Positions 1 to 64,000 of a stretch of DNA of 64,000 nt are shown here, one piece after another. Below the pieces are notes generated by a model. The model was given only the letters and a program-made list of their open reading frames with translations, did not search any database and had not been told where the DNA came from. The position numbers were made by a program, and so were the translations under genes. The stretch's first letter is position 1. Each line of letters begins with the position of its first letter. The DNA comes from Salinarimonas sp. GTDB lineage: Bacteria; Pseudomonadota; Alphaproteobacteria; Rhizobiales; Beijerinckiaceae. The DNA is taken from assembly GCF_040111675.1 (NCBI RefSeq), contig NZ_CP157794.1, forward strand, positions 310,001 to 374,000, given 5' to 3'.

Positions 1-1
1 G

Positions 2-211
2 GCCGAGCAGTTCCTGAAGGTCGCGACCGAGCACGAGGAGAGCGCCAAGGCGCCCGAGGCCATGCTCAAGCTCGGCACCTCGCTGATCGAGCTCGGCGCC
101 CGCGAGCAGGCCTGCGCCACCTTCTCCGAGCTGACGCGCCGCTACGACGACGCCGCCTTGCCGGTGCGCGAGGCGGTGGAGCGCGAGCGCCGGCGCGCCT
201 CCTGCGCCTGA
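2..211 (+). CDS. cpoB: Tol-Pal system protein CpoB/YbgF, C-terminal part (5' end outside window)
   Basis: The window opens inside a reading frame whose last 69 residues are visible. They look like the end of a tetratricopeptide-repeat protein, with helical pieces containing AEQFLKVATEH and AMLKLGTSLIELG followed by CATFSELTRRY, as in the C-terminal TPR domain of CpoB (YbgF). That family is a periplasmic partner of the Tol-Pal envelope complex that coordinates outer-membrane constriction and peptidoglycan synthesis. The position directly before tilS and ftsH matches the usual alphaproteobacterial order pal-cpoB-tilS-ftsH. The stop codon lies 11 bases before the tilS start, so cotranscription is likely. 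The signal peptide and coiled-coil part are not visible. Confidence 0.8.
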   Translation, partial: AEQFLKVATEHEESAKAPEAMLKLGTSLIELGAREQACATFSELTRRYDDAALPVREAVERERRRASCA

Positions 212-222
212 GGCGCCCCGCC

Positions 223-1236
223 ATGGGGGAGCGTGAAGACGCGCCGCTCTCGGACGCCGAGGCGAATGCGCGCCTCGCGCCGCTCCTCGCCGAGCGCGCC
301 GAGACCGGCCTTCTCCTCGCCGTCTCCGGCGGCCCCGATTCCGTCGCGCTGATGCGTCTCGCCGCGCCGCTCGCCCGCGACGCCGGCGCGCGCCTGTCCG
401 TCGCCACCGTCGATCACGGCCTGCGCGAGGGCTCCGCCGCCGAGGCCGAGACCGTCGCCCGATGGGCCCGCGACGCCGGCCTGCCGCATCGGACCCTCGC
501 CTGGACGGGCGAAAAGCCGCATGCCGGCCTCCAGGACGCCGCCCGCGCGGCGCGCTACGCCCTCCTCGCGGTCCATGCCCGGGAGATCGGCGCCGGCGCC
601 CTCGCCACCGCGCATCACCGCGACGACCAGGCCGAGACCGTCCTCATGCGCCTCGCCGCCGGCTCCGGCATCGCCGGGCTCGCGGGCATGCGCGCCCGCG
701 CCGACCTCGACGGCCTCGTGCTGGCGCGGCCCTTCCTCGACCTGCCGAAGGCCCGCCTCGTCGCCACCTGCCGGGCGCGGGGCTGGCCCCACGTCGAGGA
801 CCCGTCCAACGCGGCCGCGCGCTTCGCCCGGGCGCGCCTGCGCGGAATCGCCCCGCTGCTGGCGGCCGAGGGGCTCGACGCCGCGCGGCTCGCCCGCCTC
901 GCCGGTCGCGCCGCCCGCGCCGACGACGCCCTCGAGGCCGCGACGGAGGCGGCCTTCGCGCGTATCCGGATCGGCGAGGCCCCGCTTCTCCTCGACGCAG
1001 GGCTCCTGCGCGCCGAGCCGGAGGAGATCGCCCTGCGCGTCCTCGCCCGCGCGTTGCGCGAGGCGGGCGGCGGCGTCGGCTACGATCGTTTGCTGCGTCT
1101 CGAAGCTCTGTGGGCGCGGCTCGCCCCGGCGCTCGACGCGAACGCGCCCTTCCGGGCGACTCTCGCGGGCGCCCTCGTCGACGCCGCCGGGGGCCGCATC
1201 CGCGTCGCGCCCGAGCCGCCGCGGCGGCATCGCTGA
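223..1236 (+). CDS. tilS: tRNA(Ile)-lysidine synthetase TilS
   Basis: A 337-residue cytoplasmic enzyme that ligates lysine to the wobble cytidine of tRNA-Ile(CAU) using ATP, changing both its amino-acid identity and its codon reading to AUA. The PP-loop ATP-pyrophosphatase motif SGGPDS is at residues 35-40 and the following VDHGLREGS and AHHRDDQAETVLMRL segments are family hallmarks. The length fits the shorter alphaproteobacterial version, which lacks the long C-terminal extension of the E. coli enzyme. It sits between cpoB and ftsH on the same strand, a conserved neighbourhood. The ATG start is 11 bases after the preceding stop. Confidence 0.95.
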   Translation: MGEREDAPLSDAEANARLAPLLAERAETGLLLAVSGGPDSVALMRLAAPLARDAGARLSVATVDHGLREGSAAEAETVARWARDAGLPHRTLAWTGEKPHAGLQDAARAARYALLAVHAREIGAGALATAHHRDDQAETVLMRLAAGSGIAGLAGMRARADLDGLVLARPFLDLPKARLVATCRARGWPHVEDPSNAAARFARARLRGIAPLLAAEGLDAARLARLAGRAARADDALEAATEAAFARIRIGEAPLLLDAGLLRAEPEEIALRVLARALREAGGGVGYDRLLRLEALWARLAPALDANAPFRATLAGALVDAAGGRIRVAPEPPRRHR

Positions 1237-1418
1237 CCCGGACCCGCGTCGCGAGGGCGCAGAAATGCCGCAGGAGCGCCCTCCTGCGGCCGGTTCCACT
1301 TGGCACGCAAGACGCGCGCACCTAGATTGAGGCTTGCGAGCGTCTCCTGTCGGGCGAGGGCTCGCGGCAGGCCCGCCGAAGAGCGGCACGCACACAGCCC
1401 GGCGACGAACGGACCGCG

Positions 1419-3347
<1,929 letters not shown>

Positions 3348-3373
3348 CGCCGGATCCGTCCCGAAATGCGACG

Positions 3374-3397
3374 ACGCCCGCCGAAAGGCGGGCGTTC
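3374..3397. terminator. Bidirectional terminator-like hairpin between ftsH and the redoxin gene
   Basis: A perfect 9-base-pair stem (ACGCCCGCC and GGCGGGCGT) closed by a GAAA tetraloop lies between two convergent genes. It is 27 bases after the ftsH stop and 27 bases before the end of the minus-strand redoxin gene. The U-run is short (two T) on the plus strand, so it may rely partly on Rho. Confidence 0.65.
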
Positions 3398-3423
3398 TCG
3401 ATTCCGGACCTGCCGCGTGGCGC

Positions 3424-3984
3424 TCAGGCCGTCTTCCACTTGATCGAGCAGCCGATCGAGGGGATCTGCTCGCGCGGGCCCGCGCCCGTCTCGGCGACCT
3501 GGCGCATCGCCTCGTAGAGCTCCCGGCGCAGGCCGGGCGCGCCGGCCTGGCTGCGCGAGGCGTCGAGGCGGCCGCGATATTGCAGGCCGCCCGTCGCGTC
3601 GAAGCCGAAGAAGTCCGGCGTGCACACGGCGCCGTAGGCGCGCGCCACCTCCTGGCTCTCGTCGTAGAGATAGGGGAAGGGGAAGCCCTTCTCCTCGGCG
3701 ACGCGCTTCATCGCCATCGGCCCGTCCTCGGGATAGGTCTCGGCGTCGTTGGAGGAGATGGCGACGACGCCGATCCGGAGCGCCTTCAGCTCCGCCGCGT
3801 CGCGGATGATGCGGTCGATGACCGCCTTCACGTAGGGGCAGTGATTCGCCAGGAACATGACGAGCGTGCCCCTCTCGCCGGCGATGTCCGCCAGCGCGAT
3901 CTCACGCCCGTCGGTGGCGGCGGGGAGGCGGAAGTCGGGGGCCTTCCAGCCGAAGTCGCAGATCGGGGTCTCGGTCGCGGCCAT
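3424..3984 (-). CDS. Thioredoxin-family (AhpC/TSA-like, PRX_like1) protein
   Basis: A 186-residue cytoplasmic redoxin. The N-terminal segment (APDFRLPAATDGREIAL) is the typical peroxiredoxin opening, and the LANHCPYVKAV stretch near residues 46-56 carries a single active-site cysteine rather than the CxxC of classical thioredoxins. A second conserved cysteine lies in YGAVCTPDFFGFD. This pattern matches the AhpC/TSA family subgroup often annotated simply as thioredoxin family protein. A substrate cannot be read from the sequence. It lies 18 bases after a DsbA-type gene on the same strand, so the two probably share a transcript and a role in thiol redox balance. Confidence 0.85.
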   Translation of the reverse strand: MAATETPICDFGWKAPDFRLPAATDGREIALADIAGERGTLVMFLANHCPYVKAVIDRIIRDAAELKALRIGVVAISSNDAETYPEDGPMAMKRVAEEKGFPFPYLYDESQEVARAYGAVCTPDFFGFDATGGLQYRGRLDASRSQAGAPGLRRELYEAMRQVAETGAGPREQIPSIGCSIKWKTA

Positions 3985-4002
3985 GGCGTCTCTCCTTGCC
4001 TG

Positions 4003-4677
4003 TCAGGTCTCGTGCGGGGTTCGATCGGCGGTGGCGAGCGCCTCCTCCACAGCCGCGACGGCGGCATCCGCAGGCAGAAAGCCGGCGAAGATCTCGTGGA
4101 GTGCGCCCTCCGGCGTCTCGCGATAGAGCGTGGGATAGCTCGTCACGCCGCGCCGGCGCGCGGCGTCGAACATGGCGATCGTCTCGGCGAAGGCCTCCGG
4201 CGCGCTCCAGCGCTCCTCCAGGGCGTCCGGGTCGAGGCCGGCGGCGCGCGCCACACGGCGCACGGTGCGCGGGTCGTCGGGCGTGCGCCCCTCGCCGTAG
4301 AGCGCCTCGCCGAGGCCGAAGGCGACGTCGAGCCCGGCCTCGGGGCCTGCCATCTCGCGGGCCACCCGGGCGGCGCGGCAGGCGGGTTCCGAGCGCGAGA
4401 CCCAGCGCCCGGGCTCCAGCACGCGCTCGAAGAAGGCGGGCCCGGCCTTCACGCCGGTGCGGGCGTAGATCGCCTGGAGGCCGCGCATCAGATAGGGCGC
4501 GTCGAGCCCGATCATGCGCTCGCGCCCGCCGGTGACGAGCCCGCCCATGGCGACGTCGAAGGTGGCGGCGTCGGCGAAGCGTTCGCGCAGGCGGCGCAGG
4601 GGCGGCCCGAAGCCGTAGCACCATCCGCAGAGCGGATCGGTGGCGACGACGAGGACGGGCCGGGTGGGGTCTGGCAT
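4003..4677 (-). CDS. DsbA-family thiol oxidoreductase (FrnE-like)
   Basis: A 224-residue protein with a thioredoxin-fold CGWC redox motif at residues 17-20 in the context ATDPLCGWCYGFGPPL, followed by the helical insertion and the cis-proline strand (GVTSYPTLY). No signal peptide is seen, which suggests a cytoplasmic member of the FrnE/2-hydroxychromene isomerase-like branch rather than a periplasmic DsbA. It is the upstream gene of a likely two-gene unit with the redoxin. The specific substrate is not evident. Confidence 0.8.
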   Translation of the reverse strand: MPDPTRPVLVVATDPLCGWCYGFGPPLRRLRERFADAATFDVAMGGLVTGGRERMIGLDAPYLMRGLQAIYARTGVKAGPAFFERVLEPGRWVSRSEPACRAARVAREMAGPEAGLDVAFGLGEALYGEGRTPDDPRTVRRVARAAGLDPDALEERWSAPEAFAETIAMFDAARRRGVTSYPTLYRETPEGALHEIFAGFLPADAAVAAVEEALATADRTPHET

Positions 4678-4776
4678 GCGGGGCTCCGGGTAGGGGACGC
4701 GCGTCTCCCACTCAGATAGGCGCGTCGGCCGCCCCTGCGAACCCCGCGGGCGAACGCGGGCGAACGCGCGTGCGGA

Positions 4777-5313
4777 TCAGCCCTGATCCTTCCTCGCGCG
4801 CTCGATGGCGCGGGTGACCATCTCCAGCGCCTCCTCGGCGTCGCCCCAGCGGACGATCTTCACCCACTTGCCGGGCTCGAGGTCCTTGTAGTGCGCGAAG
4901 AAGTGCTCGATCTGCTTGAGCGTGATGTCCGGCATGTCGGCGATCGTCTTCACGCTCTCGTAGCGGCGCGTGAGCTTCGTCGTGGGCACGGCGATGATCT
5001 TCTCGTCCTGCCCCGCCTCGTCCTCCATGATCAGCACGCCGACGGGCCGCACGGCGATGATCGCGCCGGGCACGATGGCGCGGGTGTTGGCGACGAGCAC
5101 GTCGACGGGGTCGCCGTCGTCGGAGAGGGTGTGCGGGACGAAGCCGTAATTTCCGGGATAGCGCATCGACGTATAGAGGAAGCGGTCGACGACCAGCGTT
5201 CCGGCGGCCTTGTCGAGCTCGTACTTGATCGGCTCGCCGCCGATCGGCACCTCGATGACGACGTTCACCTCGTGCGGCGGGTTCTTACCCACGGAAACAG
5301 CATCGATGCGCAT
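4777..5313 (-). CDS. ppa: Inorganic pyrophosphatase (family I)
   Basis: A 178-residue soluble enzyme hydrolysing pyrophosphate to orthophosphate, which drives biosynthetic reactions forward. The metal-binding signature DGDPVD is at residues 66-71, preceded by the [13 protein letters not shown] segment, with the second acidic cluster around [10 protein letters not shown]. Length and motif spacing agree with hexameric bacterial family I enzymes. It is monocistronic by spacing, with about 100 bases to the DsbA-type gene downstream and 135 bases to the next gene upstream. Confidence 0.97.
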
Positions 5314-5448
5314 AAAGTTGTCTCCTCAAGGCCTTTGCGCGGCCGCAAGCGGGCGGCCCCTGGCTTCGTGGGGTTGGTAGCGGTCAATGCCGCAACGCAC
5401 AAGAACGACTTTCGCCCGACCCTCTCGCCCGACCCCGCTGCGAGCGCC

Positions 5449-5958
5449 TCAGCGGGTGAAAAGGAACGCCTTCTTCGGCAGCGAATCGGAGCCGAGCCGC
5501 TCGCGGCTCTCGGCGATGACGCGCCCGCCCAGCCCTTCGTAGAAGGCGCAGGCGCGCTCGTTGTCCGCGAGCGACCAGATCGCCACGGAGCGCGCGCCGC
5601 GATGGTGCAGGTCGTTCATCACCGCCCGGAACAGACGCCGGCCGAAGCCGAGCCCCTGGTATTCCGGGGCGAGGTAGAGCTCGTCGATCTCCCCGTCCGC
5701 CTTGAGCATGCGGTCGCGGCAGCGGCCGTAGGAGGCGTATCCGACGATCTTCTTGTCGACGTCGAGCACGGCGAGCGGACGGCCGCGGCGCAGCGAGAAG
5801 GCCCACCAGCGCGGGCCGCGCCGCTGGATCATCCGCTCCAGCGTGACGCCGGGGATGATGCCGGTATACGCTTCCCGCCAGGCCGCGTCGAAGACCTTCG
5901 AGATCGCGGCGGCGTCGGCGGGCTTGGCGTGTCGGATGCCTGTGACGAGCTCGCTCAT
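5449..5958 (-). CDS. GNAT-family N-acetyltransferase
   Basis: A 169-residue acetyltransferase of the RimI-like type. The acetyl-CoA binding motif A appears as LYLAPEYQGLGFGRRLFRAV (Q/R-x-x-G-x-G/A pattern), preceded by a strand with IDELYL and followed by the SLADNERACAFYEGLG motif B region. It belongs to the group that opens with IRHAKPADAAAISKVF. The substrate is unknown. It is a single gene beside the island junction at about 6.1 kb and has the base composition of the core genome. Confidence 0.85.
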   Translation of the reverse strand: MSELVTGIRHAKPADAAAISKVFDAAWREAYTGIIPGVTLERMIQRRGPRWWAFSLRRGRPLAVLDVDKKIVGYASYGRCRDRMLKADGEIDELYLAPEYQGLGFGRRLFRAVMNDLHHRGARSVAIWSLADNERACAFYEGLGGRVIAESRERLGSDSLPKKAFLFTR

Positions 5959-6099
5959 GGGAGAAGCTTATGACGGCTCGCCGCGGCTGGGAAGAGCCGC
6001 TTTCGAAGGAGGCGTTGCGACGCACGGGCGCGGGCTCGCGCTTCGCGCATGGGCCGGGCCGAGGCTATCCTGACCGCCGGTCGGTCCGGAGCACCTCCC

Positions 6100-6314
6100 A
6101 TGCGAAGCCGTCTCGTCCTGATCGAGGCCGCTTTCGACGACGATCCGACGTCAGGACCGTCGAGCACAGCGCGATCCCCGGCCTCTGCCGCGAGGCCGCG
6201 AGCCACGACGCGCTCATCGCCCGGCTGCCGGGGATGGTGGCGGACCTGATCGAGGAGAACGGGGCGGAGGGTGAGCCGATTTCCGATCCGAGGCAGCGGG
6301 GCTATATACCCTGA
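6100..6314 (+). pseudogene. Frameshifted DUF1902 / HicB-like antitoxin remnant
   Basis: Translation from the ATG at 6100 gives MRSRLVLIEAAFDDDPT, the usual opening of DUF1902 proteins. The rest of the domain (VEHSAIPGLCREAASHDALI, then ARLPGMVADLIEENG) continues in another frame from about 6147 to a stop at 6312-6314. A single indel near 6145-6155, with loss of a few residues, explains both halves. DUF1902 proteins resemble HicB-type antitoxins and are often followed by a HicA-like toxin. Here the next 140 bases are AT-richer and non-coding, so any partner has been lost. Domain identity is from recognition of the conserved pattern, not a search. Confidence 0.6.
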
Positions 6315-6451
6315 CGCTTAGCACAATCGGCCAAGCATTATCGTAGTTTTCTGTATGTTCCCTGAGAGCCATGCGTATGCTCTTGATGCGCAGATGAGTT
6401 CAAGCTAATTGTATAGCGTCCTTATCGACCATTCAGAGGTGGGCTAACAAA

Positions 6452-6937
6452 GTGCGCGATGTCCTTTTTAGCATTCACCCGATCTATGCTGACGCGATAC
6501 TTTCTGGGCGGAAACATGTTGAGGTGCGCCGTCGCTACCCGCTGAGGGAAACGGTCGGGGGAACTATGTTTATCTATGCGACGAAGCCGATAGGTGCAAT
6601 TATAGGCACCGCTCGGATTGCGGGTGTGGAAATTCTGGGTGTCGATCGTCTCCTGGAGCGTTATGGAGACGCGATTTTAATCGACAAGAGCGCTCTCGTG
6701 AATTACTTGAGTCCATCACAGACTGCTTTCGCGATCCGGCTTGAACAACCTTGCCGGATGCCGGTGCCTATTGAGCGCGAACAGCTGCTGCTTCGTGGTA
6801 TTACTCCACCACAGGCGTTCATGTATCTTCCTCGCGAGTTGAGCCATAGCTTGCCAGATGCCGGCTTTGATGATCCGAGACAAATGGCTTTCGATTTTTC
6901 GGAGAGCGGTAGCTGCGTCAAAGCCGGGTGCGCCTAG
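6452..6937 (+). CDS. ASCH-domain (PUA-like) protein, 3' end altered by IS insertion
   Basis: A 161-residue protein beginning at GTG, with GAGGTGG about ten bases upstream. The opening (MRDVLFSIHPIYADAILSG, then KHVEVRRRYP) is the typical start of ASCH-domain proteins, a PUA-related fold thought to bind RNA or modified nucleic acid. The codon use is clearly AT-richer than the flanking core genes. The stop codon TAG at 6935-6937 is made from the target-site TA plus the first base of the IS element. Without the insertion the frame would run 31 codons further to 7844 (see findings). Function is unknown. The visible domain is N-terminal, so the truncated protein may still fold. Confidence 0.75.
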   Translation: MRDVLFSIHPIYADAILSGRKHVEVRRRYPLRETVGGTMFIYATKPIGAIIGTARIAGVEILGVDRLLERYGDAILIDKSALVNYLSPSQTAFAIRLEQPCRMPVPIEREQLLLRGITPPQAFMYLPRELSHSLPDAGFDDPRQMAFDFSESGSCVKAGCA

Positions 6938-7748
6938 GATGCGGACTCATTTCGCGGCAAGCCAAATCCGGATCGCGGCGAGCTTGAGCGCGGCGAGGAA
7001 GTTGTCGGGCGAGCGGTCGTAGCGCGTGGCGAGGCCGCGGAAGTGCTTGATGCGATTGAAGAAGCGCTCAACGAGGTTTCGCTGGCGGTAGAGCCAGGAG
7101 CTGAACGGGAAGCTGCCCTTTCGGATCGCGCGGGGCGGGATGTTCGCCCAGGCGCCGCGTTCGGTCACCGTCGCGCGGATCGCGTTCGTGTCGTAGGCGC
7201 GGTCGGCGATCAGGATGGCGTCTTTCGCGACGAGCGGAAGGAGCTGCTCGCAGGCCGGTGCGTCGTTTGCCTGCCCTGCGGTGAGCAGGAGGCGAACCGG
7301 CCGCCCTTCCGCATCGACGAGGGCGTGGATCTTGGTCGTCAGGCCGCCGCGGGAACGTCCCATGCGACCATCTCCGGCGGCCTCCGAATCCCCCTTTTTC
7401 CCGCGGCCCCGTGCTGGTGGACGCGGACGCAGGAGCTGTCGATCATCACGATGTCGCCGTCGTAAGCCTCTGAGACGGCGTCCAGAATTCGGTCCCAGAC
7501 GCCTGCTTTCCGCCATCGGACGAAGCGGTTGTAGAGCGTCGTGCGCGGGCCGTAGCGCTCGGGCACGTCGCGCCAGGGCGCACCCGTCCGGAAGCGCCAG
7601 ACGATCCCGTTGATCACCCGCCTGTCGTCCACCCGGGGCACGCCGCGCACCTTGTTCGGCAGAAGCGGCTGGATGATCGCCCATTCCTCGTCGGTCAGCT
7701 CATGGCGGCGCATCGAATCCTCCCTCGATCAGGAAGGTTGAATCATCC
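6937..7748 (-). mobile_element. IS5-family (IS427-group-like) insertion sequence
   Basis: An 812-base element bounded by TA dinucleotides at 6935-6936 and 7749-7750, consistent with the 2-bp TA duplication of the IS427 group. The outermost bases are inverted (GGATG on the left, CATCC on the right), and beyond that the terminal repeats are weakly matched. It carries one transposase in two overlapping frames on the minus strand and has a higher GC content than the island around it. It disrupts the ASCH gene. Confidence 0.85.
6947..7713 (-). CDS. IS5-family transposase made by -1 ribosomal frameshifting
   Basis: The first frame (7713 down to 7339) encodes the N-terminal DUF4096-type domain, opening MRRHELTDEEWAIIQPLLP, and the first catalytic Asp in VMIDSSCVRVH. 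The second frame supplies the rest: LTTKIHALVDAEGRPV, the second Asp in ILIADRAYDTN, and the Glu in RNLVERFFNRIKHFRG, ending at 6947. The join is a canonical heptamer G_GGA_AAA at 7402-7396 on the minus strand, where a -1 slip moves ribosomes from the first frame to the second. GGGAGG lies six bases before the ATG. The DDE triad is complete, so the element looks intact rather than degenerate. Confidence 0.85.
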
Positions 7749-7794
7749 TACGCTCGAGCGATCAAATCCGCTTTGCCGTTTATGGGGCCAGAGC

Positions 7795-8853
7795 CTAAGC
7801 CAGAAGTCGGGCGGGAACCTCAGCAAGTTCGAGGATATGTCTGAACTCGCCGTCTGTGATGCGGCGAAACTGAAATCGTGGGGGGTCGGTCAAGCCTACG
7901 ACGTCGAGCAGCCTGTCCCGGTTGGGGCGCTTCGGAAACGCAATATTATAGGTCATTCTGACAGTAAAAAGCCTTTTGGTGCTATTGAACCGCTCTCGGA
8001 GCTCTTCTTCTGAGAACACGCTATGAGGAAGGCAGTAGTCGACAAATTCTTGAACGTTCGCGAAATCACGCCTGCTTCTCGTTTCTTCAACGACACAGAC
8101 CGAAGTCGCTACCGACCTGTAACGCGCCCGTCCACCCTTGTCTGTCGTGCGATAGATTACAACGGCGTCGCCTTTTTTCATCATTGTTAGTGGGAGCCCT
8201 GCGACATAAACCTTATGAATGGTATTCGTATGAGAAACATCGGACAGAATATCGGGGGGCTCGGTAACAAGGATTGAGTCTGGAAAAAGCTGCGTGTGGA
8301 ACTCGGGGTATATCGCTAAAAGAAAGCAGCGGCCAGATTCCTGTCTAATGATCGGGTATCTTTCAACAAGCTCATCCGAGGAGTCTGTAAGCTCCTTGAC
8401 GAGGACAATTTCCTCGCCGTTCGGCGTGATTTTATTTCCACGTTCTTCAAAGCCATACCGCTCTAGCAGTCGGAGCAAAGGCTTGTGTGTCGGAAAAGCA
8501 GTCACGTAGATTTGTTCTGCTTCAGAAGCTATCGCGTGGTCAAAGATCTTCTTTACCGCGCGCTCGCCGAGCTTTGTCCCGTGTGCAACGATTTTGAAGG
8601 TGCCGACCTTGATCCGCCGTGCCGCAGGTAGTGGTGGCTGCACATCCGTTACGGGTCCGTCTTCCAGCTTGAGATAAAGGAAGCCGCGGAGCTCGTCGAC
8701 ACCCTCGTCGTAGATCACGTAGGCTTGTTCACCCGAAGCAGCCTTGCCAGCGAACCATTGCGGAAACTCACCATACTGATTTTTCAAAGAGTCGAAAAAG
8801 GGATCGTCCAAATCAATGTCGCTCAAGGCTTTCAGCTGAAGGGTGCCAGGCAT
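7795..8853 (-). CDS. GNAT acetyltransferase fused to a PUA/ASCH-like domain
   Basis: A 352-residue protein, convergent with the ASCH gene. The N-terminal 150 residues resemble a GNAT fold: a YVIYDEGVDELRGFLYLKLE strand pair, a central KVGTFKIVAHGTKLGERAVK segment in the acetyl-CoA-binding position, and LLRLLERYGFEERG near the domain end. From about residue 170 a second domain follows, with a PUA/EVE-like core (MMKKGDAVVIYRTTDKGG, then RYRSVATSVCVVEE) and a C-terminal RNRDRLLDVVGL region. GGAG precedes the ATG by eight bases. Codon use is AT-richer than neighbours, suggesting acquisition. An RNA- or tRNA-directed acetyltransferase is possible, but this is inference. Confidence 0.7.
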   Translation of the reverse strand: MPGTLQLKALSDIDLDDPFFDSLKNQYGEFPQWFAGKAASGEQAYVIYDEGVDELRGFLYLKLEDGPVTDVQPPLPAARRIKVGTFKIVAHGTKLGERAVKKIFDHAIASEAEQIYVTAFPTHKPLLRLLERYGFEERGNKITPNGEEIVLVKELTDSSDELVERYPIIRQESGRCFLLAIYPEFHTQLFPDSILVTEPPDILSDVSHTNTIHKVYVAGLPLTMMKKGDAVVIYRTTDKGGRARYRSVATSVCVVEETRSRRDFANVQEFVDYCLPHSVFSEEELRERFNSTKRLFTVRMTYNIAFPKRPNRDRLLDVVGLTDPPRFQFRRITDGEFRHILELAEVPARLLA

Positions 8854-8933
8854 CGAATCGCTCCAACGTCGAGCATGAGCATGGCGATTACACGCGTGGA
8901 ACGCAAGAGAGATCGCTTCACGCCAAACTCCAC

Positions 8934-8963
8934 AAAAAAGCGCGGCCCCGAAGGACCGCGCTT
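8934..8963 (-). terminator. Intrinsic terminator of pnp
   Basis: On the minus strand an 11-base stem (AAGCGCGGTCC against GGCCCGCGCTT, one mismatch) with a four-base loop is followed by six T residues. It begins about 50 bases after the pnp stop and marks the boundary between the core rpsO-pnp region and the accessory island. Confidence 0.8.
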
Positions 8964-9013
8964 CCCAATCTCACAGACGACGCGGGGCGGCGCACCACCG
9001 CCCCGGCCCGTCC

Positions 9014-11227
9014 TCACTCCCCGCGGCGGCCGCCGCGGCGGCGCGGGCGGCCGTCGCCGTTGCCGGCGCCGGCTTCGGCCGGCTCGGGCTCGCCGCCCTC
9101 GCCGCCTTCAGCGCGCTTCTTGGAGATGTCCTCGCCGGTGGCCTGGTCGACGGCCTTCATCGAGAGGCGGACCTTGCCGCGGTCGTCGGTGCCGAGGAAC
9201 TTCACCTTCACGGTGTCGCCCTCCTTCACCACGTCCTTGACCGTGGCGACGCGCTGGGGCGCGAGCTCGGAGATGTGGACGAGGCCGTCGCGCGAACCGA
9301 AGAAGTTCACGAAGGCGCCGAACTCCATCACCTTGACGACCTTGCCGTCGTAGACCGCGCCGGGCTCCGGCTCGGCCACGATGGAGCGGATCCAGTTGTA
9401 GGCCGCCTTGATCGAGGCGCCGTCCGAGGAGGCGATCTTCACCGTGCCGTCGTCCTCGATGTTCACCTTGGCGCCGGTCTTCTCCACGATCTCGCGGATG
9501 ATCTTGCCGCCGGTGCCGATGACCTCGCGGATCTTGTCGGTGGGGATCTGCATCACCTCGATGCGCGGGGCGTACTCGCCGAGCTCGGCGCGCGGCGCGG
9601 TCAGCGCCTTCGACATCTCGTCGAGGATGTGCTCGCGACCGCCCTTGGCCTGGTCGAGGGCGATCTTCATGATCTCCTCGGTGATGCCGGCGATCTTGAT
9701 GTCCATCTGCAGCGAGGTGACGCCCGTCTCGGTGCCCGCGACCTTGAAGTCCATGTCGCCGAGATGGTCCTCGTCGCCGAGGATGTCCGACAGAACCGCG
9801 AAGCGCTCGCCCTCGAGGATGAGGCCCATGGCGATGCCCGCCACGGGACGGCGCAGCGGCACGCCCGCGTCCATCAGCGACAGCGAGGCGCCGCAGACGG
9901 TCGCCATCGAGGACGAGCCGTTCGACTCGGTGATCTCGGAGACGACGCGCAGCGTGTAGGGGAACTCGTGCGCCGGCGGGAGCATCGGATGGAGCGCGCG
10001 CCAGGCGAGCTTGCCGTGGCCGATCTCGCGGCGGCCCGGCGAGCCGATGCGGCCCGTCTCGCCCACCGAGAAGGGCGGGAAGTTGTAGTGCAGCAGGAAG
10101 CTCTCCTTGCGGGTCCCCTCCAGCTGGTCGATGAACTGCTCGTCCTCGCCGGTGCCGAGCGTCGCAACGACGAGCGCCTGCGTCTCGCCGCGGGTGAACA
10201 GAGCCGAGCCGTGGGTGCGCGGCAGCACGCCGACCTCCGCCACGATCGGGCGGACCGTCTTGGTGTCGCGGCCGTCGATGCGCGAGCCGGTGTCGAGGAT
10301 GTTCCAGCGCACGACCTTGGCCTGGGCCTCCTTGAAGGCGCCCTTGACGGCCTCCGCCTCGAAGCGGGCCTCGCCCTCCGCCGGCACGAGCGCGGCCACG
10401 ACCTTGGCCTTGGCGGCGTCGACGGCGGCGTAGCGCGCCTGCTTGTCGGTGATCTTGTAGGCCTCGCGCAGGTCGTCGCCCGCGACCTCGAGAACGGCGG
10501 CGATCACCTCCTCGCGGTCCGGCGAGGAGAAGTCGCGCGGCTCCTTGGCGGCCTTCTCGGCGAGACGGATGATGGCGTCGATCACCGGCTGGAAGTGCTT
10601 GTGGCCGAACATCACGGCGCCGAGCATCACGTCCTCGGGGAGCTCGCGCGCCTCGGACTCGACCATCAGCACCGCGTCCTGCGTGCCGGCGACGACGAGG
10701 TCGAGGGCGAAGTCCTCCATCTCGGCGAGCGTCGGGTTCAGCACGTAGCCGTTGTTGATCCAGCCGACGCGCGCCGCGCCGACCGGGCCCGTGAAGGGCA
10801 CGCCCGACAGCGTCAGCGCCGCGGAGGCGGCGACCATGGCGACGACGTCCGGGTCGTTCTCGAGATCGTGCGAGAGCACGGTCACGATCACCTGCGTGTC
10901 GTTGCGCCAGCCGTCGAGGAAGAGCGGGCGGATCGGGCGGTCGATCAGGCGGGAGACCAGCGTCTCCTTCTCCGTCGGGCGGCCCTCGCGCTTGAAGTAG
11001 CCGCCCGGGATGCGGCCGGCGGCGTAGGTGCGCTCCTGGTAGTTCACCGTGAGCGGCATGAAGTCGACGCCGGGCTTGGGCTCCTTGGCGGCGACGACGG
11101 TCGCGAGAACGGTGGTCTCGCCATAGGTCGCGACCACGGCCCCGTCGGCCTGGCGCGCCATCTTGCCGGTCTCGAGGACGAGCTTGCGGCCGGCCCAGAT
11201 CAGCTCTTCGCGTTGAATGTCGAACAT
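9014..11227 (-). CDS. pnp: Polyribonucleotide nucleotidyltransferase (PNPase)
   Basis: A 737-residue 3'-5' phosphorolytic exoribonuclease of the RNA degradosome. It has two RNase PH domains (the second around [19 protein letters not shown]), a KH domain ([20 protein letters not shown]) and an S1 domain ([20 protein letters not shown]), then an acidic, glycine/arginine-rich tail. I chose the ATG at 11227 because the protein then begins [14 protein letters not shown], as the family does, with AAGAGAG upstream; an in-frame start 19 codons earlier is less likely. It lies downstream of rpsO, as in most proteobacteria. Confidence 0.97.
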
Positions 11228-11289
11228 GCGTCTTGTCTCTCTTGCCTGCATGCGGTCGTGCGGCCCGCGCGACGCCATGGGCAAGATTG

Positions 11290-11324
11290 CCGGGGGCTCC
11301 CCTCCCTCGAGAGGGAGCCCCCGG
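11290..11324 (-). promoter_or_regulatory. Hairpin in the rpsO-pnp intergenic region (pnp leader)
   Basis: A perfect 12-base-pair inverted repeat (CCGGGGGCTCCC and GGGAGCCCCCGG) with an 11-base loop lies about 60 bases upstream of the pnp start. There is no T-run. In other proteobacteria a leader stem-loop here is cut by RNase III and mediates pnp autocontrol. This one could play that part, which is inference from position. Confidence 0.5.
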
Positions 11325-11428
11325 CGATCCTGTCCATGGTCATCGACCGGGCGATGGCGGAACGCGCGGGACGCATCCCGTTTCCGTTCCGGTGGCCCCT
11401 TTCCGATCCGGGATCGGCGGGGCGAAAG

Positions 11429-11462
11429 CGTCGGGCGCCCGGGTCGACCCGAGCGCCCGACG
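11429..11462 (-). terminator. Hairpin after rpsO (terminator or attenuator)
   Basis: Immediately after the rpsO stop there is a long stem: ten pairs (CGTCGGGCGC and GCGCCCGACG), one mismatch, then five more pairs around a CG loop. The sequence after it on the minus strand is CTTTCG, a poor T-run, so partial read-through into pnp is plausible. Confidence 0.55.
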
Positions 11463-11467
11463 AAAGG

Positions 11468-11737
11468 TCAGCGGCGGATGCCGAGGCGCTCGATGAGGCT
11501 GCGATACCGCGCCTCGTCGCCGCGCTTGAGGTAGTCGAGCAGAGAACGGCGCTGGGAGACCAGCTTCAGGAGCCCGCGACGGGAATGGTTGTCCTTCGCG
11601 TGCGACTTGAAGTGCTCGGTCAGGTTGGTGATGCGCTCCGTGAGGATCGCCACCTGGACCTCCGGCGAGCCGGTGTCGCCGTCCTTCTGCGCGTATTCCT
11701 TGATGAGCGCGGCCTTGCGCTCCTGCGTGATCGACAT
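11468..11737 (-). CDS. rpsO: 30S ribosomal protein S15
   Basis: An 89-residue protein opening [20 protein letters not shown] and containing the family segment [19 protein letters not shown] followed by [15 protein letters not shown]15 binds 16S rRNA helices 20-22 early in assembly of the small-subunit platform and contacts 23S rRNA across the subunit interface. Length is exactly that of the family. It is followed by pnp on the same strand. The leader (11738-11960) contains a tandem 11-base repeat, GGCGGCTCTTC twice plus a partial copy at 11799-11827. S15 genes are commonly autoregulated through the leader. Confidence 0.98.
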
Positions 11738-11960
11738 CGTCTGTCCTCTTGGTTGGCATGTGGTGAGCCGCGGCGCCGGTCGCCGGGAGTGGCGTGTCGG
11801 CGGCTCTTCGGCGGCTCTTCGGCTCTTGGCGTCCGCGACGCGGCCTGGCCGGGATGTCGTCCAGCGAGGTCGTGCGCGTCCGGCCCGCTCCGAAAGCGAA
11901 GCGAACGGCGCGGACCATAGACGAATTTTTCGGGAACGCCAGTCCGAATGCGGAGCAGCG

Positions 11961-13676
11961 TCAGGGCGCTGCGAGGTCGACGACGCGGAAGACGTCGACG
12001 TCGACGAGGCCGCGATCGGTGATCTTCAGGTGCGGGATCACCGGCAGGGGCAGGAAGGCGAGCTGCAGGAAGGGCTCGGGCAGGGCGCAGCCCAGGCCGG
12101 CCACCGCCTCGCGCAGGGCGGTCAGCCGCTCGGCCACCTCCTCGAACGGCCGGTCGCTCATCAGCCCCGCGACGGGGAGCGGGAGCTCGCCCAGGATCCC
12201 CCCGTCGCGCACGGCGACGAGCCCGCCCTGGATCGCGATGAGGTGGTTGACCGCCGCCGCCATGTCCGCGTCGTTCGCGCCGACGACGCAGACGTTGTGC
12301 GCGTCGTGGCCGATCGAGCTCGCGAGCGCGCCCGCCGGCAGCCCGAAGCCGGAGACGAAGCCGCGCCCGATATTGGCGTTGACCCCGTGGCGGGCGAGCA
12401 CCGCGATCTTGAGGACGTCCGCGGCCGGGTCGGCGACGAGGAGGCCGTCGCGCGCGGGCACGGGACGGACGAGCGCCTCGGTGATGATGCGATCGCGCAC
12501 GACGCCGATGACGCGCTTCTCGCCCGCCTCGCCGGGTACGGCGAAATCCGCCGCGGTCACGGGATCGCGCTTCACCGAGCCGTAGCCGACGGGGGCGGGA
12601 TGCGTGCGGTTCTCGAACAGCGCCGGCGTCACCGGCCGGCCGGCGGCGATCACCCGCTCCACCGAGCACGCCTCGAGATCGGAGACGAGGACGACGTCCG
12701 CCCGGTAGCCCGGCGCGACGAGGCCGCGATCGCGCAGCCCGAAGCCGAGCGCCGCCGACCAGCTCGCCACGCGATAGGCGTCGAGCGGGCGCGCGCCGAG
12801 CCGGATCGCCGTGCGCACCAGGAAATCGATATGGCCCTCCTCCAGGATCTCGAGCGGGTTGCGGTCGTCGGTGCAGAAGGCGAGCCGCGCCCAGGTCTCG
12901 GCCGTGATCAGCGGCGCCAGCGCGTGCAGGTCCTTGGAGACGGAGCCCTCGCGGATGAGGATCTGCATGCCCTTCGTGATCTTCTCCCGCGCCTCTTCGT
13001 AGCTCGTCGCCTCGTGGTCGGTGCCGATGCCGGCGGCGAGATAGGCGTTGAGGTCGAGCCCGCCGAGGAGCGGCGCGTGCCCGTCGATGCGGCCCTCGCC
13101 GAAGAGCGCGAGCTTGGCGAGCGCCTTCGGGTCGGCGTGGACGACGCCGGGATAGTTCATGAACTCGGCCAGCCCGATGGAGCGCGGATGGCCGCGATAG
13201 GGCGCGAGATCGCCGGCCTCGAGCACGGCGCCGGCGGTCTCCATGTCGGTCGCGGGCACGCAGGAGGAGATCTGCACGCGCAGGTCCATGACCAGCGCCT
13301 CGGAAGCCGCGAGGAAATAGTCGATCCCGGCGCGGCCGAGCACGTTGGCGATCTCGTGCGGATCGCAGATCGCCGTCGTCGTGCCCCGCGGCAGCACGCA
13401 GCGCTCGAACTCGGCCGGCGTGACGAGCGAGCTCTCGATGTGCAGATGCGTGTCGACGAAGCCCGGGACCGCGAAGAGCCCGGACCCGTCGATCTCCTCG
13501 CGCCCGCGATAGGCGCCGTGGGTGCCGACGATCGTGTCCCCGCAGATCGCGACGTCGGTCTCCGTGACGTCGCCCGTGACGAGATCGAGGAGCCGCACGC
13601 CCTTCACCGCGAGATCGGCGGGCTCGCGCCCCCTCGCCTGGGCGATCCGGCGCGCGAGGATCTCGGTCGAGGGCAT
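11961..13676 (-). CDS. ade: Adenine deaminase
   Basis: A 571-residue amidohydrolase that converts adenine to hypoxanthine and ammonia in purine salvage. Metal-binding histidines are in [12 protein letters not shown], followed by the [20 protein letters not shown] segment; [13 protein letters not shown]-type and [18 protein letters not shown] motifs are characteristic of this family. I chose the ATG at 13676 ([17 protein letters not shown]); the open frame extends upstream but that part has the look of non-coding high-GC sequence and lies in the region shared with the divergent zapE promoter. It stands alone on the minus strand. Confidence 0.92.
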
Positions 13677-13828
13677 CGGGGCAGCTCCGTGGTCGGCCGG
13701 CCGGAGGCGCGGCGGCGTCGTGGACGAGAGACGGACGCGAGTCTGTGCGATCGCGGCCGTGCGGGCAAGGCGGGGCGCGGTCGCGGGGCATTGCTCAACG
13801 CCCCGCACGGCGCTAAACGCTTGCCCTC

Positions 13829-15034
13829 GTGAGCACGCCCCGTCCCCATCCCGATCCGCAGCGCCCGGTGTCCCGCGCCTACCAGGAGCGCGTCGCCGCG
13901 GGCGCGATCGAGCCCGATCCGGCGCAGAAGGCGCTCCTGCGCCGCCTCGATGCGCTCTCGGTGGCGCTGGGCGAGCGGCGGCTCGCGCGCAAGGCGAGCC
14001 CGCTCGGCTGGCTCTTCGCCCGCAAGGGCACGGCGCGCGCGCCGATCAAGGGCCTCTACGTCTGGGGCTCGGTCGGGCGCGGCAAGACCATGCTGATGGA
14101 TCTCTTCTTCGAGGCGCTGCCCGTGCGCCGCAAGCGCCGGGCGCACTTCCACAGCTTCATGGCCGACGTGCACGGGCGCATCCACGCCTACCGGCAGGAC
14201 CTCAAGGCCGGCAAGGTGAAGGGCGACGACCCGATCGCGCCGACGGCGAAGGCCATCGCCGCGGAGAGCTGGGTGCTCTGCTTCGACGAGTTCACCGTCA
14301 CCGACATCGCCGACGCCATGATCCTCGGGCGACTGTTCAAGGCGCTTTTCGCGGAAGGCGTCAGCGTGGTGGCGACCTCGAACGTCGAGCCGCAGCGGCT
14401 CTACGAGGGCGGGCTCAACCGTGCGCTCTTCCTGCCCTTCATCGACATGATCGAGGCGCACATGGACGTCGTGCGCCTCGATGCGCGCACCGACTTCCGG
14501 CTGGAGAAGCTCGCCGGCGCGCCGGTCTGGCACGTGCCGGCGGACGACGCCGCCGGCGCCGCGCTCGACGACGCCTTCCGCAAGCTCACCGGCCGCCCGA
14601 GGGGCGAGCGGATCGAGGTCGCGGTGAAGGGGCGCGCCGTGGCGGTGCCGCAGGCGGCGGCCGGTGTCGCGCGCTTCGGCTTCGCCGATCTCTGCGAGCA
14701 GCCGCTCGGCGCCTCCGACTATCTCGCCATCGCGCGGGACTTCCACACCGTGATGATCGAGGGCATCCCGGTCATGGACCTGGCGAAGCGCAACGAGGCC
14801 AAGCGCTTCATCACGCTGATCGACGCGCTCTACGACGAGCGGGTGAAGCTCTTGGCCTCCGCCGCCGCGGCGCCGGACGGGCTCTACACCGCCACGACGG
14901 GACGCGAGGCCTTCGAGTTCGACCGGACCGTGTCGCGCTTGATCGAGATGGCGTCGGAGGATTACCTGTCCCTGCCGCACGGCCGGCCCGATTCGCGGGC
15001 CTCGGACGACACGACGGGGCTGGTCGAGACGTGA
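13829..15034 (+). CDS. zapE: Cell division protein ZapE (AFG1-like ATPase)
   Basis: A 401-residue AAA-type ATPase beginning at GTG. Walker A is GSVGRGKT at residues 80-87 in the family context [20 protein letters not shown]. Walker B appears as [18 protein letters not shown] and the sensor region as [20 protein letters not shown]. ZapE binds FtsZ and affects Z-ring stability; the eukaryotic homologue AFG1/LACE1 acts in mitochondrial protein quality control. It is divergent from ade. The stop codon lies ten bases before the next gene, a TetR regulator, so the two likely form an operon. Confidence 0.93.
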
Positions 15035-15044
15035 GCCCGGAGAC

Positions 15045-15689
15045 GTGAGCCCCGCGGCGGAACAGGGAGTGCGAACCGTGCCGCCGCGTCCGCTGCCCGA
15101 GACCGCGACCGACGTCCGCCTCCTGCGCATCGCCGCCGACCATCTCGCGCGCTTCGGCGCGCGCCGCCTCACCGTCACCGCGGTGGCGGAGGAGGCGGGG
15201 ATGACGCACGCCAACGTCTATCGCTACTACCCGTCCAAGGCCGACCTGATCGACGCGGTCGCCGGGCAATGGCTGCGCGAGGTCGAGGACGCGCTCGCCG
15301 ACATCGTCGACAGCCCGGACCCGGTGGAGGACAAGCTCGAGCGCTTCGTGCTCGCCATCGCCCGCGCCTATCGGGACTGCGCGGTGGAGAACCCGGCGGT
15401 GTTCGACGTCTACGTCTCGGCGGTGGAGGCCTCGCGCGGCATCGCCCGCAAGCATCGCGGCCGGCAGCTGCGGCTGCTCGAGCGCATCCTGGAGGAAGGC
15501 GTCGCCACCGAGACCTTCGCGCCGAAGGATCGCGAGCGCGCCATGGCCTTCGTCATCGACGCCGTGCAGCGCTTCGTGAACCCGGTGATGGTGCGCATCG
15601 ACGTGCGGGTGCCGGCGACCGTGCTCGACCAACGCCTGAACACCATGCTGAACGTGACCCTGCGGGCCCTGCACGCCGGCTGGGTCTGA
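15045..15689 (+). CDS. TetR/AcrR-family transcriptional regulator
   Basis: A 214-residue regulator that begins at GTG. The N-terminal helix-turn-helix is at about residues 22-68: LRIAADHLARFGARRLTVTA followed by VAEEAGMTHANVYRYYPSK, the classic TetR recognition helix. The C-terminal ligand domain is all-helical with a TetR_C-type core. It is placed ten bases after zapE, but its target genes cannot be deduced; neither zapE nor mdh is an obvious target. No self-operator was certain, although a short inverted repeat lies 40 bases after its end. Confidence 0.88.
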   Translation: MSPAAEQGVRTVPPRPLPETATDVRLLRIAADHLARFGARRLTVTAVAEEAGMTHANVYRYYPSKADLIDAVAGQWLREVEDALADIVDSPDPVEDKLERFVLAIARAYRDCAVENPAVFDVYVSAVEASRGIARKHRGRQLRLLERILEEGVATETFAPKDRERAMAFVIDAVQRFVNPVMVRIDVRVPATVLDQRLNTMLNVTLRALHAGWV

Positions 15690-16970
<1,281 letters not shown>

Positions 16971-16981
16971 CGCGTTCTCCC

Positions 16982-17006
16982 GCGGCGCTCCCGACCGGAG
17001 CGCCGC
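16982..17006 (+). promoter_or_regulatory. Intercistronic hairpin mdh-sucC
   Basis: A perfect ten-base-pair stem, GCGGCGCTCC and GGAGCGCCGC, with a CGACC loop lies 11 bases after the mdh stop. No T-run follows. It may act as a 3' stabiliser or processing point within a longer transcript (inference). Confidence 0.5.
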
Positions 17007-17043
17007 TGACCATTCCGATCCCGAGAGAGGGTGGACCGATCTC

Positions 17044-18240
<1,197 letters not shown>

Positions 18241-18261
18241 GCCGAAGGACGCCGAACTCTC

Positions 18262-19146
18262 ATGTCCATTCTCATCGACGCCAACACCAAGGTCATCTGC
18301 CAGGGCTTCACCGGCAAGAACGGGACCTTTCATTCCGAGCAGGCCATCGCCTACGGCACCAAGATGGTCGGCGGCACGAGCCCCGGTAAAGGCGGCTCGA
18401 CGCATCTGGGCCTGCCCGTCTTCGACACGGTCGTGGAGGCCCGCGAGGCCACCGGCGCCGACGCCTCGGTGATCTACGTGCCGCCCCCGGGCGCCGCGGA
18501 CGCGATCCTGGAGGCCGTCGACGCCGAGATCCCGCTCATCGTCTGCATCACCGAGGGCATCCCCGTCCTCGACATGGTGAAGGTGAAGCGCGCGCTCTCG
18601 GGCTCGAAGTCGCGGCTCATCGGGCCGAACTGCCCGGGCGTGGTCACCGCCGGCGAATCGAAGATCGGCATCATGCCGGGCAACATCTTCAGGAAGGGCT
18701 CGGTGGGCATCGTCTCGCGCTCCGGCACGCTCACCTACGAGGCCGTGTTCCAGACCTCGAACGAGGGCCTGGGCCAGACCACCGCCGTCGGCATCGGCGG
18801 CGACCCGGTCAAGGGCACCGAGTTCATCGACATGCTCGAGCTCTTCCTCGCCGACGACAAGACCGAGTCGATCGTCATGATCGGCGAGATCGGCGGCTCG
18901 GCCGAGGAGGACGCGGCGCAGTTCCTCGCGGACGAGGCCAAGCGCGGGCGCAAGAAGCCGATGGTCGGCTTCATCGCCGGCCGCACCGCCCCTCCCGGCC
19001 GCCGCATGGGCCATGCCGGCGCCATCATCTCCGGCGGCAAGGGCGGCGCCGAGGACAAGATCGCGGCCATGGAGGCGGCGGGCATCAAGGTGTCCCCGTC
19101 CCCGGCCCGCATCGGCAAGACGCTGGTCGAGGTCCTCAAGGGCTGA
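18262..19146 (+). CDS. sucD: Succinyl-CoA ligase (ADP-forming) subunit alpha
   Basis: A 294-residue subunit with an N-terminal CoA-binding Rossmann domain ([20 protein letters not shown]) and the phosphohistidine domain. The active-site His in [16 protein letters not shown] is residue 251. [20 protein letters not shown] is another signature. It pairs with sucC, 21 bases upstream, to form the alpha-beta enzyme. The 183-base gap to sucA is the longest within the cluster and contains a GCGACG/CGTCGC hairpin. Confidence 0.98.
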
Positions 19147-19329
19147 GGCCGCGTGAACGGATGCGACGGTTAACGTCGCGCGAAGGGAGGCCGCGATAGG
19201 ATTCGCGTCCTCCACCCGATCCGGAACGGGGGGCCCGATCGGGCGACCGGATCGACCGAGCCGGGGGCGGCTTCTCGCCCTCACACCTGCAGGCGCGGGA
19301 CGCCGCGCCGAAACGGACGTAAGATCGCC

Positions 19330-22293
19330 ATGGCACGCCAGACCGACGCCAACGAAGGTTTCCTCCAGACCTCCTTCCTCTCCGGCACCAACGCCGCGTA
19401 CATCGAGGATCTCTACGCCGCCTACACGCAGGACCCCCGCTCGGTGGACGCCGAGTGGCAGGCCTTCTTCGGGGCGATGAAGGAGGAGAGCGCGACCGTC
19501 GCCAAGAACGCGAAGGGCGCCTCCTGGAAGCGGCCGAACTGGCCGATCCCGATGAACGGCGAGCTCGTCTCCGCGCTCGACGGCAACTGGGCGCAGGTCG
19601 AGAAGAGCCTCGGCGAGAAGATCCAGAAGAAGGCGCAGGGGCGCGGCGTCGAGATCAGCCAGGCGGAGGTGCAGCAGGCCACCCGCGATTCGCTGAAAGC
19701 GCTGATGATGATCCGCGCCTTCCGCATGCGCGGCCATCTGCACGCCAACCTCGACCCGCTCGGCTTCGAGAAGCGCGTCTCCGACGAGGAGCTCTCGCCG
19801 GCGCATTACGGCTTCACGCCCGAGGACTACGACCGCAAGATCTTCCTCGACATGGTGCTCGGCCTCGAGTTCGGGACCATCCGCGAGATCCTGGCGATCC
19901 TCGAGCGCACCTATTGCCAGACGCTCGGCGTCGAGTTCATGCACATCTCCGACCCGGTCGAGAAGGCCTGGATCCAGGAGCGCATCGAGGGCCCGGACAA
20001 GGAGATCGCCTTCACCCGCGAGGGCAAGCGCGCCATCCTCAACAAGCTGATCGAGGCCGAGGGCTTTGAGAAGTTCCTCGATCTCAAGTACACCGGCACC
20101 AAGCGCTTCGGCCTCGACGGCGGCGAGGCGCTGATCCCCGCGCTCGAGCAGATCATCAAGCGCGGCGGCAATCTCGGCGTGAAGGAGATCGTGCTCGGCA
20201 TGGCCCATCGCGGCCGCCTCAACGTCCTCACCCAGGTGATGGGCAAGCCGCACCGCGCGCTGTTCCACGAGTTCAAGGGCGGCTCCTTCGCCCCCGACGA
20301 GGTGGAGGGCTCGGGCGACGTGAAGTACCATCTCGGCGCCTCGTCCGACCGCACCTTCGACGGCAACAACGTCCATCTCTCGCTGACCGCGAACCCGTCC
20401 CATCTCGAGATCGTCGATCCCGTGGTGCTCGGCAAGGTGCGCGCCAAGCAGGACCAGCACGGCTGCCCGCCGGACCTGCGCACCGCGGTTCTGCCGCTGC
20501 TGCTCCACGGCGACGCGGCCTTCGCCGGCCAGGGCGTCGTGGCCGAGTGCCTCGGGCTGTCGGGCCTCAAGGGCCACCGCACCGGCGGCTCGATCCACTT
20601 CATCATCAACAACCAGATCGGCTTCACCACGAACCCGCGCTACTCGCGGTCCTCGCCCTACCCGTCCGACGTGGCGAAGATGGTCGAGGCGCCGATCCTG
20701 CACTGCAACGGCGACGATCCGGAATCGGTCGTCTTCGCCGCCAAGGTCGCGACGGAGTACCGGCAGCGCTTCCAGAAGCCGGTCGTCATCGACATGTTCT
20801 GCTACCGGCGCTACGGCCACAACGAGGGCGACGAGCCGTCCTTCACCCAGCCGCGGATGTACAAGATCATCCGCCAGCACCCCTCGGCGCTGGAGCTCTA
20901 CTCCAAGAAGCTCGTCGCCGACGGCGTCGTCACCGAGGCCGAGATCGAGGAGATGAAGACCTCCTTCCGCAAGCGCCTCGACGAGGAGTTCGATACGGCC
21001 ACCGCCTTCAAGCCGAACAAGGCGGACTGGCTCGACGGCCGCTGGGCCGGCCTCAAGGCCGTGAAGGAGGACGTCGACGATCCCCGCCGCGGGCGCACCG
21101 GCATCGACGACGAGGTCTTCAAGCAGATCGGCGAGGCGCTCACCACCGTGCCGGAGGGCTTCGCCGTCCACCGCACGATCAAGCGCTTCCTCGACAACCG
21201 TCGCCGGATGATCGAGAGCGGCGTGGGCATCGACTGGGCGACCGCCGAGGCGCTGGCCTTCGGCTCGCTGCTGCTCGAAGGCCACCGCGTGCGCCTGTCC
21301 GGCCAGGATTGCGAGCGCGGCACCTTCTCGCAGCGCCATTCCGTGCTCCTCGACCAGGAGACGGAGGAGCGCTACACGCCGCTCAACCACATCGCCGAGG
21401 ACCAGGCGCATTACGAGGTCATCAACTCGATGCTCTCGGAGGAGGCGGTGCTCGGCTTCGAGTACGGCTATTCGCTGGCCGAGCCGAACGCGCTGACGCT
21501 CTGGGAGGCGCAGTTCGGCGACTTCGCCAACGGCGCGCAGGTGGTCTTCGACCAGTTCGTCTCCTCGGGCGAGCGCAAGTGGCTGCGCATGTCGGGCCTC
21601 GTCTGCCTGCTGCCGCACGGCTACGAGGGCCAGGGGCCGGAACACTCCTCGGCCCGGCTCGAGCGCTTCCTGCAGATGTGCGCCGAGGACAACATGCAGG
21701 TCGCCAACGTCTCGACGCCGGCGAACTACTTCCACATCCTGCGCCGTCAGCTGAAGCGCGAGTTCCGCAAGCCGCTCATCCTGATGACGCCCAAGAGCCT
21801 GCTCCGCCACAAGCGCTGCGTCTCGACGGCGGAATATTTCGGCCCGGATTCGGCCTTCCACCGCATCCTGCACGACGATGCGCACTACGGCGTCGGCGAG
21901 ATCCAGCTGGTGCGCGACGACAAGATCCGCCGCGTGGTGCTGTGCTCGGGCAAGGTCTATTACGACCTGTTCGAGGAGCGCGAGAAGCGCGGCGTCAACG
22001 ACGTCTACCTCATGCGCGTGGAGCAGCTCTACCCGTTCCCGCTCAAGTCGCTGCAGCAGGAGCTCTCGCGCTTCAAGAACGCCGACGTGGTCTGGTGCCA
22101 GGAGGAGCCCAAGAACATGGGCTCCTGGACCTTCGTCGAGCCCTACCTCGAGTGGGTGCTGCGGCACGCGGGCTCCAAGGTCTCGCGTCCGCGCTACGCC
22201 GGCCGCCCGGCCTCCGCGGCGACGGCGACGGGCCTGATGTCGAAGCACCTCCACCAGCTCCAGGCCTTCCTCGACGAGGTCTACGCCGGCTGA
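19330..22293 (+). CDS. sucA: 2-oxoglutarate dehydrogenase E1 component
   Basis: A 987-residue thiamine diphosphate-dependent decarboxylase that starts the oxidation of 2-oxoglutarate to succinyl-CoA. The N-terminal E2-binding segment [20 protein letters not shown] is present. The family motifs [33 protein letters not shown] and [17 protein letters not shown] mark the cofactor-binding domains, and [20 protein letters not shown] lies in the C-terminal half. Length is standard. Downstream sucB follows after 79 bases containing a hairpin. Confidence 0.98.
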
Positions 22294-22309
22294 TCCCGGC
22301 CTCCCCGCC

Positions 22310-22334
22310 GCCCGCCGCCTCCCGTGCGGCGGGC
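22310..22334 (+). promoter_or_regulatory. Intercistronic hairpin sucA-sucB
   Basis: A nine-base-pair stem (GCCCGCCGC and GCGGCGGGC) lies midway in the sucA-sucB gap and lacks a T-run. A similar stem occurs in the next gap. Confidence 0.45.
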
Positions 22335-22372
22335 GCCCGCCCCTCCTCCTCCGACCGAAGCGACCCGAACCG

Positions 22373-23644
22373 ATGGCCACAGAGATCCGCGTACCCACAT
22401 TGGGCGAATCCGTCAGCGAAGCGACCATCGCCCGCTGGTTCAAGAAGCCCGGCGAGGCGGTGAGCGCCGACGAGCCGCTCGTCGAGCTCGAGACCGACAA
22501 GGTCACGCTCGAGGTGAACGCGCCGGCGTCCGGCGTGATCGCCGAGATCGCGCAGGCGGAGGGCGCAACGGTCGAGCCCGGCGGCGTGCTCGGCACGATC
22601 GACGAGGGCGCGTCCGCGGCGGCGGCGCCGGCCAAGAAGGCCGAGAAGGCGCCGGAAAAGGCCGAGGAGAAGCCCGCCGCCAAGGCCGCGGAGCCCGCGG
22701 TGCAGACGCAGGGGTACGGCAACGCGCCCAAGACCGGCCTCTCGACCGAGGATCACGGCCCGGCGGTCGGCCGCCTCGCCCGCGAGAGCGGCGTCGATCC
22801 CGCGCAGGTCGCGGCCTCCGGCAAGGACGGGCGCGTCACCAAGGGCGACATGCTCGCCGCCATCGCGGGCGGGGGCGCGACGGCTCCCACGGCGCCGGCC
22901 CCAGCCCCCGCGCAGATGCGCGCGCCCTCCGCGCCGGACGACGCCTCGCGCGAGGAGCGCGTGCGCATGACGAAGCTGCGCCAGACCATCGCGCGCCGCC
23001 TCAAGGACGCGCAGAACACCGCGGCCATGCTCACGACGTTCAACGACGTCGACATGTCGGCCGTGATGGAGATGCGCAAGACCTACAAGGACGTATTCGA
23101 GAAGAAGCACGGCGTGAAGCTCGGCTTCATGGGCTTCTTCACCAAGGCCTGCGTGCAGGCGCTCAAGGAGCTCCCGGCCGTCAACGCCGAGATCGACGGG
23201 CAGGACATCGTCTACAAGAACTACTACCACGTCGGCATCGCGGTCGGCACCGAGAAGGGCCTCGTCGTGCCGGTGGTGCGCGACGCCGACCAGATGTCGA
23301 TCGCCGAGATCGAGAAGCAGATCGGCGTCTTCGGCAAGAAGGCCCGCGACGGCAAGCTCTCCATCGACGAGATGCAGGGCGGCACCTTCACCATCACCAA
23401 CGGCGGCATCTACGGTTCGCTGATGTCGACGCCGATCCTCAATGCGCCCCAGTCCGGCATCCTCGGCATGCACCGCATCGAGGAGCGCCCCGTGGTGCGC
23501 GGCGGCCAGGTCGTGGTGCGCCCGATGATGTATCTGGCGCTCTCCTACGACCACCGCATCGTCGACGGCAAGGAGGCCGTGACCTTCCTCGTGCGGGTGA
23601 AGGAAGCCCTGGAGGACCCGGCGCGGCTCGTGCTGGATCTGTGA
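22373..23644 (+). CDS. sucB: Dihydrolipoamide succinyltransferase (E2 of 2-oxoglutarate dehydrogenase)
   Basis: A 423-residue core protein of the 2-oxoglutarate dehydrogenase complex. The lipoyl domain has the acceptor lysine K43 in [11 protein letters not shown]. After an Ala/Pro/Lys-rich linker comes the E1/E3-binding domain ([20 protein letters not shown]) and then the catalytic domain, whose [12 protein letters not shown] motif has H394 and D398. One lipoyl domain is standard for this enzyme. It is cotranscribed with sucA and probably lpdA. Confidence 0.98.
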
Positions 23645-23671
23645 TCCTCCCCTGATCGCTCTTCACTTTTC

Positions 23672-23695
23672 CGGCGCGCGGACCGCCGCGCGCCG
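23672..23695 (+). promoter_or_regulatory. Intercistronic hairpin sucB-lpdA
   Basis: A perfect ten-base-pair stem (CGGCGCGCGG and CCGCGCGCCG) with a four-base loop lies 27 bases after the sucB stop and 23 bases before lpdA, with a short T4 run before it rather than after it. Confidence 0.45.
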
Positions 23696-23718
23696 CCCAT
23701 GAATTCGAGGCTCGCTGC

Positions 23719-25122
23719 ATGTCCACCTACGATCTCGTCATCATCGGTACCGGCCCGGGCGGATACGTCTGCGCCATTCGCGCGGCGCAGCTCGGGCTGA
23801 AGACCGCCGTCGTCGAGAAGCGCAAGGCGCATGGCGGCACCTGCCTCAACGTGGGCTGCATCCCCTCGAAGGCGCTGCTGCACGCCTCGCATCTGTTCGA
23901 GGAGGCCGCCCACCATTTCGACGCCTTCGGCATCGGGGTGGGCGAGCCCAAGCTCGACCTGAAGAAGATGCTCTCCTTCAAGGACCAGGCGATCGAGGGC
24001 AACACCAAGGGCGTCGAGTTCCTGCTCAAGAAGAACAAGATCGACGCCCACCACGGGGCGGGCCGCATCGTCGCGCCGGGCAAGGTCGAGGTGACCGCCG
24101 AGGACGGCGCGACGACCACGCTCGAGACGAAGAACATCGTCATCGCCACGGGCTCGGAGGTGACCGCGCTGCCGGGCGTCGCGATCGACGAGAAGCGCAT
24201 CGTCTCCTCCACGGGCGCGCTCGATCTGGAGACGGTCCCGGAGCACCTCGTGCTGATCGGCGGCGGCGTGATCGGGCTCGAGCTCGGATCGGTCTGGCGG
24301 CGGCTCGGCGCCAAGGTGACCGTGATCGAGTATCTCGACCGCATCCTCGCCGGCATCGACGCCGACACGGCGAAGCAGTTCCAGAAGATCCTCACCAAGC
24401 AGGGCATGACCTTCAAGCTGTCGTCCAAGGTCACCGAGGCGACCGCGACGGACGCGGGCGTGACGCTGAAGGTCGAGCCGGCCAAGGGCGGGGAGGCCGA
24501 GACCATCGAGGCCGACGTCGTGCTCGTGGCGGTCGGCCGGCGGCCCTACACGGACGGGCTCGGGCTGGACGAGGTCGGCGTCGCCAGGGACGACAAGGGC
24601 CGCGTCGTCACCGACGGGCACTTCGCCACCAACGTCGCGGGCATCTACGCCATCGGCGACGTGATCACGGGCCCGATGCTCGCCCACAAGGCCGAGGACG
24701 AGGGCGTTGCGCTGGCCGAACTCCTCGCCGGCAAGGGCGGGCACGTGAATTACGGCGTGATCCCCAACGTGGTCTACACCTATCCGGAGGTCGCCGCCGT
24801 CGGCGCGACGGAGGAGGACCTGAAGGCGCAGGGCATCCCCTACAACGTCGGCAAGTTCCCCTTCACGGCCAACGGCCGCGCCAAGGCGAACCTGATGACC
24901 GACGGCTTCGTCAAGGTCCTCGCCCATGCCGAGACCGACCGCGTGCTCGGCGCCCACATCGTCGGCCCCGAGGCCGGCAACCTCATCCACGAGATCGCGG
25001 TGGCGATGGAGTTCGGCGCCTCCTCCGAGGACGTGGCGCGCACCTGCCACGCCCACCCGACTCTGGCCGAGGCGGTGAAGGAAGCCGCGCTGGCGGTGGA
25101 GAAGCGCGCGCTGCACATGTGA
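23719..25122 (+). CDS. lpdA: Dihydrolipoyl dehydrogenase (E3)
   Basis: A 467-residue FAD-dependent disulfide oxidoreductase that reoxidises the lipoyl group of E2 and passes electrons to NAD. The FAD-binding [17 protein letters not shown] motif is N-terminal, and the redox-active disulfide cysteines are C42 and C47 in [17 protein letters not shown]. The second dinucleotide motif is [14 protein letters not shown], and the His-Glu catalytic pair lies in [15 protein letters not shown]. As the last gene of the mdh-suc cluster it is followed by a strong terminator. Confidence 0.98.
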
Positions 25123-25149
25123 GGGCGCCGCCCACCGTGGACGAACGGA

Positions 25150-25190
25150 AAAGCCCCGGGCCGCGCCGCGACCCGGGGCTTTCTCTTTTC
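25150..25190 (+). terminator. Intrinsic terminator of the mdh-suc-lpd cluster
   Basis: An 11-base-pair perfect stem (AAAGCCCCGGG and CCCGGGGCTTT) with an 11-base loop is followed by TTCTCTTTT. It is 27 bases after lpdA and 25 bases from the end of the convergent lipoprotein gene, whose transcription it could also end because of the A-run on the other side. Confidence 0.9.
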
Positions 25191-25214
25191 AGGTGTAACG
25201 CGCTGCGGGCGGCC

Positions 25215-25841
25215 TCAGCGGGCCAGCGCCACCGGCGCGCCGGAGCGGGACAGGACGCCCTGCATCGCGCCCGGCGAGGCGCGCAGGCGTGCGGCCACGG
25301 CGCCGCCCTGGCGATAGAGGTAGATCTCGTCGTTGCGCAGGTCCCAGGCCGAGATGCGGCTGAGGTCCTCGTTCGCGCAGCCCGAGGTCGAGGCGCGGTA
25401 GAGGTCGAGCGAGGGCGAGGAGGAGAGCGTCACGCGGCAGGAGCCGCCGCCGGGCTCGCTGGCGCGCCAGGTGCCCACGAAGGTCGTGCGGGACACGCGC
25501 GGCTGCGCCGGCGCCGGGGCGGGGATGGCGGCCACCTGCGGCGAGGACGGCACGTCGGAGACGATCTGGTCCGACTGCGTGAGCCCGTCGCCGAGGACGC
25601 CCGTGCCGGGCGGCGGGGCGAGCGGCTCGGCCTCGACCACGCCGGCCGGAGCCGCGATGCCGGGCTCGAGCGGCGTCGTGGTGATGACGCCGGGCGAGGT
25701 CGCGACGACCGGGCGCTGCGGCCCGCCGAACCGGGCGGACTGGCAGGCGCCGAGCGCGAGGACGGTCGCCGCGAGCACGGTGAGGCGCAGGGCGCGGCGG
25801 GAAGTCTGGCCGAGGGCGGGGCGGGGCGTCATGGCGTCCAT
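25215..25841 (-). CDS. AprI/Inh-family metalloprotease inhibitor-like lipoprotein
   Basis: A 208-residue secreted protein. A hydrophobic signal segment ends with the lipobox LALGACQS, so it is predicted to be an outer-membrane or periplasmic lipoprotein. A proline/alanine-rich linker follows. The C-terminal 95 residues (TFVGTWRASEPGGGSCRVTL, then ASTSGCANEDLSRISAWDLR) form a beta-barrel domain with two cysteines, like the AprI/Inh inhibitors of secreted serralysin-type metalloproteases. No protease gene is nearby, so the domain may have another role. I chose the ATG at 25841; ATG at 25832 would also keep the signal. Confidence 0.8.
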   Translation of the reverse strand: MDAMTPRPALGQTSRRALRLTVLAATVLALGACQSARFGGPQRPVVATSPGVITTTPLEPGIAAPAGVVEAEPLAPPPGTGVLGDGLTQSDQIVSDVPSSPQVAAIPAPAPAQPRVSRTTFVGTWRASEPGGGSCRVTLSSSPSLDLYRASTSGCANEDLSRISAWDLRNDEIYLYRQGGAVAARLRASPGAMQGVLSRSGAPVALAR

Positions 25842-25976
25842 CCGGGTCTCATCCGTCTCGTGAGCGTTCCGGCGACGGGGCCGGCGCATCGGCGGGTACG
25901 GCTCGCGCCGCATCCGAGGTAACTCGTCCTAGCCGATCGTGGTTGAAATAGGGTGAAGCAGGCCTGAACGCTCCTG

Positions 25977-26021
25977 AAAAACGAGCGCCGCCGCACGGGG
26001 TTCACCCGGCGGCGGCGTTTT
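25977..26021 (-). terminator. Terminator of the sdhCDAB operon
   Basis: An eight-base-pair GC stem (CGCCGCCG and CGGCGGCG) is followed on the minus strand by CTCGTTTTT. It sits about 55 bases after the sdhB stop; TTTT also follows it on the plus strand. Confidence 0.75.
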
Positions 26022-26075
26022 CGGAACGGGTGTGGCGCGCGCGCCGCAGGCGCGGCGGTCCCCGCAGGCGGGCCC

Positions 26076-26858
26076 TCACACGTGGCGGGTCACCATCATC
26101 TTCTTGATCTCGGCGATCGCCTTGGCCGGGTTGAGGCCCTTCGGGCAGGCGTTGGCGCAGTTCATGATGGTGTGGCAGCGGTAGAGCTTGAACGGATCCT
26201 CGAGCTTGTCGAGCCGCTCGCCGGTCATCTCGTCGCGCGAATCGGCCAGCCAGCGGTAGGCGTGCAGCAGCGCGGCGGGGCCGAGGAAGCGGTCGCCGTT
26301 CCACCAATAGGAGGGGCACGCCGTGGTGCAGCAGGCGCACAGGATGCACTCGTAGAGCCCGTCGAGCTCGACGCGGTCCTCCGGCGTCTGCCGCCACTCG
26401 TGCTCCGGCGCCGGCGTCTGCGTCTGCAGCCAGGGCTCCACCGAGGCGTGCTGGGCGAAGAACTGCGTCAGGTCGGGGACGAGGTCCTTGAGCACCGGCA
26501 TGTGCGGCAGAGGATAGATCTTCACCGCCCCCGAGCCGCACTCGTCGATGCCGCGCGTGCAGGCGATGGTGTTCTGCCCCTGGATGTTCATGGCGCACGA
26601 GCCGCAGATGCCCTCGCGGCAGGAGCGCCGGAAGGTCAGCGTCGGGTCGACCTTGTTCTTGATCCAGATGAGGGCGTCGAGCACCATCGGCCCGCAATCC
26701 TCGCGATCGACGTAGTAGGTGTCGATGCGCGGATTCTCGGTCTCGTCGGGGTTCCAGCGGTAGATCCGGAACTCCTGCAGCCGCTTCCCGTCGACGGGCT
26801 TCGGCCAGACCTTGCCCTCGCGATACTGGGAGTTCTTGGGGAGCTTGAATTCAGCCAT
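26076..26858 (-). CDS. sdhB: Succinate dehydrogenase iron-sulfur subunit
   Basis: A 260-residue subunit carrying three iron-sulfur clusters that move electrons from FAD to ubiquinone. The 2Fe-2S ligands are in [19 protein letters not shown] with a further Cys in ACTRGI. The 4Fe-4S and 3Fe-4S ligands are in [19 protein letters not shown] and in [19 protein letters not shown]. It is 12 bases after sdhA and is the last gene of sdhCDAB. Cytoplasmic face of the inner membrane. Confidence 0.98.
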
Positions 26859-26870
26859 CTGTACGCGTCC

Positions 26871-28712
26871 TCAGTACACCCGCGCCTTCGGCGCGATGTA
26901 CTCGATCTCGTTCGAGAGCGTGTAGGTGTGGACCGGGCGATAGTCGATCGTGACCTCGCCCTTGCCCTCGTCGCACCAGGCGAGGGTGTGCTTCATCCAC
27001 TCCTTGTCGTCGCGCTCGGGGAAGTCCTCGCGGGCGTGCGCCCCGCGCGACTCGGTGCGGTTCGCGGCCGATTCCATGGTCACCACGGCCTGGGTGATCA
27101 GGTTGTCGAACTCGAGCGTCTCGATCAGGTCGGTGTTGAAGATCAGCGAGCGGTCCTTGGTGGAGATGTCCGTGATCCCGCCCCAGACCTCGTGGATCAG
27201 CGTCTTGCCCTCGTTCAGCACCTCGCCGGTGCGGAAGACCGCGCAATTGTTCTGCATGGTCTTCTGCATCGAGAGCCGCAGATCGGCGGTGGGCGTCGCG
27301 CCGTTGGCGTTGCGGAAGCGGTCGAGGCGCGCGAGCGACTTGTCGGCAGAGCCCGCCGGCAACGGCGCCTGGCTCTCGCCGGGCTTGACGATCTCGGCGC
27401 AGCGCAGGCCCGCCGCGCGGCCGAAGACCACGAGGTCGATCAGCGAGTTCGAGCCGAGCCGGTTGGCGCCGTGGACCGAGACGCAGGCCGCCTCGCCGAT
27501 GGCCATCAGGCCGGGCACCACCGCGTCCGGATCGCCGCCCTTCTTGGTGAGGACCTCGCCGTAGAAGTTCGTCGGGATGCCGCCCATGTTGTAATGCACG
27601 GTCGGCAGGACCGGGATCGGCTCCTTCGTCACGTCGACGCCGGCGAAGATCTTGGCGCTCTCCGAGATGCCCGGCAGGCGCTGATGGAGGATCTTCGGGT
27701 CGAGATGGTCGAGGTGGAGATAGATGTGGTCCGCGTCCTTGCCGACGCCGCGGCCGCCGCGGATCTCCATCGTCATGGCGCGCGAGACGACGTCGCGCGA
27801 GGCGAGATCCTTCGCGGAGGGGGCGTAGCGCTCCATGAAGCGCTCGCCCTCGGAATTGGTGAGGTACCCGCCCTCGCCGCGCGCGCCCTCGGTGATGAGG
27901 CAGCCCGCGCCGTAGATGCCCGTCGGGTGGAACTGCACGAATTCCATGTCCTGCAGCGGCAGGCCGGCGCGCAGCACCATGGCGTTGCCGTCGCCGGTGC
28001 AGGTGTGGGCGGACGTCGCCGAGAAATAGGCGCGGCCGTACCCGCCGGTGGCGAGGATCACCATCTGCGCGCGGAAGCGATGGATCGTCCCCGTCGTCAT
28101 GTCGAGGGCGACGATGCCGCGGCAGCGACCCTCCTCGTCCATGATCAGGTCAATGGCGAAGAACTCGATGAAGAAGTTCGTGTCGTTCTTCAGCGCCGCG
28201 CCGTAGAGCGTGTGCAGGATGGCGTGGCCGGTGCGGTCGGCGGCCGCGCAGGTGCGCTGGGCGGTGCCCTCGCCGTAGCGCGTGGTCATGCCGCCGAACG
28301 GGCGCTGGTAGATCTTGCCGCTATCGGTGCGCGAGAAGGGCACGCCCCAGTGCTCGAGCTCGTAGACGGCGGCGGGCGCGTGGCGGCAGAGATACTCGAT
28401 GGCGTCCTGGTCGCCGAGCCAGTCCGACCCCTTCACGGTGTCGTACATGTGCCAGCGCCAGTCGTCCTCGCCCATGTTGCCGAGCGCGGCCGAGATGCCG
28501 CCCTGCGCCGCGACGGTGTGGGAGCGCGTCGGGAAGACCTTGGTCACGCAGGCCGTGCGCAGGCCCGCCTGCGAGCAGCCGACCGTCGCGCGCAGGCCCG
28601 CGCCGCCGGCGCCGACGACCACGACGTCGAAGGTGTGGTCCGTGATCGGGTAGGCCGCGCCGTTGACGGACGGGGCGGCGCCGTTGGCCGCGGGGGAAGC
28701 GTCGTTCGCCAT
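26871..28712 (-). CDS. sdhA: Succinate dehydrogenase flavoprotein subunit
   Basis: A 613-residue catalytic subunit oxidising succinate to fumarate. The FAD-binding [20 protein letters not shown] motif is near residue 31, and the covalent FAD histidine is in [18 protein letters not shown]. The active-site region [20 protein letters not shown] and [19 protein letters not shown] are fully conserved. The N-terminal extension ([19 protein letters not shown]) is longer than usual by about 15 residues but low in complexity. It follows sdhD by 16 bases. Confidence 0.98.
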
Positions 28713-28728
28713 TGTGTCACATACTCCC

Positions 28729-29127
28729 TCAGAGCAAGGGGCCGAAGCCGACCTTCAGGATCGCGAAGAGGCTGGCCGCGCCGATGGCGATCGCGAAGAA
28801 GGTGTTCGCGATCACGGCGGCGATCTTCGCGCCCTTGCCGTGTACGTAGTCCTCGATGACGATCTGCATGCCGAGCCGCATGTGGACCGTGATGCTGATC
28901 ACGAAGAGCGCGAGCAGGATCGCGACAAGGGGGTGCGACACGATCGCGACCGCCTCCGCGTAGGGCCGCCCGGCGACCAGCGCCACGATCACCACGAAGG
29001 GGAAGACGAGCAGCAGGTTCGACACCGCCGTGATGCGGTGATGCCAGAAATGATCGGTGCCCGCCCCGGCGGCGCCGAGCCCCTTGGCGCGGGCGAGCGG
29101 GGTGCGGATGGAGTTCCTGGTGGCCAT
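28729..29127 (-). CDS. sdhD: Succinate dehydrogenase membrane anchor subunit SdhD
   Basis: A 132-residue hydrophobic protein with three predicted membrane helices (about 35-55, 65-85 and 104-128). The histidine in [20 protein letters not shown] is the expected heme b ligand region. It forms the quinone-reducing membrane anchor with SdhC, 12 bases upstream. Confidence 0.93.
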
Positions 29128-29139
29128 GTCGGGGCTCCC

Positions 29140-29547
29140 TCAGCGCGCGATGAGCGCCACGATCCAGATGACGAGGGTCAGGGAGACCGACCCGACGAGG
29201 GTGAGCTTCGCGAGCAGGAAGCGCTGCGAGGGCTCGAAGCCCTTGCCGAAATCCCAGACGAAGTGGCGCACGCCGCCGAGCATGTGATGCATCAGCGCCC
29301 AGGTGTAGGCGAACAGGATCAGGTAGCCGAGCCAGGACCCGAAGAACCAGGCCGCGGTTTCGTAGGCCTGGGGCCCAGCCGCCAGGGCGAGCAGCCAGAA
29401 GGCGAGGAAGACCGTCCCGACATAGAGAACGATCGCGGTCGCACGGTGGAAGATGGACATCGCCATCGTCCAGGTCCAGCGATAGATCTGCAGGTGCGGC
29501 GACAAAGGCCGCTTGGATTCGGCTCGCGCCGTATCGGCTCCCGCCAT
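29140..29547 (-). CDS. sdhC: Succinate dehydrogenase cytochrome b556 subunit SdhC
   Basis: A 135-residue membrane subunit starting MAGADTARAESKRPLSPHLQ. The SPHLQIYRWTWTMAMSIFHR signature and the heme-binding HHMLGGVRHFVWDFGKG segment identify it. Three transmembrane helices are predicted. I chose the ATG at 29547 because GAGGAG stands seven bases upstream; an earlier in-frame start lacks such support. It is the first gene of the operon. The 200-base upstream region is AT-richer and should hold the promoter. Confidence 0.95.
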   Translation of the reverse strand: MAGADTARAESKRPLSPHLQIYRWTWTMAMSIFHRATAIVLYVGTVFLAFWLLALAAGPQAYETAAWFFGSWLGYLILFAYTWALMHHMLGGVRHFVWDFGKGFEPSQRFLLAKLTLVGSVSLTLVIWIVALIAR

Positions 29548-29749
29548 CGGGCAACTCCTCACGCCTGCGGCGTCGTGCCGCAAAAATGACACAGGCTCGG
29601 GAGCGTAACTAACCAATGCCTCCCCCGACGACAATGCGGCATCGGGTCGGTCGTGTTACAGGTTGGAAATTTTGTAAACGGGATTGGACGAAGGTCGTAA
29701 GGGTTTCGCCGCGGAGCGTTTTTCGGCGCCGCCCGGCCTCGGACCCGGT

Positions 29750-30028
29750 TCAGCCGCGGGGTGCGCGACCCCACGTTTCGAAAAGGTAGAAGCCGTTCCA
29801 TTGAGACAATTGCCCGGCCGCGCGCGCGTCGAATCCGTCCGGCGGCCTCTCGCCGCCGCCGATGCGGCCCGCGAACTCCCAGGCGCCGTCCGTGATGAAG
29901 CCGGGCACGATCCGCTCCTCGGGCACGGCGCAGCGCAGCTCGGCCGCGTCCTTGCGCCGAAACACGTTCCAGGTCCGGCCCTGCCCGTCGAAGGGCGCTC
30001 TGCGCGCTGGCGCGACGACGTCGATCAC
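29750..30028 (-). CDS. Small hypothetical protein
   Basis: A 92-residue protein with no recognised domain. It contains two tryptophan-rich pieces (RTWNVFRRKDAAELRCAVPE and GFITDGAWEFAGR) and ends with WNGFYLFETWGRAPRG. I chose the GTG at 30028 because a strong GAGGAGG lies eight bases before it; an upstream in-frame start at 30082 has no such site. The gene ends about 200 bases from the sdhC start and shares its orientation. It is probably cytoplasmic. Function unknown. Confidence 0.55.
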   Translation of the reverse strand: MIDVVAPARRAPFDGQGRTWNVFRRKDAAELRCAVPEERIVPGFITDGAWEFAGRIGGGERPPDGFDARAAGQLSQWNGFYLFETWGRAPRG

Positions 30029-30306
30029 GTTCGGGGCCTCCTCGCCGTGGGGCGTGCGATGTGATGCGGGTCGGACCGCCACCCGGACCCGCGCGATCTT
30101 CTTCTAATCTCGCATGGCGGCGTTTGGATGACGCGCGGAGCGCATCGGAGATCCGGAAGAGGCGCGGGCGCGACGGCCCGTCGCAGGGTCAGCGGCCAAG
30201 CTGACCCATTGCCGCCAAACTGCCGGGCCAAGTCTCGCAGCGTAGTCCCGCAGGGTCGGGAGGCCGTCGGCGCCGCATCGCGGCGCGGGTTCAGTCGAGG
30301 GGCAGC

Positions 30307-31572
30307 ATGACGCAGTCGAACACGGCGCCGGCGGGCGCCGCGAACCGTCGGTCGCGCGCCGACGGAACGGGAGCGTGCGCGCCGATAGCGGCGCGCCGGC
30401 GATGCATCCGCGGCGGGGTCCGCCTCGCTGCGGCGCTCGCGCTCGGGATCGCGGCCAACAGCGTCGTCGCGGACGGCGCTCTCGCGCCGGCGTCCGCCGA
30501 GGCGCGCGCATACACGTTCGGCGTTCCGGCCTTCGCGCCGGCGCTCACCGCGCGGGCGACCGCGGACGTGCTGGCAACGCGCTTCGGCGGGTCCGAGGTC
30601 CGGGACACGCTGACGCAGCTGCTCGCCGCGGCGCCTGCCGCGCCCGGCCGGATCACCGCGCTCGCGGACGCGGCGCACGCCGCGCTCGAGCGCGAGACGC
30701 GGACGGTGCGCTTCGGCGCGATGCGCGTCGAGCGCTGGATCGTCACCGCCGTCACCGCGGCGGCGACGCAGACCGGCGGCGATCCGGTCTTCATGCTCGC
30801 TCTCGCCGACAAGGAATCGAGCCTGCGTCCGAGCGTCGGCGCCAGCACCTCCTCGGCGGAAGGGCTCTACCAGTTCATCGAGCAGACCTGGCTCGAGGTC
30901 GTCTCCAGCTTCGGCGAGAAGCACGGCCTCGCGGAGGAGGCGGCGGACATCGTCCAGAACGCGGACGGGCGCTACGTCGTCGAGGACCCCGCTCGCCGCG
31001 AGGAGATCCTCGCGCTGCGGCGCGAGCCGCTGATCGCCGGCCTGATGGCGGGCGAGATGCTCGCCCGCGACCGCGCCCGGATCGAGGAGGATCTCGGCCG
31101 CAAGCTCGCGCCGCACGAGGTCTATCTCGCGCACTTCCTCGGGCGAGGCGGCGCGACGCGCTTCCTCGTCTTCAAGGACGGCTATCCCGACGCGCCCGCC
31201 TCCGCGGAATTCGAGGCGGCCGCACGGGCCAACCGCGCCATCTTCTACGAAGGGGGCGCCCGCCCGCGCAGCTACGCCGAGGTCGACGCCCTGTTCGCCG
31301 AGGTGATCGGCGAGCGGGTCGACCGCTACGCGTCGGTCGATCCCTGGGCGGAGGCGCCGCGCGCGCGCCGCCTCGCGCGGCTTCTGTCCCACGAGACCGC
31401 GTACTACGCCTCGCTCAAGGGCGACCAGATGGAGATGGTCTCGCCGGAGGAAGAGGCCGACGGGGCCGACGAGTCCGCGGAGGCGCTCGCCTACCTGCCC
31501 GTGAAGGGCGAGGGCGACGCGCGCGTGCCGCTGCCTCCGCGCCGCACCCTGACGGTGGCGAGCGGCCGCTGA
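30307..31572 (+). CDS. Lytic transglycosylase (SLT-domain) protein
   Basis: A 421-residue predicted exported protein. Residues 30-60 form a hydrophobic stretch preceded by basic residues, consistent with a signal sequence. The transglycosylase domain starts near residue 155 with the catalytic glutamate in MLALADKESSLRPSVGAST, followed by SSAEGLYQFIEQTWLEVV and a later VYLAHFLGRGGATRFLVF. Such enzymes cleave peptidoglycan glycan strands to leave 1,6-anhydro ends. The C-terminal 120 residues are not recognised. GAGGGG lies just before the ATG. The gene stands alone. Confidence 0.85.
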   Translation: MTQSNTAPAGAANRRSRADGTGACAPIAARRRCIRGGVRLAAALALGIAANSVVADGALAPASAEARAYTFGVPAFAPALTARATADVLATRFGGSEVRDTLTQLLAAAPAAPGRITALADAAHAALERETRTVRFGAMRVERWIVTAVTAAATQTGGDPVFMLALADKESSLRPSVGASTSSAEGLYQFIEQTWLEVVSSFGEKHGLAEEAADIVQNADGRYVVEDPARREEILALRREPLIAGLMAGEMLARDRARIEEDLGRKLAPHEVYLAHFLGRGGATRFLVFKDGYPDAPASAEFEAAARANRAIFYEGGARPRSYAEVDALFAEVIGERVDRYASVDPWAEAPRARRLARLLSHETAYYASLKGDQMEMVSPEEEADGADESAEALAYLPVKGEGDARVPLPPRRTLTVASGR

Positions 31573-31665
31573 GATCGGGCCGGCGCGTTGATCCAGATCA
31601 GCGCGCCGCGCCGCATCGCGGGCCTAGCGTTCCCTAGCGTCGTCCACCGCAGGGATAGCTCGTCC

Positions 31666-32229
31666 GTGATCGCCGTCTCCGACACACCCGCCCCGCGGCT
31701 CGAACGCCGCGTCGCGCCGACCGGCATCGAGCGCGCCTTTCCGCCCGGGGCGCTGATCGTCACCAAGACCGACCTGAAGGGCCGGATCACCTACGCCAAC
31801 CCGACCTTCCTGCGCATGGCGGCGCTGAGCGAATCGCAGGCGCTCGGCGCGCCGCATTCGATCATCCGCCATCCCGACATGCCGCGCGCGGTCTTCGCCC
31901 ATCTGTGGGAGGAGATCGAGGCCGGGCGCGAGGTCTTCGCGGTGGTGAACAACCTCGCCGCCGACGGGGCGCATTACTGGGTCCTCGCCCACGTCACGCC
32001 GAGCCGCGACGCCTCCGGGCGCATCCTCGGCTACCATTCGAATCGCCGCCCGGTCCCGGCCGGCGCCCGCGCCGCGGTCGAGCCGCTCTATGCCGAGCTG
32101 CGCGCCATCGAGCGCGCGCATCCGAGCCGCCGCGCCGGGCTCGCCGCGTCCCGCGCCGCCCTCGCGACGAGACTCGCCGAGATGGGCACCACCTACGGCG
32201 CTCTGATGGCCGCGCTCGCCCGCCCCTGA
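31666..32229 (+). CDS. PAS-domain protein (Aer-like sensor fragment)
   Basis: A 187-residue protein that is essentially one PAS domain. The core TKTDLKGRITYANPTFLRMA, then SIIRHPDMPRAVFAHLW and YWVLAHVTPSRDASGRILGY, strongly resembles the PAS domain of aerotaxis and chemotaxis receptors. There is no membrane segment, HAMP or methyl-accepting region, so it would have to work with a separate output partner. The start is a GTG with AGGGA 12 bases upstream; an ATG at 31588 is also open but less coding-like. Confidence 0.75.
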   Translation: MIAVSDTPAPRLERRVAPTGIERAFPPGALIVTKTDLKGRITYANPTFLRMAALSESQALGAPHSIIRHPDMPRAVFAHLWEEIEAGREVFAVVNNLAADGAHYWVLAHVTPSRDASGRILGYHSNRRPVPAGARAAVEPLYAELRAIERAHPSRRAGLAASRAALATRLAEMGTTYGALMAALARP

Positions 32230-32377
32230 GCGCGGCGACGCGGCGTCGCACGCCCGTCACCGAACCATGCGTGCTTTGCCGCGCTTGGAAAGAAGCGTGT
32301 CGCGCGCCACCCTGCCGCCCGTCCGCCGTCCCGATCCCGTCGTCGTCCGTCCGCCCGATCCGAGGAAGAGAGAGACC

Positions 32378-35074
32378 ATGAGCACGTACCGCCTCGACAA
32401 GCTGTTCGCGCCCCGCTCGATCGCCCTCGTCGGCGCGAGCCCGCGGGAGGGCTCGCTCGGCCGCACGGTGCTGCGCAACCTCCAGCGCGCCGGCTTCTCG
32501 GGCCCGATCCGGCTCGTCAATCCGCGCCACCGCGAGATCGACGGGACGCCCTGCGTCGCGCGCGTGGCGGATTTGCCGGAGGCGCCGGATCTCGTCGTGA
32601 TCGCCTCCCCGCCGGCCTCCGTGCCGGGTGTGGTGAAGGCGGCGGGCGAGAAGAACGCCTGCGCGGCGATCGTCATCACCGCCGGGCTCGGGCACGGCCC
32701 GGGATCCCTCGCGGAGGAGGCGCGCGTGGCGGCGCGCGCCCACGGCCTGCGCCTCGTCGGGCCGAACTGCCTCGGCGTCATGGCCCCGCGCGCCGGCCTC
32801 GACGCGAGCTTCGCCGCCAATCCGCCGCTGCCCGGCGACCTCGCGCTGATCTCCCAGTCCGGCGCCATCGCCGCGGGCCTGGTGGAATGGGGCGCGCAGC
32901 GCAACGTCGGCTTTTCCGCCGTGGTCTCGCTGGGCGACAAGGCCGACGTCGATTTCGGCGATTGCCTCGACTATTTCGCGACCGACCGGCACACCCGCGC
33001 CATCCTGCTCTACGTCGAATCGATCAACGCCGCGCGCAAGTTCATGTCCGCCGCGCGGGCGGCGGCGCGGGCGAAGCCCGTCGTCGTGATCAAGTCCGGC
33101 CGCCACGCGCAGGGCGCGAAAGCGGCGGCGACCCATACCGGCGCGCTCGCCGGGTCCGACGGGGTCTACGACGCCGCCTTCCGCCGCGCCGGGCTCCTGC
33201 GCGTCTTCGACCTCGACGAGCTCTTCGCCGCCGCCGAGACGCTCGGCCGGCAGAAGCCCTTCGCCGGCAACCGCCTCGCCATCCTCACCAACGGCGGCGG
33301 CGTCGGCGTGCTCGCCGTCGACCGGCTCATCGACCGCGGCGGCAGGCTCGCCGAGCTCTCGCCCGAGACGATGGCCGCGCTCGACGCGGCGCTGCCGGCG
33401 ACCTGGTCGAAGGGCAACCCCGTCGACATCATCGGCGACGCCGACGCCGGGCGCTATGCGGCCTCGCTGGAGGCGCTCCTGAAGGACCCCGAGAACGACG
33501 CCGTTCTCGTCCTCAACGTGCCCACCGCCCTCGCCTCCGCGCCGGAGGCGGCGCAGGCCGTGGTCGAGACGATGCGGCGCGACCGCGCCGCCGGCTACCG
33601 CCGCAAGCCCGTCTTCGCCGTGTGGCTCGGCGAGCATCCCGATGCGGCCCGCGCCTTCGAGCAGGCGGGCATTCCGCACTACGCCACCGAGGCGGACGCG
33701 GTGCAGGGCTTCATGCATCTCGTGCGCTATCGCGAGGCGCAGGACCTGCTGATGCAGACGCCGTCCAGCCTGCCGGAGGATTTCGCGCCCGACCGCGCCG
33801 CCGGCCGCGCCATCGTCGAGACCGTCGTCGCCGAGGGCCGCACCTGGCTCGACCCGATGGAGGTCTCGGCCCTGATGCGGGCCTACCGCATCCCCGACGC
33901 GCCGGTGACGCTGGCGCGCACGCCGGAGGAAGCCGGCGAGGCGGCGCGCCGCTTCGTCGAGAACGGCGGCATGGTCGCGGTGAAGATCCTCTCGCCCGAC
34001 ATCGTGCACAAGTCCGACATCGGCGGCGTGGCGCTCGACCTCACCTCCGTGGAGGCGACGCGCGCGGCGGCGCAGGACATCCTCGAGCGGGCGCGCACGA
34101 TGAAGCCCGACGCCCGCATCGCCGGCGTCACCGTGCAGCCGATGGTGAGGAAGCCCAAGGCGCGCGAGCTCATCGCCGGCATCGCCACAGACGACACGTT
34201 CGGGCCCGTCATCGTCTTCGGCCGCGGCGGCACCGCCGTCGAGGTGATCGGCGACAAGGCGCTGGCGCTGCCCCCGCTCGACATGAACCTGGCGCAGACG
34301 CTGATCGACCGAACCCGCGTCTCGCGGGTGCTGCGGGCCTATCGCGACGTGCCCGCCGCCGACCTGGAGGCGGTGAAGCTCGTGCTGGTGAAGCTCTCGC
34401 AGCTCGCCGCCGACCTGCCGGAGGTGCGCGAGCTCGACATCAACCCCTTCCTCGCCGACAAGGACGGTGTGATCGCGGTCGACGCCCGCGTCGCCGTCGC
34501 GCCGGTCACCGGCAGGCGGGCCAAGGCGCCGCATGCGAGCTTCGCCGTGCGGCCCTACCCGATCGAGTGGGAGCGCCGGCTGCCGCTGCCTGACGGCCGC
34601 GAGGCTTCCGTGCGCCCGGTGCGGCCGGAGGACGAGGACCTGTTCCTGGCCTTCTTCAAGCGCGTCACCGACGAGGACCTGCGCCTGCGCTTCTTCGCGC
34701 CGGTGCGCGACTTCTCGCATAGCTTCATCGCGCGCCTCACCCAGATCGACTACGCCCGCGCCATCGCCTTCGTGGCGATCGACCCGGACAGCGGGGAGAT
34801 GATGGGCGCCGTGCGCCTCCACGCGGACGCCAACCACGAGAGCGGCGAATACGCGATCCTGCTGCGCTCGGATCTCAAGGGCATCGGGCTCGGCTGGCGG
34901 CTGATGCAGCTGATGATCGAATGGGCGCAGGCGGAAGGGCTACGCCACGTCGAGGGCCAGGTGCTGCGCGAGAACCGCACCATGCTGGAGATGTGCCGCC
35001 AGCTGGGCTTCGCGATCACGACGGACAAGGACGATCCGGACCTGAAGGTGGTGCGACTGGATCTGGAGGGGTGA
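32378..35074 (+). CDS. Pat-like bifunctional acyl-CoA ligase (NDP-forming) / GNAT acetyltransferase
   Basis: An 898-residue protein. The N-terminal CoA-binding domain opens YRLDKLFAPRSIALVGASPR. A succinyl-CoA-ligase-like domain (LVGPNCLGVMAPRAGL) and an ATP-grasp domain (GMVAVKILSPDIVHKSDIGG) follow. The last 160 residues are a GNAT domain (ASVRPVRPEDEDLFLAFFKR). This architecture is that of protein acetyltransferases such as Pat, which acetylate acetyl-CoA synthetase and other enzymes. I chose the ATG at 32378, preceded by GAGGAAGAGAG. DUF427 follows 100 bases downstream. Confidence 0.9.
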   Translation: MSTYRLDKLFAPRSIALVGASPREGSLGRTVLRNLQRAGFSGPIRLVNPRHREIDGTPCVARVADLPEAPDLVVIASPPASVPGVVKAAGEKNACAAIVITAGLGHGPGSLAEEARVAARAHGLRLVGPNCLGVMAPRAGLDASFAANPPLPGDLALISQSGAIAAGLVEWGAQRNVGFSAVVSLGDKADVDFGDCLDYFATDRHTRAILLYVESINAARKFMSAARAAARAKPVVVIKSGRHAQGAKAAATHTGALAGSDGVYDAAFRRAGLLRVFDLDELFAAAETLGRQKPFAGNRLAILTNGGGVGVLAVDRLIDRGGRLAELSPETMAALDAALPATWSKGNPVDIIGDADAGRYAASLEALLKDPENDAVLVLNVPTALASAPEAAQAVVETMRRDRAAGYRRKPVFAVWLGEHPDAARAFEQAGIPHYATEADAVQGFMHLVRYREAQDLLMQTPSSLPEDFAPDRAAGRAIVETVVAEGRTWLDPMEVSALMRAYRIPDAPVTLARTPEEAGEAARRFVENGGMVAVKILSPDIVHKSDIGGVALDLTSVEATRAAAQDILERARTMKPDARIAGVTVQPMVRKPKARELIAGIATDDTFGPVIVFGRGGTAVEVIGDKALALPPLDMNLAQTLIDRTRVSRVLRAYRDVPAADLEAVKLVLVKLSQLAADLPEVRELDINPFLADKDGVIAVDARVAVAPVTGRRAKAPHASFAVRPYPIEWERRLPLPDGREASVRPVRPEDEDLFLAFFKRVTDEDLRLRFFAPVRDFSHSFIARLTQIDYARAIAFVAIDPDSGEMMGAVRLHADANHESGEYAILLRSDLKGIGLGWRLMQLMIEWAQAEGLRHVEGQVLRENRTMLEMCRQLGFAITTDKDDPDLKVVRLDLEG

Positions 35075-35174
35075 GGGCGCCCGGCTGCGGCGGCATGGCG
35101 GTCCGTACACGCCCGCGCTTCCGCCGTGCTTCGCCCGGCGCTAGTCTCCCGCCCACGGAATCAGGAGACGAACG

Positions 35175-35537
35175 ATGAAGGAACCCGGCCCCGATCACCC
35201 CATCAGCGTCGCGCCGCACGACAAGCGCGTGCGGGTGGTGCTCGGCGGCGCCATCGTGGCGGAGAGCGACGCCGCGCTGCGGATGGAGGAGAACCGCTAC
35301 GCCCCGGTCTTCTACATCCCGCGCGGGGACGTGGAGATGGAGCTGCTCGAGCCCTCGTCCCGGCATTCGCATTGCCCCTACAAGGGCGACGCCAGCTGGT
35401 TCACCGTCTCCGGCCACGGCATGGAGGCGAAGGACGCCGCGTGGTCCTACGAGACGCCGTTCCCGGCCGTCGCGCCCATCGCCGGCCACATCGCCTTCGA
35501 CCGCGCCAAGGTGGACGCGATCGAGGAGCTGAACTGA
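35175..35537 (+). CDS. DUF427-domain protein
   Basis: A 120-residue protein consisting of one DUF427 domain, with the family motifs VRVVLGGAIVAESDAALR, APVFYIPRGDVEMELLEP, HCPYKGDASWFTV and HIAFDRAKVDAIEE. The fold is a small beta-tent; the biochemical role of the family is not established. AGGAG precedes the ATG. It ends in a short palindrome that contains its stop codon and that of the convergent TIGR02302 gene, six bases away. Confidence 0.9.
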   Translation: MKEPGPDHPISVAPHDKRVRVVLGGAIVAESDAALRMEENRYAPVFYIPRGDVEMELLEPSSRHSHCPYKGDASWFTVSGHGMEAKDAAWSYETPFPAVAPIAGHIAFDRAKVDAIEELN

Positions 35538-35550
35538 ACCCGCTCAGTTC
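35531..35550. terminator. Stop-codon-spanning hairpin between convergent genes
   Basis: A seven-base-pair perfect stem (GAACTGA and TCAGTTC) with loop ACCCGC contains the stop codons of both convergent genes. It is short and lacks T-runs, so a terminating role is only possible. Confidence 0.4.
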
Positions 35551-38162
35551 GAGCGCAGCAGCCGCTCGAAATAGTCGAGCTCCTCGCGCGGGCGGGTCGG
35601 GTCGCCGAGCTTGTCGCGCAACTCCTCCATGATGCGCCGCGCGCGCTGGGCGGCGCTCTCGCCGGCCTCGGGCAGGCGCACGTCGCCGTCGGAATAGTCG
35701 CGGCCGCGGGTCGGACGCCCGAGCGGATCGTCGGCGAAGGAATCGGCGCGCCCGCGCTGGCCGGGCTGGCCCGCCTGCTGGCCCTGACCCTCCCCCTGGC
35801 CCATCATCTCCTGCATCTGCTGGGCCATGCCCTGCATGCCGCGCTGGAGGCCCTCCAGCGCGCGGCCCTGGTCGTCCACCGCCTGGCCCTGGTCGCCCTC
35901 GCCGAGCGCGCCCTCGGCGTCGCGCATGGCCTCCTCGGCGTCGGAGAAGCCCTCTTCGCCCTGCATGCCGAGCTCGCGCATGCGTCGCTGCAGCTCCTGC
36001 AGACGCTCGCGCAGCGCCTGCTGCTGCTCGGAGAGACCCTGCTCCCCTTGCTGGCCTTGCTGGCCCTGCTGGCCTTGCTGCCCTCGCTGGCCTTGCTGCT
36101 GTTGCCGGCCCTCGCGGAAGGTCTCGTCGCGCAGCTCGCTCTGGTCGCGCATGAGCTCGTCGAGCTCGTTCATCTGGCGCTCCATCTCGCGCGCCATCGG
36201 GTCGGACATGCGGCTGTCCGGCTGGGCGGTGCGCAGGTTCTGCATGATGTCGCGCAGCTGGTTGATCAGACGCTGCGCCTCGGCCATGTCGCCCTCGCGC
36301 ATGGCGCGCTCGAGCTCCTCGAGCATCCGGTCGAGATCCTGGCGCGAGAGCGTCTGCGTATCGGCGTTCGGCGGGGTCTCGGCCGTGTCGCGGTCCTGCT
36401 GCTCGCGCATCATCTGCTCGGCGAGCTCGCGGAGCATGCGGTCCATCGCCTCGCGCAGCTCGGCCATCAGCCGGTCGATCTCGTCCTGCGGCGCGTTGCG
36501 CTCCATCGCCTCCTGCAGGCGCTCGGCCGCGGCGAGCGCCTCGCGCTGGGCGTCGGTGAGATCGCCGTCCTCGATCTGCACGGCGATGGCCCAGAGCCAG
36601 TCCGCCACCGCGATCAGGTCCTCGTCGCTCTGCGCGTCGCGGAGCTGGTTCGCCGCCGAGCGCAGGCCGAGAAAGACGCCCCATTCCGGGATGTAGCGCG
36701 ACGGCTCGATCAGGAGCGCGTCGAGCGCCACCTGGACCCGCCGGCGGTCGTCGGGGGCGAGGACGAGCTCGCGCCGCTGCTCCACCAGCGCCCGCGCCAG
36801 CGGATCGAAGAAGGGCCGCTGCGGCAGCGTGACGGACACCGTCTCCGAGCGCCCCTCCTGGCCGGCTTCGTCGACGGCGACGAGCGTCAGGTCGACCGCG
36901 GCGCCGCCCCAGTAATGCTCGGCGAGGTCCACCTCCTCGCGAATGGCGTCGTCGGCGGAGCCGGCGGGAACGGCGAGGTCGATCACCGGCGGCGGCACCA
37001 GGGTGCGGCCGCCCCCCGCCGCGCCCGGCCGCTCCACCTGGCCCTCGGCGCCGGCGATGCCGTAATCGTCCTCGCCCGTGTAGGTGAGCACCAGCGCGCC
37101 GCGCTCGCCCGTCTCGGGCGGGTCGGCGAAGGCGATGGTCGGCGGCAGGTCGGGAATGGCCTCCAGCGCGAGGAAGCCGCCGCCGACGAGGCCCGTGCGC
37201 ACGCTCAGCTCGCCGTCGCCGACGAGACGGAACCGGCTCTCCGTCAGGTCGCCGCCGGTCGCCGCCGGCTCGTCCGCGACGATCTCCTCGAGCCCGCCCA
37301 CGGACTCGACGGTCGCGTCCTCGCGCCCGGCGACGCGCACGACGACGTTCGAGCCGACGGGAACGCTCAGCGCCGCGTCGCCCGCGGCGAGGTCGATCAT
37401 CAGCGGCGGGCGGCGGGTGTAGAGCGGCGGGTCGATCCAGCCGTCGACCCGGAAGTCCGGCGCGGGCGGAACGGGCGCGCGCCAGTCGAAGGCGGAGCCG
37501 AGCCGGCCGCCGATCTCGGGCCCGGCGACGAAGGCGCTGGCCGCCAGCACGAGGACGCCCGCGCCGCGCAGGGCGTAGCGGTCGCGCCGCGGCATGTCCG
37601 GGCGCGGGGTCGCCGTCTTGAGCCTGGCGAGCGTCGCCTCCGCGCGGGCGCGGTGGAGCGCCCAGAGCGCGCGCGAGCCCTCGTCCGTCGCGCCGAGCGC
37701 GAGCGTATCCTCGAAAGCGGTGGCGGGGCGGTGCGGCAGGCCCGAATCGCGATCGAGCCGGGCGAGCTTCTCGGCGCGGCCGACGCGCCCGCCGGGGAGC
37801 AGCAGGCGCGCGAGCGGGACGAGCGAGGCGAGGAGCGCGAGGCCGAACAGGCCCGCGCCGATCATCCGCGCGAGCGGGGGCACCCCGAGCCAGAGGCCGA
37901 GCCAGGAGGCCGAGGCGAAGGCCATCAGCACCGCGAGCGGCGCCCACAGAGCCGGCCAGGCCCGCTCCCACAGGAGCGCGAGGCCCGCCCGGCGCACCAG
38001 CCGCTCGAGCCGCGCCTGCGGATCGCCGGCCGCCTCGCGCCGCCCGAACGCACGCGCCCGCAGACGGCCGAGGCGCCCCGGACCGCCGGCCTCTCGACCG
38101 CGGCCCGTCGCCGCCGGGCGGGGCTCCTTCGTGAGCCGCACCGGCTCGCGCGGATCGCTCAT
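35544..38162 (-). CDS. TIGR02302-family membrane protein (DUF4175)
   Basis: An 872-residue protein. Two or three membrane helices occur in the first 200 residues (around ALWAPLAVLMAFASASWLGL and AGLFGLALLASLVPLARLLL, with another near residue 185). A beta-rich middle part follows and then a long acidic/glutamine-rich coiled-coil region with repeated QQGQ units around 36040-36110. It ends EELDYFERLLRSN. This is the alphaproteobacterial TIGR02302 family; its function is unknown. I chose the ATG at 38162 with GAGAGG upstream. It is not obviously part of an operon. Confidence 0.88.
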   Translation of the reverse strand: MSDPREPVRLTKEPRPAATGRGREAGGPGRLGRLRARAFGRREAAGDPQARLERLVRRAGLALLWERAWPALWAPLAVLMAFASASWLGLWLGVPPLARMIGAGLFGLALLASLVPLARLLLPGGRVGRAEKLARLDRDSGLPHRPATAFEDTLALGATDEGSRALWALHRARAEATLARLKTATPRPDMPRRDRYALRGAGVLVLAASAFVAGPEIGGRLGSAFDWRAPVPPAPDFRVDGWIDPPLYTRRPPLMIDLAAGDAALSVPVGSNVVVRVAGREDATVESVGGLEEIVADEPAATGGDLTESRFRLVGDGELSVRTGLVGGGFLALEAIPDLPPTIAFADPPETGERGALVLTYTGEDDYGIAGAEGQVERPGAAGGGRTLVPPPVIDLAVPAGSADDAIREEVDLAEHYWGGAAVDLTLVAVDEAGQEGRSETVSVTLPQRPFFDPLARALVEQRRELVLAPDDRRRVQVALDALLIEPSRYIPEWGVFLGLRSAANQLRDAQSDEDLIAVADWLWAIAVQIEDGDLTDAQREALAAAERLQEAMERNAPQDEIDRLMAELREAMDRMLRELAEQMMREQQDRDTAETPPNADTQTLSRQDLDRMLEELERAMREGDMAEAQRLINQLRDIMQNLRTAQPDSRMSDPMAREMERQMNELDELMRDQSELRDETFREGRQQQQGQRGQQGQQGQQGQQGEQGLSEQQQALRERLQELQRRMRELGMQGEEGFSDAEEAMRDAEGALGEGDQGQAVDDQGRALEGLQRGMQGMAQQMQEMMGQGEGQGQQAGQPGQRGRADSFADDPLGRPTRGRDYSDGDVRLPEAGESAAQRARRIMEELRDKLGDPTRPREELDYFERLLRSN

Positions 38163-38281
38163 GCGCACCTCTCCCGTTCAGGCGCTTCCCGCCCGACGCC
38201 ACCCGACGCCCGCCCCGTCTCGGTGAAGGAGCTTAAGCAGGCTTCGTTCCACCGCAAAGCGAGACGAAAGCGCGCGGGGGA

Positions 38282-38539
38282 TCACGATGGCGTGGGGGTG
38301 TCCGGGGGGAGGGGTGGATCCACGCCGTCGACCTCGAAGAGATGCGGCGGATCATCCTCTCCGTGGTCGTGCGAGCACTCCGTTATTCGGAGGCTGGTCC
38401 CCGTCTCCTGGTCTTCCACGTGCACGTTTGCCGTGACGCATTCGATTACCCGTTGTATGATCTCAATCGCATGTTCCGGATCGCGAGCCGAAAGGCGAAC
38501 CACCGCGCGCAGCTTCAAGTCGAAGGCATAGTCAGGCAT
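38282..38539 (-). CDS. Small hypothetical protein (MPDYAFDLKL family)
   Basis: An 85-residue protein starting MPDYAFDLKLRAVVRLSARD. It shows a short alpha/beta pattern (DPEHAIEIIQRVIECVTANV) and an acidic tail rich in Asp and Pro. Similar small proteins are seen in Hyphomicrobiales genomes and in phage-related regions, but no function is known to me. Its ATG (38539-38537) interlocks with the ATG of the divergent gene in the tetranucleotide CATG. A GTG two codons earlier, with AAGGG before it, is an alternative start. Confidence 0.6.
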   Translation of the reverse strand: MPDYAFDLKLRAVVRLSARDPEHAIEIIQRVIECVTANVHVEDQETGTSLRITECSHDHGEDDPPHLFEVDGVDPPLPPDTPTPS

Positions 38540-38807
38540 GAGCACACCGCCCTTTCAGGTTCAGGTCCCTCAGCAGATTTTCGAGATCGCCCAGAGCGGC
38601 CGTTCCGTGCTGAAGTCCGCGATCCTGGCCCTCCTCATCGCCAACCCGGCAGGACTGAGGAGCGTCGACGTCGCGCGCAGCCTCGGCCTCGAATCGCCGC
38701 GCGGAACGCCGCAGAAGAACTACCTCGTCTGGGCGCTCCTTCAGGAACTCCAGCGCGAGGGTCGCGTGGAGAAGACGCAGGAGAAGCGGCTCGTCGCGCG
38801 GCCGTGA
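38538..38807 (+). CDS. Small winged-helix-like hypothetical protein
   Basis: An 89-residue protein. The segment SVLKSAILALLIANPAGLRS followed by VDVARSLGLESPRGTPQKN and LVWALLQELQREGRVEKTQE has the helix-turn-helix plus wing pattern of a small winged-helix DNA-binding domain, so it may be a transcription factor or restriction-type specificity component. Start codon interlocks with that of the divergent gene. GAAGG lies 12 bases upstream. Because the two starts touch, binding of this protein at its own promoter would affect both genes (inference). Confidence 0.6.
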   Translation: MSTPPFQVQVPQQIFEIAQSGRSVLKSAILALLIANPAGLRSVDVARSLGLESPRGTPQKNYLVWALLQELQREGRVEKTQEKRLVARP

Positions 38808-38882
38808 TGGTGGCTGCGCCATCGACCCGCGTCGGCTTGGACACCGTAGGGATGGGAGTGCTCTCGACAGCGACCCATTTCG

Positions 38883-38897
38883 GAACGAATAAAGAAC
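38883..38897. promoter_or_regulatory. Orphan LexA (SOS) box
   Basis: The sequence GAACGAATAAAGAAC is an exact match to the alphaproteobacterial LexA operator GAAC-N7-GAAC (GTTC-N7-GTTC on the other strand). It lies between the winged-helix gene and the MaoC hydratase, about 170 bases before the latter, in locally AT-richer sequence. Which gene it controls is not clear. Confidence 0.6.
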
Positions 38898-38966
38898 ACA
38901 CTAAGGTGGGCGCGCGCCCTCGTCAACCCCTTCCTGCAGAGCCCGCAAGGACACGCCCTTCCCGCG

Positions 38967-38991
38967 CCCCCCACCCCCCACCCCCCACCCA
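38967..38991. repeat. Three tandem CCCCCCA units (G-quadruplex-prone on minus strand)
   Basis: Seven-base unit CCCCCCA repeated three times and followed by CCCA. The complementary strand has four runs of at least three G separated by single T, the simplest G-quadruplex pattern. It is 76 bases before the MaoC hydratase start. The rest of 38808-39066 holds the SOS box and no gene. Confidence 0.6.
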
Positions 38992-39066
38992 TTTGCCAAC
39001 CCCCGCCCGCCTTGACCCCGCCTCCCTCCGCGCGCCACATCGTTCTCAGGCACCCGGGAGGCGCGC

Positions 39067-40113
39067 ATGAAGACCAATACCGGCCGGTTCTTCGAGGATT
39101 TCACGCTTGGCGAGACCATCCGCCACGCCACGCCCCGTACGCTCACGGTGGGGGATCAGGCGCTCTACACGGCGCTCTACGGCTCGCGCTTCGCGGTGGC
39201 GTCCTCGGAGCATTTCGCGCAGGCGATCGGCTACAAGCGCGCGCCGCTCGACGATCTGCTCGTGTTCCACACCGTGTTCGGCAAGACCGTGCCGGACGTC
39301 TCGCTCAACGCGGTGGCCAATCTCGGCTACGCGGAAGGGCGCTTCCTGGCCCCGGCCTATCCCGGCGACACGCTGTGGTCGATCTCCGAGGTGATCGGGC
39401 TCAAGGAGAGCTCGAACGGCGAGACGGGCGTCGTCTACGTGCGCACCACCGGCTTCAACCAGAACGGCGAGCGGGTGCTCTCCTATTGCCGCTGGGTTCT
39501 GGTGAGGAAGCGCGACGGGGCCTCGCCCGCGCCGGAGCCGCACGTGCCGACGCTGGCGGACGCGGTGCAGGCCTCCGAGATCGCCCGGCACGCGCCGCCG
39601 CTCACAATCGACAGCTACGATTTCGACCTCGCCGGCTCCGCCGACCGCTTCTCGGACTACGAGACGGGCGAGAAGATCGACCACGTCGACGCCATGACGG
39701 TGGAGGAGGCCGAGCACCAGCTCGCCACCCGCCTCTACCAGAACACCGCGCGGGTGCATTTCGACGGCATGGCGGCGGCGCAGGGGCGCTTCGGCAAGCG
39801 GCTGATCTACGGCGGGCACGTGATCTCGCTCGCGCGGGCCCTCTCCTTCAACGGGCTCGCCAACGCCTTCACGGTGGCCGCGATCAATTCCGGCCGGCAC
39901 GTGGCGCCGCTCTTCGCCGGGGACACGGTGAGCGCCTGGTCGGAGGTGCTCGAGACCTGCCCGCTCGTCGGGCGCGACGACATCGGCGCGCTGCGGCTGC
40001 GCACCGTGGCGACGAAGAACCGGGCGTGCGCGGATTTCCCGTTCAAGGACGGCGATCGCTACGCCGAGGGCGTGATCCTCGACCTGGACTATTGGGTGCT
40101 GATGCCGCGCTGA
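39067..40113 (+). CDS. mch: MaoC-family dehydratase, probable mesaconyl-CoA hydratase
   Basis: A 348-residue double hot-dog protein. The opening MKTNTGRFFEDFTLGETIRH, then TPRTLTVGDQALYTALYGSR and RAPLDDLLVFHTVFGKTVPD, resembles the mesaconyl-CoA hydratase (beta-methylmalyl-CoA dehydratase) of the ethylmalonyl-CoA pathway in Rhodobacter and Methylobacterium. That enzyme interconverts mesaconyl-C1-CoA and beta-methylmalyl-CoA during acetyl-CoA assimilation without isocitrate lyase. None of the other pathway genes is in the window, so the assignment rests on sequence pattern alone. Other MaoC hydratases are the alternative. Confidence 0.75.
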   Translation: MKTNTGRFFEDFTLGETIRHATPRTLTVGDQALYTALYGSRFAVASSEHFAQAIGYKRAPLDDLLVFHTVFGKTVPDVSLNAVANLGYAEGRFLAPAYPGDTLWSISEVIGLKESSNGETGVVYVRTTGFNQNGERVLSYCRWVLVRKRDGASPAPEPHVPTLADAVQASEIARHAPPLTIDSYDFDLAGSADRFSDYETGEKIDHVDAMTVEEAEHQLATRLYQNTARVHFDGMAAAQGRFGKRLIYGGHVISLARALSFNGLANAFTVAAINSGRHVAPLFAGDTVSAWSEVLETCPLVGRDDIGALRLRTVATKNRACADFPFKDGDRYAEGVILDLDYWVLMPR

Positions 40114-40132
40114 GCCGCCCGCGCCGGGTCGC

Positions 40133-40783
40133 TCACCCGTCCTTGCGGGCGACGAGGAAGACGCGCGCGTCCTTGCGCCCGGAGCCGTGCCGGTCGCGCT
40201 CCACGATGGTGAAGCCCGCCTCGGCGAGCTCGCGCTCGAGGGCGTCGGCGGTGAAAAAGGCGACGTACGGCGCCTTGCCGACGAGGCGCATCGCCGGGAC
40301 CAGCAGGCGCACCAGCGGGTTCATCTCGGCGAGGCAGGGCGTCTTCGAGACGAACAGCCCGCCCGGCTTCAGGCGCGCGTGGATCGCCCGCAGGGCCGCG
40401 CGCCGATCGGCCAGCAGATGGACGAGGTTGAAGGCGAGGACGGCGTCGAAACGCTCCTCTCCCGGATCCGCGTCGTCCGCCGCCGCGACGGCGAAGGACA
40501 CGTTCGCCGGGCCCGCGTAGGCGGCGCGCTCGCGGGCGATCGCGATCATCTCGGGGGAGACGTCGGTGGCGAGGATGCGGCCCACATGCGGCGCGAGGCG
40601 CAGGGCGGTCGTGCCGGTGCCGCAGCCGAGCTCGAGCACCGCGGCGTCCGTCGGAAGGACCGCGCGGGTGCGCTCGAGGGTGCGGGCTAAGGCGGCCGCG
40701 TCGCCGACGGGGCGCGCGGCGTACCTGCGGGCGATGCGGTCCCAGAAGCGGGTATCGACGGGTGCGGCGGCGATGGCTGGCAT
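40133..40783 (-). CDS. Class I SAM-dependent methyltransferase
   Basis: A 216-residue methyltransferase. Motif I (VLELGCGTGTTALRLAPHV), the acidic loop (ATDVSPEMIAIARERA) and the FDAVLAFNLVHLL motif are clear. It resembles small UbiE/COQ5-like or methyltransf_25-type enzymes with an unknown acceptor. AAGGAG stands eight bases before the chosen ATG. The open frame extends upstream across the divergent LysR gene, which argues for the internal start. It is divergent from the LysR regulator 85 bases away, a frequent regulator-target arrangement. Confidence 0.87.
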   Translation of the reverse strand: MPAIAAAPVDTRFWDRIARRYAARPVGDAAALARTLERTRAVLPTDAAVLELGCGTGTTALRLAPHVGRILATDVSPEMIAIARERAAYAGPANVSFAVAAADDADPGEERFDAVLAFNLVHLLADRRAALRAIHARLKPGGLFVSKTPCLAEMNPLVRLLVPAMRLVGKAPYVAFFTADALERELAEAGFTIVERDRHGSGRKDARVFLVARKDG

Positions 40784-40868
40784 GGCGGGTCTCCTTCGAC
40801 GCCGCGGATAGCCGACGAGAGCCCATTCGGGAATTGCCGAGATCGGTCTATCGCTCATACATTCGCGT

Positions 40869-41756
40869 ATGGATAGGCTCGACTGGAACCTCGCGCGCGC
40901 CTTCTGCGCCACGGCGGAGGCCGGCTCCCTGTCGGCGGCCGCGCGCCGGCTGGGGCTGACGCAGCCGACACTGTCGCGCCAGGTGGCTGCTCTGGAAGCG
41001 GCGCTCGGCGTCACGCTGTTCGAGCGCGTCGGCAAGGCCCTGGCGCTGACCGAGGCGGGGCGCGCGCTCCTCGCACCCGCGCAGTCCATGGCCACCGCCG
41101 CGGACGCGATGGCGCTCGCCGCGGCGGGGGCGGCCGAGGGCGTCGCGGGCCGGGTCTCGATCTCGGCCTCCGACGCGGTGGCGGCGCATCTCCTGCCCGA
41201 CATCGTGGCGCGCATCCGCCGGGCTGCGCCGGGCATCACGGTCGCCGTCGTCGTCTCGAACGCCATCAGCGACCTGCGCCGGCGCGAGGCCGACATCGCC
41301 ATCCGGCACGTGCGGCCCGCCGAGCCGGACCTGATCGGCCGGCTCGTCGGCGAGACGTCGGCGCATCTCTACGCGTCGGAACGCTGGATCGCGGAGCGCG
41401 GCGCGCCGCGCACGCCCGGGGATCTCGCGCCGGAGGACGTGCTCGGCTTCGCCCCGGTCGAGCGCTTCGCGGCCCATCTCGCGGCCGCCGGCGTGCCCGT
41501 CACGGCGGAGGGCTTCCGCATCGTCTCGGAGAACGCGGTCACGGTGCTGGAGATGGCGCGGCGGGGGCTTGGCGTCGTGGTGATGATGCGCGAGGTCGCC
41601 GTGCGGGTGCCCGAGCTCGTGCGCGTCCTGCCGGACCTGCCCGCCACGCCGATCCCGATCTGGCTCGTCACCCACCGCGAGCTGCGCACCAGCCGCCGCG
41701 TGCGGCTGGTCTACGACGTGCTGGGAGAGGCGCTGGGGGAGATGGTGCGGGGGTGA
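40869..41756 (+). CDS. LysR-family transcriptional regulator
   Basis: A 295-residue regulator. The N-terminal winged helix-turn-helix (FCATAEAGSLSAAARRLGLT, then QPTLSRQVAALEAALGVTLF) is typical, followed by a periplasmic-binding-like co-inducer domain with VSISASDAVAAHLLPDIVAR. It is divergent from the methyltransferase and may control it through the shared 85-base region. Inducer unknown. Confidence 0.92.
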   Translation: MDRLDWNLARAFCATAEAGSLSAAARRLGLTQPTLSRQVAALEAALGVTLFERVGKALALTEAGRALLAPAQSMATAADAMALAAAGAAEGVAGRVSISASDAVAAHLLPDIVARIRRAAPGITVAVVVSNAISDLRRREADIAIRHVRPAEPDLIGRLVGETSAHLYASERWIAERGAPRTPGDLAPEDVLGFAPVERFAAHLAAAGVPVTAEGFRIVSENAVTVLEMARRGLGVVVMMREVAVRVPELVRVLPDLPATPIPIWLVTHRELRTSRRVRLVYDVLGEALGEMVRG

Positions 41757-41775
41757 GGCGGGGGATCAGGAAAGG

Positions 41776-41852
41776 TGGCGCGCCCGACAGGATTCGAACC
41801 TGTGACCTTTGGAATCGGAATCCAACGCTCTATCCAGCTGAGCTACGGGCGC
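41776..41852 (-). tRNA. tRNA-Arg (anticodon CCG)
   Basis: On the minus strand a 77-base tRNA with acceptor stem GCGCCCG/CGGGCGC, D-arm AGCTCAGCTGGATAGAGC, anticodon loop TTCCGAT within TTGGA/TCCAA, T-arm GGTTCGAATCC and encoded CCA. The anticodon CCG (41818-41816) reads the arginine codon CGG. Confidence 0.97.
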
Positions 41853-41981
41853 CTGCCCCGCACGCCGCGTCGGCGCGCGGGATGTTGGTACAGGAGTTCG
41901 CCGGGGCGGGCAAGAGGGGGTGAACAAGGGGCGAGGGGGGGTGGGAGAGGGGTGGGAGCGCGGGGTGGGCCGTACGCCGCC

Positions 41982-44900
41982 TCACCGGAAATTCCGCGCC
42001 TTTGGCAGGGCTGCGGCGACGCCGCGGCGGGCTTCGTGAAGGCGCTCGTGGGCCTCGACGTCGGCGGCCAGCGCCGGCTCCTCGCGCACCAGGGCGCGGA
42101 AGCGGGCCTCGCGCTCGCGCCTGGCCTCCCCGTCGCGCTGGTCGGGGCCGGAGCGCTTGACCTCGTCGGCCCGCGCGAGGGCCTCCGGCATCGGGAGCGC
42201 GAGCGCCTCGGCTCCCTGGAGGCGGGTGAGCATGCCCGACCAGTCCTCCAGCGTGTCGGCGACGACGTGGGTGACGCCGTTGGCGCGCTGGAGGCGCCCC
42301 CGGACGCCGACGAGCCGCGCGCCGATCACCACCGGGCGGAAGGCCTCGAAGGTCTTGGGCCACACGATGAGGTTCGCGATGCCGGTCTCGTCCTCCAGCG
42401 TCATGAAGATGACGCCCCGCGCCGAGCCCGGGCGCTGGCGGATCAGCACGAGGCCGGACACCGACACCCGCGCGCCGTCGCGCATGCGGTCGAGATCGAC
42501 GTGGCGGGTGACGCCGCGCCTCTCGAGCGCGGCGCGCAGGAACGAGACCGGGTGCGCCTTGAGCGAGAGCGACAGTGCGCGGTAGTCGGCCACGACCTCC
42601 TGGCCGGGCGGCATCGGCGGCAGCGCCGCGTCGGGCTCGCGCTCGGCCATGGAGGCGGCGCGGAACAGGGGCAGGTCGTCCTTGTCGCCGGAGCGGCGCA
42701 GCGCCTTCACCGCCCAGAGCGCGTCGCGCCGCGACAGGCCCAGCGAGGCGAAGGCGTCGGCCTCGGCGAGCCGCTCCAGCGTCGCGGGCGGCAGGTCGGT
42801 GCGCAGCCAGACGTCGCGCACGGAATCGTAGCCGGCGCCGCGCCGGGCGGCGAGGAGGCGCATCTCCTCCTCGCGCGCGCCCTTGAGCGAGCGCAGGCCG
42901 AGCCGCAGCGCGTGCGTCGCGCGGATGTCGCCGCGCATCGAGGCGTGGGCGCGGTGCAGCCGCTCGGCCGCCGGCGGGCCGGGCTCGAGCGTGCAGTCCC
43001 AGTCCGAATGGTTGACGTCGGGCGGGCGCACCGCGACGCCGTGCTCGCGGGCGTCGCGCACGATCTGCGCGGGGGCGTAGAAGCCCATGGGCTGGGCGTT
43101 CAGGAGGGCGGCGGCGAACACGTCGGGATAGCGCGCCTTGACCCAGCAGGAGGCGTAGACGAGGAGCGCGAAGCTCGCCGCGTGGCTCTCCGGGAAGCCG
43201 TACTCGCCGAAGCCCTCGATCTGCCGGAAGCAATGCTCGGCGAAGGCGCGGTCGTAGCCGCGCGCCACCATGCCCTCGACCATCTTCTGCGCGAAGGTGC
43301 CGATCGTGCCGACCCGCCGGAAGGTGGCCATGGCCCGGCGCAGCCGGTCGGCCTCGGACGGCGTGAAGCGGGCGGCGACGATGGCGATCTTCATCGCCTG
43401 CTCCTGGAAGAGCGGCACGCCGAGCGTCTTGCCGAGCACCTGCTCGAGCTCGTCCGGGGGCCCGTGCTCGGGGGAGGGGGAGGGGAAGACCACGCGTTCG
43501 CGGCCCTCGCGGCGACGGAGATAGGGGTGGACCATGTCGCCCTGGATCGGGCCCGGGCGCACGATCGCCACCTCGATGACGAGGTCGTAGAACTTCGCCG
43601 GCTTGAGCCGGGGCAGCATCGACATCTGCGCCCGGCTCTCGATCTGGAAGACGCCGAGCGTGTCGGCGCGCTGGATCATGGCGTAGACCCGCGGGTCCTC
43701 GGCCGGGATCGTCGCCAGCGTGAGGCGCTCGCCGTAATGATCCTCCAGGAGATCGAAGGCCCGGCGCAGGCACGACAGCATGCCGAGCGCCAGGAGGTCG
43801 ATCTTGAGCATGCCGAGCGCTTCCAGATCGTCCTTGTCCCACTCGACGGTGGTGCGGCCCTCCATCGACGCGGGCGCGACCGGCGTCACCTCGTCGAGGC
43901 GCGAGCGGGTGATGACGAAGCCGCCGGTGTGCTGCGAGAGGTGACGCGGGAAGCCGTTGAGCTCGGCGGCGAGCTCCAGGACCCGGGCGAGGCGGTGCTC
44001 GGCGGGGTCCATGCCCAGCCGCTCGACCTCCTTCTCCTCCACGCTCGCCTTCGACCAGCCCCAGATCGAGCCGGAGAGCGCCGAGACGGCGTCGTCGGAG
44101 AGGCCGAAGACCTTGCCGACCTCGCGCACGGCGGAGCGGGCGCGGTAGGTGATGACGCTCGCCGCGAGGCCGGCGCGCTCGCGGCCGTAGCGCTCGTAGA
44201 CGTACTGCATCACCTCCTCGCGCCGCTCGTGCTCGAAATCGACGTCGATGTCGGGCGGCTCCTTGCGCTCGTTGGAGACGAAGCGCTCGAACAGGAGGTC
44301 GTGCCTGGTGGGGTCGACCTCGGTGATGCCGAGACAGAAGCACACGGTGGAATTGGCCGCCGAGCCGCGCCCCTGCGCCAGGATCCCGCGCTGGCGGGCG
44401 AAGCGCACGATGTCGTGCACGGTGAGGAAGTAGGGCGCGTAGCTCAGCTCGGCGACGAGCGCGAGCTCGTGGCGGATGGCGGCCTGCACCTTCTCGGGGA
44501 TCGCCTCGCCGAAGCGCTGGCGCGCGCCCTCCCAGGCGTAGTGCGTCAGCGCCGCTTGCGGGTCGGGAAAGCCCTCGCGGCCCTCCTCGGGATACTCGTA
44601 GCGCAGGTCGTCGAGGGAGAAGGCGAGGCGCTCGAGGAGCCGCACGGTCTCGGGGATCGCCTCGGGCGCCTCGCGGAACAGGCGGGCCGTCTCGGCGGGC
44701 GCCTTGAGATGACGCTCGGCATGGGCTTCGAGCCGGCGGCCGGCGGTGTCGAGGGTGACGCCCTCGCGGATGCAGGCGATCACGTCCTGCAGCCGCCGCC
44801 GCTCGGGCGCGTGGTAGAGCACGTCGCCGATGGCGATCGGCGGGACGCCGTGCGCGGCGGCGAGCGCGCGGGTCTTCGCCAGCGCATGGCGCGGCGCGCG

Positions 44901-45419
44901 GCCGTAGCCGGCTCGGGCGGCGAGGCGCACGCCCGCGGCCGCCTCCCTCAGGGCGGGCACGAAGGCGAGGTGGTCGTCGGGGCGGGCGAGGTCCGGCACG
45001 ACGATCGTCTCCAGGCCCTGCGCCCGCTCGAGCAGATCGGGGAGGCGCAGGGCGCATTGCCCCTTGGGCGCGCGGCTCTTGCCGAGGGTCAGCAGCCGGC
45101 ACAGCCGGCCGTAGGCGGCGCGGTCGCGCGGATAGGCGAGGACGTCGGGCGTCCCGTCGTCGAAGACGAGGCGCGTCCCGACGGCGAGCCTCAGCTCGCG
45201 CGTGCCGGCCGCGTTCTCGGCGCGCCATTCGCGCAAGGCCACGTGCGCGCGCACCACGCCCGCGAGCGAGTTGCGATCGGCGATCCCGAGCCCGGCGAGC
45301 CCCAGCGCCGCCGCCTGGGCGACGAGCTCTTCGGGATGCGAGCCGCCCTCCAGGAAGGAGAAGTTCGTGGTCGTGGCGAATTCGGCATAGGGAACGTGGA
45401 GGGGGAGGAGGCCGGTCAT
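41982..45419 (-). CDS. dnaE2: Error-prone DNA polymerase DnaE2 (ImuC)
   Basis: A 1145-residue C-family polymerase, the catalytic part of the SOS-induced mutasome. The PHP domain opens YAEFATTTNFSFLEGGSHPE, and the polymerase active site has PPDIDVDFEHERREEVMQYV and a conserved GRGSAANSTVCFCLGITEVD. An OB-fold lies near VSVSGLVLIRQRPGSARGVI. The C-terminus lacks a beta-clamp-binding tail like that of replicative DnaE. I chose ATG 45419 because the protein then starts MTGLLPLHVPYAEF; the upstream frame is non-coding. It is separated from imuB by 528 bases holding a palindromic repeat. Confidence 0.96.
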   Translation of the reverse strand: MTGLLPLHVPYAEFATTTNFSFLEGGSHPEELVAQAAALGLAGLGIADRNSLAGVVRAHVALREWRAENAAGTRELRLAVGTRLVFDDGTPDVLAYPRDRAAYGRLCRLLTLGKSRAPKGQCALRLPDLLERAQGLETIVVPDLARPDDHLAFVPALREAAAGVRLAARAGYGRAPRHALAKTRALAAAHGVPPIAIGDVLYHAPERRRLQDVIACIREGVTLDTAGRRLEAHAERHLKAPAETARLFREAPEAIPETVRLLERLAFSLDDLRYEYPEEGREGFPDPQAALTHYAWEGARQRFGEAIPEKVQAAIRHELALVAELSYAPYFLTVHDIVRFARQRGILAQGRGSAANSTVCFCLGITEVDPTRHDLLFERFVSNERKEPPDIDVDFEHERREEVMQYVYERYGRERAGLAASVITYRARSAVREVGKVFGLSDDAVSALSGSIWGWSKASVEEKEVERLGMDPAEHRLARVLELAAELNGFPRHLSQHTGGFVITRSRLDEVTPVAPASMEGRTTVEWDKDDLEALGMLKIDLLALGMLSCLRRAFDLLEDHYGERLTLATIPAEDPRVYAMIQRADTLGVFQIESRAQMSMLPRLKPAKFYDLVIEVAIVRPGPIQGDMVHPYLRRREGRERVVFPSPSPEHGPPDELEQVLGKTLGVPLFQEQAMKIAIVAARFTPSEADRLRRAMATFRRVGTIGTFAQKMVEGMVARGYDRAFAEHCFRQIEGFGEYGFPESHAASFALLVYASCWVKARYPDVFAAALLNAQPMGFYAPAQIVRDAREHGVAVRPPDVNHSDWDCTLEPGPPAAERLHRAHASMRGDIRATHALRLGLRSLKGAREEEMRLLAARRGAGYDSVRDVWLRTDLPPATLERLAEADAFASLGLSRRDALWAVKALRRSGDKDDLPLFRAASMAEREPDAALPPMPPGQEVVADYRALSLSLKAHPVSFLRAALERRGVTRHVDLDRMRDGARVSVSGLVLIRQRPGSARGVIFMTLEDETGIANLIVWPKTFEAFRPVVIGARLVGVRGRLQRANGVTHVVADTLEDWSGMLTRLQGAEALALPMPEALARADEVKRSGPDQRDGEARREREARFRALVREEPALAADVEAHERLHEARRGVAAALPKARNFR

Positions 45420-45947
45420 GGCGGGCCTCCCGGACGGCGACATGCCCTCACCCCCGGGCCCTTTCCCTTCCGAACTCGATGAGCCGCACATCGTGTCCCG
45501 TGCAGTCGAAGCTCCGTGCGAGCGCCGCCGGCCGCTCGTCCCCCGCCCTCTCGGAGGGTGGGCGGCGAATGCGCCGAACCGGCTCCTTCCCTGTAAGGGA
45601 AGGTGTCGCCGCGCGAAGCGCGGTGACGGATGGGGCGCGCCGGCAGGCGCGTTCGGCGAAGCCGAAAGCTGGCGCGACCGGCGGCTGCCGGGGGCTTCCG
45701 CTTCGCGGAACGCGTCGCTGCGCGCCGCGCCCCATCCGTCACGCCGCCTGCGGCGGCGCGCCACCTTCCCCTACAGGGAAGGACGGGATCGGGGGTCGTG
45801 ATCATCCGACAGGCCTCGTTGCGGGATACCTGTGCATCGGCGCATTCTTCCGAGAGCCGCGAGAGGCGCCCGCTGGACGCCGTCCCCTCCGGTCCGCGGC
45901 TGCGTCGCGGCCCCCTTCCGCTTCGGAGAGATGTCGGTCCCGCCCGC
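45420..45947. repeat. imuB-dnaE2 gap with a 200-base fold-back repeat
   Basis: No gene was seen in this 528-base gap. Positions about 45584-45783 form an inverted repeat: the arms TCCTTCCCTGTAAGGGAAGG and CCTTCCCCTACAGGGAAGGA match except for one base, and the inner GTGACGGATGGGGCGCGCC and GCGCCCCATCCGTCACGCC are also complementary apart from small gaps. Each arm also forms its own hairpin (CCTTCCC-GGGAAGG). It looks like a REP-like or non-autonomous miniature element. Flanking sequence is ordinary GC-rich spacer. Confidence 0.65.
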
Positions 45948-47591
45948 TCATCCGAACAGCCCGTGCACGTACCAGCGCGGGGCCGCGGTCTCGCGGCCGT
46001 AGAGGCCCTCGCGGAAGAGCCAGAAGCGGCGACCCTCCACGTCCTCGGCGCGGAAATAGTCGCGGGTGAGCCCCGCCCCGTCCCACCAGGCGGGGGCGAT
46101 GCGCTCGGGGCCCTCGTAGGCCGCGGTCTCGTGCAGCACGCGCCGCCAGCGGAAGCGCAGGGGCGGGCCGTCCGGCACGGTGGCCACCGCCTCGATCGGC
46201 TCGGGCCGGGCGAAGAGGCGGATCGGCCGGTCGGCCGGCGCGTCGGGCAGGGGCGGCGTCCAGCGGACGGCGTCTCTCAGTGGCGGCGTCCCCGGCGCGA
46301 GCAGTGCGGCGGCGTCCTCCGGCCAATGCGTGTCGCAAGCGGCGAGCCGGCGCACCCGCTCCGGCCCGAGCCGGGCGCCGAGCGTGTCGACGAGGCGCGC
46401 GAGGTCCTCGCCCGCCACCGACCCGTCGAGCCGCCTCGCGGCCTCGTCGAGCCGGCTCGCGGAGAGCGCCGTCAGCCGTACCACGTCGAACCCGTAGCCG
46501 ATGTCGAGCTCGTCGCGCTCCCCCGCGAGCCGCTCGCGGAAGAGGAGCGCCATGCGCGCGGGATCGCGGGTGGGCCGGCTCGCGCCGACGCGGATGCGGC
46601 GCACCGCGCCGTCGACCCGGAAGAGCGACAGCTCGAGCGCCCGCGCGCCCTCGCCGTGCGTGGTCAGCATGCCGGCGAGCTCGTCGGCGAGGCGCGCCAG
46701 CGTGCGCGAGACGTCCTCCTGCGTCAGGATCGGCTCGAAGAAGCGCCGCTCCACCACGTAGGGCGGAGCCTCGAGCCGCGCGCCGATGGCCGAGCGGGTG
46801 CGCCCGAAGGCGGCGTCGATGCGCGCGATCAGGTCGGCCCCGAAGCGTGCGGCGAAGGGCGCGCGCGGGCGCAAGGCCACGTCCTCGATGCGGCGCAGGC
46901 CGAGCTTGGCCAGGCCCTCGACCACGGACGGCGCGACGGCGAGCGCCGAGACCGGCAGGGGGCGCAGAGCCCGCTCCTCCTCGCCGGTCGCGACGATCGC
47001 CCCGTCGGCGGCGCGGGCGAGCGCCGCGGCCGCCTCCGGCGTGCCGGCGATGGCGGCGCGGGCGTGGAACCCGAGGCGGCCCAGCCGCGCCACGGCGTCC
47101 GCCCGCATCGCGGCCTCGCCGCCGAACAGATGGGCCGAGCCCGTGACGTCGAGCACGATGGCGTCCGGCGGCAGCGTCGCGACGAGGGGCGTCCAGCGCC
47201 GGCCCCAATCGGCGAGGCGCGCGAGCGTCGCCGCTTGCGCTTCGGGGTCCGCGTCGACCACGGCGAGGCCCGGATGCAGCGCCCGCGCGTCGGCGAGCGA
47301 CATCCCCGGCCGCAGGCCGAGCGCGGCGGCGCGCGCGTCGCACGCGGCGAGGCGCAGGGCCCCGCGCTCCTTGACGACGGCGACGAGGGGCGCCTCCTGC
47401 GGCGCCTCTTCAGGCGCGGCGGGCGAAGGGGAGGAGGCGCGGCCCCGCCCCGCCTGTCCCGCCTGTCCCGCCCGCCCCGCCCGGCGCGCCCGATCGGTCG
47501 CGAGCGTCGGCAGGACGAGGGCCAGGTAGCGCTTCGCGGGCGCGGGGCTCGGCTGCGCGCTCGGGCGCGTCTCGGAAGGCGCGGTCGTCAT
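45948..47591 (-). CDS. imuB: Y-family DNA polymerase-like protein ImuB
   Basis: A 547-residue catalytically dead relative of UmuC/DinB that recruits DnaE2 to the beta clamp. The N-terminal AKRYLALVLPTLATDR is typical, then an Ala/Gly/Gln-rich insertion (RAGQAGQAGRGRASS), the little-finger-type HAHA region and ALRPLPVSALAVAP. The active-site carboxylates of Y-polymerases are absent, as expected of ImuB. Its start overlaps the end of imuA by 182 bases, so translation is coupled. Confidence 0.94.
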   Translation of the reverse strand: MTTAPSETRPSAQPSPAPAKRYLALVLPTLATDRARRAGRAGQAGQAGRGRASSPSPAAPEEAPQEAPLVAVVKERGALRLAACDARAAALGLRPGMSLADARALHPGLAVVDADPEAQAATLARLADWGRRWTPLVATLPPDAIVLDVTGSAHLFGGEAAMRADAVARLGRLGFHARAAIAGTPEAAAALARAADGAIVATGEEERALRPLPVSALAVAPSVVEGLAKLGLRRIEDVALRPRAPFAARFGADLIARIDAAFGRTRSAIGARLEAPPYVVERRFFEPILTQEDVSRTLARLADELAGMLTTHGEGARALELSLFRVDGAVRRIRVGASRPTRDPARMALLFRERLAGERDELDIGYGFDVVRLTALSASRLDEAARRLDGSVAGEDLARLVDTLGARLGPERVRRLAACDTHWPEDAAALLAPGTPPLRDAVRWTPPLPDAPADRPIRLFARPEPIEAVATVPDGPPLRFRWRRVLHETAAYEGPERIAPAWWDGAGLTRDYFRAEDVEGRRFWLFREGLYGRETAAPRWYVHGLFG

Positions 47592-48504
47592 GGCTCCACT
47601 CCAGATGAAACAGGCCCTCGCGGCCGCCGCGATGGCGGGCGAGCCAGGCGCGCCAGGCCGGCGCCCCGGGCTCGCCGGCGAGCCCGGGGCGGCTCGGCGC
47701 GGCGGATACGATCCAGCGGGTCTCGGCGGCGCTGGCGAGAACCGTCCCGCGCGCGCCGGCGGCGGCCTGCACGATCAGGCCGGTGGGCGCGCCGCCGCCG
47801 CGGGCGGCGCCCCCGCCTTCGCGCGCGGCGAGCACGAGCCGGCGCGAGGCGGTCAGGTCGTAGATCCCGCCCGGCAGGCGGGCGATCTCGGCGATCACGG
47901 CCGCGAGCGAGCGGCAGAGCAGGGCCTGCTCCGTCGCCCACAGGGCCTCGCGCGCGTCCTTGGCGCGCACCAGGACGAGCCGCTCCGGGTCGAGCCCGTG
48001 CATGGCGAGGCCCGGGGCGTAGGGCGCGCCGTCCTCGCGGGCGGACGCCTCGTCCTGGACGAGGAGCACGCGGCCGGCGGAGCGGTTTTCCCCGCGCCTT
48101 GCGAGGCGCGCGGCGAGCGCCGAGGCGAAGCCGTGCGCCGCCCCGAGATCGCCCGCCTCGGCGGCCAGGATCTCGTGGATGGTCCCCCGGGCGAGGCCGC
48201 CGCCGAGGACGGCGTCGAGCCCGGGCGCGCCGAGCGGAACCGGCCGTGGCCGGCGACGGCGCGGCGGGGGCGGCGCCGGCGCGGACCCGTCCCCCGCCTC
48301 GGCGGCGTAGGCCGCCTGCGCGGGCTCCGAGAAGCCGCCCTCGAACGTCCCGTCGGAGAAAGCGTCCTCGGGCGCGTCACCGCCCTGCGCGGCGAGGGCC
48401 GCCCTCAGGGCCGCCCGCGCGCGCTCCAGCCGTTCCGGCAAAGCCTCGGCGTCCGCCGGCGCGCGAGGCGCGCCGTCGCCCGGTCCGCCATGCTGCGGAG
48501 CCAT
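47410..48504 (-). CDS. imuA: SOS mutagenesis protein ImuA
   Basis: A 364-residue RecA-like accessory protein of the ImuA-ImuB-DnaE2 mutasome. It has a Gly/Ala-rich N-terminus, a middle VLGGGLARGTIHEILAAEAG (the ImuA counterpart of a P-loop region) and a GGAARGGGAPTGLIVQAAAG segment. The C-terminal tail (GPRPADARDRSGAPGGAGGT) is low complexity and is translated from DNA that also encodes the ImuB start. I chose the ATG at 48504, giving MAPQHGGPGDGAPRAP, with a LexA box just upstream. The exact C-terminus is less sure. Confidence 0.9.
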   Translation of the reverse strand: MAPQHGGPGDGAPRAPADAEALPERLERARAALRAALAAQGGDAPEDAFSDGTFEGGFSEPAQAAYAAEAGDGSAPAPPPPRRRRPRPVPLGAPGLDAVLGGGLARGTIHEILAAEAGDLGAAHGFASALAARLARRGENRSAGRVLLVQDEASAREDGAPYAPGLAMHGLDPERLVLVRAKDAREALWATEQALLCRSLAAVIAEIARLPGGIYDLTASRRLVLAAREGGGAARGGGAPTGLIVQAAAGARGTVLASAAETRWIVSAAPSRPGLAGEPGAPAWRAWLARHRGGREGLFHLEWSHDDRAFRDAPERAAEPRAREALPGPRPADARDRSGAPGGAGGTGGTGGAGPRLLPFARRA

Positions 48505-48520
48505 GCTTCGATCCCTGTCT

Positions 48521-48535
48521 GTTCCCAATCCGTTC
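48521..48535 (-). promoter_or_regulatory. LexA (SOS) box of imuA-imuB-dnaE2
   Basis: GTTCCCAATCCGTTC matches GTTC-N7-GTTC, the alphaproteobacterial LexA operator, and ends 17 bases before the imuA start codon. Damage-inducible expression of the cassette is therefore expected. Confidence 0.85.
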
Positions 48536-48618
48536 GCCTATGGATTCCACCGGCCATCCGGGGAGTCAAGCGAGGAGTCGGGCGAAGGAGCGCAATCGCA
48601 GCGAGGCGTGATCGGAGC

Positions 48619-48675
48619 GCGCCGACGGCGCAGGCTCTCCCCTCGCCCTCGCGGCGAGGGGAGTCCGTCGGCGCT
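48619..48675. repeat. Nested palindrome between the hybrid kinase and imuA
   Basis: An 11-base-pair stem (CTCCCCTCGCC and GGCGAGGGGAG) is nested in an outer pair (GCCGACGG and CCGTCGGC). There is no T-run on the minus strand, so it is more like a dispersed palindromic repeat than an intrinsic terminator. The rest of the 287-base gap 48505-48791 holds the imuA SOS box. Confidence 0.5.
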
Positions 48676-48791
48676 CGACGCTGACGGCTCGCGACCATCC
48701 CGCAAAGCGCATCCGCCGCAGGAGACGTGTGCATCGACGAGCCGCCAGGGGGAGGGGGGCCCGGCGCGCTTCGGAACGCGCGGGCGCGGCC

Positions 48792-51385
<2,594 letters not shown>

Positions 51386-51389
<4 letters not shown>

Positions 51390-53533
51390 GCGGAGAGCGC
51401 CATGATCGCGTTCGAGCGCACGAGCGCCACGAACTCGGCTGCCGGGATCGGTCTCGAGAACAGGAAGCCTTGCGCCTCCTCGCAACCCTCCGCGCGGAGG
51501 AGGCCGACCTGATCGGGGCTGTCGACGCCCTCGGCCACGGTCTCGATGCCGAGCGAATGACCCAGGTTGATGATCGCGCGCACGATGGCGGCGTCGTTGG
51601 GGTCGTTCTTCATGTTGCGCACGAAGCCCTGGTCGATCTTCAGGCGATCGACCGGGAACTTCTTGACGTAGGCGAGCGAGGAATAGCCGGTGCCGAAATC
51701 GTCGATGGAGAAGGTCACGCCGAGCTTGCGCAGCTCCGCGAGCTCCGCCGCAACGGCCTCGGCGTTCTGCATCAGGATCGTCTCGGTGATCTCGAGGTCG
51801 AGGAGCTCGGGCTCGAGCGTCGATTCGGAGAGCACGTCGACCACGAGATCGCGCATGTTCTGCTTGCGGAACTGGATCGGCGAGAGGTTCACGCCCACAC
51901 GAAGGCGCGGAAGGCCCATCCCCTGCCAGGATTTCGCCTCCCGGCAGGCCTCGCGCATGACCCATTCGTTGATCGGGATGATGATCCCGGTCTCCTCCGC
52001 GAAGGGCAGGAAGTCGAGCGGCCGCACCAGGCCCCGCTTGGGATGGCGCCAGCGCACCAGCGCCTCGGCGCCGACGATGCGGCCGGAGCGCAGGTCGATC
52101 TGCGGCTGGTAGTGCAGCTCGAACTCGCGGTTGGCGATGGCGCGGCGCAGGTCGGTCTCGAGCGTGATGCCCTCGCGCGCGGCGGTCACCATCTCCGCCG
52201 CGAAGAAGCGGTGCGCGTTGCGCTCCTCCGCCTTGGCCCGGTACATGGCGATGTCGGCGTTCTTGATCAGCTCGTCGGTGTCCTCGCCGTCGCCGGGATA
52301 GAGCACGACGCCGAGGCTCGCGCCCACGACGATGTCCTCGCCGGCGATGCGGAACGGCTCGCCGATGGCGTGGATCAGTCGCTGGGCGAACTCGCGCGCG
52401 TCCTCGGGGCGCTGAACGTCCGCCTGCAGCACGGCGTATTCGTCGCCGCCCAGCCGCGCCACGGTGTCGGTCTCGCGCACCACGTGGCGCAGGCGCTCCG
52501 AGACGGTCTTCAGCAGCTCGTCGCCGCGATGGTGGCCGAGCGCGTCGTTGACGCTCTTGAAGCGGTCGAGGTCGATGAGGTGGAGCGCGAAGAAGCGATC
52601 GCCGCGCCGGGCGCGGGCGATCTCGCGGCGCATCCGGTCCTGGAGCAGGGTGCGGTTGGCGAGGCCGGTGAGGGCGTCGTGGTGGGCGAGGTGGACGAGA
52701 TGGCTCTCGGCCTTCTTGCGGTCGGTGATGTCGAGCGCCGTGGTGAGCACGGCGATGACGTGGCCGTTGGCGTCGGACAAGGGCGATTTCGTCACCACGA
52801 AGGCGTGCTTGGCGCCGTCCCTGTCCTGCACCTCCTCCTCGTAGCTGGGCAGCGCCCGGGCGGAGCGGAAGACGAGCTGGTCGAGGGCGAGGCTGCGCTG
52901 GGCGCGCTCGGGGCCGATCAGGTCCGCGGCGGGCCGGCCGATGGCGCCCGCCTGGTCGACGCCGGTGAAGGCCGACATGTGCGCGTTGAGGAAGACGCAG
53001 GCGCCCTCGCGGTCGTGCGCGCTGATCAGCGCCGGTACCGTGTCGATGACCTGGGCGAGCCGCTGGCGGCTGTCGCGCAGGAGCGCCTCGCGCGAGCGCT
53101 CCGAATCCTCGAGCTCGCGCTCGAGCGAGACGGCGCGGCTCTTGATGATCAGCGCCTGGCGACGCATGCGCAGCAGGTTGCGCGCGCGGGTGAGGAACTC
53201 GGCGTGGTCGACGGGGCTCAGCAGGAAGTCGGTGGCGCCGGCCTCCAGCGCCTCCAGCCGGAAGGAGCGCTCCTCGTAGACCGTGATGGCGATAACCGGC
53301 ACGTCCTCGCGGCCGGGCAGCTCGCGAAACCGACGCGTGAACTCCGCGCCGTTCATCTTCGGCATCTTGAAATCGGTGATGACCAGATCCGGAGTGGTCT
53401 CCGCCAGCCGCTCGAGCGCTTTCGCGGGATCGCCGAACGCCTCCACCACGACATCGTCCGCGATCGACGCGGCGAGACGCGAGAAGATGTTTCTGTTCGT
53501 CACCCGGTCGTCGAGGATGATGATCAAGGGCAT
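51386..53533 (-). CDS. Response regulator with REC-PAS-GGDEF-EAL
   Basis: A 715-residue cytoplasmic protein. The receiver domain has phosphoacceptor D54 in [13 protein letters not shown] coiled-coil linker, a PAS domain ([20 protein letters not shown]) and a diguanylate cyclase domain follow, the latter with the intact motif GGDEY at residues 362-366. The EAL phosphodiesterase domain has EAL at 490-492 and [17 protein letters not shown] conserved GGDEF-type signature and full EAL motifs suggest both activities are possible. The last four bases overlap the start of the hybrid kinase, its likely phosphodonor. Confidence 0.92.
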
Positions 53534-53934
53534 GCGCGAAGTACCGTTTCCTCTCCACGGACCCGCCGGGGAGCCGGCCCGTGACGACGCATGCTAGCGA
53601 CCAACCCTAAAAGAATAATCAACAAAGGCAAAAGGTGAGGTTCTGGACGAAACCACTCGGATTCGATGTTTATGACGCTTTTATTCGTAATGTATTCGAG
53701 CAGGCCCGATTCGAATGTAGACTAAATATAAATTAGACGCCGATGGGGTCGCGTGCCGCCGGTCTCAGCATTTTCCTGCGTTTCCGCGCGAAGCCGCGGC
53801 CGGCGGCGCCGCCCCAAGCTTGACGACGACGCCGGGCTCGACCGGCGACGACCTGCCGGGAGACCGTAACGGATCTTATCTTGGGTTGCGAACCCCTGGG
53901 AAACTTGTATGCATGCGTTCAACCGCAAATGCAC
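53534..53934. promoter_or_regulatory. AT-rich intergenic region upstream of the REC-GGDEF-EAL operon
   Basis: No gene in these 401 bases. The part from about 53590 to 53740 is strikingly AT-rich for this genome (for example TAAAAGAATAATCAACAAAG and ACTAAATATAAATTAGACG). It is the probable promoter region of the minus-strand regulator-kinase operon. The remainder toward the MarR gene is GC-rich spacer. No operator was identified with confidence. Confidence 0.5.
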
Positions 53935-54465
53935 TCAGGCGGTTTCCGCGAGCGTCGGCGCCGGCGTGTCGACGTCGTCGGGCTCCTCGTCGGCGACGTC
54001 GAGGCCGCGGGCGTCGGCGCCGGTGACCTCGGCGAGATTGCGCGCGACCTTGCGCAGGAGCTTGCGCAGCCGCTTGCGGTCCTTGGCGTCGAAATCGCCG
54101 AGGAGCTCCGTCTCCACGTCCTCCCAGATCGTGGCGATGGCCTCGGCCTTGGCGGCGCCTTCGGCGGTGAGGCCGACGCGCACCACGCGGGCGTCGTCGG
54201 GCTCGGCCCGGCGCTCGACGAGCCCGAGCGCGGCGAGGCGCGAGACGGTCTTCGAGGCGGTCGGCGGGCGCACGCGCAGGATGCCGGCGAGCTCGCCCAT
54301 GGTCATCTGGCCCTCGGCCGCGAGCGCCTGCACGACCTGCTCCTGGCCGGCGAACAGGCCGAGCTCCGCCAGCTTGTCGCCCATGCGCGACCGGTGCAGG
54401 CGCGCCGCCTGGACGAGCGCCCAGCCGACGCTCTTCGATCCCGGATGCTTGCTCTTCGCGCTCAT
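53935..54465 (-). CDS. MarR-family transcriptional regulator
   Basis: A 176-residue regulator with a winged helix-turn-helix: LGLFAGQEQVVQALAAEGQM, then TMGELAGILRVRPPTASKTV and the wing ALGLVERRAEPDDARVVRVG. It belongs to the plain MarR group with an acidic C-terminal tail. It stands between two cyclic-di-GMP modules, but nothing in the sequence ties it to either. Ligand unknown. Confidence 0.9.
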   Translation of the reverse strand: MSAKSKHPGSKSVGWALVQAARLHRSRMGDKLAELGLFAGQEQVVQALAAEGQMTMGELAGILRVRPPTASKTVSRLAALGLVERRAEPDDARVVRVGLTAEGAAKAEAIATIWEDVETELLGDFDAKDRKRLRKLLRKVARNLAEVTGADARGLDVADEEPDDVDTPAPTLAETA

Positions 54466-54562
54466 CGCCGTGACCCCCTCCGCGGGCTGTGCGCCCTTAG
54501 ATCGGCGAAAGCCATGAAACTGAGATGACAGCCGTCGAAATAAATCCGCCGGCCGCGGCGGC

Positions 54563-57367
54563 TCAGGCAGGCGACCCGCGCCCGATGAGCCAGGGACCGA
54601 GCGCGTCCGCCTCGAGGGGACGGGCGTAGAGGAAGCCTTGCGCGGCCTCGCAGCCGAGGTCGCGCACGAAGGCGTGCTGCGCCTCGGTCTCGACCCCCTC
54701 GACCACGCTCTCGAAGCCCAGCGAGCGGATCAGGGCGAGGATCGCCGTGAACAGCGCCTCGCCGCGCCCCCCGTCGAGCGCGCAGGCCAGGAAGCCCCGA
54801 TCGATCTTCACGAGATCGACGGGCATGCGGCTGAGCGAGGCGAGGGAGGAATGGCCGACCCCGAAATCGTCGATGGCGATTCGCACGCCTCGTGAGCGCA
54901 ACTCCGCCAGCGCGGCCACGGCGGCGTCGGAGCCGAAGGCCGTCTCGGTGACCTCCAGCACGAGCGCCTCGGGAGGCAGCCCGTTGCGGTGCAGCGCGGA
55001 GAGCACCACGGCCGCGAAGCTGCGACGCTCCAGCAGCGTCAGGTCGAGGTTGACCGTGACGTAGCCGATACGCCCGGCGGCGATCTCCGGCGCCGCGCCG
55101 CGCAGCGCCATGTCCAGCATGGCGACGGTGAGCGCGAAGATCTGGCCGCTTTCGACGGCGGCGGGGATGAACAGGCTCGGCGGCACGTCGCCGAGGCTCG
55201 GGCTGCGCCAGCGGCACAACGCCTCCACGCCGCGGGCGCGCCCGTCGGCGACGGCGACGATCGGCTGGAACGCCGAGCGAAACTCTTGTCGGGCGAGCGC
55301 CGGGGCGATCTCCAGCTCGTAGTCCGCGGCCGTGGGGGCGGCGCGCTCCGGAGGGCGCTCCAGCAGCACCCAGCGGCCGCGCTTGTCCCTCGCCGCCTCG
55401 CGCTCGGCGGCCGTGGCGGTGGCGACCAGGGTGTCCACCGGGCAGCCGGGGTGGACGGCGATCCCGGCCCGCACGGCGAGGGTGATGCTGCTCGCGCCCT
55501 CCTCGAAGGGCGTGCGGAAGGCGTCGAGGATCTCGGCGCCGAGCCGGCGCAGGTCGTCCGCCCCGTCCCGACGCGCCACGAAGAGAAAGGAATCCTCGCC
55601 GAAGCGGGCGAGATACTCGCCCTTCCTGAGCAGCGCCTGCAGCCGGCGGGAGGCGCCGACGAGGAGCTGGTCGCCCATGCGCGCGCCGTGGCGCTCGACG
55701 ATGGGCGCGAGCCGATTGAGCGCCACCACGATCACCCCGACGACGCCGGTCTCCACGGCCGCCACCGTGCGGCGCAGGCGCGCCTCGGCGATCTCCCGGC
55801 GCAGGAGCCCGGTGAGCGCGTCGAAATTCTTGATCCAGTGGAGCCGCTCCTCCGAGATCCGCAGCAGCGTCGAGACGAAGGCGCGGCGCAGCCGGGCGGC
55901 GATCTCGGCGTCGGCGGCGTCGAACCGCGTGCTCGTCCCGCCGACCGTCTGCTGCCAGACCGCGAAGGAGCGCCGCGGCCCCAGGCGGCCCGTCTTCGGA
56001 TCGGGCTCCATCGGGCGGTTCGGGTTGCCCCCCCAGGACACGTCGCGCTTGCGCTCGGGACGGAACCAGACGACGCCGTCACCCGGATGGTTCGGCAGGA
56101 AGATCGCCGCCGCTCCGCTGGCGCAGCCGGCCCAGGCCGCGAGGCTCGGGTCGAGCGCGCGCGTCTCCTCGGTGGCGGCGTAGCTCGTCTCGTCGTGGGC
56201 GAGCCGCGCCATCACGGTCCGGCAGACCGCCTCCGGCGGCGTCTCGCCCAGGCGCAGCACGCCGCCGCCGATCTTGGCGTAGCAGCCGGTCGCGTTCATC
56301 GCCGCGAGCAGCTGGTCCCCGCGCGCGGTGACGGCGCGGGCCACGCTGTCGGTCTCGGCGAGCTCGCTCTCGACCGCGGTGATCGCGGACGCGCGATGCG
56401 CGAGGACCGCCTTGCGCTCCGTGGCGAGGCGAATGTCGATGAGCGCGGACAGGGTCTGCCCGATGAGGTCGACGAGGCCGCGCAGGGTGCAGTCGACGTC
56501 CTTGTGGACGCCGTGATGCAGCACCAGCATCCCCCAGAGCGCGTCGTCGACGATCAGCGACACCGCGAGCGTCGCACGCACGCCCATGTTCTCGAGGTAG
56601 GTGAGATGATAGGGCGAGACCGCTCGCAGAACGGCGTAGGTGAGGTCCAGCACCGCGCCGCTGCGACCCGGCGCGCCGACGAGCGCGGCGGGTTCGTGGC
56701 GCACGTCCGGTATCTGGCGCACCCGCTGGAGCAGGTACATGCGCCGCGCCTGCGCTGGAATGTCGGAGGCGGGATAGTGCAGGCCGAGATAGGGCTCCAG
56801 CCGGGGCTCGCGGCTCTCGGCGACGACCTCGCCGTGCATGTCCTCGTCGAACCGGTAGACCATGGCGCGATCGAAGCCGGTGAGCGCGCGGGCCTCGTCG
56901 GTCGTCGCCTCGAGCATCGTGGCGAGATCGGGCGCCGCCCGGAGCCGCTGGATCAGGCGCTGAGCGTCGGAGACGGCGCGCGCGGCGTCCCGGGGGTCCG
57001 CGGGCGGCAGGCATTCGATGATGACGTAGCCGTCGCTGCGGTGGGCGACGGCGTCGAAGGCCCGGGTGCGGTCCGGGGTGCGCACGGTGGTGAAGTTGGT
57101 GGGCGCGTAGCGCTCGGTGCGCAGGAGCTCGCGCAGCCGCGTGAGCGAATCGGAGCACAGCACCTCCGACAGCGGGCGACCGACCAGATCCCGCGGCGCA
57201 CGGCCGAGATGGGCGACCACGTTCTCGCTCGTGAAGGCGATGGCGTCCGTATCCGCCTCCACCGCGAGAAGGAATCCGAAGGGCTGGATGCGCCCGGGAA
57301 AGGTCAGGGGCTCCGCTTCGCAGAGGGCGTCGTGGTGGTCATGCGGGCTCAACGGGTCGGTGCTCAT
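54563..57367 (-). CDS. bphP: Bacteriophytochrome with degenerate GGDEF and EAL output
   Basis: A 934-residue red/far-red photoreceptor. PAS-GAF-PHY order: the biliverdin-binding Cys16 lies in DALCEAEPLTFPGRIQPFGF, the GAF core has SDIPAQARRMYLLQRVRQIPDV-type residues (DIPAQARRMYLL and IPDVRHEP), and the PHY tongue includes WFRPERKRDVSWGGNPNRP. The output GGDEF domain is degenerate (GEDSF at 590-594), while the EAL domain has EAL at 715-717 and DDFGVGHSSLASLSRMPVD, so phosphodiesterase activity is more likely than synthesis. I chose ATG 57367, overlapping the heme oxygenase stop by four bases. Confidence 0.93.
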   Translation of the reverse strand: MSTDPLSPHDHHDALCEAEPLTFPGRIQPFGFLLAVEADTDAIAFTSENVVAHLGRAPRDLVGRPLSEVLCSDSLTRLRELLRTERYAPTNFTTVRTPDRTRAFDAVAHRSDGYVIIECLPPADPRDAARAVSDAQRLIQRLRAAPDLATMLEATTDEARALTGFDRAMVYRFDEDMHGEVVAESREPRLEPYLGLHYPASDIPAQARRMYLLQRVRQIPDVRHEPAALVGAPGRSGAVLDLTYAVLRAVSPYHLTYLENMGVRATLAVSLIVDDALWGMLVLHHGVHKDVDCTLRGLVDLIGQTLSALIDIRLATERKAVLAHRASAITAVESELAETDSVARAVTARGDQLLAAMNATGCYAKIGGGVLRLGETPPEAVCRTVMARLAHDETSYAATEETRALDPSLAAWAGCASGAAAIFLPNHPGDGVVWFRPERKRDVSWGGNPNRPMEPDPKTGRLGPRRSFAVWQQTVGGTSTRFDAADAEIAARLRRAFVSTLLRISEERLHWIKNFDALTGLLRREIAEARLRRTVAAVETGVVGVIVVALNRLAPIVERHGARMGDQLLVGASRRLQALLRKGEYLARFGEDSFLFVARRDGADDLRRLGAEILDAFRTPFEEGASSITLAVRAGIAVHPGCPVDTLVATATAAEREAARDKRGRWVLLERPPERAAPTAADYELEIAPALARQEFRSAFQPIVAVADGRARGVEALCRWRSPSLGDVPPSLFIPAAVESGQIFALTVAMLDMALRGAAPEIAAGRIGYVTVNLDLTLLERRSFAAVVLSALHRNGLPPEALVLEVTETAFGSDAAVAALAELRSRGVRIAIDDFGVGHSSLASLSRMPVDLVKIDRGFLACALDGGRGEALFTAILALIRSLGFESVVEGVETEAQHAFVRDLGCEAAQGFLYARPLEADALGPWLIGRGSPA

Positions 57368-57984
57368 CGGCTCGCGCGGCGTTCGTTCTCTCGTGAGGTG
57401 TCGGCGAGCGTGGCGACGAGCGCGCCCGCGCGAGCGAAGGCCTCCTGCGCGCCGGCGACGGCGGCGCGCGCGTCCGCCTCGCCGTGCGTGCCGCCCCACT
57501 CGTCGAGGGCGGCGGCGAAGAGCGGCCACCGCCGCTCGAGCGCACGGCTCGCCCCGCAGAAGCGCACCCAGCGCGGGTCGCGCTCCTCGCGCCAGGCGTC
57601 CGCGAGCACGGATGCGCCGAGGGTCGAGCCGCAGACGGCGTAGGCCGCGCCGATGATGGCGGCCTCGTCCGCGAGGGCGAGCTCGTCGGCCTCCGCGGGG
57701 CCGTCGGCGCCGTGCGCGTCGAGCACCGCGGCGGAGAAGACGCCGATCTCGTCCCGCAGCCGGCCTGGAGGCAGCCGCCGCGCCGCGCGCTCGAGCCACG
57801 ACACCAGGCCCAGGTTCAGCGCCATCAAGAGAGACGGCCCGCTTCCCGGCCGCGCCTTGGCGGCCTTCACGAAGCGCTTTTCCGCCGCTGCATGGGCTGC
57901 CCGGGTCTCCAGGCGCAGGACGGCGGACAGGCGCGTGGCGGGCGGGGACGTGGCGGGCAGGGGCTCCACGGCGGCATCGAACAT
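57364..57984 (-). CDS. bphO: Biliverdin-producing heme oxygenase
   Basis: A 206-residue enzyme that opens heme to biliverdin, the chromophore of bacteriophytochromes. The proximal heme histidine is in RLETRAAHAAAEKRFVKA, and the distal helix is in AYAVCGSTLGASVLADAWRE. Its stop overlaps the bphP start in an ATGA, so the two are translated together. That supplies chromophore and apoprotein from one transcript. No membrane segment. Confidence 0.88.
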   Translation of the reverse strand: MFDAAVEPLPATSPPATRLSAVLRLETRAAHAAAEKRFVKAAKARPGSGPSLLMALNLGLVSWLERAARRLPPGRLRDEIGVFSAAVLDAHGADGPAEADELALADEAAIIGAAYAVCGSTLGASVLADAWREERDPRWVRFCGASRALERRWPLFAAALDEWGGTHGEADARAAVAGAQEAFARAGALVATLADTSRENERRASR

Positions 57985-58210
57985 GGGACGGCGGACCTCG
58001 ACCTTAGATTTCTCTCCGCGCGAGCGACACGACTAACATACATGAACCCATTTTCAGAGAAGACTGTGTGCAATACCTAGCCACCCGATGCAAGCGTAAA
58101 CTTCAACCGATTTAATCCATACCGCGGCAGTTGGGAACCCGAACGAAGCGAACAGCCGGAGATCGACATAGTTGGCGATCGAAGGCTGTCCCCACCGCCG
58201 GCCGACGCGC

Positions 58211-59218
58211 TCAATCGTATCTGAGCGCGCCGGCCTTCCCGCGGAAGATCCAGTAGGACAGGGCCGTGTAGCCCGCGATCATCGGCAGGACGAGACAGGC
58301 GCCGACGAACATGATCATCAGCGAGGCGTCCGACGCCGCCGCCTCCCAGATCGTCGTCTGCTCCGGCACCACGTAGGGGAAGAAGGAATAGGCGAGGCCG
58401 TAGAAGCCCATCGCGAACAGCGCGATCGCGCCGGCGAAGGGCGCCCAGGCGAAACGGTCGCTCGCGGTCGGCAGGACGCGCAGGACGAGGTCGAGCAGGA
58501 CGAACAGCCCCGCCGTGACGAGCGGCACCGGCGCCAGCAGCAGGAGGTAGGGCAGCTCGAACCATTTGGCGAAGATCCGCTCGCTCATCAGCGGCGTAAC
58601 CACGGAAACCGCGACGAAGCCGAGCGCCACGAGCCACAGCGTGCCCCGCGCCCAGCGCACCGCCCGGCGCTGCAGATCGCCCTCGCCCTTCAGGATCAGC
58701 CAGGACGCGCCGATGAAGGCGTAGCCCGCCACCAGCGACACGGCGGTGAGGACGGCGAAGGCGACGTTGCCGGCGGTGCGCTCGAAGCCGGTGATGTAGA
58801 GGCCGAGCATGTAGCCCTGCGCCAGCGTCGCGACGAGGGAGCCGGCGAAGAAGGCGCGGTCCCACCAGATCCGGTGGCCGTCCTGCGCCTTGGCGCGGAA
58901 GTCGAAGGCGACGCCGCGCAGGATCAGCCCGGCGAGCATCGCCGCGACCGGCAGGTAGAGCGCGCCGAGGATCGTCCCCTGGGCGAAGGGGAAGGCGACG
59001 AGGAGGAGGCCCACCGCGAGCACGAGCCAGGTCTCGTTCGCGTCCCAGAACGGCCCGATCGAGGCGATCATCCGGTCCTTGTGGGCGTCGGTGGCGCCCG
59101 TGAGGATGCCCACCCCGAGATCGTAGCCGTCGAGGACGACGTAGAGCAGGATCGAGAGCCCGAGCAGGCCCGCGAAGGCGACGGGAAGCCAGGATTGGCC
59201 GTGTGCGAGGAGGTCCAT
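58211..59218 (-). CDS. cydB: Cytochrome bd-type ubiquinol oxidase subunit II
   Basis: A 335-residue membrane protein with about eight helices. The opening hydrophobic GLLGLSILLYVVLDGYDLGV segment is the family signature, with ASIGPFWDANETWLVLAVGL after it. It partners with CydA in the quinol oxidase that reduces oxygen to water. I chose the ATG at 59218; a GTG three codons earlier is also in frame. It begins 12 bases after the cydA stop. Confidence 0.94.
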   Translation of the reverse strand: MDLLAHGQSWLPVAFAGLLGLSILLYVVLDGYDLGVGILTGATDAHKDRMIASIGPFWDANETWLVLAVGLLLVAFPFAQGTILGALYLPVAAMLAGLILRGVAFDFRAKAQDGHRIWWDRAFFAGSLVATLAQGYMLGLYITGFERTAGNVAFAVLTAVSLVAGYAFIGASWLILKGEGDLQRRAVRWARGTLWLVALGFVAVSVVTPLMSERIFAKWFELPYLLLLAPVPLVTAGLFVLLDLVLRVLPTASDRFAWAPFAGAIALFAMGFYGLAYSFFPYVVPEQTTIWEAAASDASLMIMFVGACLVLPMIAGYTALSYWIFRGKAGALRYD

Positions 59219-59230
59219 GTCGGTCACCGG

Positions 59231-60622
59231 TTACGCGGCGGGGGAGGCGGCGAGGCGCTCGCCGCCCTGCGCGATGGGGGCCGCGGGGCCGGCCTGGCCG
59301 GTCGCGGTCGCGGACGCCTTGCCCGCGAGGTGGTAGAGCGTCGCGACATAGGCCGCGAGCAGGACGACGTAGAGCGCGAGGTACATGGCGAGCGTGGTCC
59401 AGACCATGCCGGCGCCGGCGGTCTTCGTCACCGCGTCCGCGGTCGAGAGCACCCCCGTCACCAGCCAGGGCTGGCGGCCGATCTCGGTGACGTACCAGCC
59501 CGCGGTGGTCGCGACCCAGCCCGAGAAGGTCATGGCGACGAGCGCCCAGGCGAGGAGCCGGCCCGGCTCGCCGCGCTTCCACACGCCGTAGCTCGCGGCC
59601 CAGGACACGGCCAGCATGAGGAAGCCGACGCCGACCATGATCCGGAAGCCCCAGAACACGGGCGCGACGGGGGGGTGCTCCACCGTGCCGTCCTCGGCGA
59701 CGAAGTCGTTCAGCCCCGGCACGACGCCCTCCGGGTCGTGCTTCAGGATCAGGCTCGCGCCGTTGGGAATGGCGATCTCGAAGCGGTTCTCGCGGGTCTC
59801 CTCGTCCGGGAGGGCGAAGAGGACGAGAGGCACGTTGCCGCGGGTCTCCCAGTTCGCCTCCATGGCCGCGACCTTGGCGGGCTGGTGCTCGAGCGTGTTG
59901 AGGCCGTGCATGTCGCCGGCGAGGATCTGCAGCGGGATCAGGCCGGCCGCCAGGAACACGCCGGTGCGCAGGGCCGCCATGACGCCGCCCGAGCGGTCGC
60001 CGCGCAGCCAGCGCCAGGCCGAGAGGCCGGCCACCAGGAAGGCGGCGGTGAGACCCGAGGCGAGGAGCATGTGCGCGAGCCGGTAGGGCATGGACGGGTT
60101 GAAGACGATCGCCCACCAGTCGGTCGCGTGCACGACGCCGTCGACGACCTCGTAGCCGGCCGGCGTGTGCATCCAGGAGTTCAGGACCAGGATCCAGAAG
60201 GCCGACATGGTCGTGCCGAAGGCGACGAGCACGGTGGCGAGCGTGTGCAGCCAGTTCGGCACCTTGCGGAAGCCGAACAGCATGATGCCGAGGAAGGTCG
60301 CCTCCAGGAAGAAGGCGGTCAGCACCTCGTAGGCGAGGAGCGGTCCCGCGACGTTGCCGACGCGCTCCATGAAGCCCGGCCAGTTGGTGCCGAACTGGAA
60401 GGACATGGTGATGCCCGACACGACGCCGAGCGCGAAGGAGAGCGCGAACACCTTCACGAAGAAGCGATAGGCGTCCATCCAGCCTTCGTCGCGGGAGGCG
60501 TTGTAGCGCAGCTTGAAATAGAGCAGCACCCAGCCGAGCGCGATGGTGATCGTCGGGAACAGGATGTGGAAGGTGATGTTCGCGCCGAACTGGATACGGG
60601 AGAGGAGAAAGGCGTCCATCAT
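59231..60622 (-). CDS. cydA: Cytochrome bd-type ubiquinol oxidase subunit I (CIO-like)
   Basis: A 463-residue heme-bearing subunit. It opens MMDAFLLSRIQFGANITFHI; the heme ligands are the N-terminal His and those in the later helices, and quinol-binding residues are in KVAAMEANWETRGNVPLVLF. The Q-loop is short, as in cyanide-insensitive oxidases (CioA), rather than the long insertion of E. coli CydA. It probably provides a low-proton-pumping terminal oxidase for the quinone pool. The upstream gene is a GbsR/MarR-like regulator on the same strand. Confidence 0.94.
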   Translation of the reverse strand: MMDAFLLSRIQFGANITFHILFPTITIALGWVLLYFKLRYNASRDEGWMDAYRFFVKVFALSFALGVVSGITMSFQFGTNWPGFMERVGNVAGPLLAYEVLTAFFLEATFLGIMLFGFRKVPNWLHTLATVLVAFGTTMSAFWILVLNSWMHTPAGYEVVDGVVHATDWWAIVFNPSMPYRLAHMLLASGLTAAFLVAGLSAWRWLRGDRSGGVMAALRTGVFLAAGLIPLQILAGDMHGLNTLEHQPAKVAAMEANWETRGNVPLVLFALPDEETRENRFEIAIPNGASLILKHDPEGVVPGLNDFVAEDGTVEHPPVAPVFWGFRIMVGVGFLMLAVSWAASYGVWKRGEPGRLLAWALVAMTFSGWVATTAGWYVTEIGRQPWLVTGVLSTADAVTKTAGAGMVWTTLAMYLALYVVLLAAYVATLYHLAGKASATATGQAGPAAPIAQGGERLAASPAA

Positions 60623-60682
60623 GGCGTGTCACGGTCTCGAGCGGGGGATTGGCGACGGCGTCTCGCGGGGGATGCGGCGTCG

Positions 60683-61318
60683 TCACGGTTCGTCGGGATC
60701 GCCTCCGGGGCGCTGTTCCTGGCGGTCGGAGGAGGCGTCGTCGGTGGTCTCGTGCGCCGGTTTCTTCTTCTTGGGCGCCATGAAGTTCAGGCGGTCGGCC
60801 GCGTCGAGGAGGCGGGTGATGCGCGAGCCGAGCTTCATCAGCTGGACGAGGCGCTCGGTCTCGATGCGGCGCACGTCGTCGTACCAGTCGGACATCATGT
60901 CCATCAGGTCGTGCATGGCGCGCATGCGCTCCTGGGCGTGCCGCTCGTAGGCGCTCTCGGGCGCCTCCATCAGCGCCTCGCGCAGCATGGACAAGGTCGG
61001 GTCGATCTCGCGCTTCTTGCGCTCCTCGACGAGCGTGCGGACGATCTGCCAGATGTCCTCCGGTGCGGAATAATAGTCCCGCCGGTCGCCGGGCTTGTGC
61101 TGCAGGCGCACGAGGCTCCAGGCCTGCAGCTCCTTGAGCCCCATGGAGACGTTCGAGCGCGAGACGCCCAGCGCCTCGACGATGTCGTCTGCGTTGAGCG
61201 GCTCGGGGGCGACGAAGAGCAGGGCGTAGATCTGCCCGACCGTGCGGTTGACGCCCCAGCGGCCGCCCATCTCGCCGAAATGGAGCACGAAGGTCTGGAC
61301 CAGCGGGGGAAGGTTCAT
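60683..61318 (-). CDS. GbsR/MarR-family transcriptional regulator of the cyd operon
   Basis: A 211-residue regulator. The winged helix-turn-helix is in RTVGQIYALLFVAPEPLNAD and DIVEALGVSRSNVSMGLKEL, followed by VRLQHKPGDRRDYYSAPEDI, typical of the GbsR-like group. The C-terminus carries a basic then acidic tail. I chose ATG 61318, giving MNLPPLVQTFVLHFGEMGG. It lies 60 bases upstream of cydA on the same strand, so it is probably autoregulatory and controls cydAB. A perfect palindrome lies 40 bases upstream of its start. Confidence 0.88.
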   Translation of the reverse strand: MNLPPLVQTFVLHFGEMGGRWGVNRTVGQIYALLFVAPEPLNADDIVEALGVSRSNVSMGLKELQAWSLVRLQHKPGDRRDYYSAPEDIWQIVRTLVEERKKREIDPTLSMLREALMEAPESAYERHAQERMRAMHDLMDMMSDWYDDVRRIETERLVQLMKLGSRITRLLDAADRLNFMAPKKKKPAHETTDDASSDRQEQRPGGDPDEP

Positions 61319-61357
61319 GGCTGTGGCTTTCGGCGGGGGGATCCGCTGTTTCCGAAC

Positions 61358-61375
61358 TTTCAGATTTTTCTGAAA
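61358..61375. promoter_or_regulatory. Palindrome TTTCAGA-N4-TCTGAAA, candidate operator
   Basis: A perfect inverted repeat with seven-base arms and a TTTT spacer lies 40 bases before the GbsR/MarR-type regulator. Its dyad fits a homodimeric winged-helix regulator, and the AT-rich surroundings fit a promoter. Confidence 0.55.
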
Positions 61376-61600
61376 TATCGGATCTTCTGGGAAAACATCC
61401 ATGCGACGGGGCGTCGCTGTGGCGGGATTGGTGAAGGGAGCGTCACCGCCGCGGCGCGCCGGCCGTCGTCTGCGCAGGACCCACGTCCTGAATGCGCCGG
61501 GACGGACTTGCTCGCTCGGGCATTGCGGCTAGGCTCGCGGTTCGAGCGCGGGCGCCGATTCGGTCGGCCGCGACGCGCGCATCGCACGAGCGGAGCCGTT

Positions 61601-62062
61601 ATGGACGAGACAGGCGCTGGAGGCCGTACCCTCGGTCCCTCCCTCCCCGAGCTCGCCGCCGCGCTCGACCGGCTGGAGGCGCGCGCCTGCGGGCTCGCGC
61701 ACGAGGGTTGGCGGGGCCGCACGGGTGCGCCGCTCTTCTGCGACAGAATGTCACGATCGGTCAACATCGCCTGTGCGCATACGACTGCTCGTTACGTTCT
61801 GCGCGACGCCGTCCTCGCCCTGCGGGCCCGCGGCCGTCCCGAGGCTGTCGCTTGGCTCGCCGAGTGGCAGGCGCTGGACGCCGAGATCGGCCGCTGCGAC
61901 CACGCTCGCTCCGAGGCTGAAAAGGTCGAGGATGCCGCAGCCGTCGCGACCGCGGCCGCCGATCACGCAGCGGCGACCCGCGCCTTGGTGGCGCTGCACG
62001 CCCGGATCCGCGTCGCTATACTATCAGAAGGCGCAGAAGCTCCTCCGGCCGCCGAGCCGTGA
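61601..62062 (+). CDS. Hypothetical protein
   Basis: A 153-residue protein with no domain I recognise. It starts MDETGAGGRTLGPSLPELAA, is mostly helical, and contains one Trp/Cys cluster (GAPLFCDRMSRSVNIACAHT). The C-terminal half is alanine-rich and may form a coiled coil (EAEKVEDAAAVATAAADHAA). The chosen ATG is preceded by GAGCGGAG. Possibly a real small gene, but codon-driven ORFs are common in this genome. Confidence 0.5.
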   Translation: MDETGAGGRTLGPSLPELAAALDRLEARACGLAHEGWRGRTGAPLFCDRMSRSVNIACAHTTARYVLRDAVLALRARGRPEAVAWLAEWQALDAEIGRCDHARSEAEKVEDAAAVATAAADHAAATRALVALHARIRVAILSEGAEAPPAAEP

Positions 62063-62176
62063 GCTCGGCCGACGGTTGACGTCTGGATGCCTTTCGGGAA
62101 ACAAGGTTGACTGTGGATCGCGTTTTGCGCCAATTGTGAGTGGCTTGCAATCGGTCTAAACCCGCTTTGCGCGTGT

Positions 62177-62545
62177 ATGGAGACGCTCATGCTCGACCGT
62201 CCGATCGTCGGCCTCATCCTTCCGTTCGCCGGGGATTACGCCCCCGAGGGCTGGGCCATCTGCCGCGGCCAGCTGCTCGACCCGCGGGCGTATCCGGAGC
62301 TCTTCCTGCTCATTCGCGAAACCTATGGCGGCGACGGCGAGCGCAGCTTCGCGCTGCCGGACCTCGTCGGGCGCACGCTCTACGGCGCGGGCACGAGCGC
62401 CGACGCGTACGACGTGCCGCTCGGGCATGTCACGTCGGCCCCGCCCCGCTCGGGCTCACCCGACGGCGACGCCCCGCGCGGGGCGGTAGCGATCAACTGG
62501 ATCATCTGCTTGCGCGGCGAGATCCCCGAGCCGGCACGCACCTGA
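62177..62545 (+). CDS. Phage tail-collar (microcystin-dependent protein)-like protein
   Basis: A 122-residue protein with the tail-collar domain pattern PIVGLILPFAGDYAPEGWAI, then RGQLLDPRAYPELFLLIRET and RSFALPDLVGRTLYGAG. Such proteins form phage tail fibre tips, or free-standing surface proteins related to MdpB. No other phage genes are near. Its 3' end overlaps the convergent PAS gene by 90 bases. Confidence 0.75.
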   Translation: METLMLDRPIVGLILPFAGDYAPEGWAICRGQLLDPRAYPELFLLIRETYGGDGERSFALPDLVGRTLYGAGTSADAYDVPLGHVTSAPPRSGSPDGDAPRGAVAINWIICLRGEIPEPART

Positions 62546-63022
62546 ACAGCCGCTCGGGCCGCCGTCCCGGAAACCGAGCTCGCTCGGCAGGAAGGCGTCC
62601 GGGTCGACCGGCTGGAAGCGACCAGCGAAGCCCGCGCGCGGGCGTCCACGGCGGCGCACCACCTCCTTCTCGAACGCGACGAAATAGTCGAGCCGCCCGG
62701 AGCTCGCGAAGACCGGGTGTATCTCGACCGCGCAGAGATAGCTCGTCCCGTCCGGGCGATAATTGACCAGGCACTCGGAAACCGGCTCGCGGCGGCGCAG
62801 GCCGCGGGCGATCTTCATCGTCGCGAGGCGGCTCGTCTCCGGACCTTGCAGCAATCGTGGCGAGCGGCCGAGAACCTCGTCCTTCCCGCGTTTCACCATG
62901 GCGAGGAAGGGGGCGTTCACGTGAACGATGGTGGGACCGGGACGCGCGAGATCCGCCTCGGTGAGCAGGAGGGCGGTCTGGGGGGAATCGGCGGAAAGGG
63001 CCAGCACATCGGACATCAGCAT
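62456..63022 (-). CDS. LOV-like PAS protein lacking the photoactive cysteine
   Basis: A 188-residue protein with a PAS/LOV core: PTIVHVNAPFLAMVKRGKDE, then VLGRSPRLLQGPETSR and ECLVNYRPDGTSYLCAVEIH. In canonical LOV domains the signature is GRNCRFLQGP. Here the Asn and Cys are replaced (GRSPRLLQGP), so covalent flavin photochemistry is not expected. The last 60 residues overlap the convergent tail-collar gene and may be read-through. No output domain is seen. Confidence 0.7.
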   Translation of the reverse strand: MLMSDVLALSADSPQTALLLTEADLARPGPTIVHVNAPFLAMVKRGKDEVLGRSPRLLQGPETSRLATMKIARGLRRREPVSECLVNYRPDGTSYLCAVEIHPVFASSGRLDYFVAFEKEVVRRRGRPRAGFAGRFQPVDPDAFLPSELGFRDGGPSGCSGACRLGDLAAQADDPVDRYRPARGVAVG

Positions 63023-63198
63023 GATGACGTCAGTGTCGATGGAGACGAATTAAAAATCGGTTAATACCGAGCGGCCGTCCACGTCGGCAGGCGACATCGT
63101 GAATTAATGTAGGTTAACCTTCCAAGTTCGTCCGAGGATAGGGCTCCGATCGGCAGGCTCTAGACCGGTGTCGTGCTTCGAACACCTCTGGGGTCGGC

Positions 63199-63297
63199 TC
63201 ACACGACCCCGAGTACGAGTAGAAGGACGAGCGTCAGAACTACGGAAACCGCCAAGGAACCCAAGCAACCGATTCGGCTGGAGAAGAAGACGAACAT
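63199..63297 (-). CDS. 32-residue single-span membrane peptide
   Basis: A short reading frame with a strong GGAGG seven bases before its ATG. The peptide starts MFVFFSSRIGCLGSLAVSVV and continues with a leucine/valine-rich stretch, so it is one transmembrane segment with a short polar N-terminus. Too small for standard gene finders. Its function is unknown. The 63023-63198 stretch beside it holds no gene. Confidence 0.55.
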   Translation of the reverse strand: MFVFFSSRIGCLGSLAVSVVLTLVLLLVLGVV

Positions 63298-63356
63298 GCG
63301 GTCCCTCCTTTCGGGGAGCGAACCGCACGCGTCGCCGCTTCGTTCCGGCCGCGCCC

Positions 63357-64000
63357 TCAGGCGAGGGCGTCGAGCTTGGCGAGGTCGACGTTCGCGCCGC
63401 AGAGGAGGACGCCCACACGCTCGCCCGGCTCGGGTCTGTAGGCCCCCGACAGGAGCGCGGCGAGCGCGGCCGCCCCGCCGGGCTCGGTGGCGATTCGAAA
63501 GTCCCGCCACAACGCACGCTGAGCGTCGGTGATCGCCTCGTCGGGCACGAGGGCGACGTGGTCGACGGCGGCGCGCGCGATCTCCGTGACGAGACGCCCG
63601 GCGCTGCGCGCCCCCAGCGAATCGGCCGCCACGGACTGGACCTCGACGTCGACGGGCTCCCCCGTCGCGAGCGCGGCGTGGAGCGCGCGGGAATTTTCCG
63701 GCTCGACGCCCACCACCTTCACTCGCCCGCCGAACCAGGCGGCGATCCCGGCGATCAGCCCGCCGCCGCCGACGGCGACGAGCACGGTGTCGAGGCCGCC
63801 CGCCGCGTCCTCCTCCCATTCGAGCGCCACCGTCCCCTGCCCGGCGATGGTCGCCTCCGCGTCGTAGGCGTGGACCGACAGCGCGCCGGTGGCGGCGATG
63901 TGCATGCCGCAGGCGAAGAGCGCGTCGGCGTAGCGCGGCCCGCCGATCGTCACCTCGGCGCCCATGCGCCGGATCACGTCGACCTTCGCCTTGGGCGAGA
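63357..64000 (-). CDS. PLP-dependent serine/threonine dehydratase, C-terminal part (5' end outside window)
   Basis: At least 214 residues of the C-terminal part, read from SPKAKVDVIRRMGAEVTIGG at the window edge. The glycine-rich phosphate-binding loop VAVGGGGLIAGIAAWFGG, the EATIAGQGTVALEW motif and the terminal GERVGVLLCGANVDL fit type II PLP enzymes of the threonine dehydratase / serine racemase group. The PLP lysine lies in the missing N-terminal part, so substrate cannot be told. No regulatory ACT domain is present. Confidence 0.88.
   Translation of the reverse strand, partial: SPKAKVDVIRRMGAEVTIGGPRYADALFACGMHIAATGALSVHAYDAEATIAGQGTVALEWEEDAAGGLDTVLVAVGGGGLIAGIAAWFGGRVKVVGVEPENSRALHAALATGEPVDVEVQSVAADSLGARSAGRLVTEIARAAVDHVALVPDEAITDAQRALWRDFRIATEPGGAAALAALLSGAYRPEPGERVGVLLCGANVDLAKLDALA

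Follow-up and report, generated by a model that had tools for sequence, protein, structure and literature searches.

The window, by which we mean the whole 64,000-nucleotide stretch of Salinarimonas sp. DNA analysed here, carries a GNAT-EVE protein and an ASCH protein that almost certainly form a member of the (PIN)-GNAT-EVE + ASCH family (GevTA / PDC-M11). The usual GevA partner has most likely been replaced by an ASCH of another lineage. We read the pair as a horizontally acquired, rewired (PIN)-GNAT-EVE + ASCH module of the toxin-antitoxin type, acting in defence, whose antitoxin was replaced by another ASCH, and we give this reading as a whole a probability of about 60%. This convergent, partner-swapped GNAT-EVE/ASCH pair is a new variant within an already described family. 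Operons of (PIN)-GNAT-EVE and ASCH genes have been published as putative toxin-antitoxin systems, with PIN, HTH-ASCH and AAA_17 variants (Bell, Wolf and Koonin 2020, PMC7641849; Iyer et al. cited there), so a preliminary description of this DNA was wrong to call the module undescribed. A literature search found no paper describing GevT/GevA.

The island encodes an intact GNAT-EVE protein and an intact ASCH protein

The features of the locus are listed in Table 1. The ASCH ORF was intact and matched Pfam ASCH (PF04266, 3.6e-7), the sole match to PF04266 across the whole genome. Pfam returned sub-threshold matches for the 352-aa protein (EVE, 0.026; GNAT, 0.051). Both proteins were recognized by PADLOC models: PDC-M11A matched the 352-aa protein at 1e-128, and PDC-M11B matched the ASCH protein at 7e-23. 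PADLOC lists PDC-M11 (PDC-M11A + PDC-M11B) as a phage defence candidate. PHROG 6345 and 3136/11553, whose function is unassigned, also match the window proteins.

Table 1. Features of the GNAT-EVE/ASCH locus (positions are those of the window)
Feature	Position	Strand	Remarks
Island	~6132-8930	.	Lies in the intergenic region beside the pnp terminator; absent in same-genus genome G306
HicB/DUF1902-like fragment	~6171-6266	+	Left island edge; Pfam PF08972, 1.1e-6; residues 68-99 of ORF 5970-6314
ASCH gene	6452-6937	+	161 aa; GTG start, AGAGG upstream; related to PIN-GNAT-EVE-system ASCH and ZmASCH
Left IS target copy, CTAG	6934-6937	.	Includes the ASCH stop codon (TAG)
IS5-family IS, 857 bp	6938-7794	-	ORFs 7339-7713 and 6947-7684, probably frameshift-joined; lies precisely between the stop codons of both genes
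Right IS target copy, CTAA	7795-7798	.	Includes the gevT stop (minus strand); CTAG in seven other IS copies
gevT-like gene	7795-8853	-	352 aa, intact; GNAT ~1-155, EVE ~170-352
pnp terminator hairpin	8934-8966	-	Island border; from sequence inspection; retained in G306

The AlphaFold2 model of the 352-aa protein, GevT, had a mean pLDDT of 89 and a pTM of 0.87. Foldseek searches with this model retrieved GNAT enzymes and, as separate matches, ASCH structures including ZmASCH. The C-terminal PUA-like domain of GevT is an EVE domain. For the predicted model of the window ASCH (pLDDT 86), the nearest structure in Foldseek was ZmASCH (rmsd 1.5-1.8 Å). These results bear out the preliminary description of an ASCH protein beside a 352-residue GNAT-PUA-like protein. 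We did not observe an N-terminal PIN domain in window GevT, or an AAA_17 or HTH gene in the island.

Window GevT shared 42-60% identity with 46 relatives and kept 84 of 88 strongly conserved positions (those shared by 90% or more of the relatives). The 60%-identical relative, from Methylobacterium, is also 352 aa long, so the end of window GevT is natural whatever the history of the IS. The acetyl-CoA loop of window GevT reads HGTKLG, the family form is [HKRA]GT[KRL]xG, and the final glycine of the loop (Gly96) is invariant across the GevT family. The textbook GNAT acetyl-CoA motif is R/Q-x-x-G-x-G/A, and judged by sequence the motif of the GevT family is degenerate in comparison. An acetyl-CoA pocket, on which the preliminary description made its proposal depend, is therefore borne out in part: a GNAT domain is present in the predicted fold, but the motif is degenerate across the family.

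The window ASCH contains the GxKxxExR motif and deviates at 3 of the 22 positions that partner ASCH proteins conserve. Its tail is ~12 residues longer than those of its relatives; the C-terminal RQMAFDF of this tail is similar to the tails of alphaproteobacterial GevA.

Relatives of GevT are linked to ASCH genes

In the lambdoid phage PhiR47_2 (PV340567), a prophage protein named "GevT toxin" in GenBank is 48% identical to window GevT and adjoins a "GevA antitoxin", which is an ASCH protein overlapping the gevT relative. The toxin and antitoxin labels are the GenBank annotation of PV340567. Relatives of GevT also occur on plasmids and in phages and prophages. We observed a same-strand GevA-type ASCH at the 3' end of gevT in 73 of 80 genome loci, and in 72 of these 73 (72/80 genome loci) the gevA start lay inside the last codons of gevT. 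Each of the seven GevA-less loci had another ASCH type within ~5 kb, and some ASCH was linked to gevT in 80/80. Viral contigs showed the same pattern (same-strand GevA-type ASCH in 79/80), the one exception ending at the contig end. In E. coli, 275 of 5,426 genomes matched, all across the whole gevT-gevA stretch and at no less than 99% identity. The spread was patchy, with any relative found in 5 of 198 other genomes of the same taxonomic family (a set that includes Methylobacterium sp. Leaf465; L108 and L066 are one locus).

The co-occurrence of homologues that the preliminary description had proposed to search for is thus confirmed, and the toxin-antitoxin or anti-phage role that it considered possible agrees with the naming in PV340567, with Bell et al. 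2020 and with the PADLOC listing. It overlooked that the window ASCH is not the usual GevA.

Two further observations concern the surroundings of the family. The archaeal phage psiM100 carries a GNAT-EVE relative in its "inserted fragment IFa" (NC_002628 / AF301375). An uncharacterised protein of ~384 aa directly follows gevT or gevTA and recurs in Rhizobiales loci (L030:6153-7307, L033:6738-7892, L012:5959-7110); towards the C terminus, the L012 copy gave a weak 8xMP-like match.

The usual GevA partner has most likely been replaced by another ASCH

In the window, gevA was missing: GevT terminates in EVPARLLA, the IS follows, and there is no ORF at the gevA position. The window ASCH lies on the opposite strand, convergent with gevT. 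In a tree of a 25-row set, it grouped with the ASCH proteins of PIN-GNAT-EVE systems and not with GevA (support 95/93); its exact place is unsure because the branch is long and the columns are few. BLAST comparisons gave e-29 to e-24 against most PIN-branch ASCH proteins and e-17 to e-06 against GevA. We considered whether the window ASCH might be a diverged GevA, which the tree and BLAST ruled out. Relatives of the window ASCH in the order sit mostly beside PIN-GNAT-EVE or GNAT-EVE genes. The nearest ASCH by identity (39%, locus L132) overlaps a divergent protein that PDC-M11A matches weakly (3.5e-5).

The seven GevA-less loci had other partners. Five, from Rhizobiales, had a PIN-system HTH-ASCH upstream on the other strand at varying distance, and two, from Methylobacterium, had a YqfB-like ASCH downstream, with gevT broken by a stop in one of these, that of Methylobacterium dankookense.

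Several further arrangements were also observed. In that Methylobacterium dankookense locus, gevT (L028:5962-7056) has an in-frame stop near codon 50, GevA is lacking, and a second ASCH type, ASCH2, lies downstream. ASCH2 occurs near some (PIN)-GNAT-EVE genes (L014:9794-10294(-), L017:5930-6421(-), L066:7292-7762(+), L028:7129-7641(+), L110:441-1340(+)), and by hand alignment it appears to retain the Lys/Thr/Arg motif known from YqfB, an ac4C hydrolase. PADLOC models gave no match to ASCH2 (L066 copy tested). In Mesorhizobium loti and Sinorhizobium meliloti, a YqfB-like ASCH is convergent to PIN-GNAT-EVE genes; in a Mesorhizobium loti locus (L014:6414-9797), an IS1634 element splits the PIN-GNAT-EVE gene. 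A plasmid of Rhizobium anhuiense (L012:4498-10138) carries gevT-gevA, a 383-aa protein, HTH-ASCH, PIN-GNAT-EVE and AAA_17 in tandem.

The island was most likely acquired horizontally and carries an IS5-family element

In the same-genus genome G306 (L147), the match to the window runs to 6131, is followed by ~12 bp, and resumes at 8939 beside the pnp terminator. This empty site delimits an island of 2.8 kb that includes the HicB/DUF1902-like fragment. The module was most likely acquired horizontally. gevT was likewise absent from G345, a second same-genus genome, whose pnp lies on a different contig. The broken HicB-like remnant and the pnp terminator were both found at the borders where the preliminary description had placed them.

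GC content was 49-56% across windows covering the two genes, compared to 66-77% in most flanking windows and ~67% in the IS5-family element. The "AT-richer island" of the preliminary description therefore holds for the two genes, which are divided by a GC-rich IS. That description also called the genes tail to tail. They are convergent, and probably were before the IS arrived, but the 857-bp element that now separates them had been overlooked.

The two-frame transposase of this element matched NCBIfam IS5 models (4.5e-39 and 1.4e-46). The genome contains eight IS copies, identical over the compared stretch. Seven of the eight are flanked by CTAG at either end; in the window copy, CTAG stands at the left end and CTAA at the right. 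This is a young element, and its targets were apparently CTAG in every case. CTAG occurs 12 times in the 64-kb window, compared to ~171 expected from base composition. Upon in-silico removal of the IS and one target copy, both ORF ends were unchanged and the convergent stops overlapped in a single CTAG, on the assumption that the right CTAA is one substitution from CTAG. The convergent tail-to-tail layout thus probably held before insertion, and the IS5-family element would have inserted later at the ASCH/gevT boundary, leaving both ORFs unbroken. If CTAA is instead the original sequence, the IS may have mediated a rearrangement. We also considered whether the IS had split a gevA, and ruled this out because the far side of the element is without any gevA remnant.

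Comparison with known systems

Window GevT has the same GNAT-EVE architecture and length as the PhiR47_2 protein, and both have an ASCH partner. In PhiR47_2, gevA is on the same strand and overlaps the gevT 3' end, whereas in the window a different, convergent ASCH lies beyond the IS5 element. The window pair shares its domain architecture and obligatory ASCH association with the systems of Bell et al. (PMC7641849). Unlike the PIN systems described there, window GevT is PIN-less yet paired with a PIN-branch ASCH, in an island without AAA_17 or HTH genes. The window proteins match both component models of PDC-M11, and these are component matches only; for PDC-M11, the arrangement of the window genes is atypical in both order and orientation.

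Among proteins of solved structure, the window ASCH is most closely related to ZmASCH (ZMO0922; PDB 5guq, 5gus, 5y6b, 5y6c; E 2e-16). Of the three ZmASCH residues tested for RNA binding or cleavage, the Tyr47 equivalent is kept, and Lys53 and Ser128 are replaced by Gly and Ala. Compared by hand alignment to the Lys21/Thr24/Glu74 triad of the YqfB ac4C amidohydrolase, the window GRKHVEVR has the lysine, but a glutamate at Thr24. Because Lys53, Ser128 and the YqfB Thr nucleophile are missing, the residues of the window ASCH support neither known ASCH enzymatic activity.

TacT and AtaT are GNAT-fold toxins with RNA as a possible target, and in this they resemble window GevT, a candidate toxin. 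Their antitoxin is a ribbon-helix-helix protein (DUF1778), whereas the window partner is an ASCH, and window GevT has an additional EVE domain and a degenerate acetyl-CoA motif. The GNAT toxins known so far act by acetylating aminoacyl-tRNA (PMC7595197, PMC9177977), which offers an analogy for GevT.

Discussion

The toxin-antitoxin-type reading draws on the PDC-M11A/B matches, the GenBank naming of GevT and GevA, the linkage to ASCH and the published prediction (PMC7641849). By this reading GevT would be the effector: modified RNA, most likely tRNA, or DNA would be bound through the EVE domain and acetylated by the GNAT domain, upon which growth would stop; the ASCH protein would restrain GevT. 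In the window, the convergent PIN-branch ASCH probably took over neutralisation from the missing gevA. GevT is probably a toxin. Whether the window ASCH functions as its antitoxin we consider an even call. The reading as a whole is further supported by the empty site in G306, the 84/88 conserved positions of GevT, the length of its relative, the sole genomic ASCH grouping with the PIN branch at 95/93, and the predicted folds. By analogy, GevT may act through RNA acetylation, a tentative proposal somewhat short of even odds. The reading is weakened by the convergent layout, the degenerate HGTKLG, the CTAA at the right IS flank, which may point to an IS-mediated rearrangement, and the deviation of the ASCH at 3 of 22 positions together with its long branch. 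Convergent transcription is unusual in toxin-antitoxin pairs.

The two genes could instead be remnants, a gevT without gevA and an ASCH without its PIN-GNAT-EVE, joined by an IS-mediated deletion and decaying without forming a working pair. The unequal IS flanks, which differ from the CTAG on both sides of the seven other copies, would fit such a history, as would the tandem modules of Rhizobium anhuiense, the descent of the window ASCH from a branch other than GevA, the stop-broken gevT of Methylobacterium dankookense and the HicB-like fragment in the island. Both window ORFs are intact, however, and GevT has the length of its closest relative and its conserved positions. Moreover, other ASCH genes near all seven GevA-less loci indicate that loss of GevA is not in itself decay, and we consider this history unlikely.

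We regard it as similarly improbable that the ASCH is not an antitoxin but acts with GevT in defence, either as a weak single-strand RNase like ZmASCH or as a reader of modified nucleic acid. The nearest solved structure, ZmASCH, is an RNase in vitro whose Tyr47 has a counterpart here, and the ASCH of (PIN)-GNAT-EVE operons has been suggested to bind modified DNA (Bell et al., PMC7641849). The Gly and Ala at the positions of Lys53 and Ser128 speak against cleavage of this kind, as does the antitoxin label of the related GevA in PV340567 against a role as effector or reader. It is very improbable that GevT acetylates RNA in a housekeeping role and that the ASCH is unrelated cargo: the genes lie on opposite strands without a shared promoter or operon, but the linkage of ASCH to GNAT-EVE proteins is near-universal, the distribution is patchy, and relatives sit in prophages and plasmids.

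A more far-reaching proposal, which we hold to be a long shot, is that GevT can be partnered interchangeably by ASCH proteins from three lineages or more (GevA, HTH-ASCH/ZmASCH-like, and YqfB-like with the Lys/Thr/Arg motif of ac4C hydrolase) and that GNAT-EVE writes, and ASCH erases, a toxic acetylation on RNA. Such interchangeability would suggest an antitoxin that acts on the product or RNA substrate, as an eraser of the acetyl mark or a competitor, rather than a specific protein-protein lock.

GNAT-EVE/ASCH modules occur widely, on chromosomes and plasmids as well as in prophages, and our literature search found no biochemical study of them. Under the toxin-antitoxin-type reading with a swapped partner, loci of this kind are natural experiments on what the antitoxin has to achieve. 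The prediction from the window locus is that its ASCH should protect against its GevT. If the replacement ASCH neutralises GevT, no specific protein lock is required to explain how the antitoxin works.
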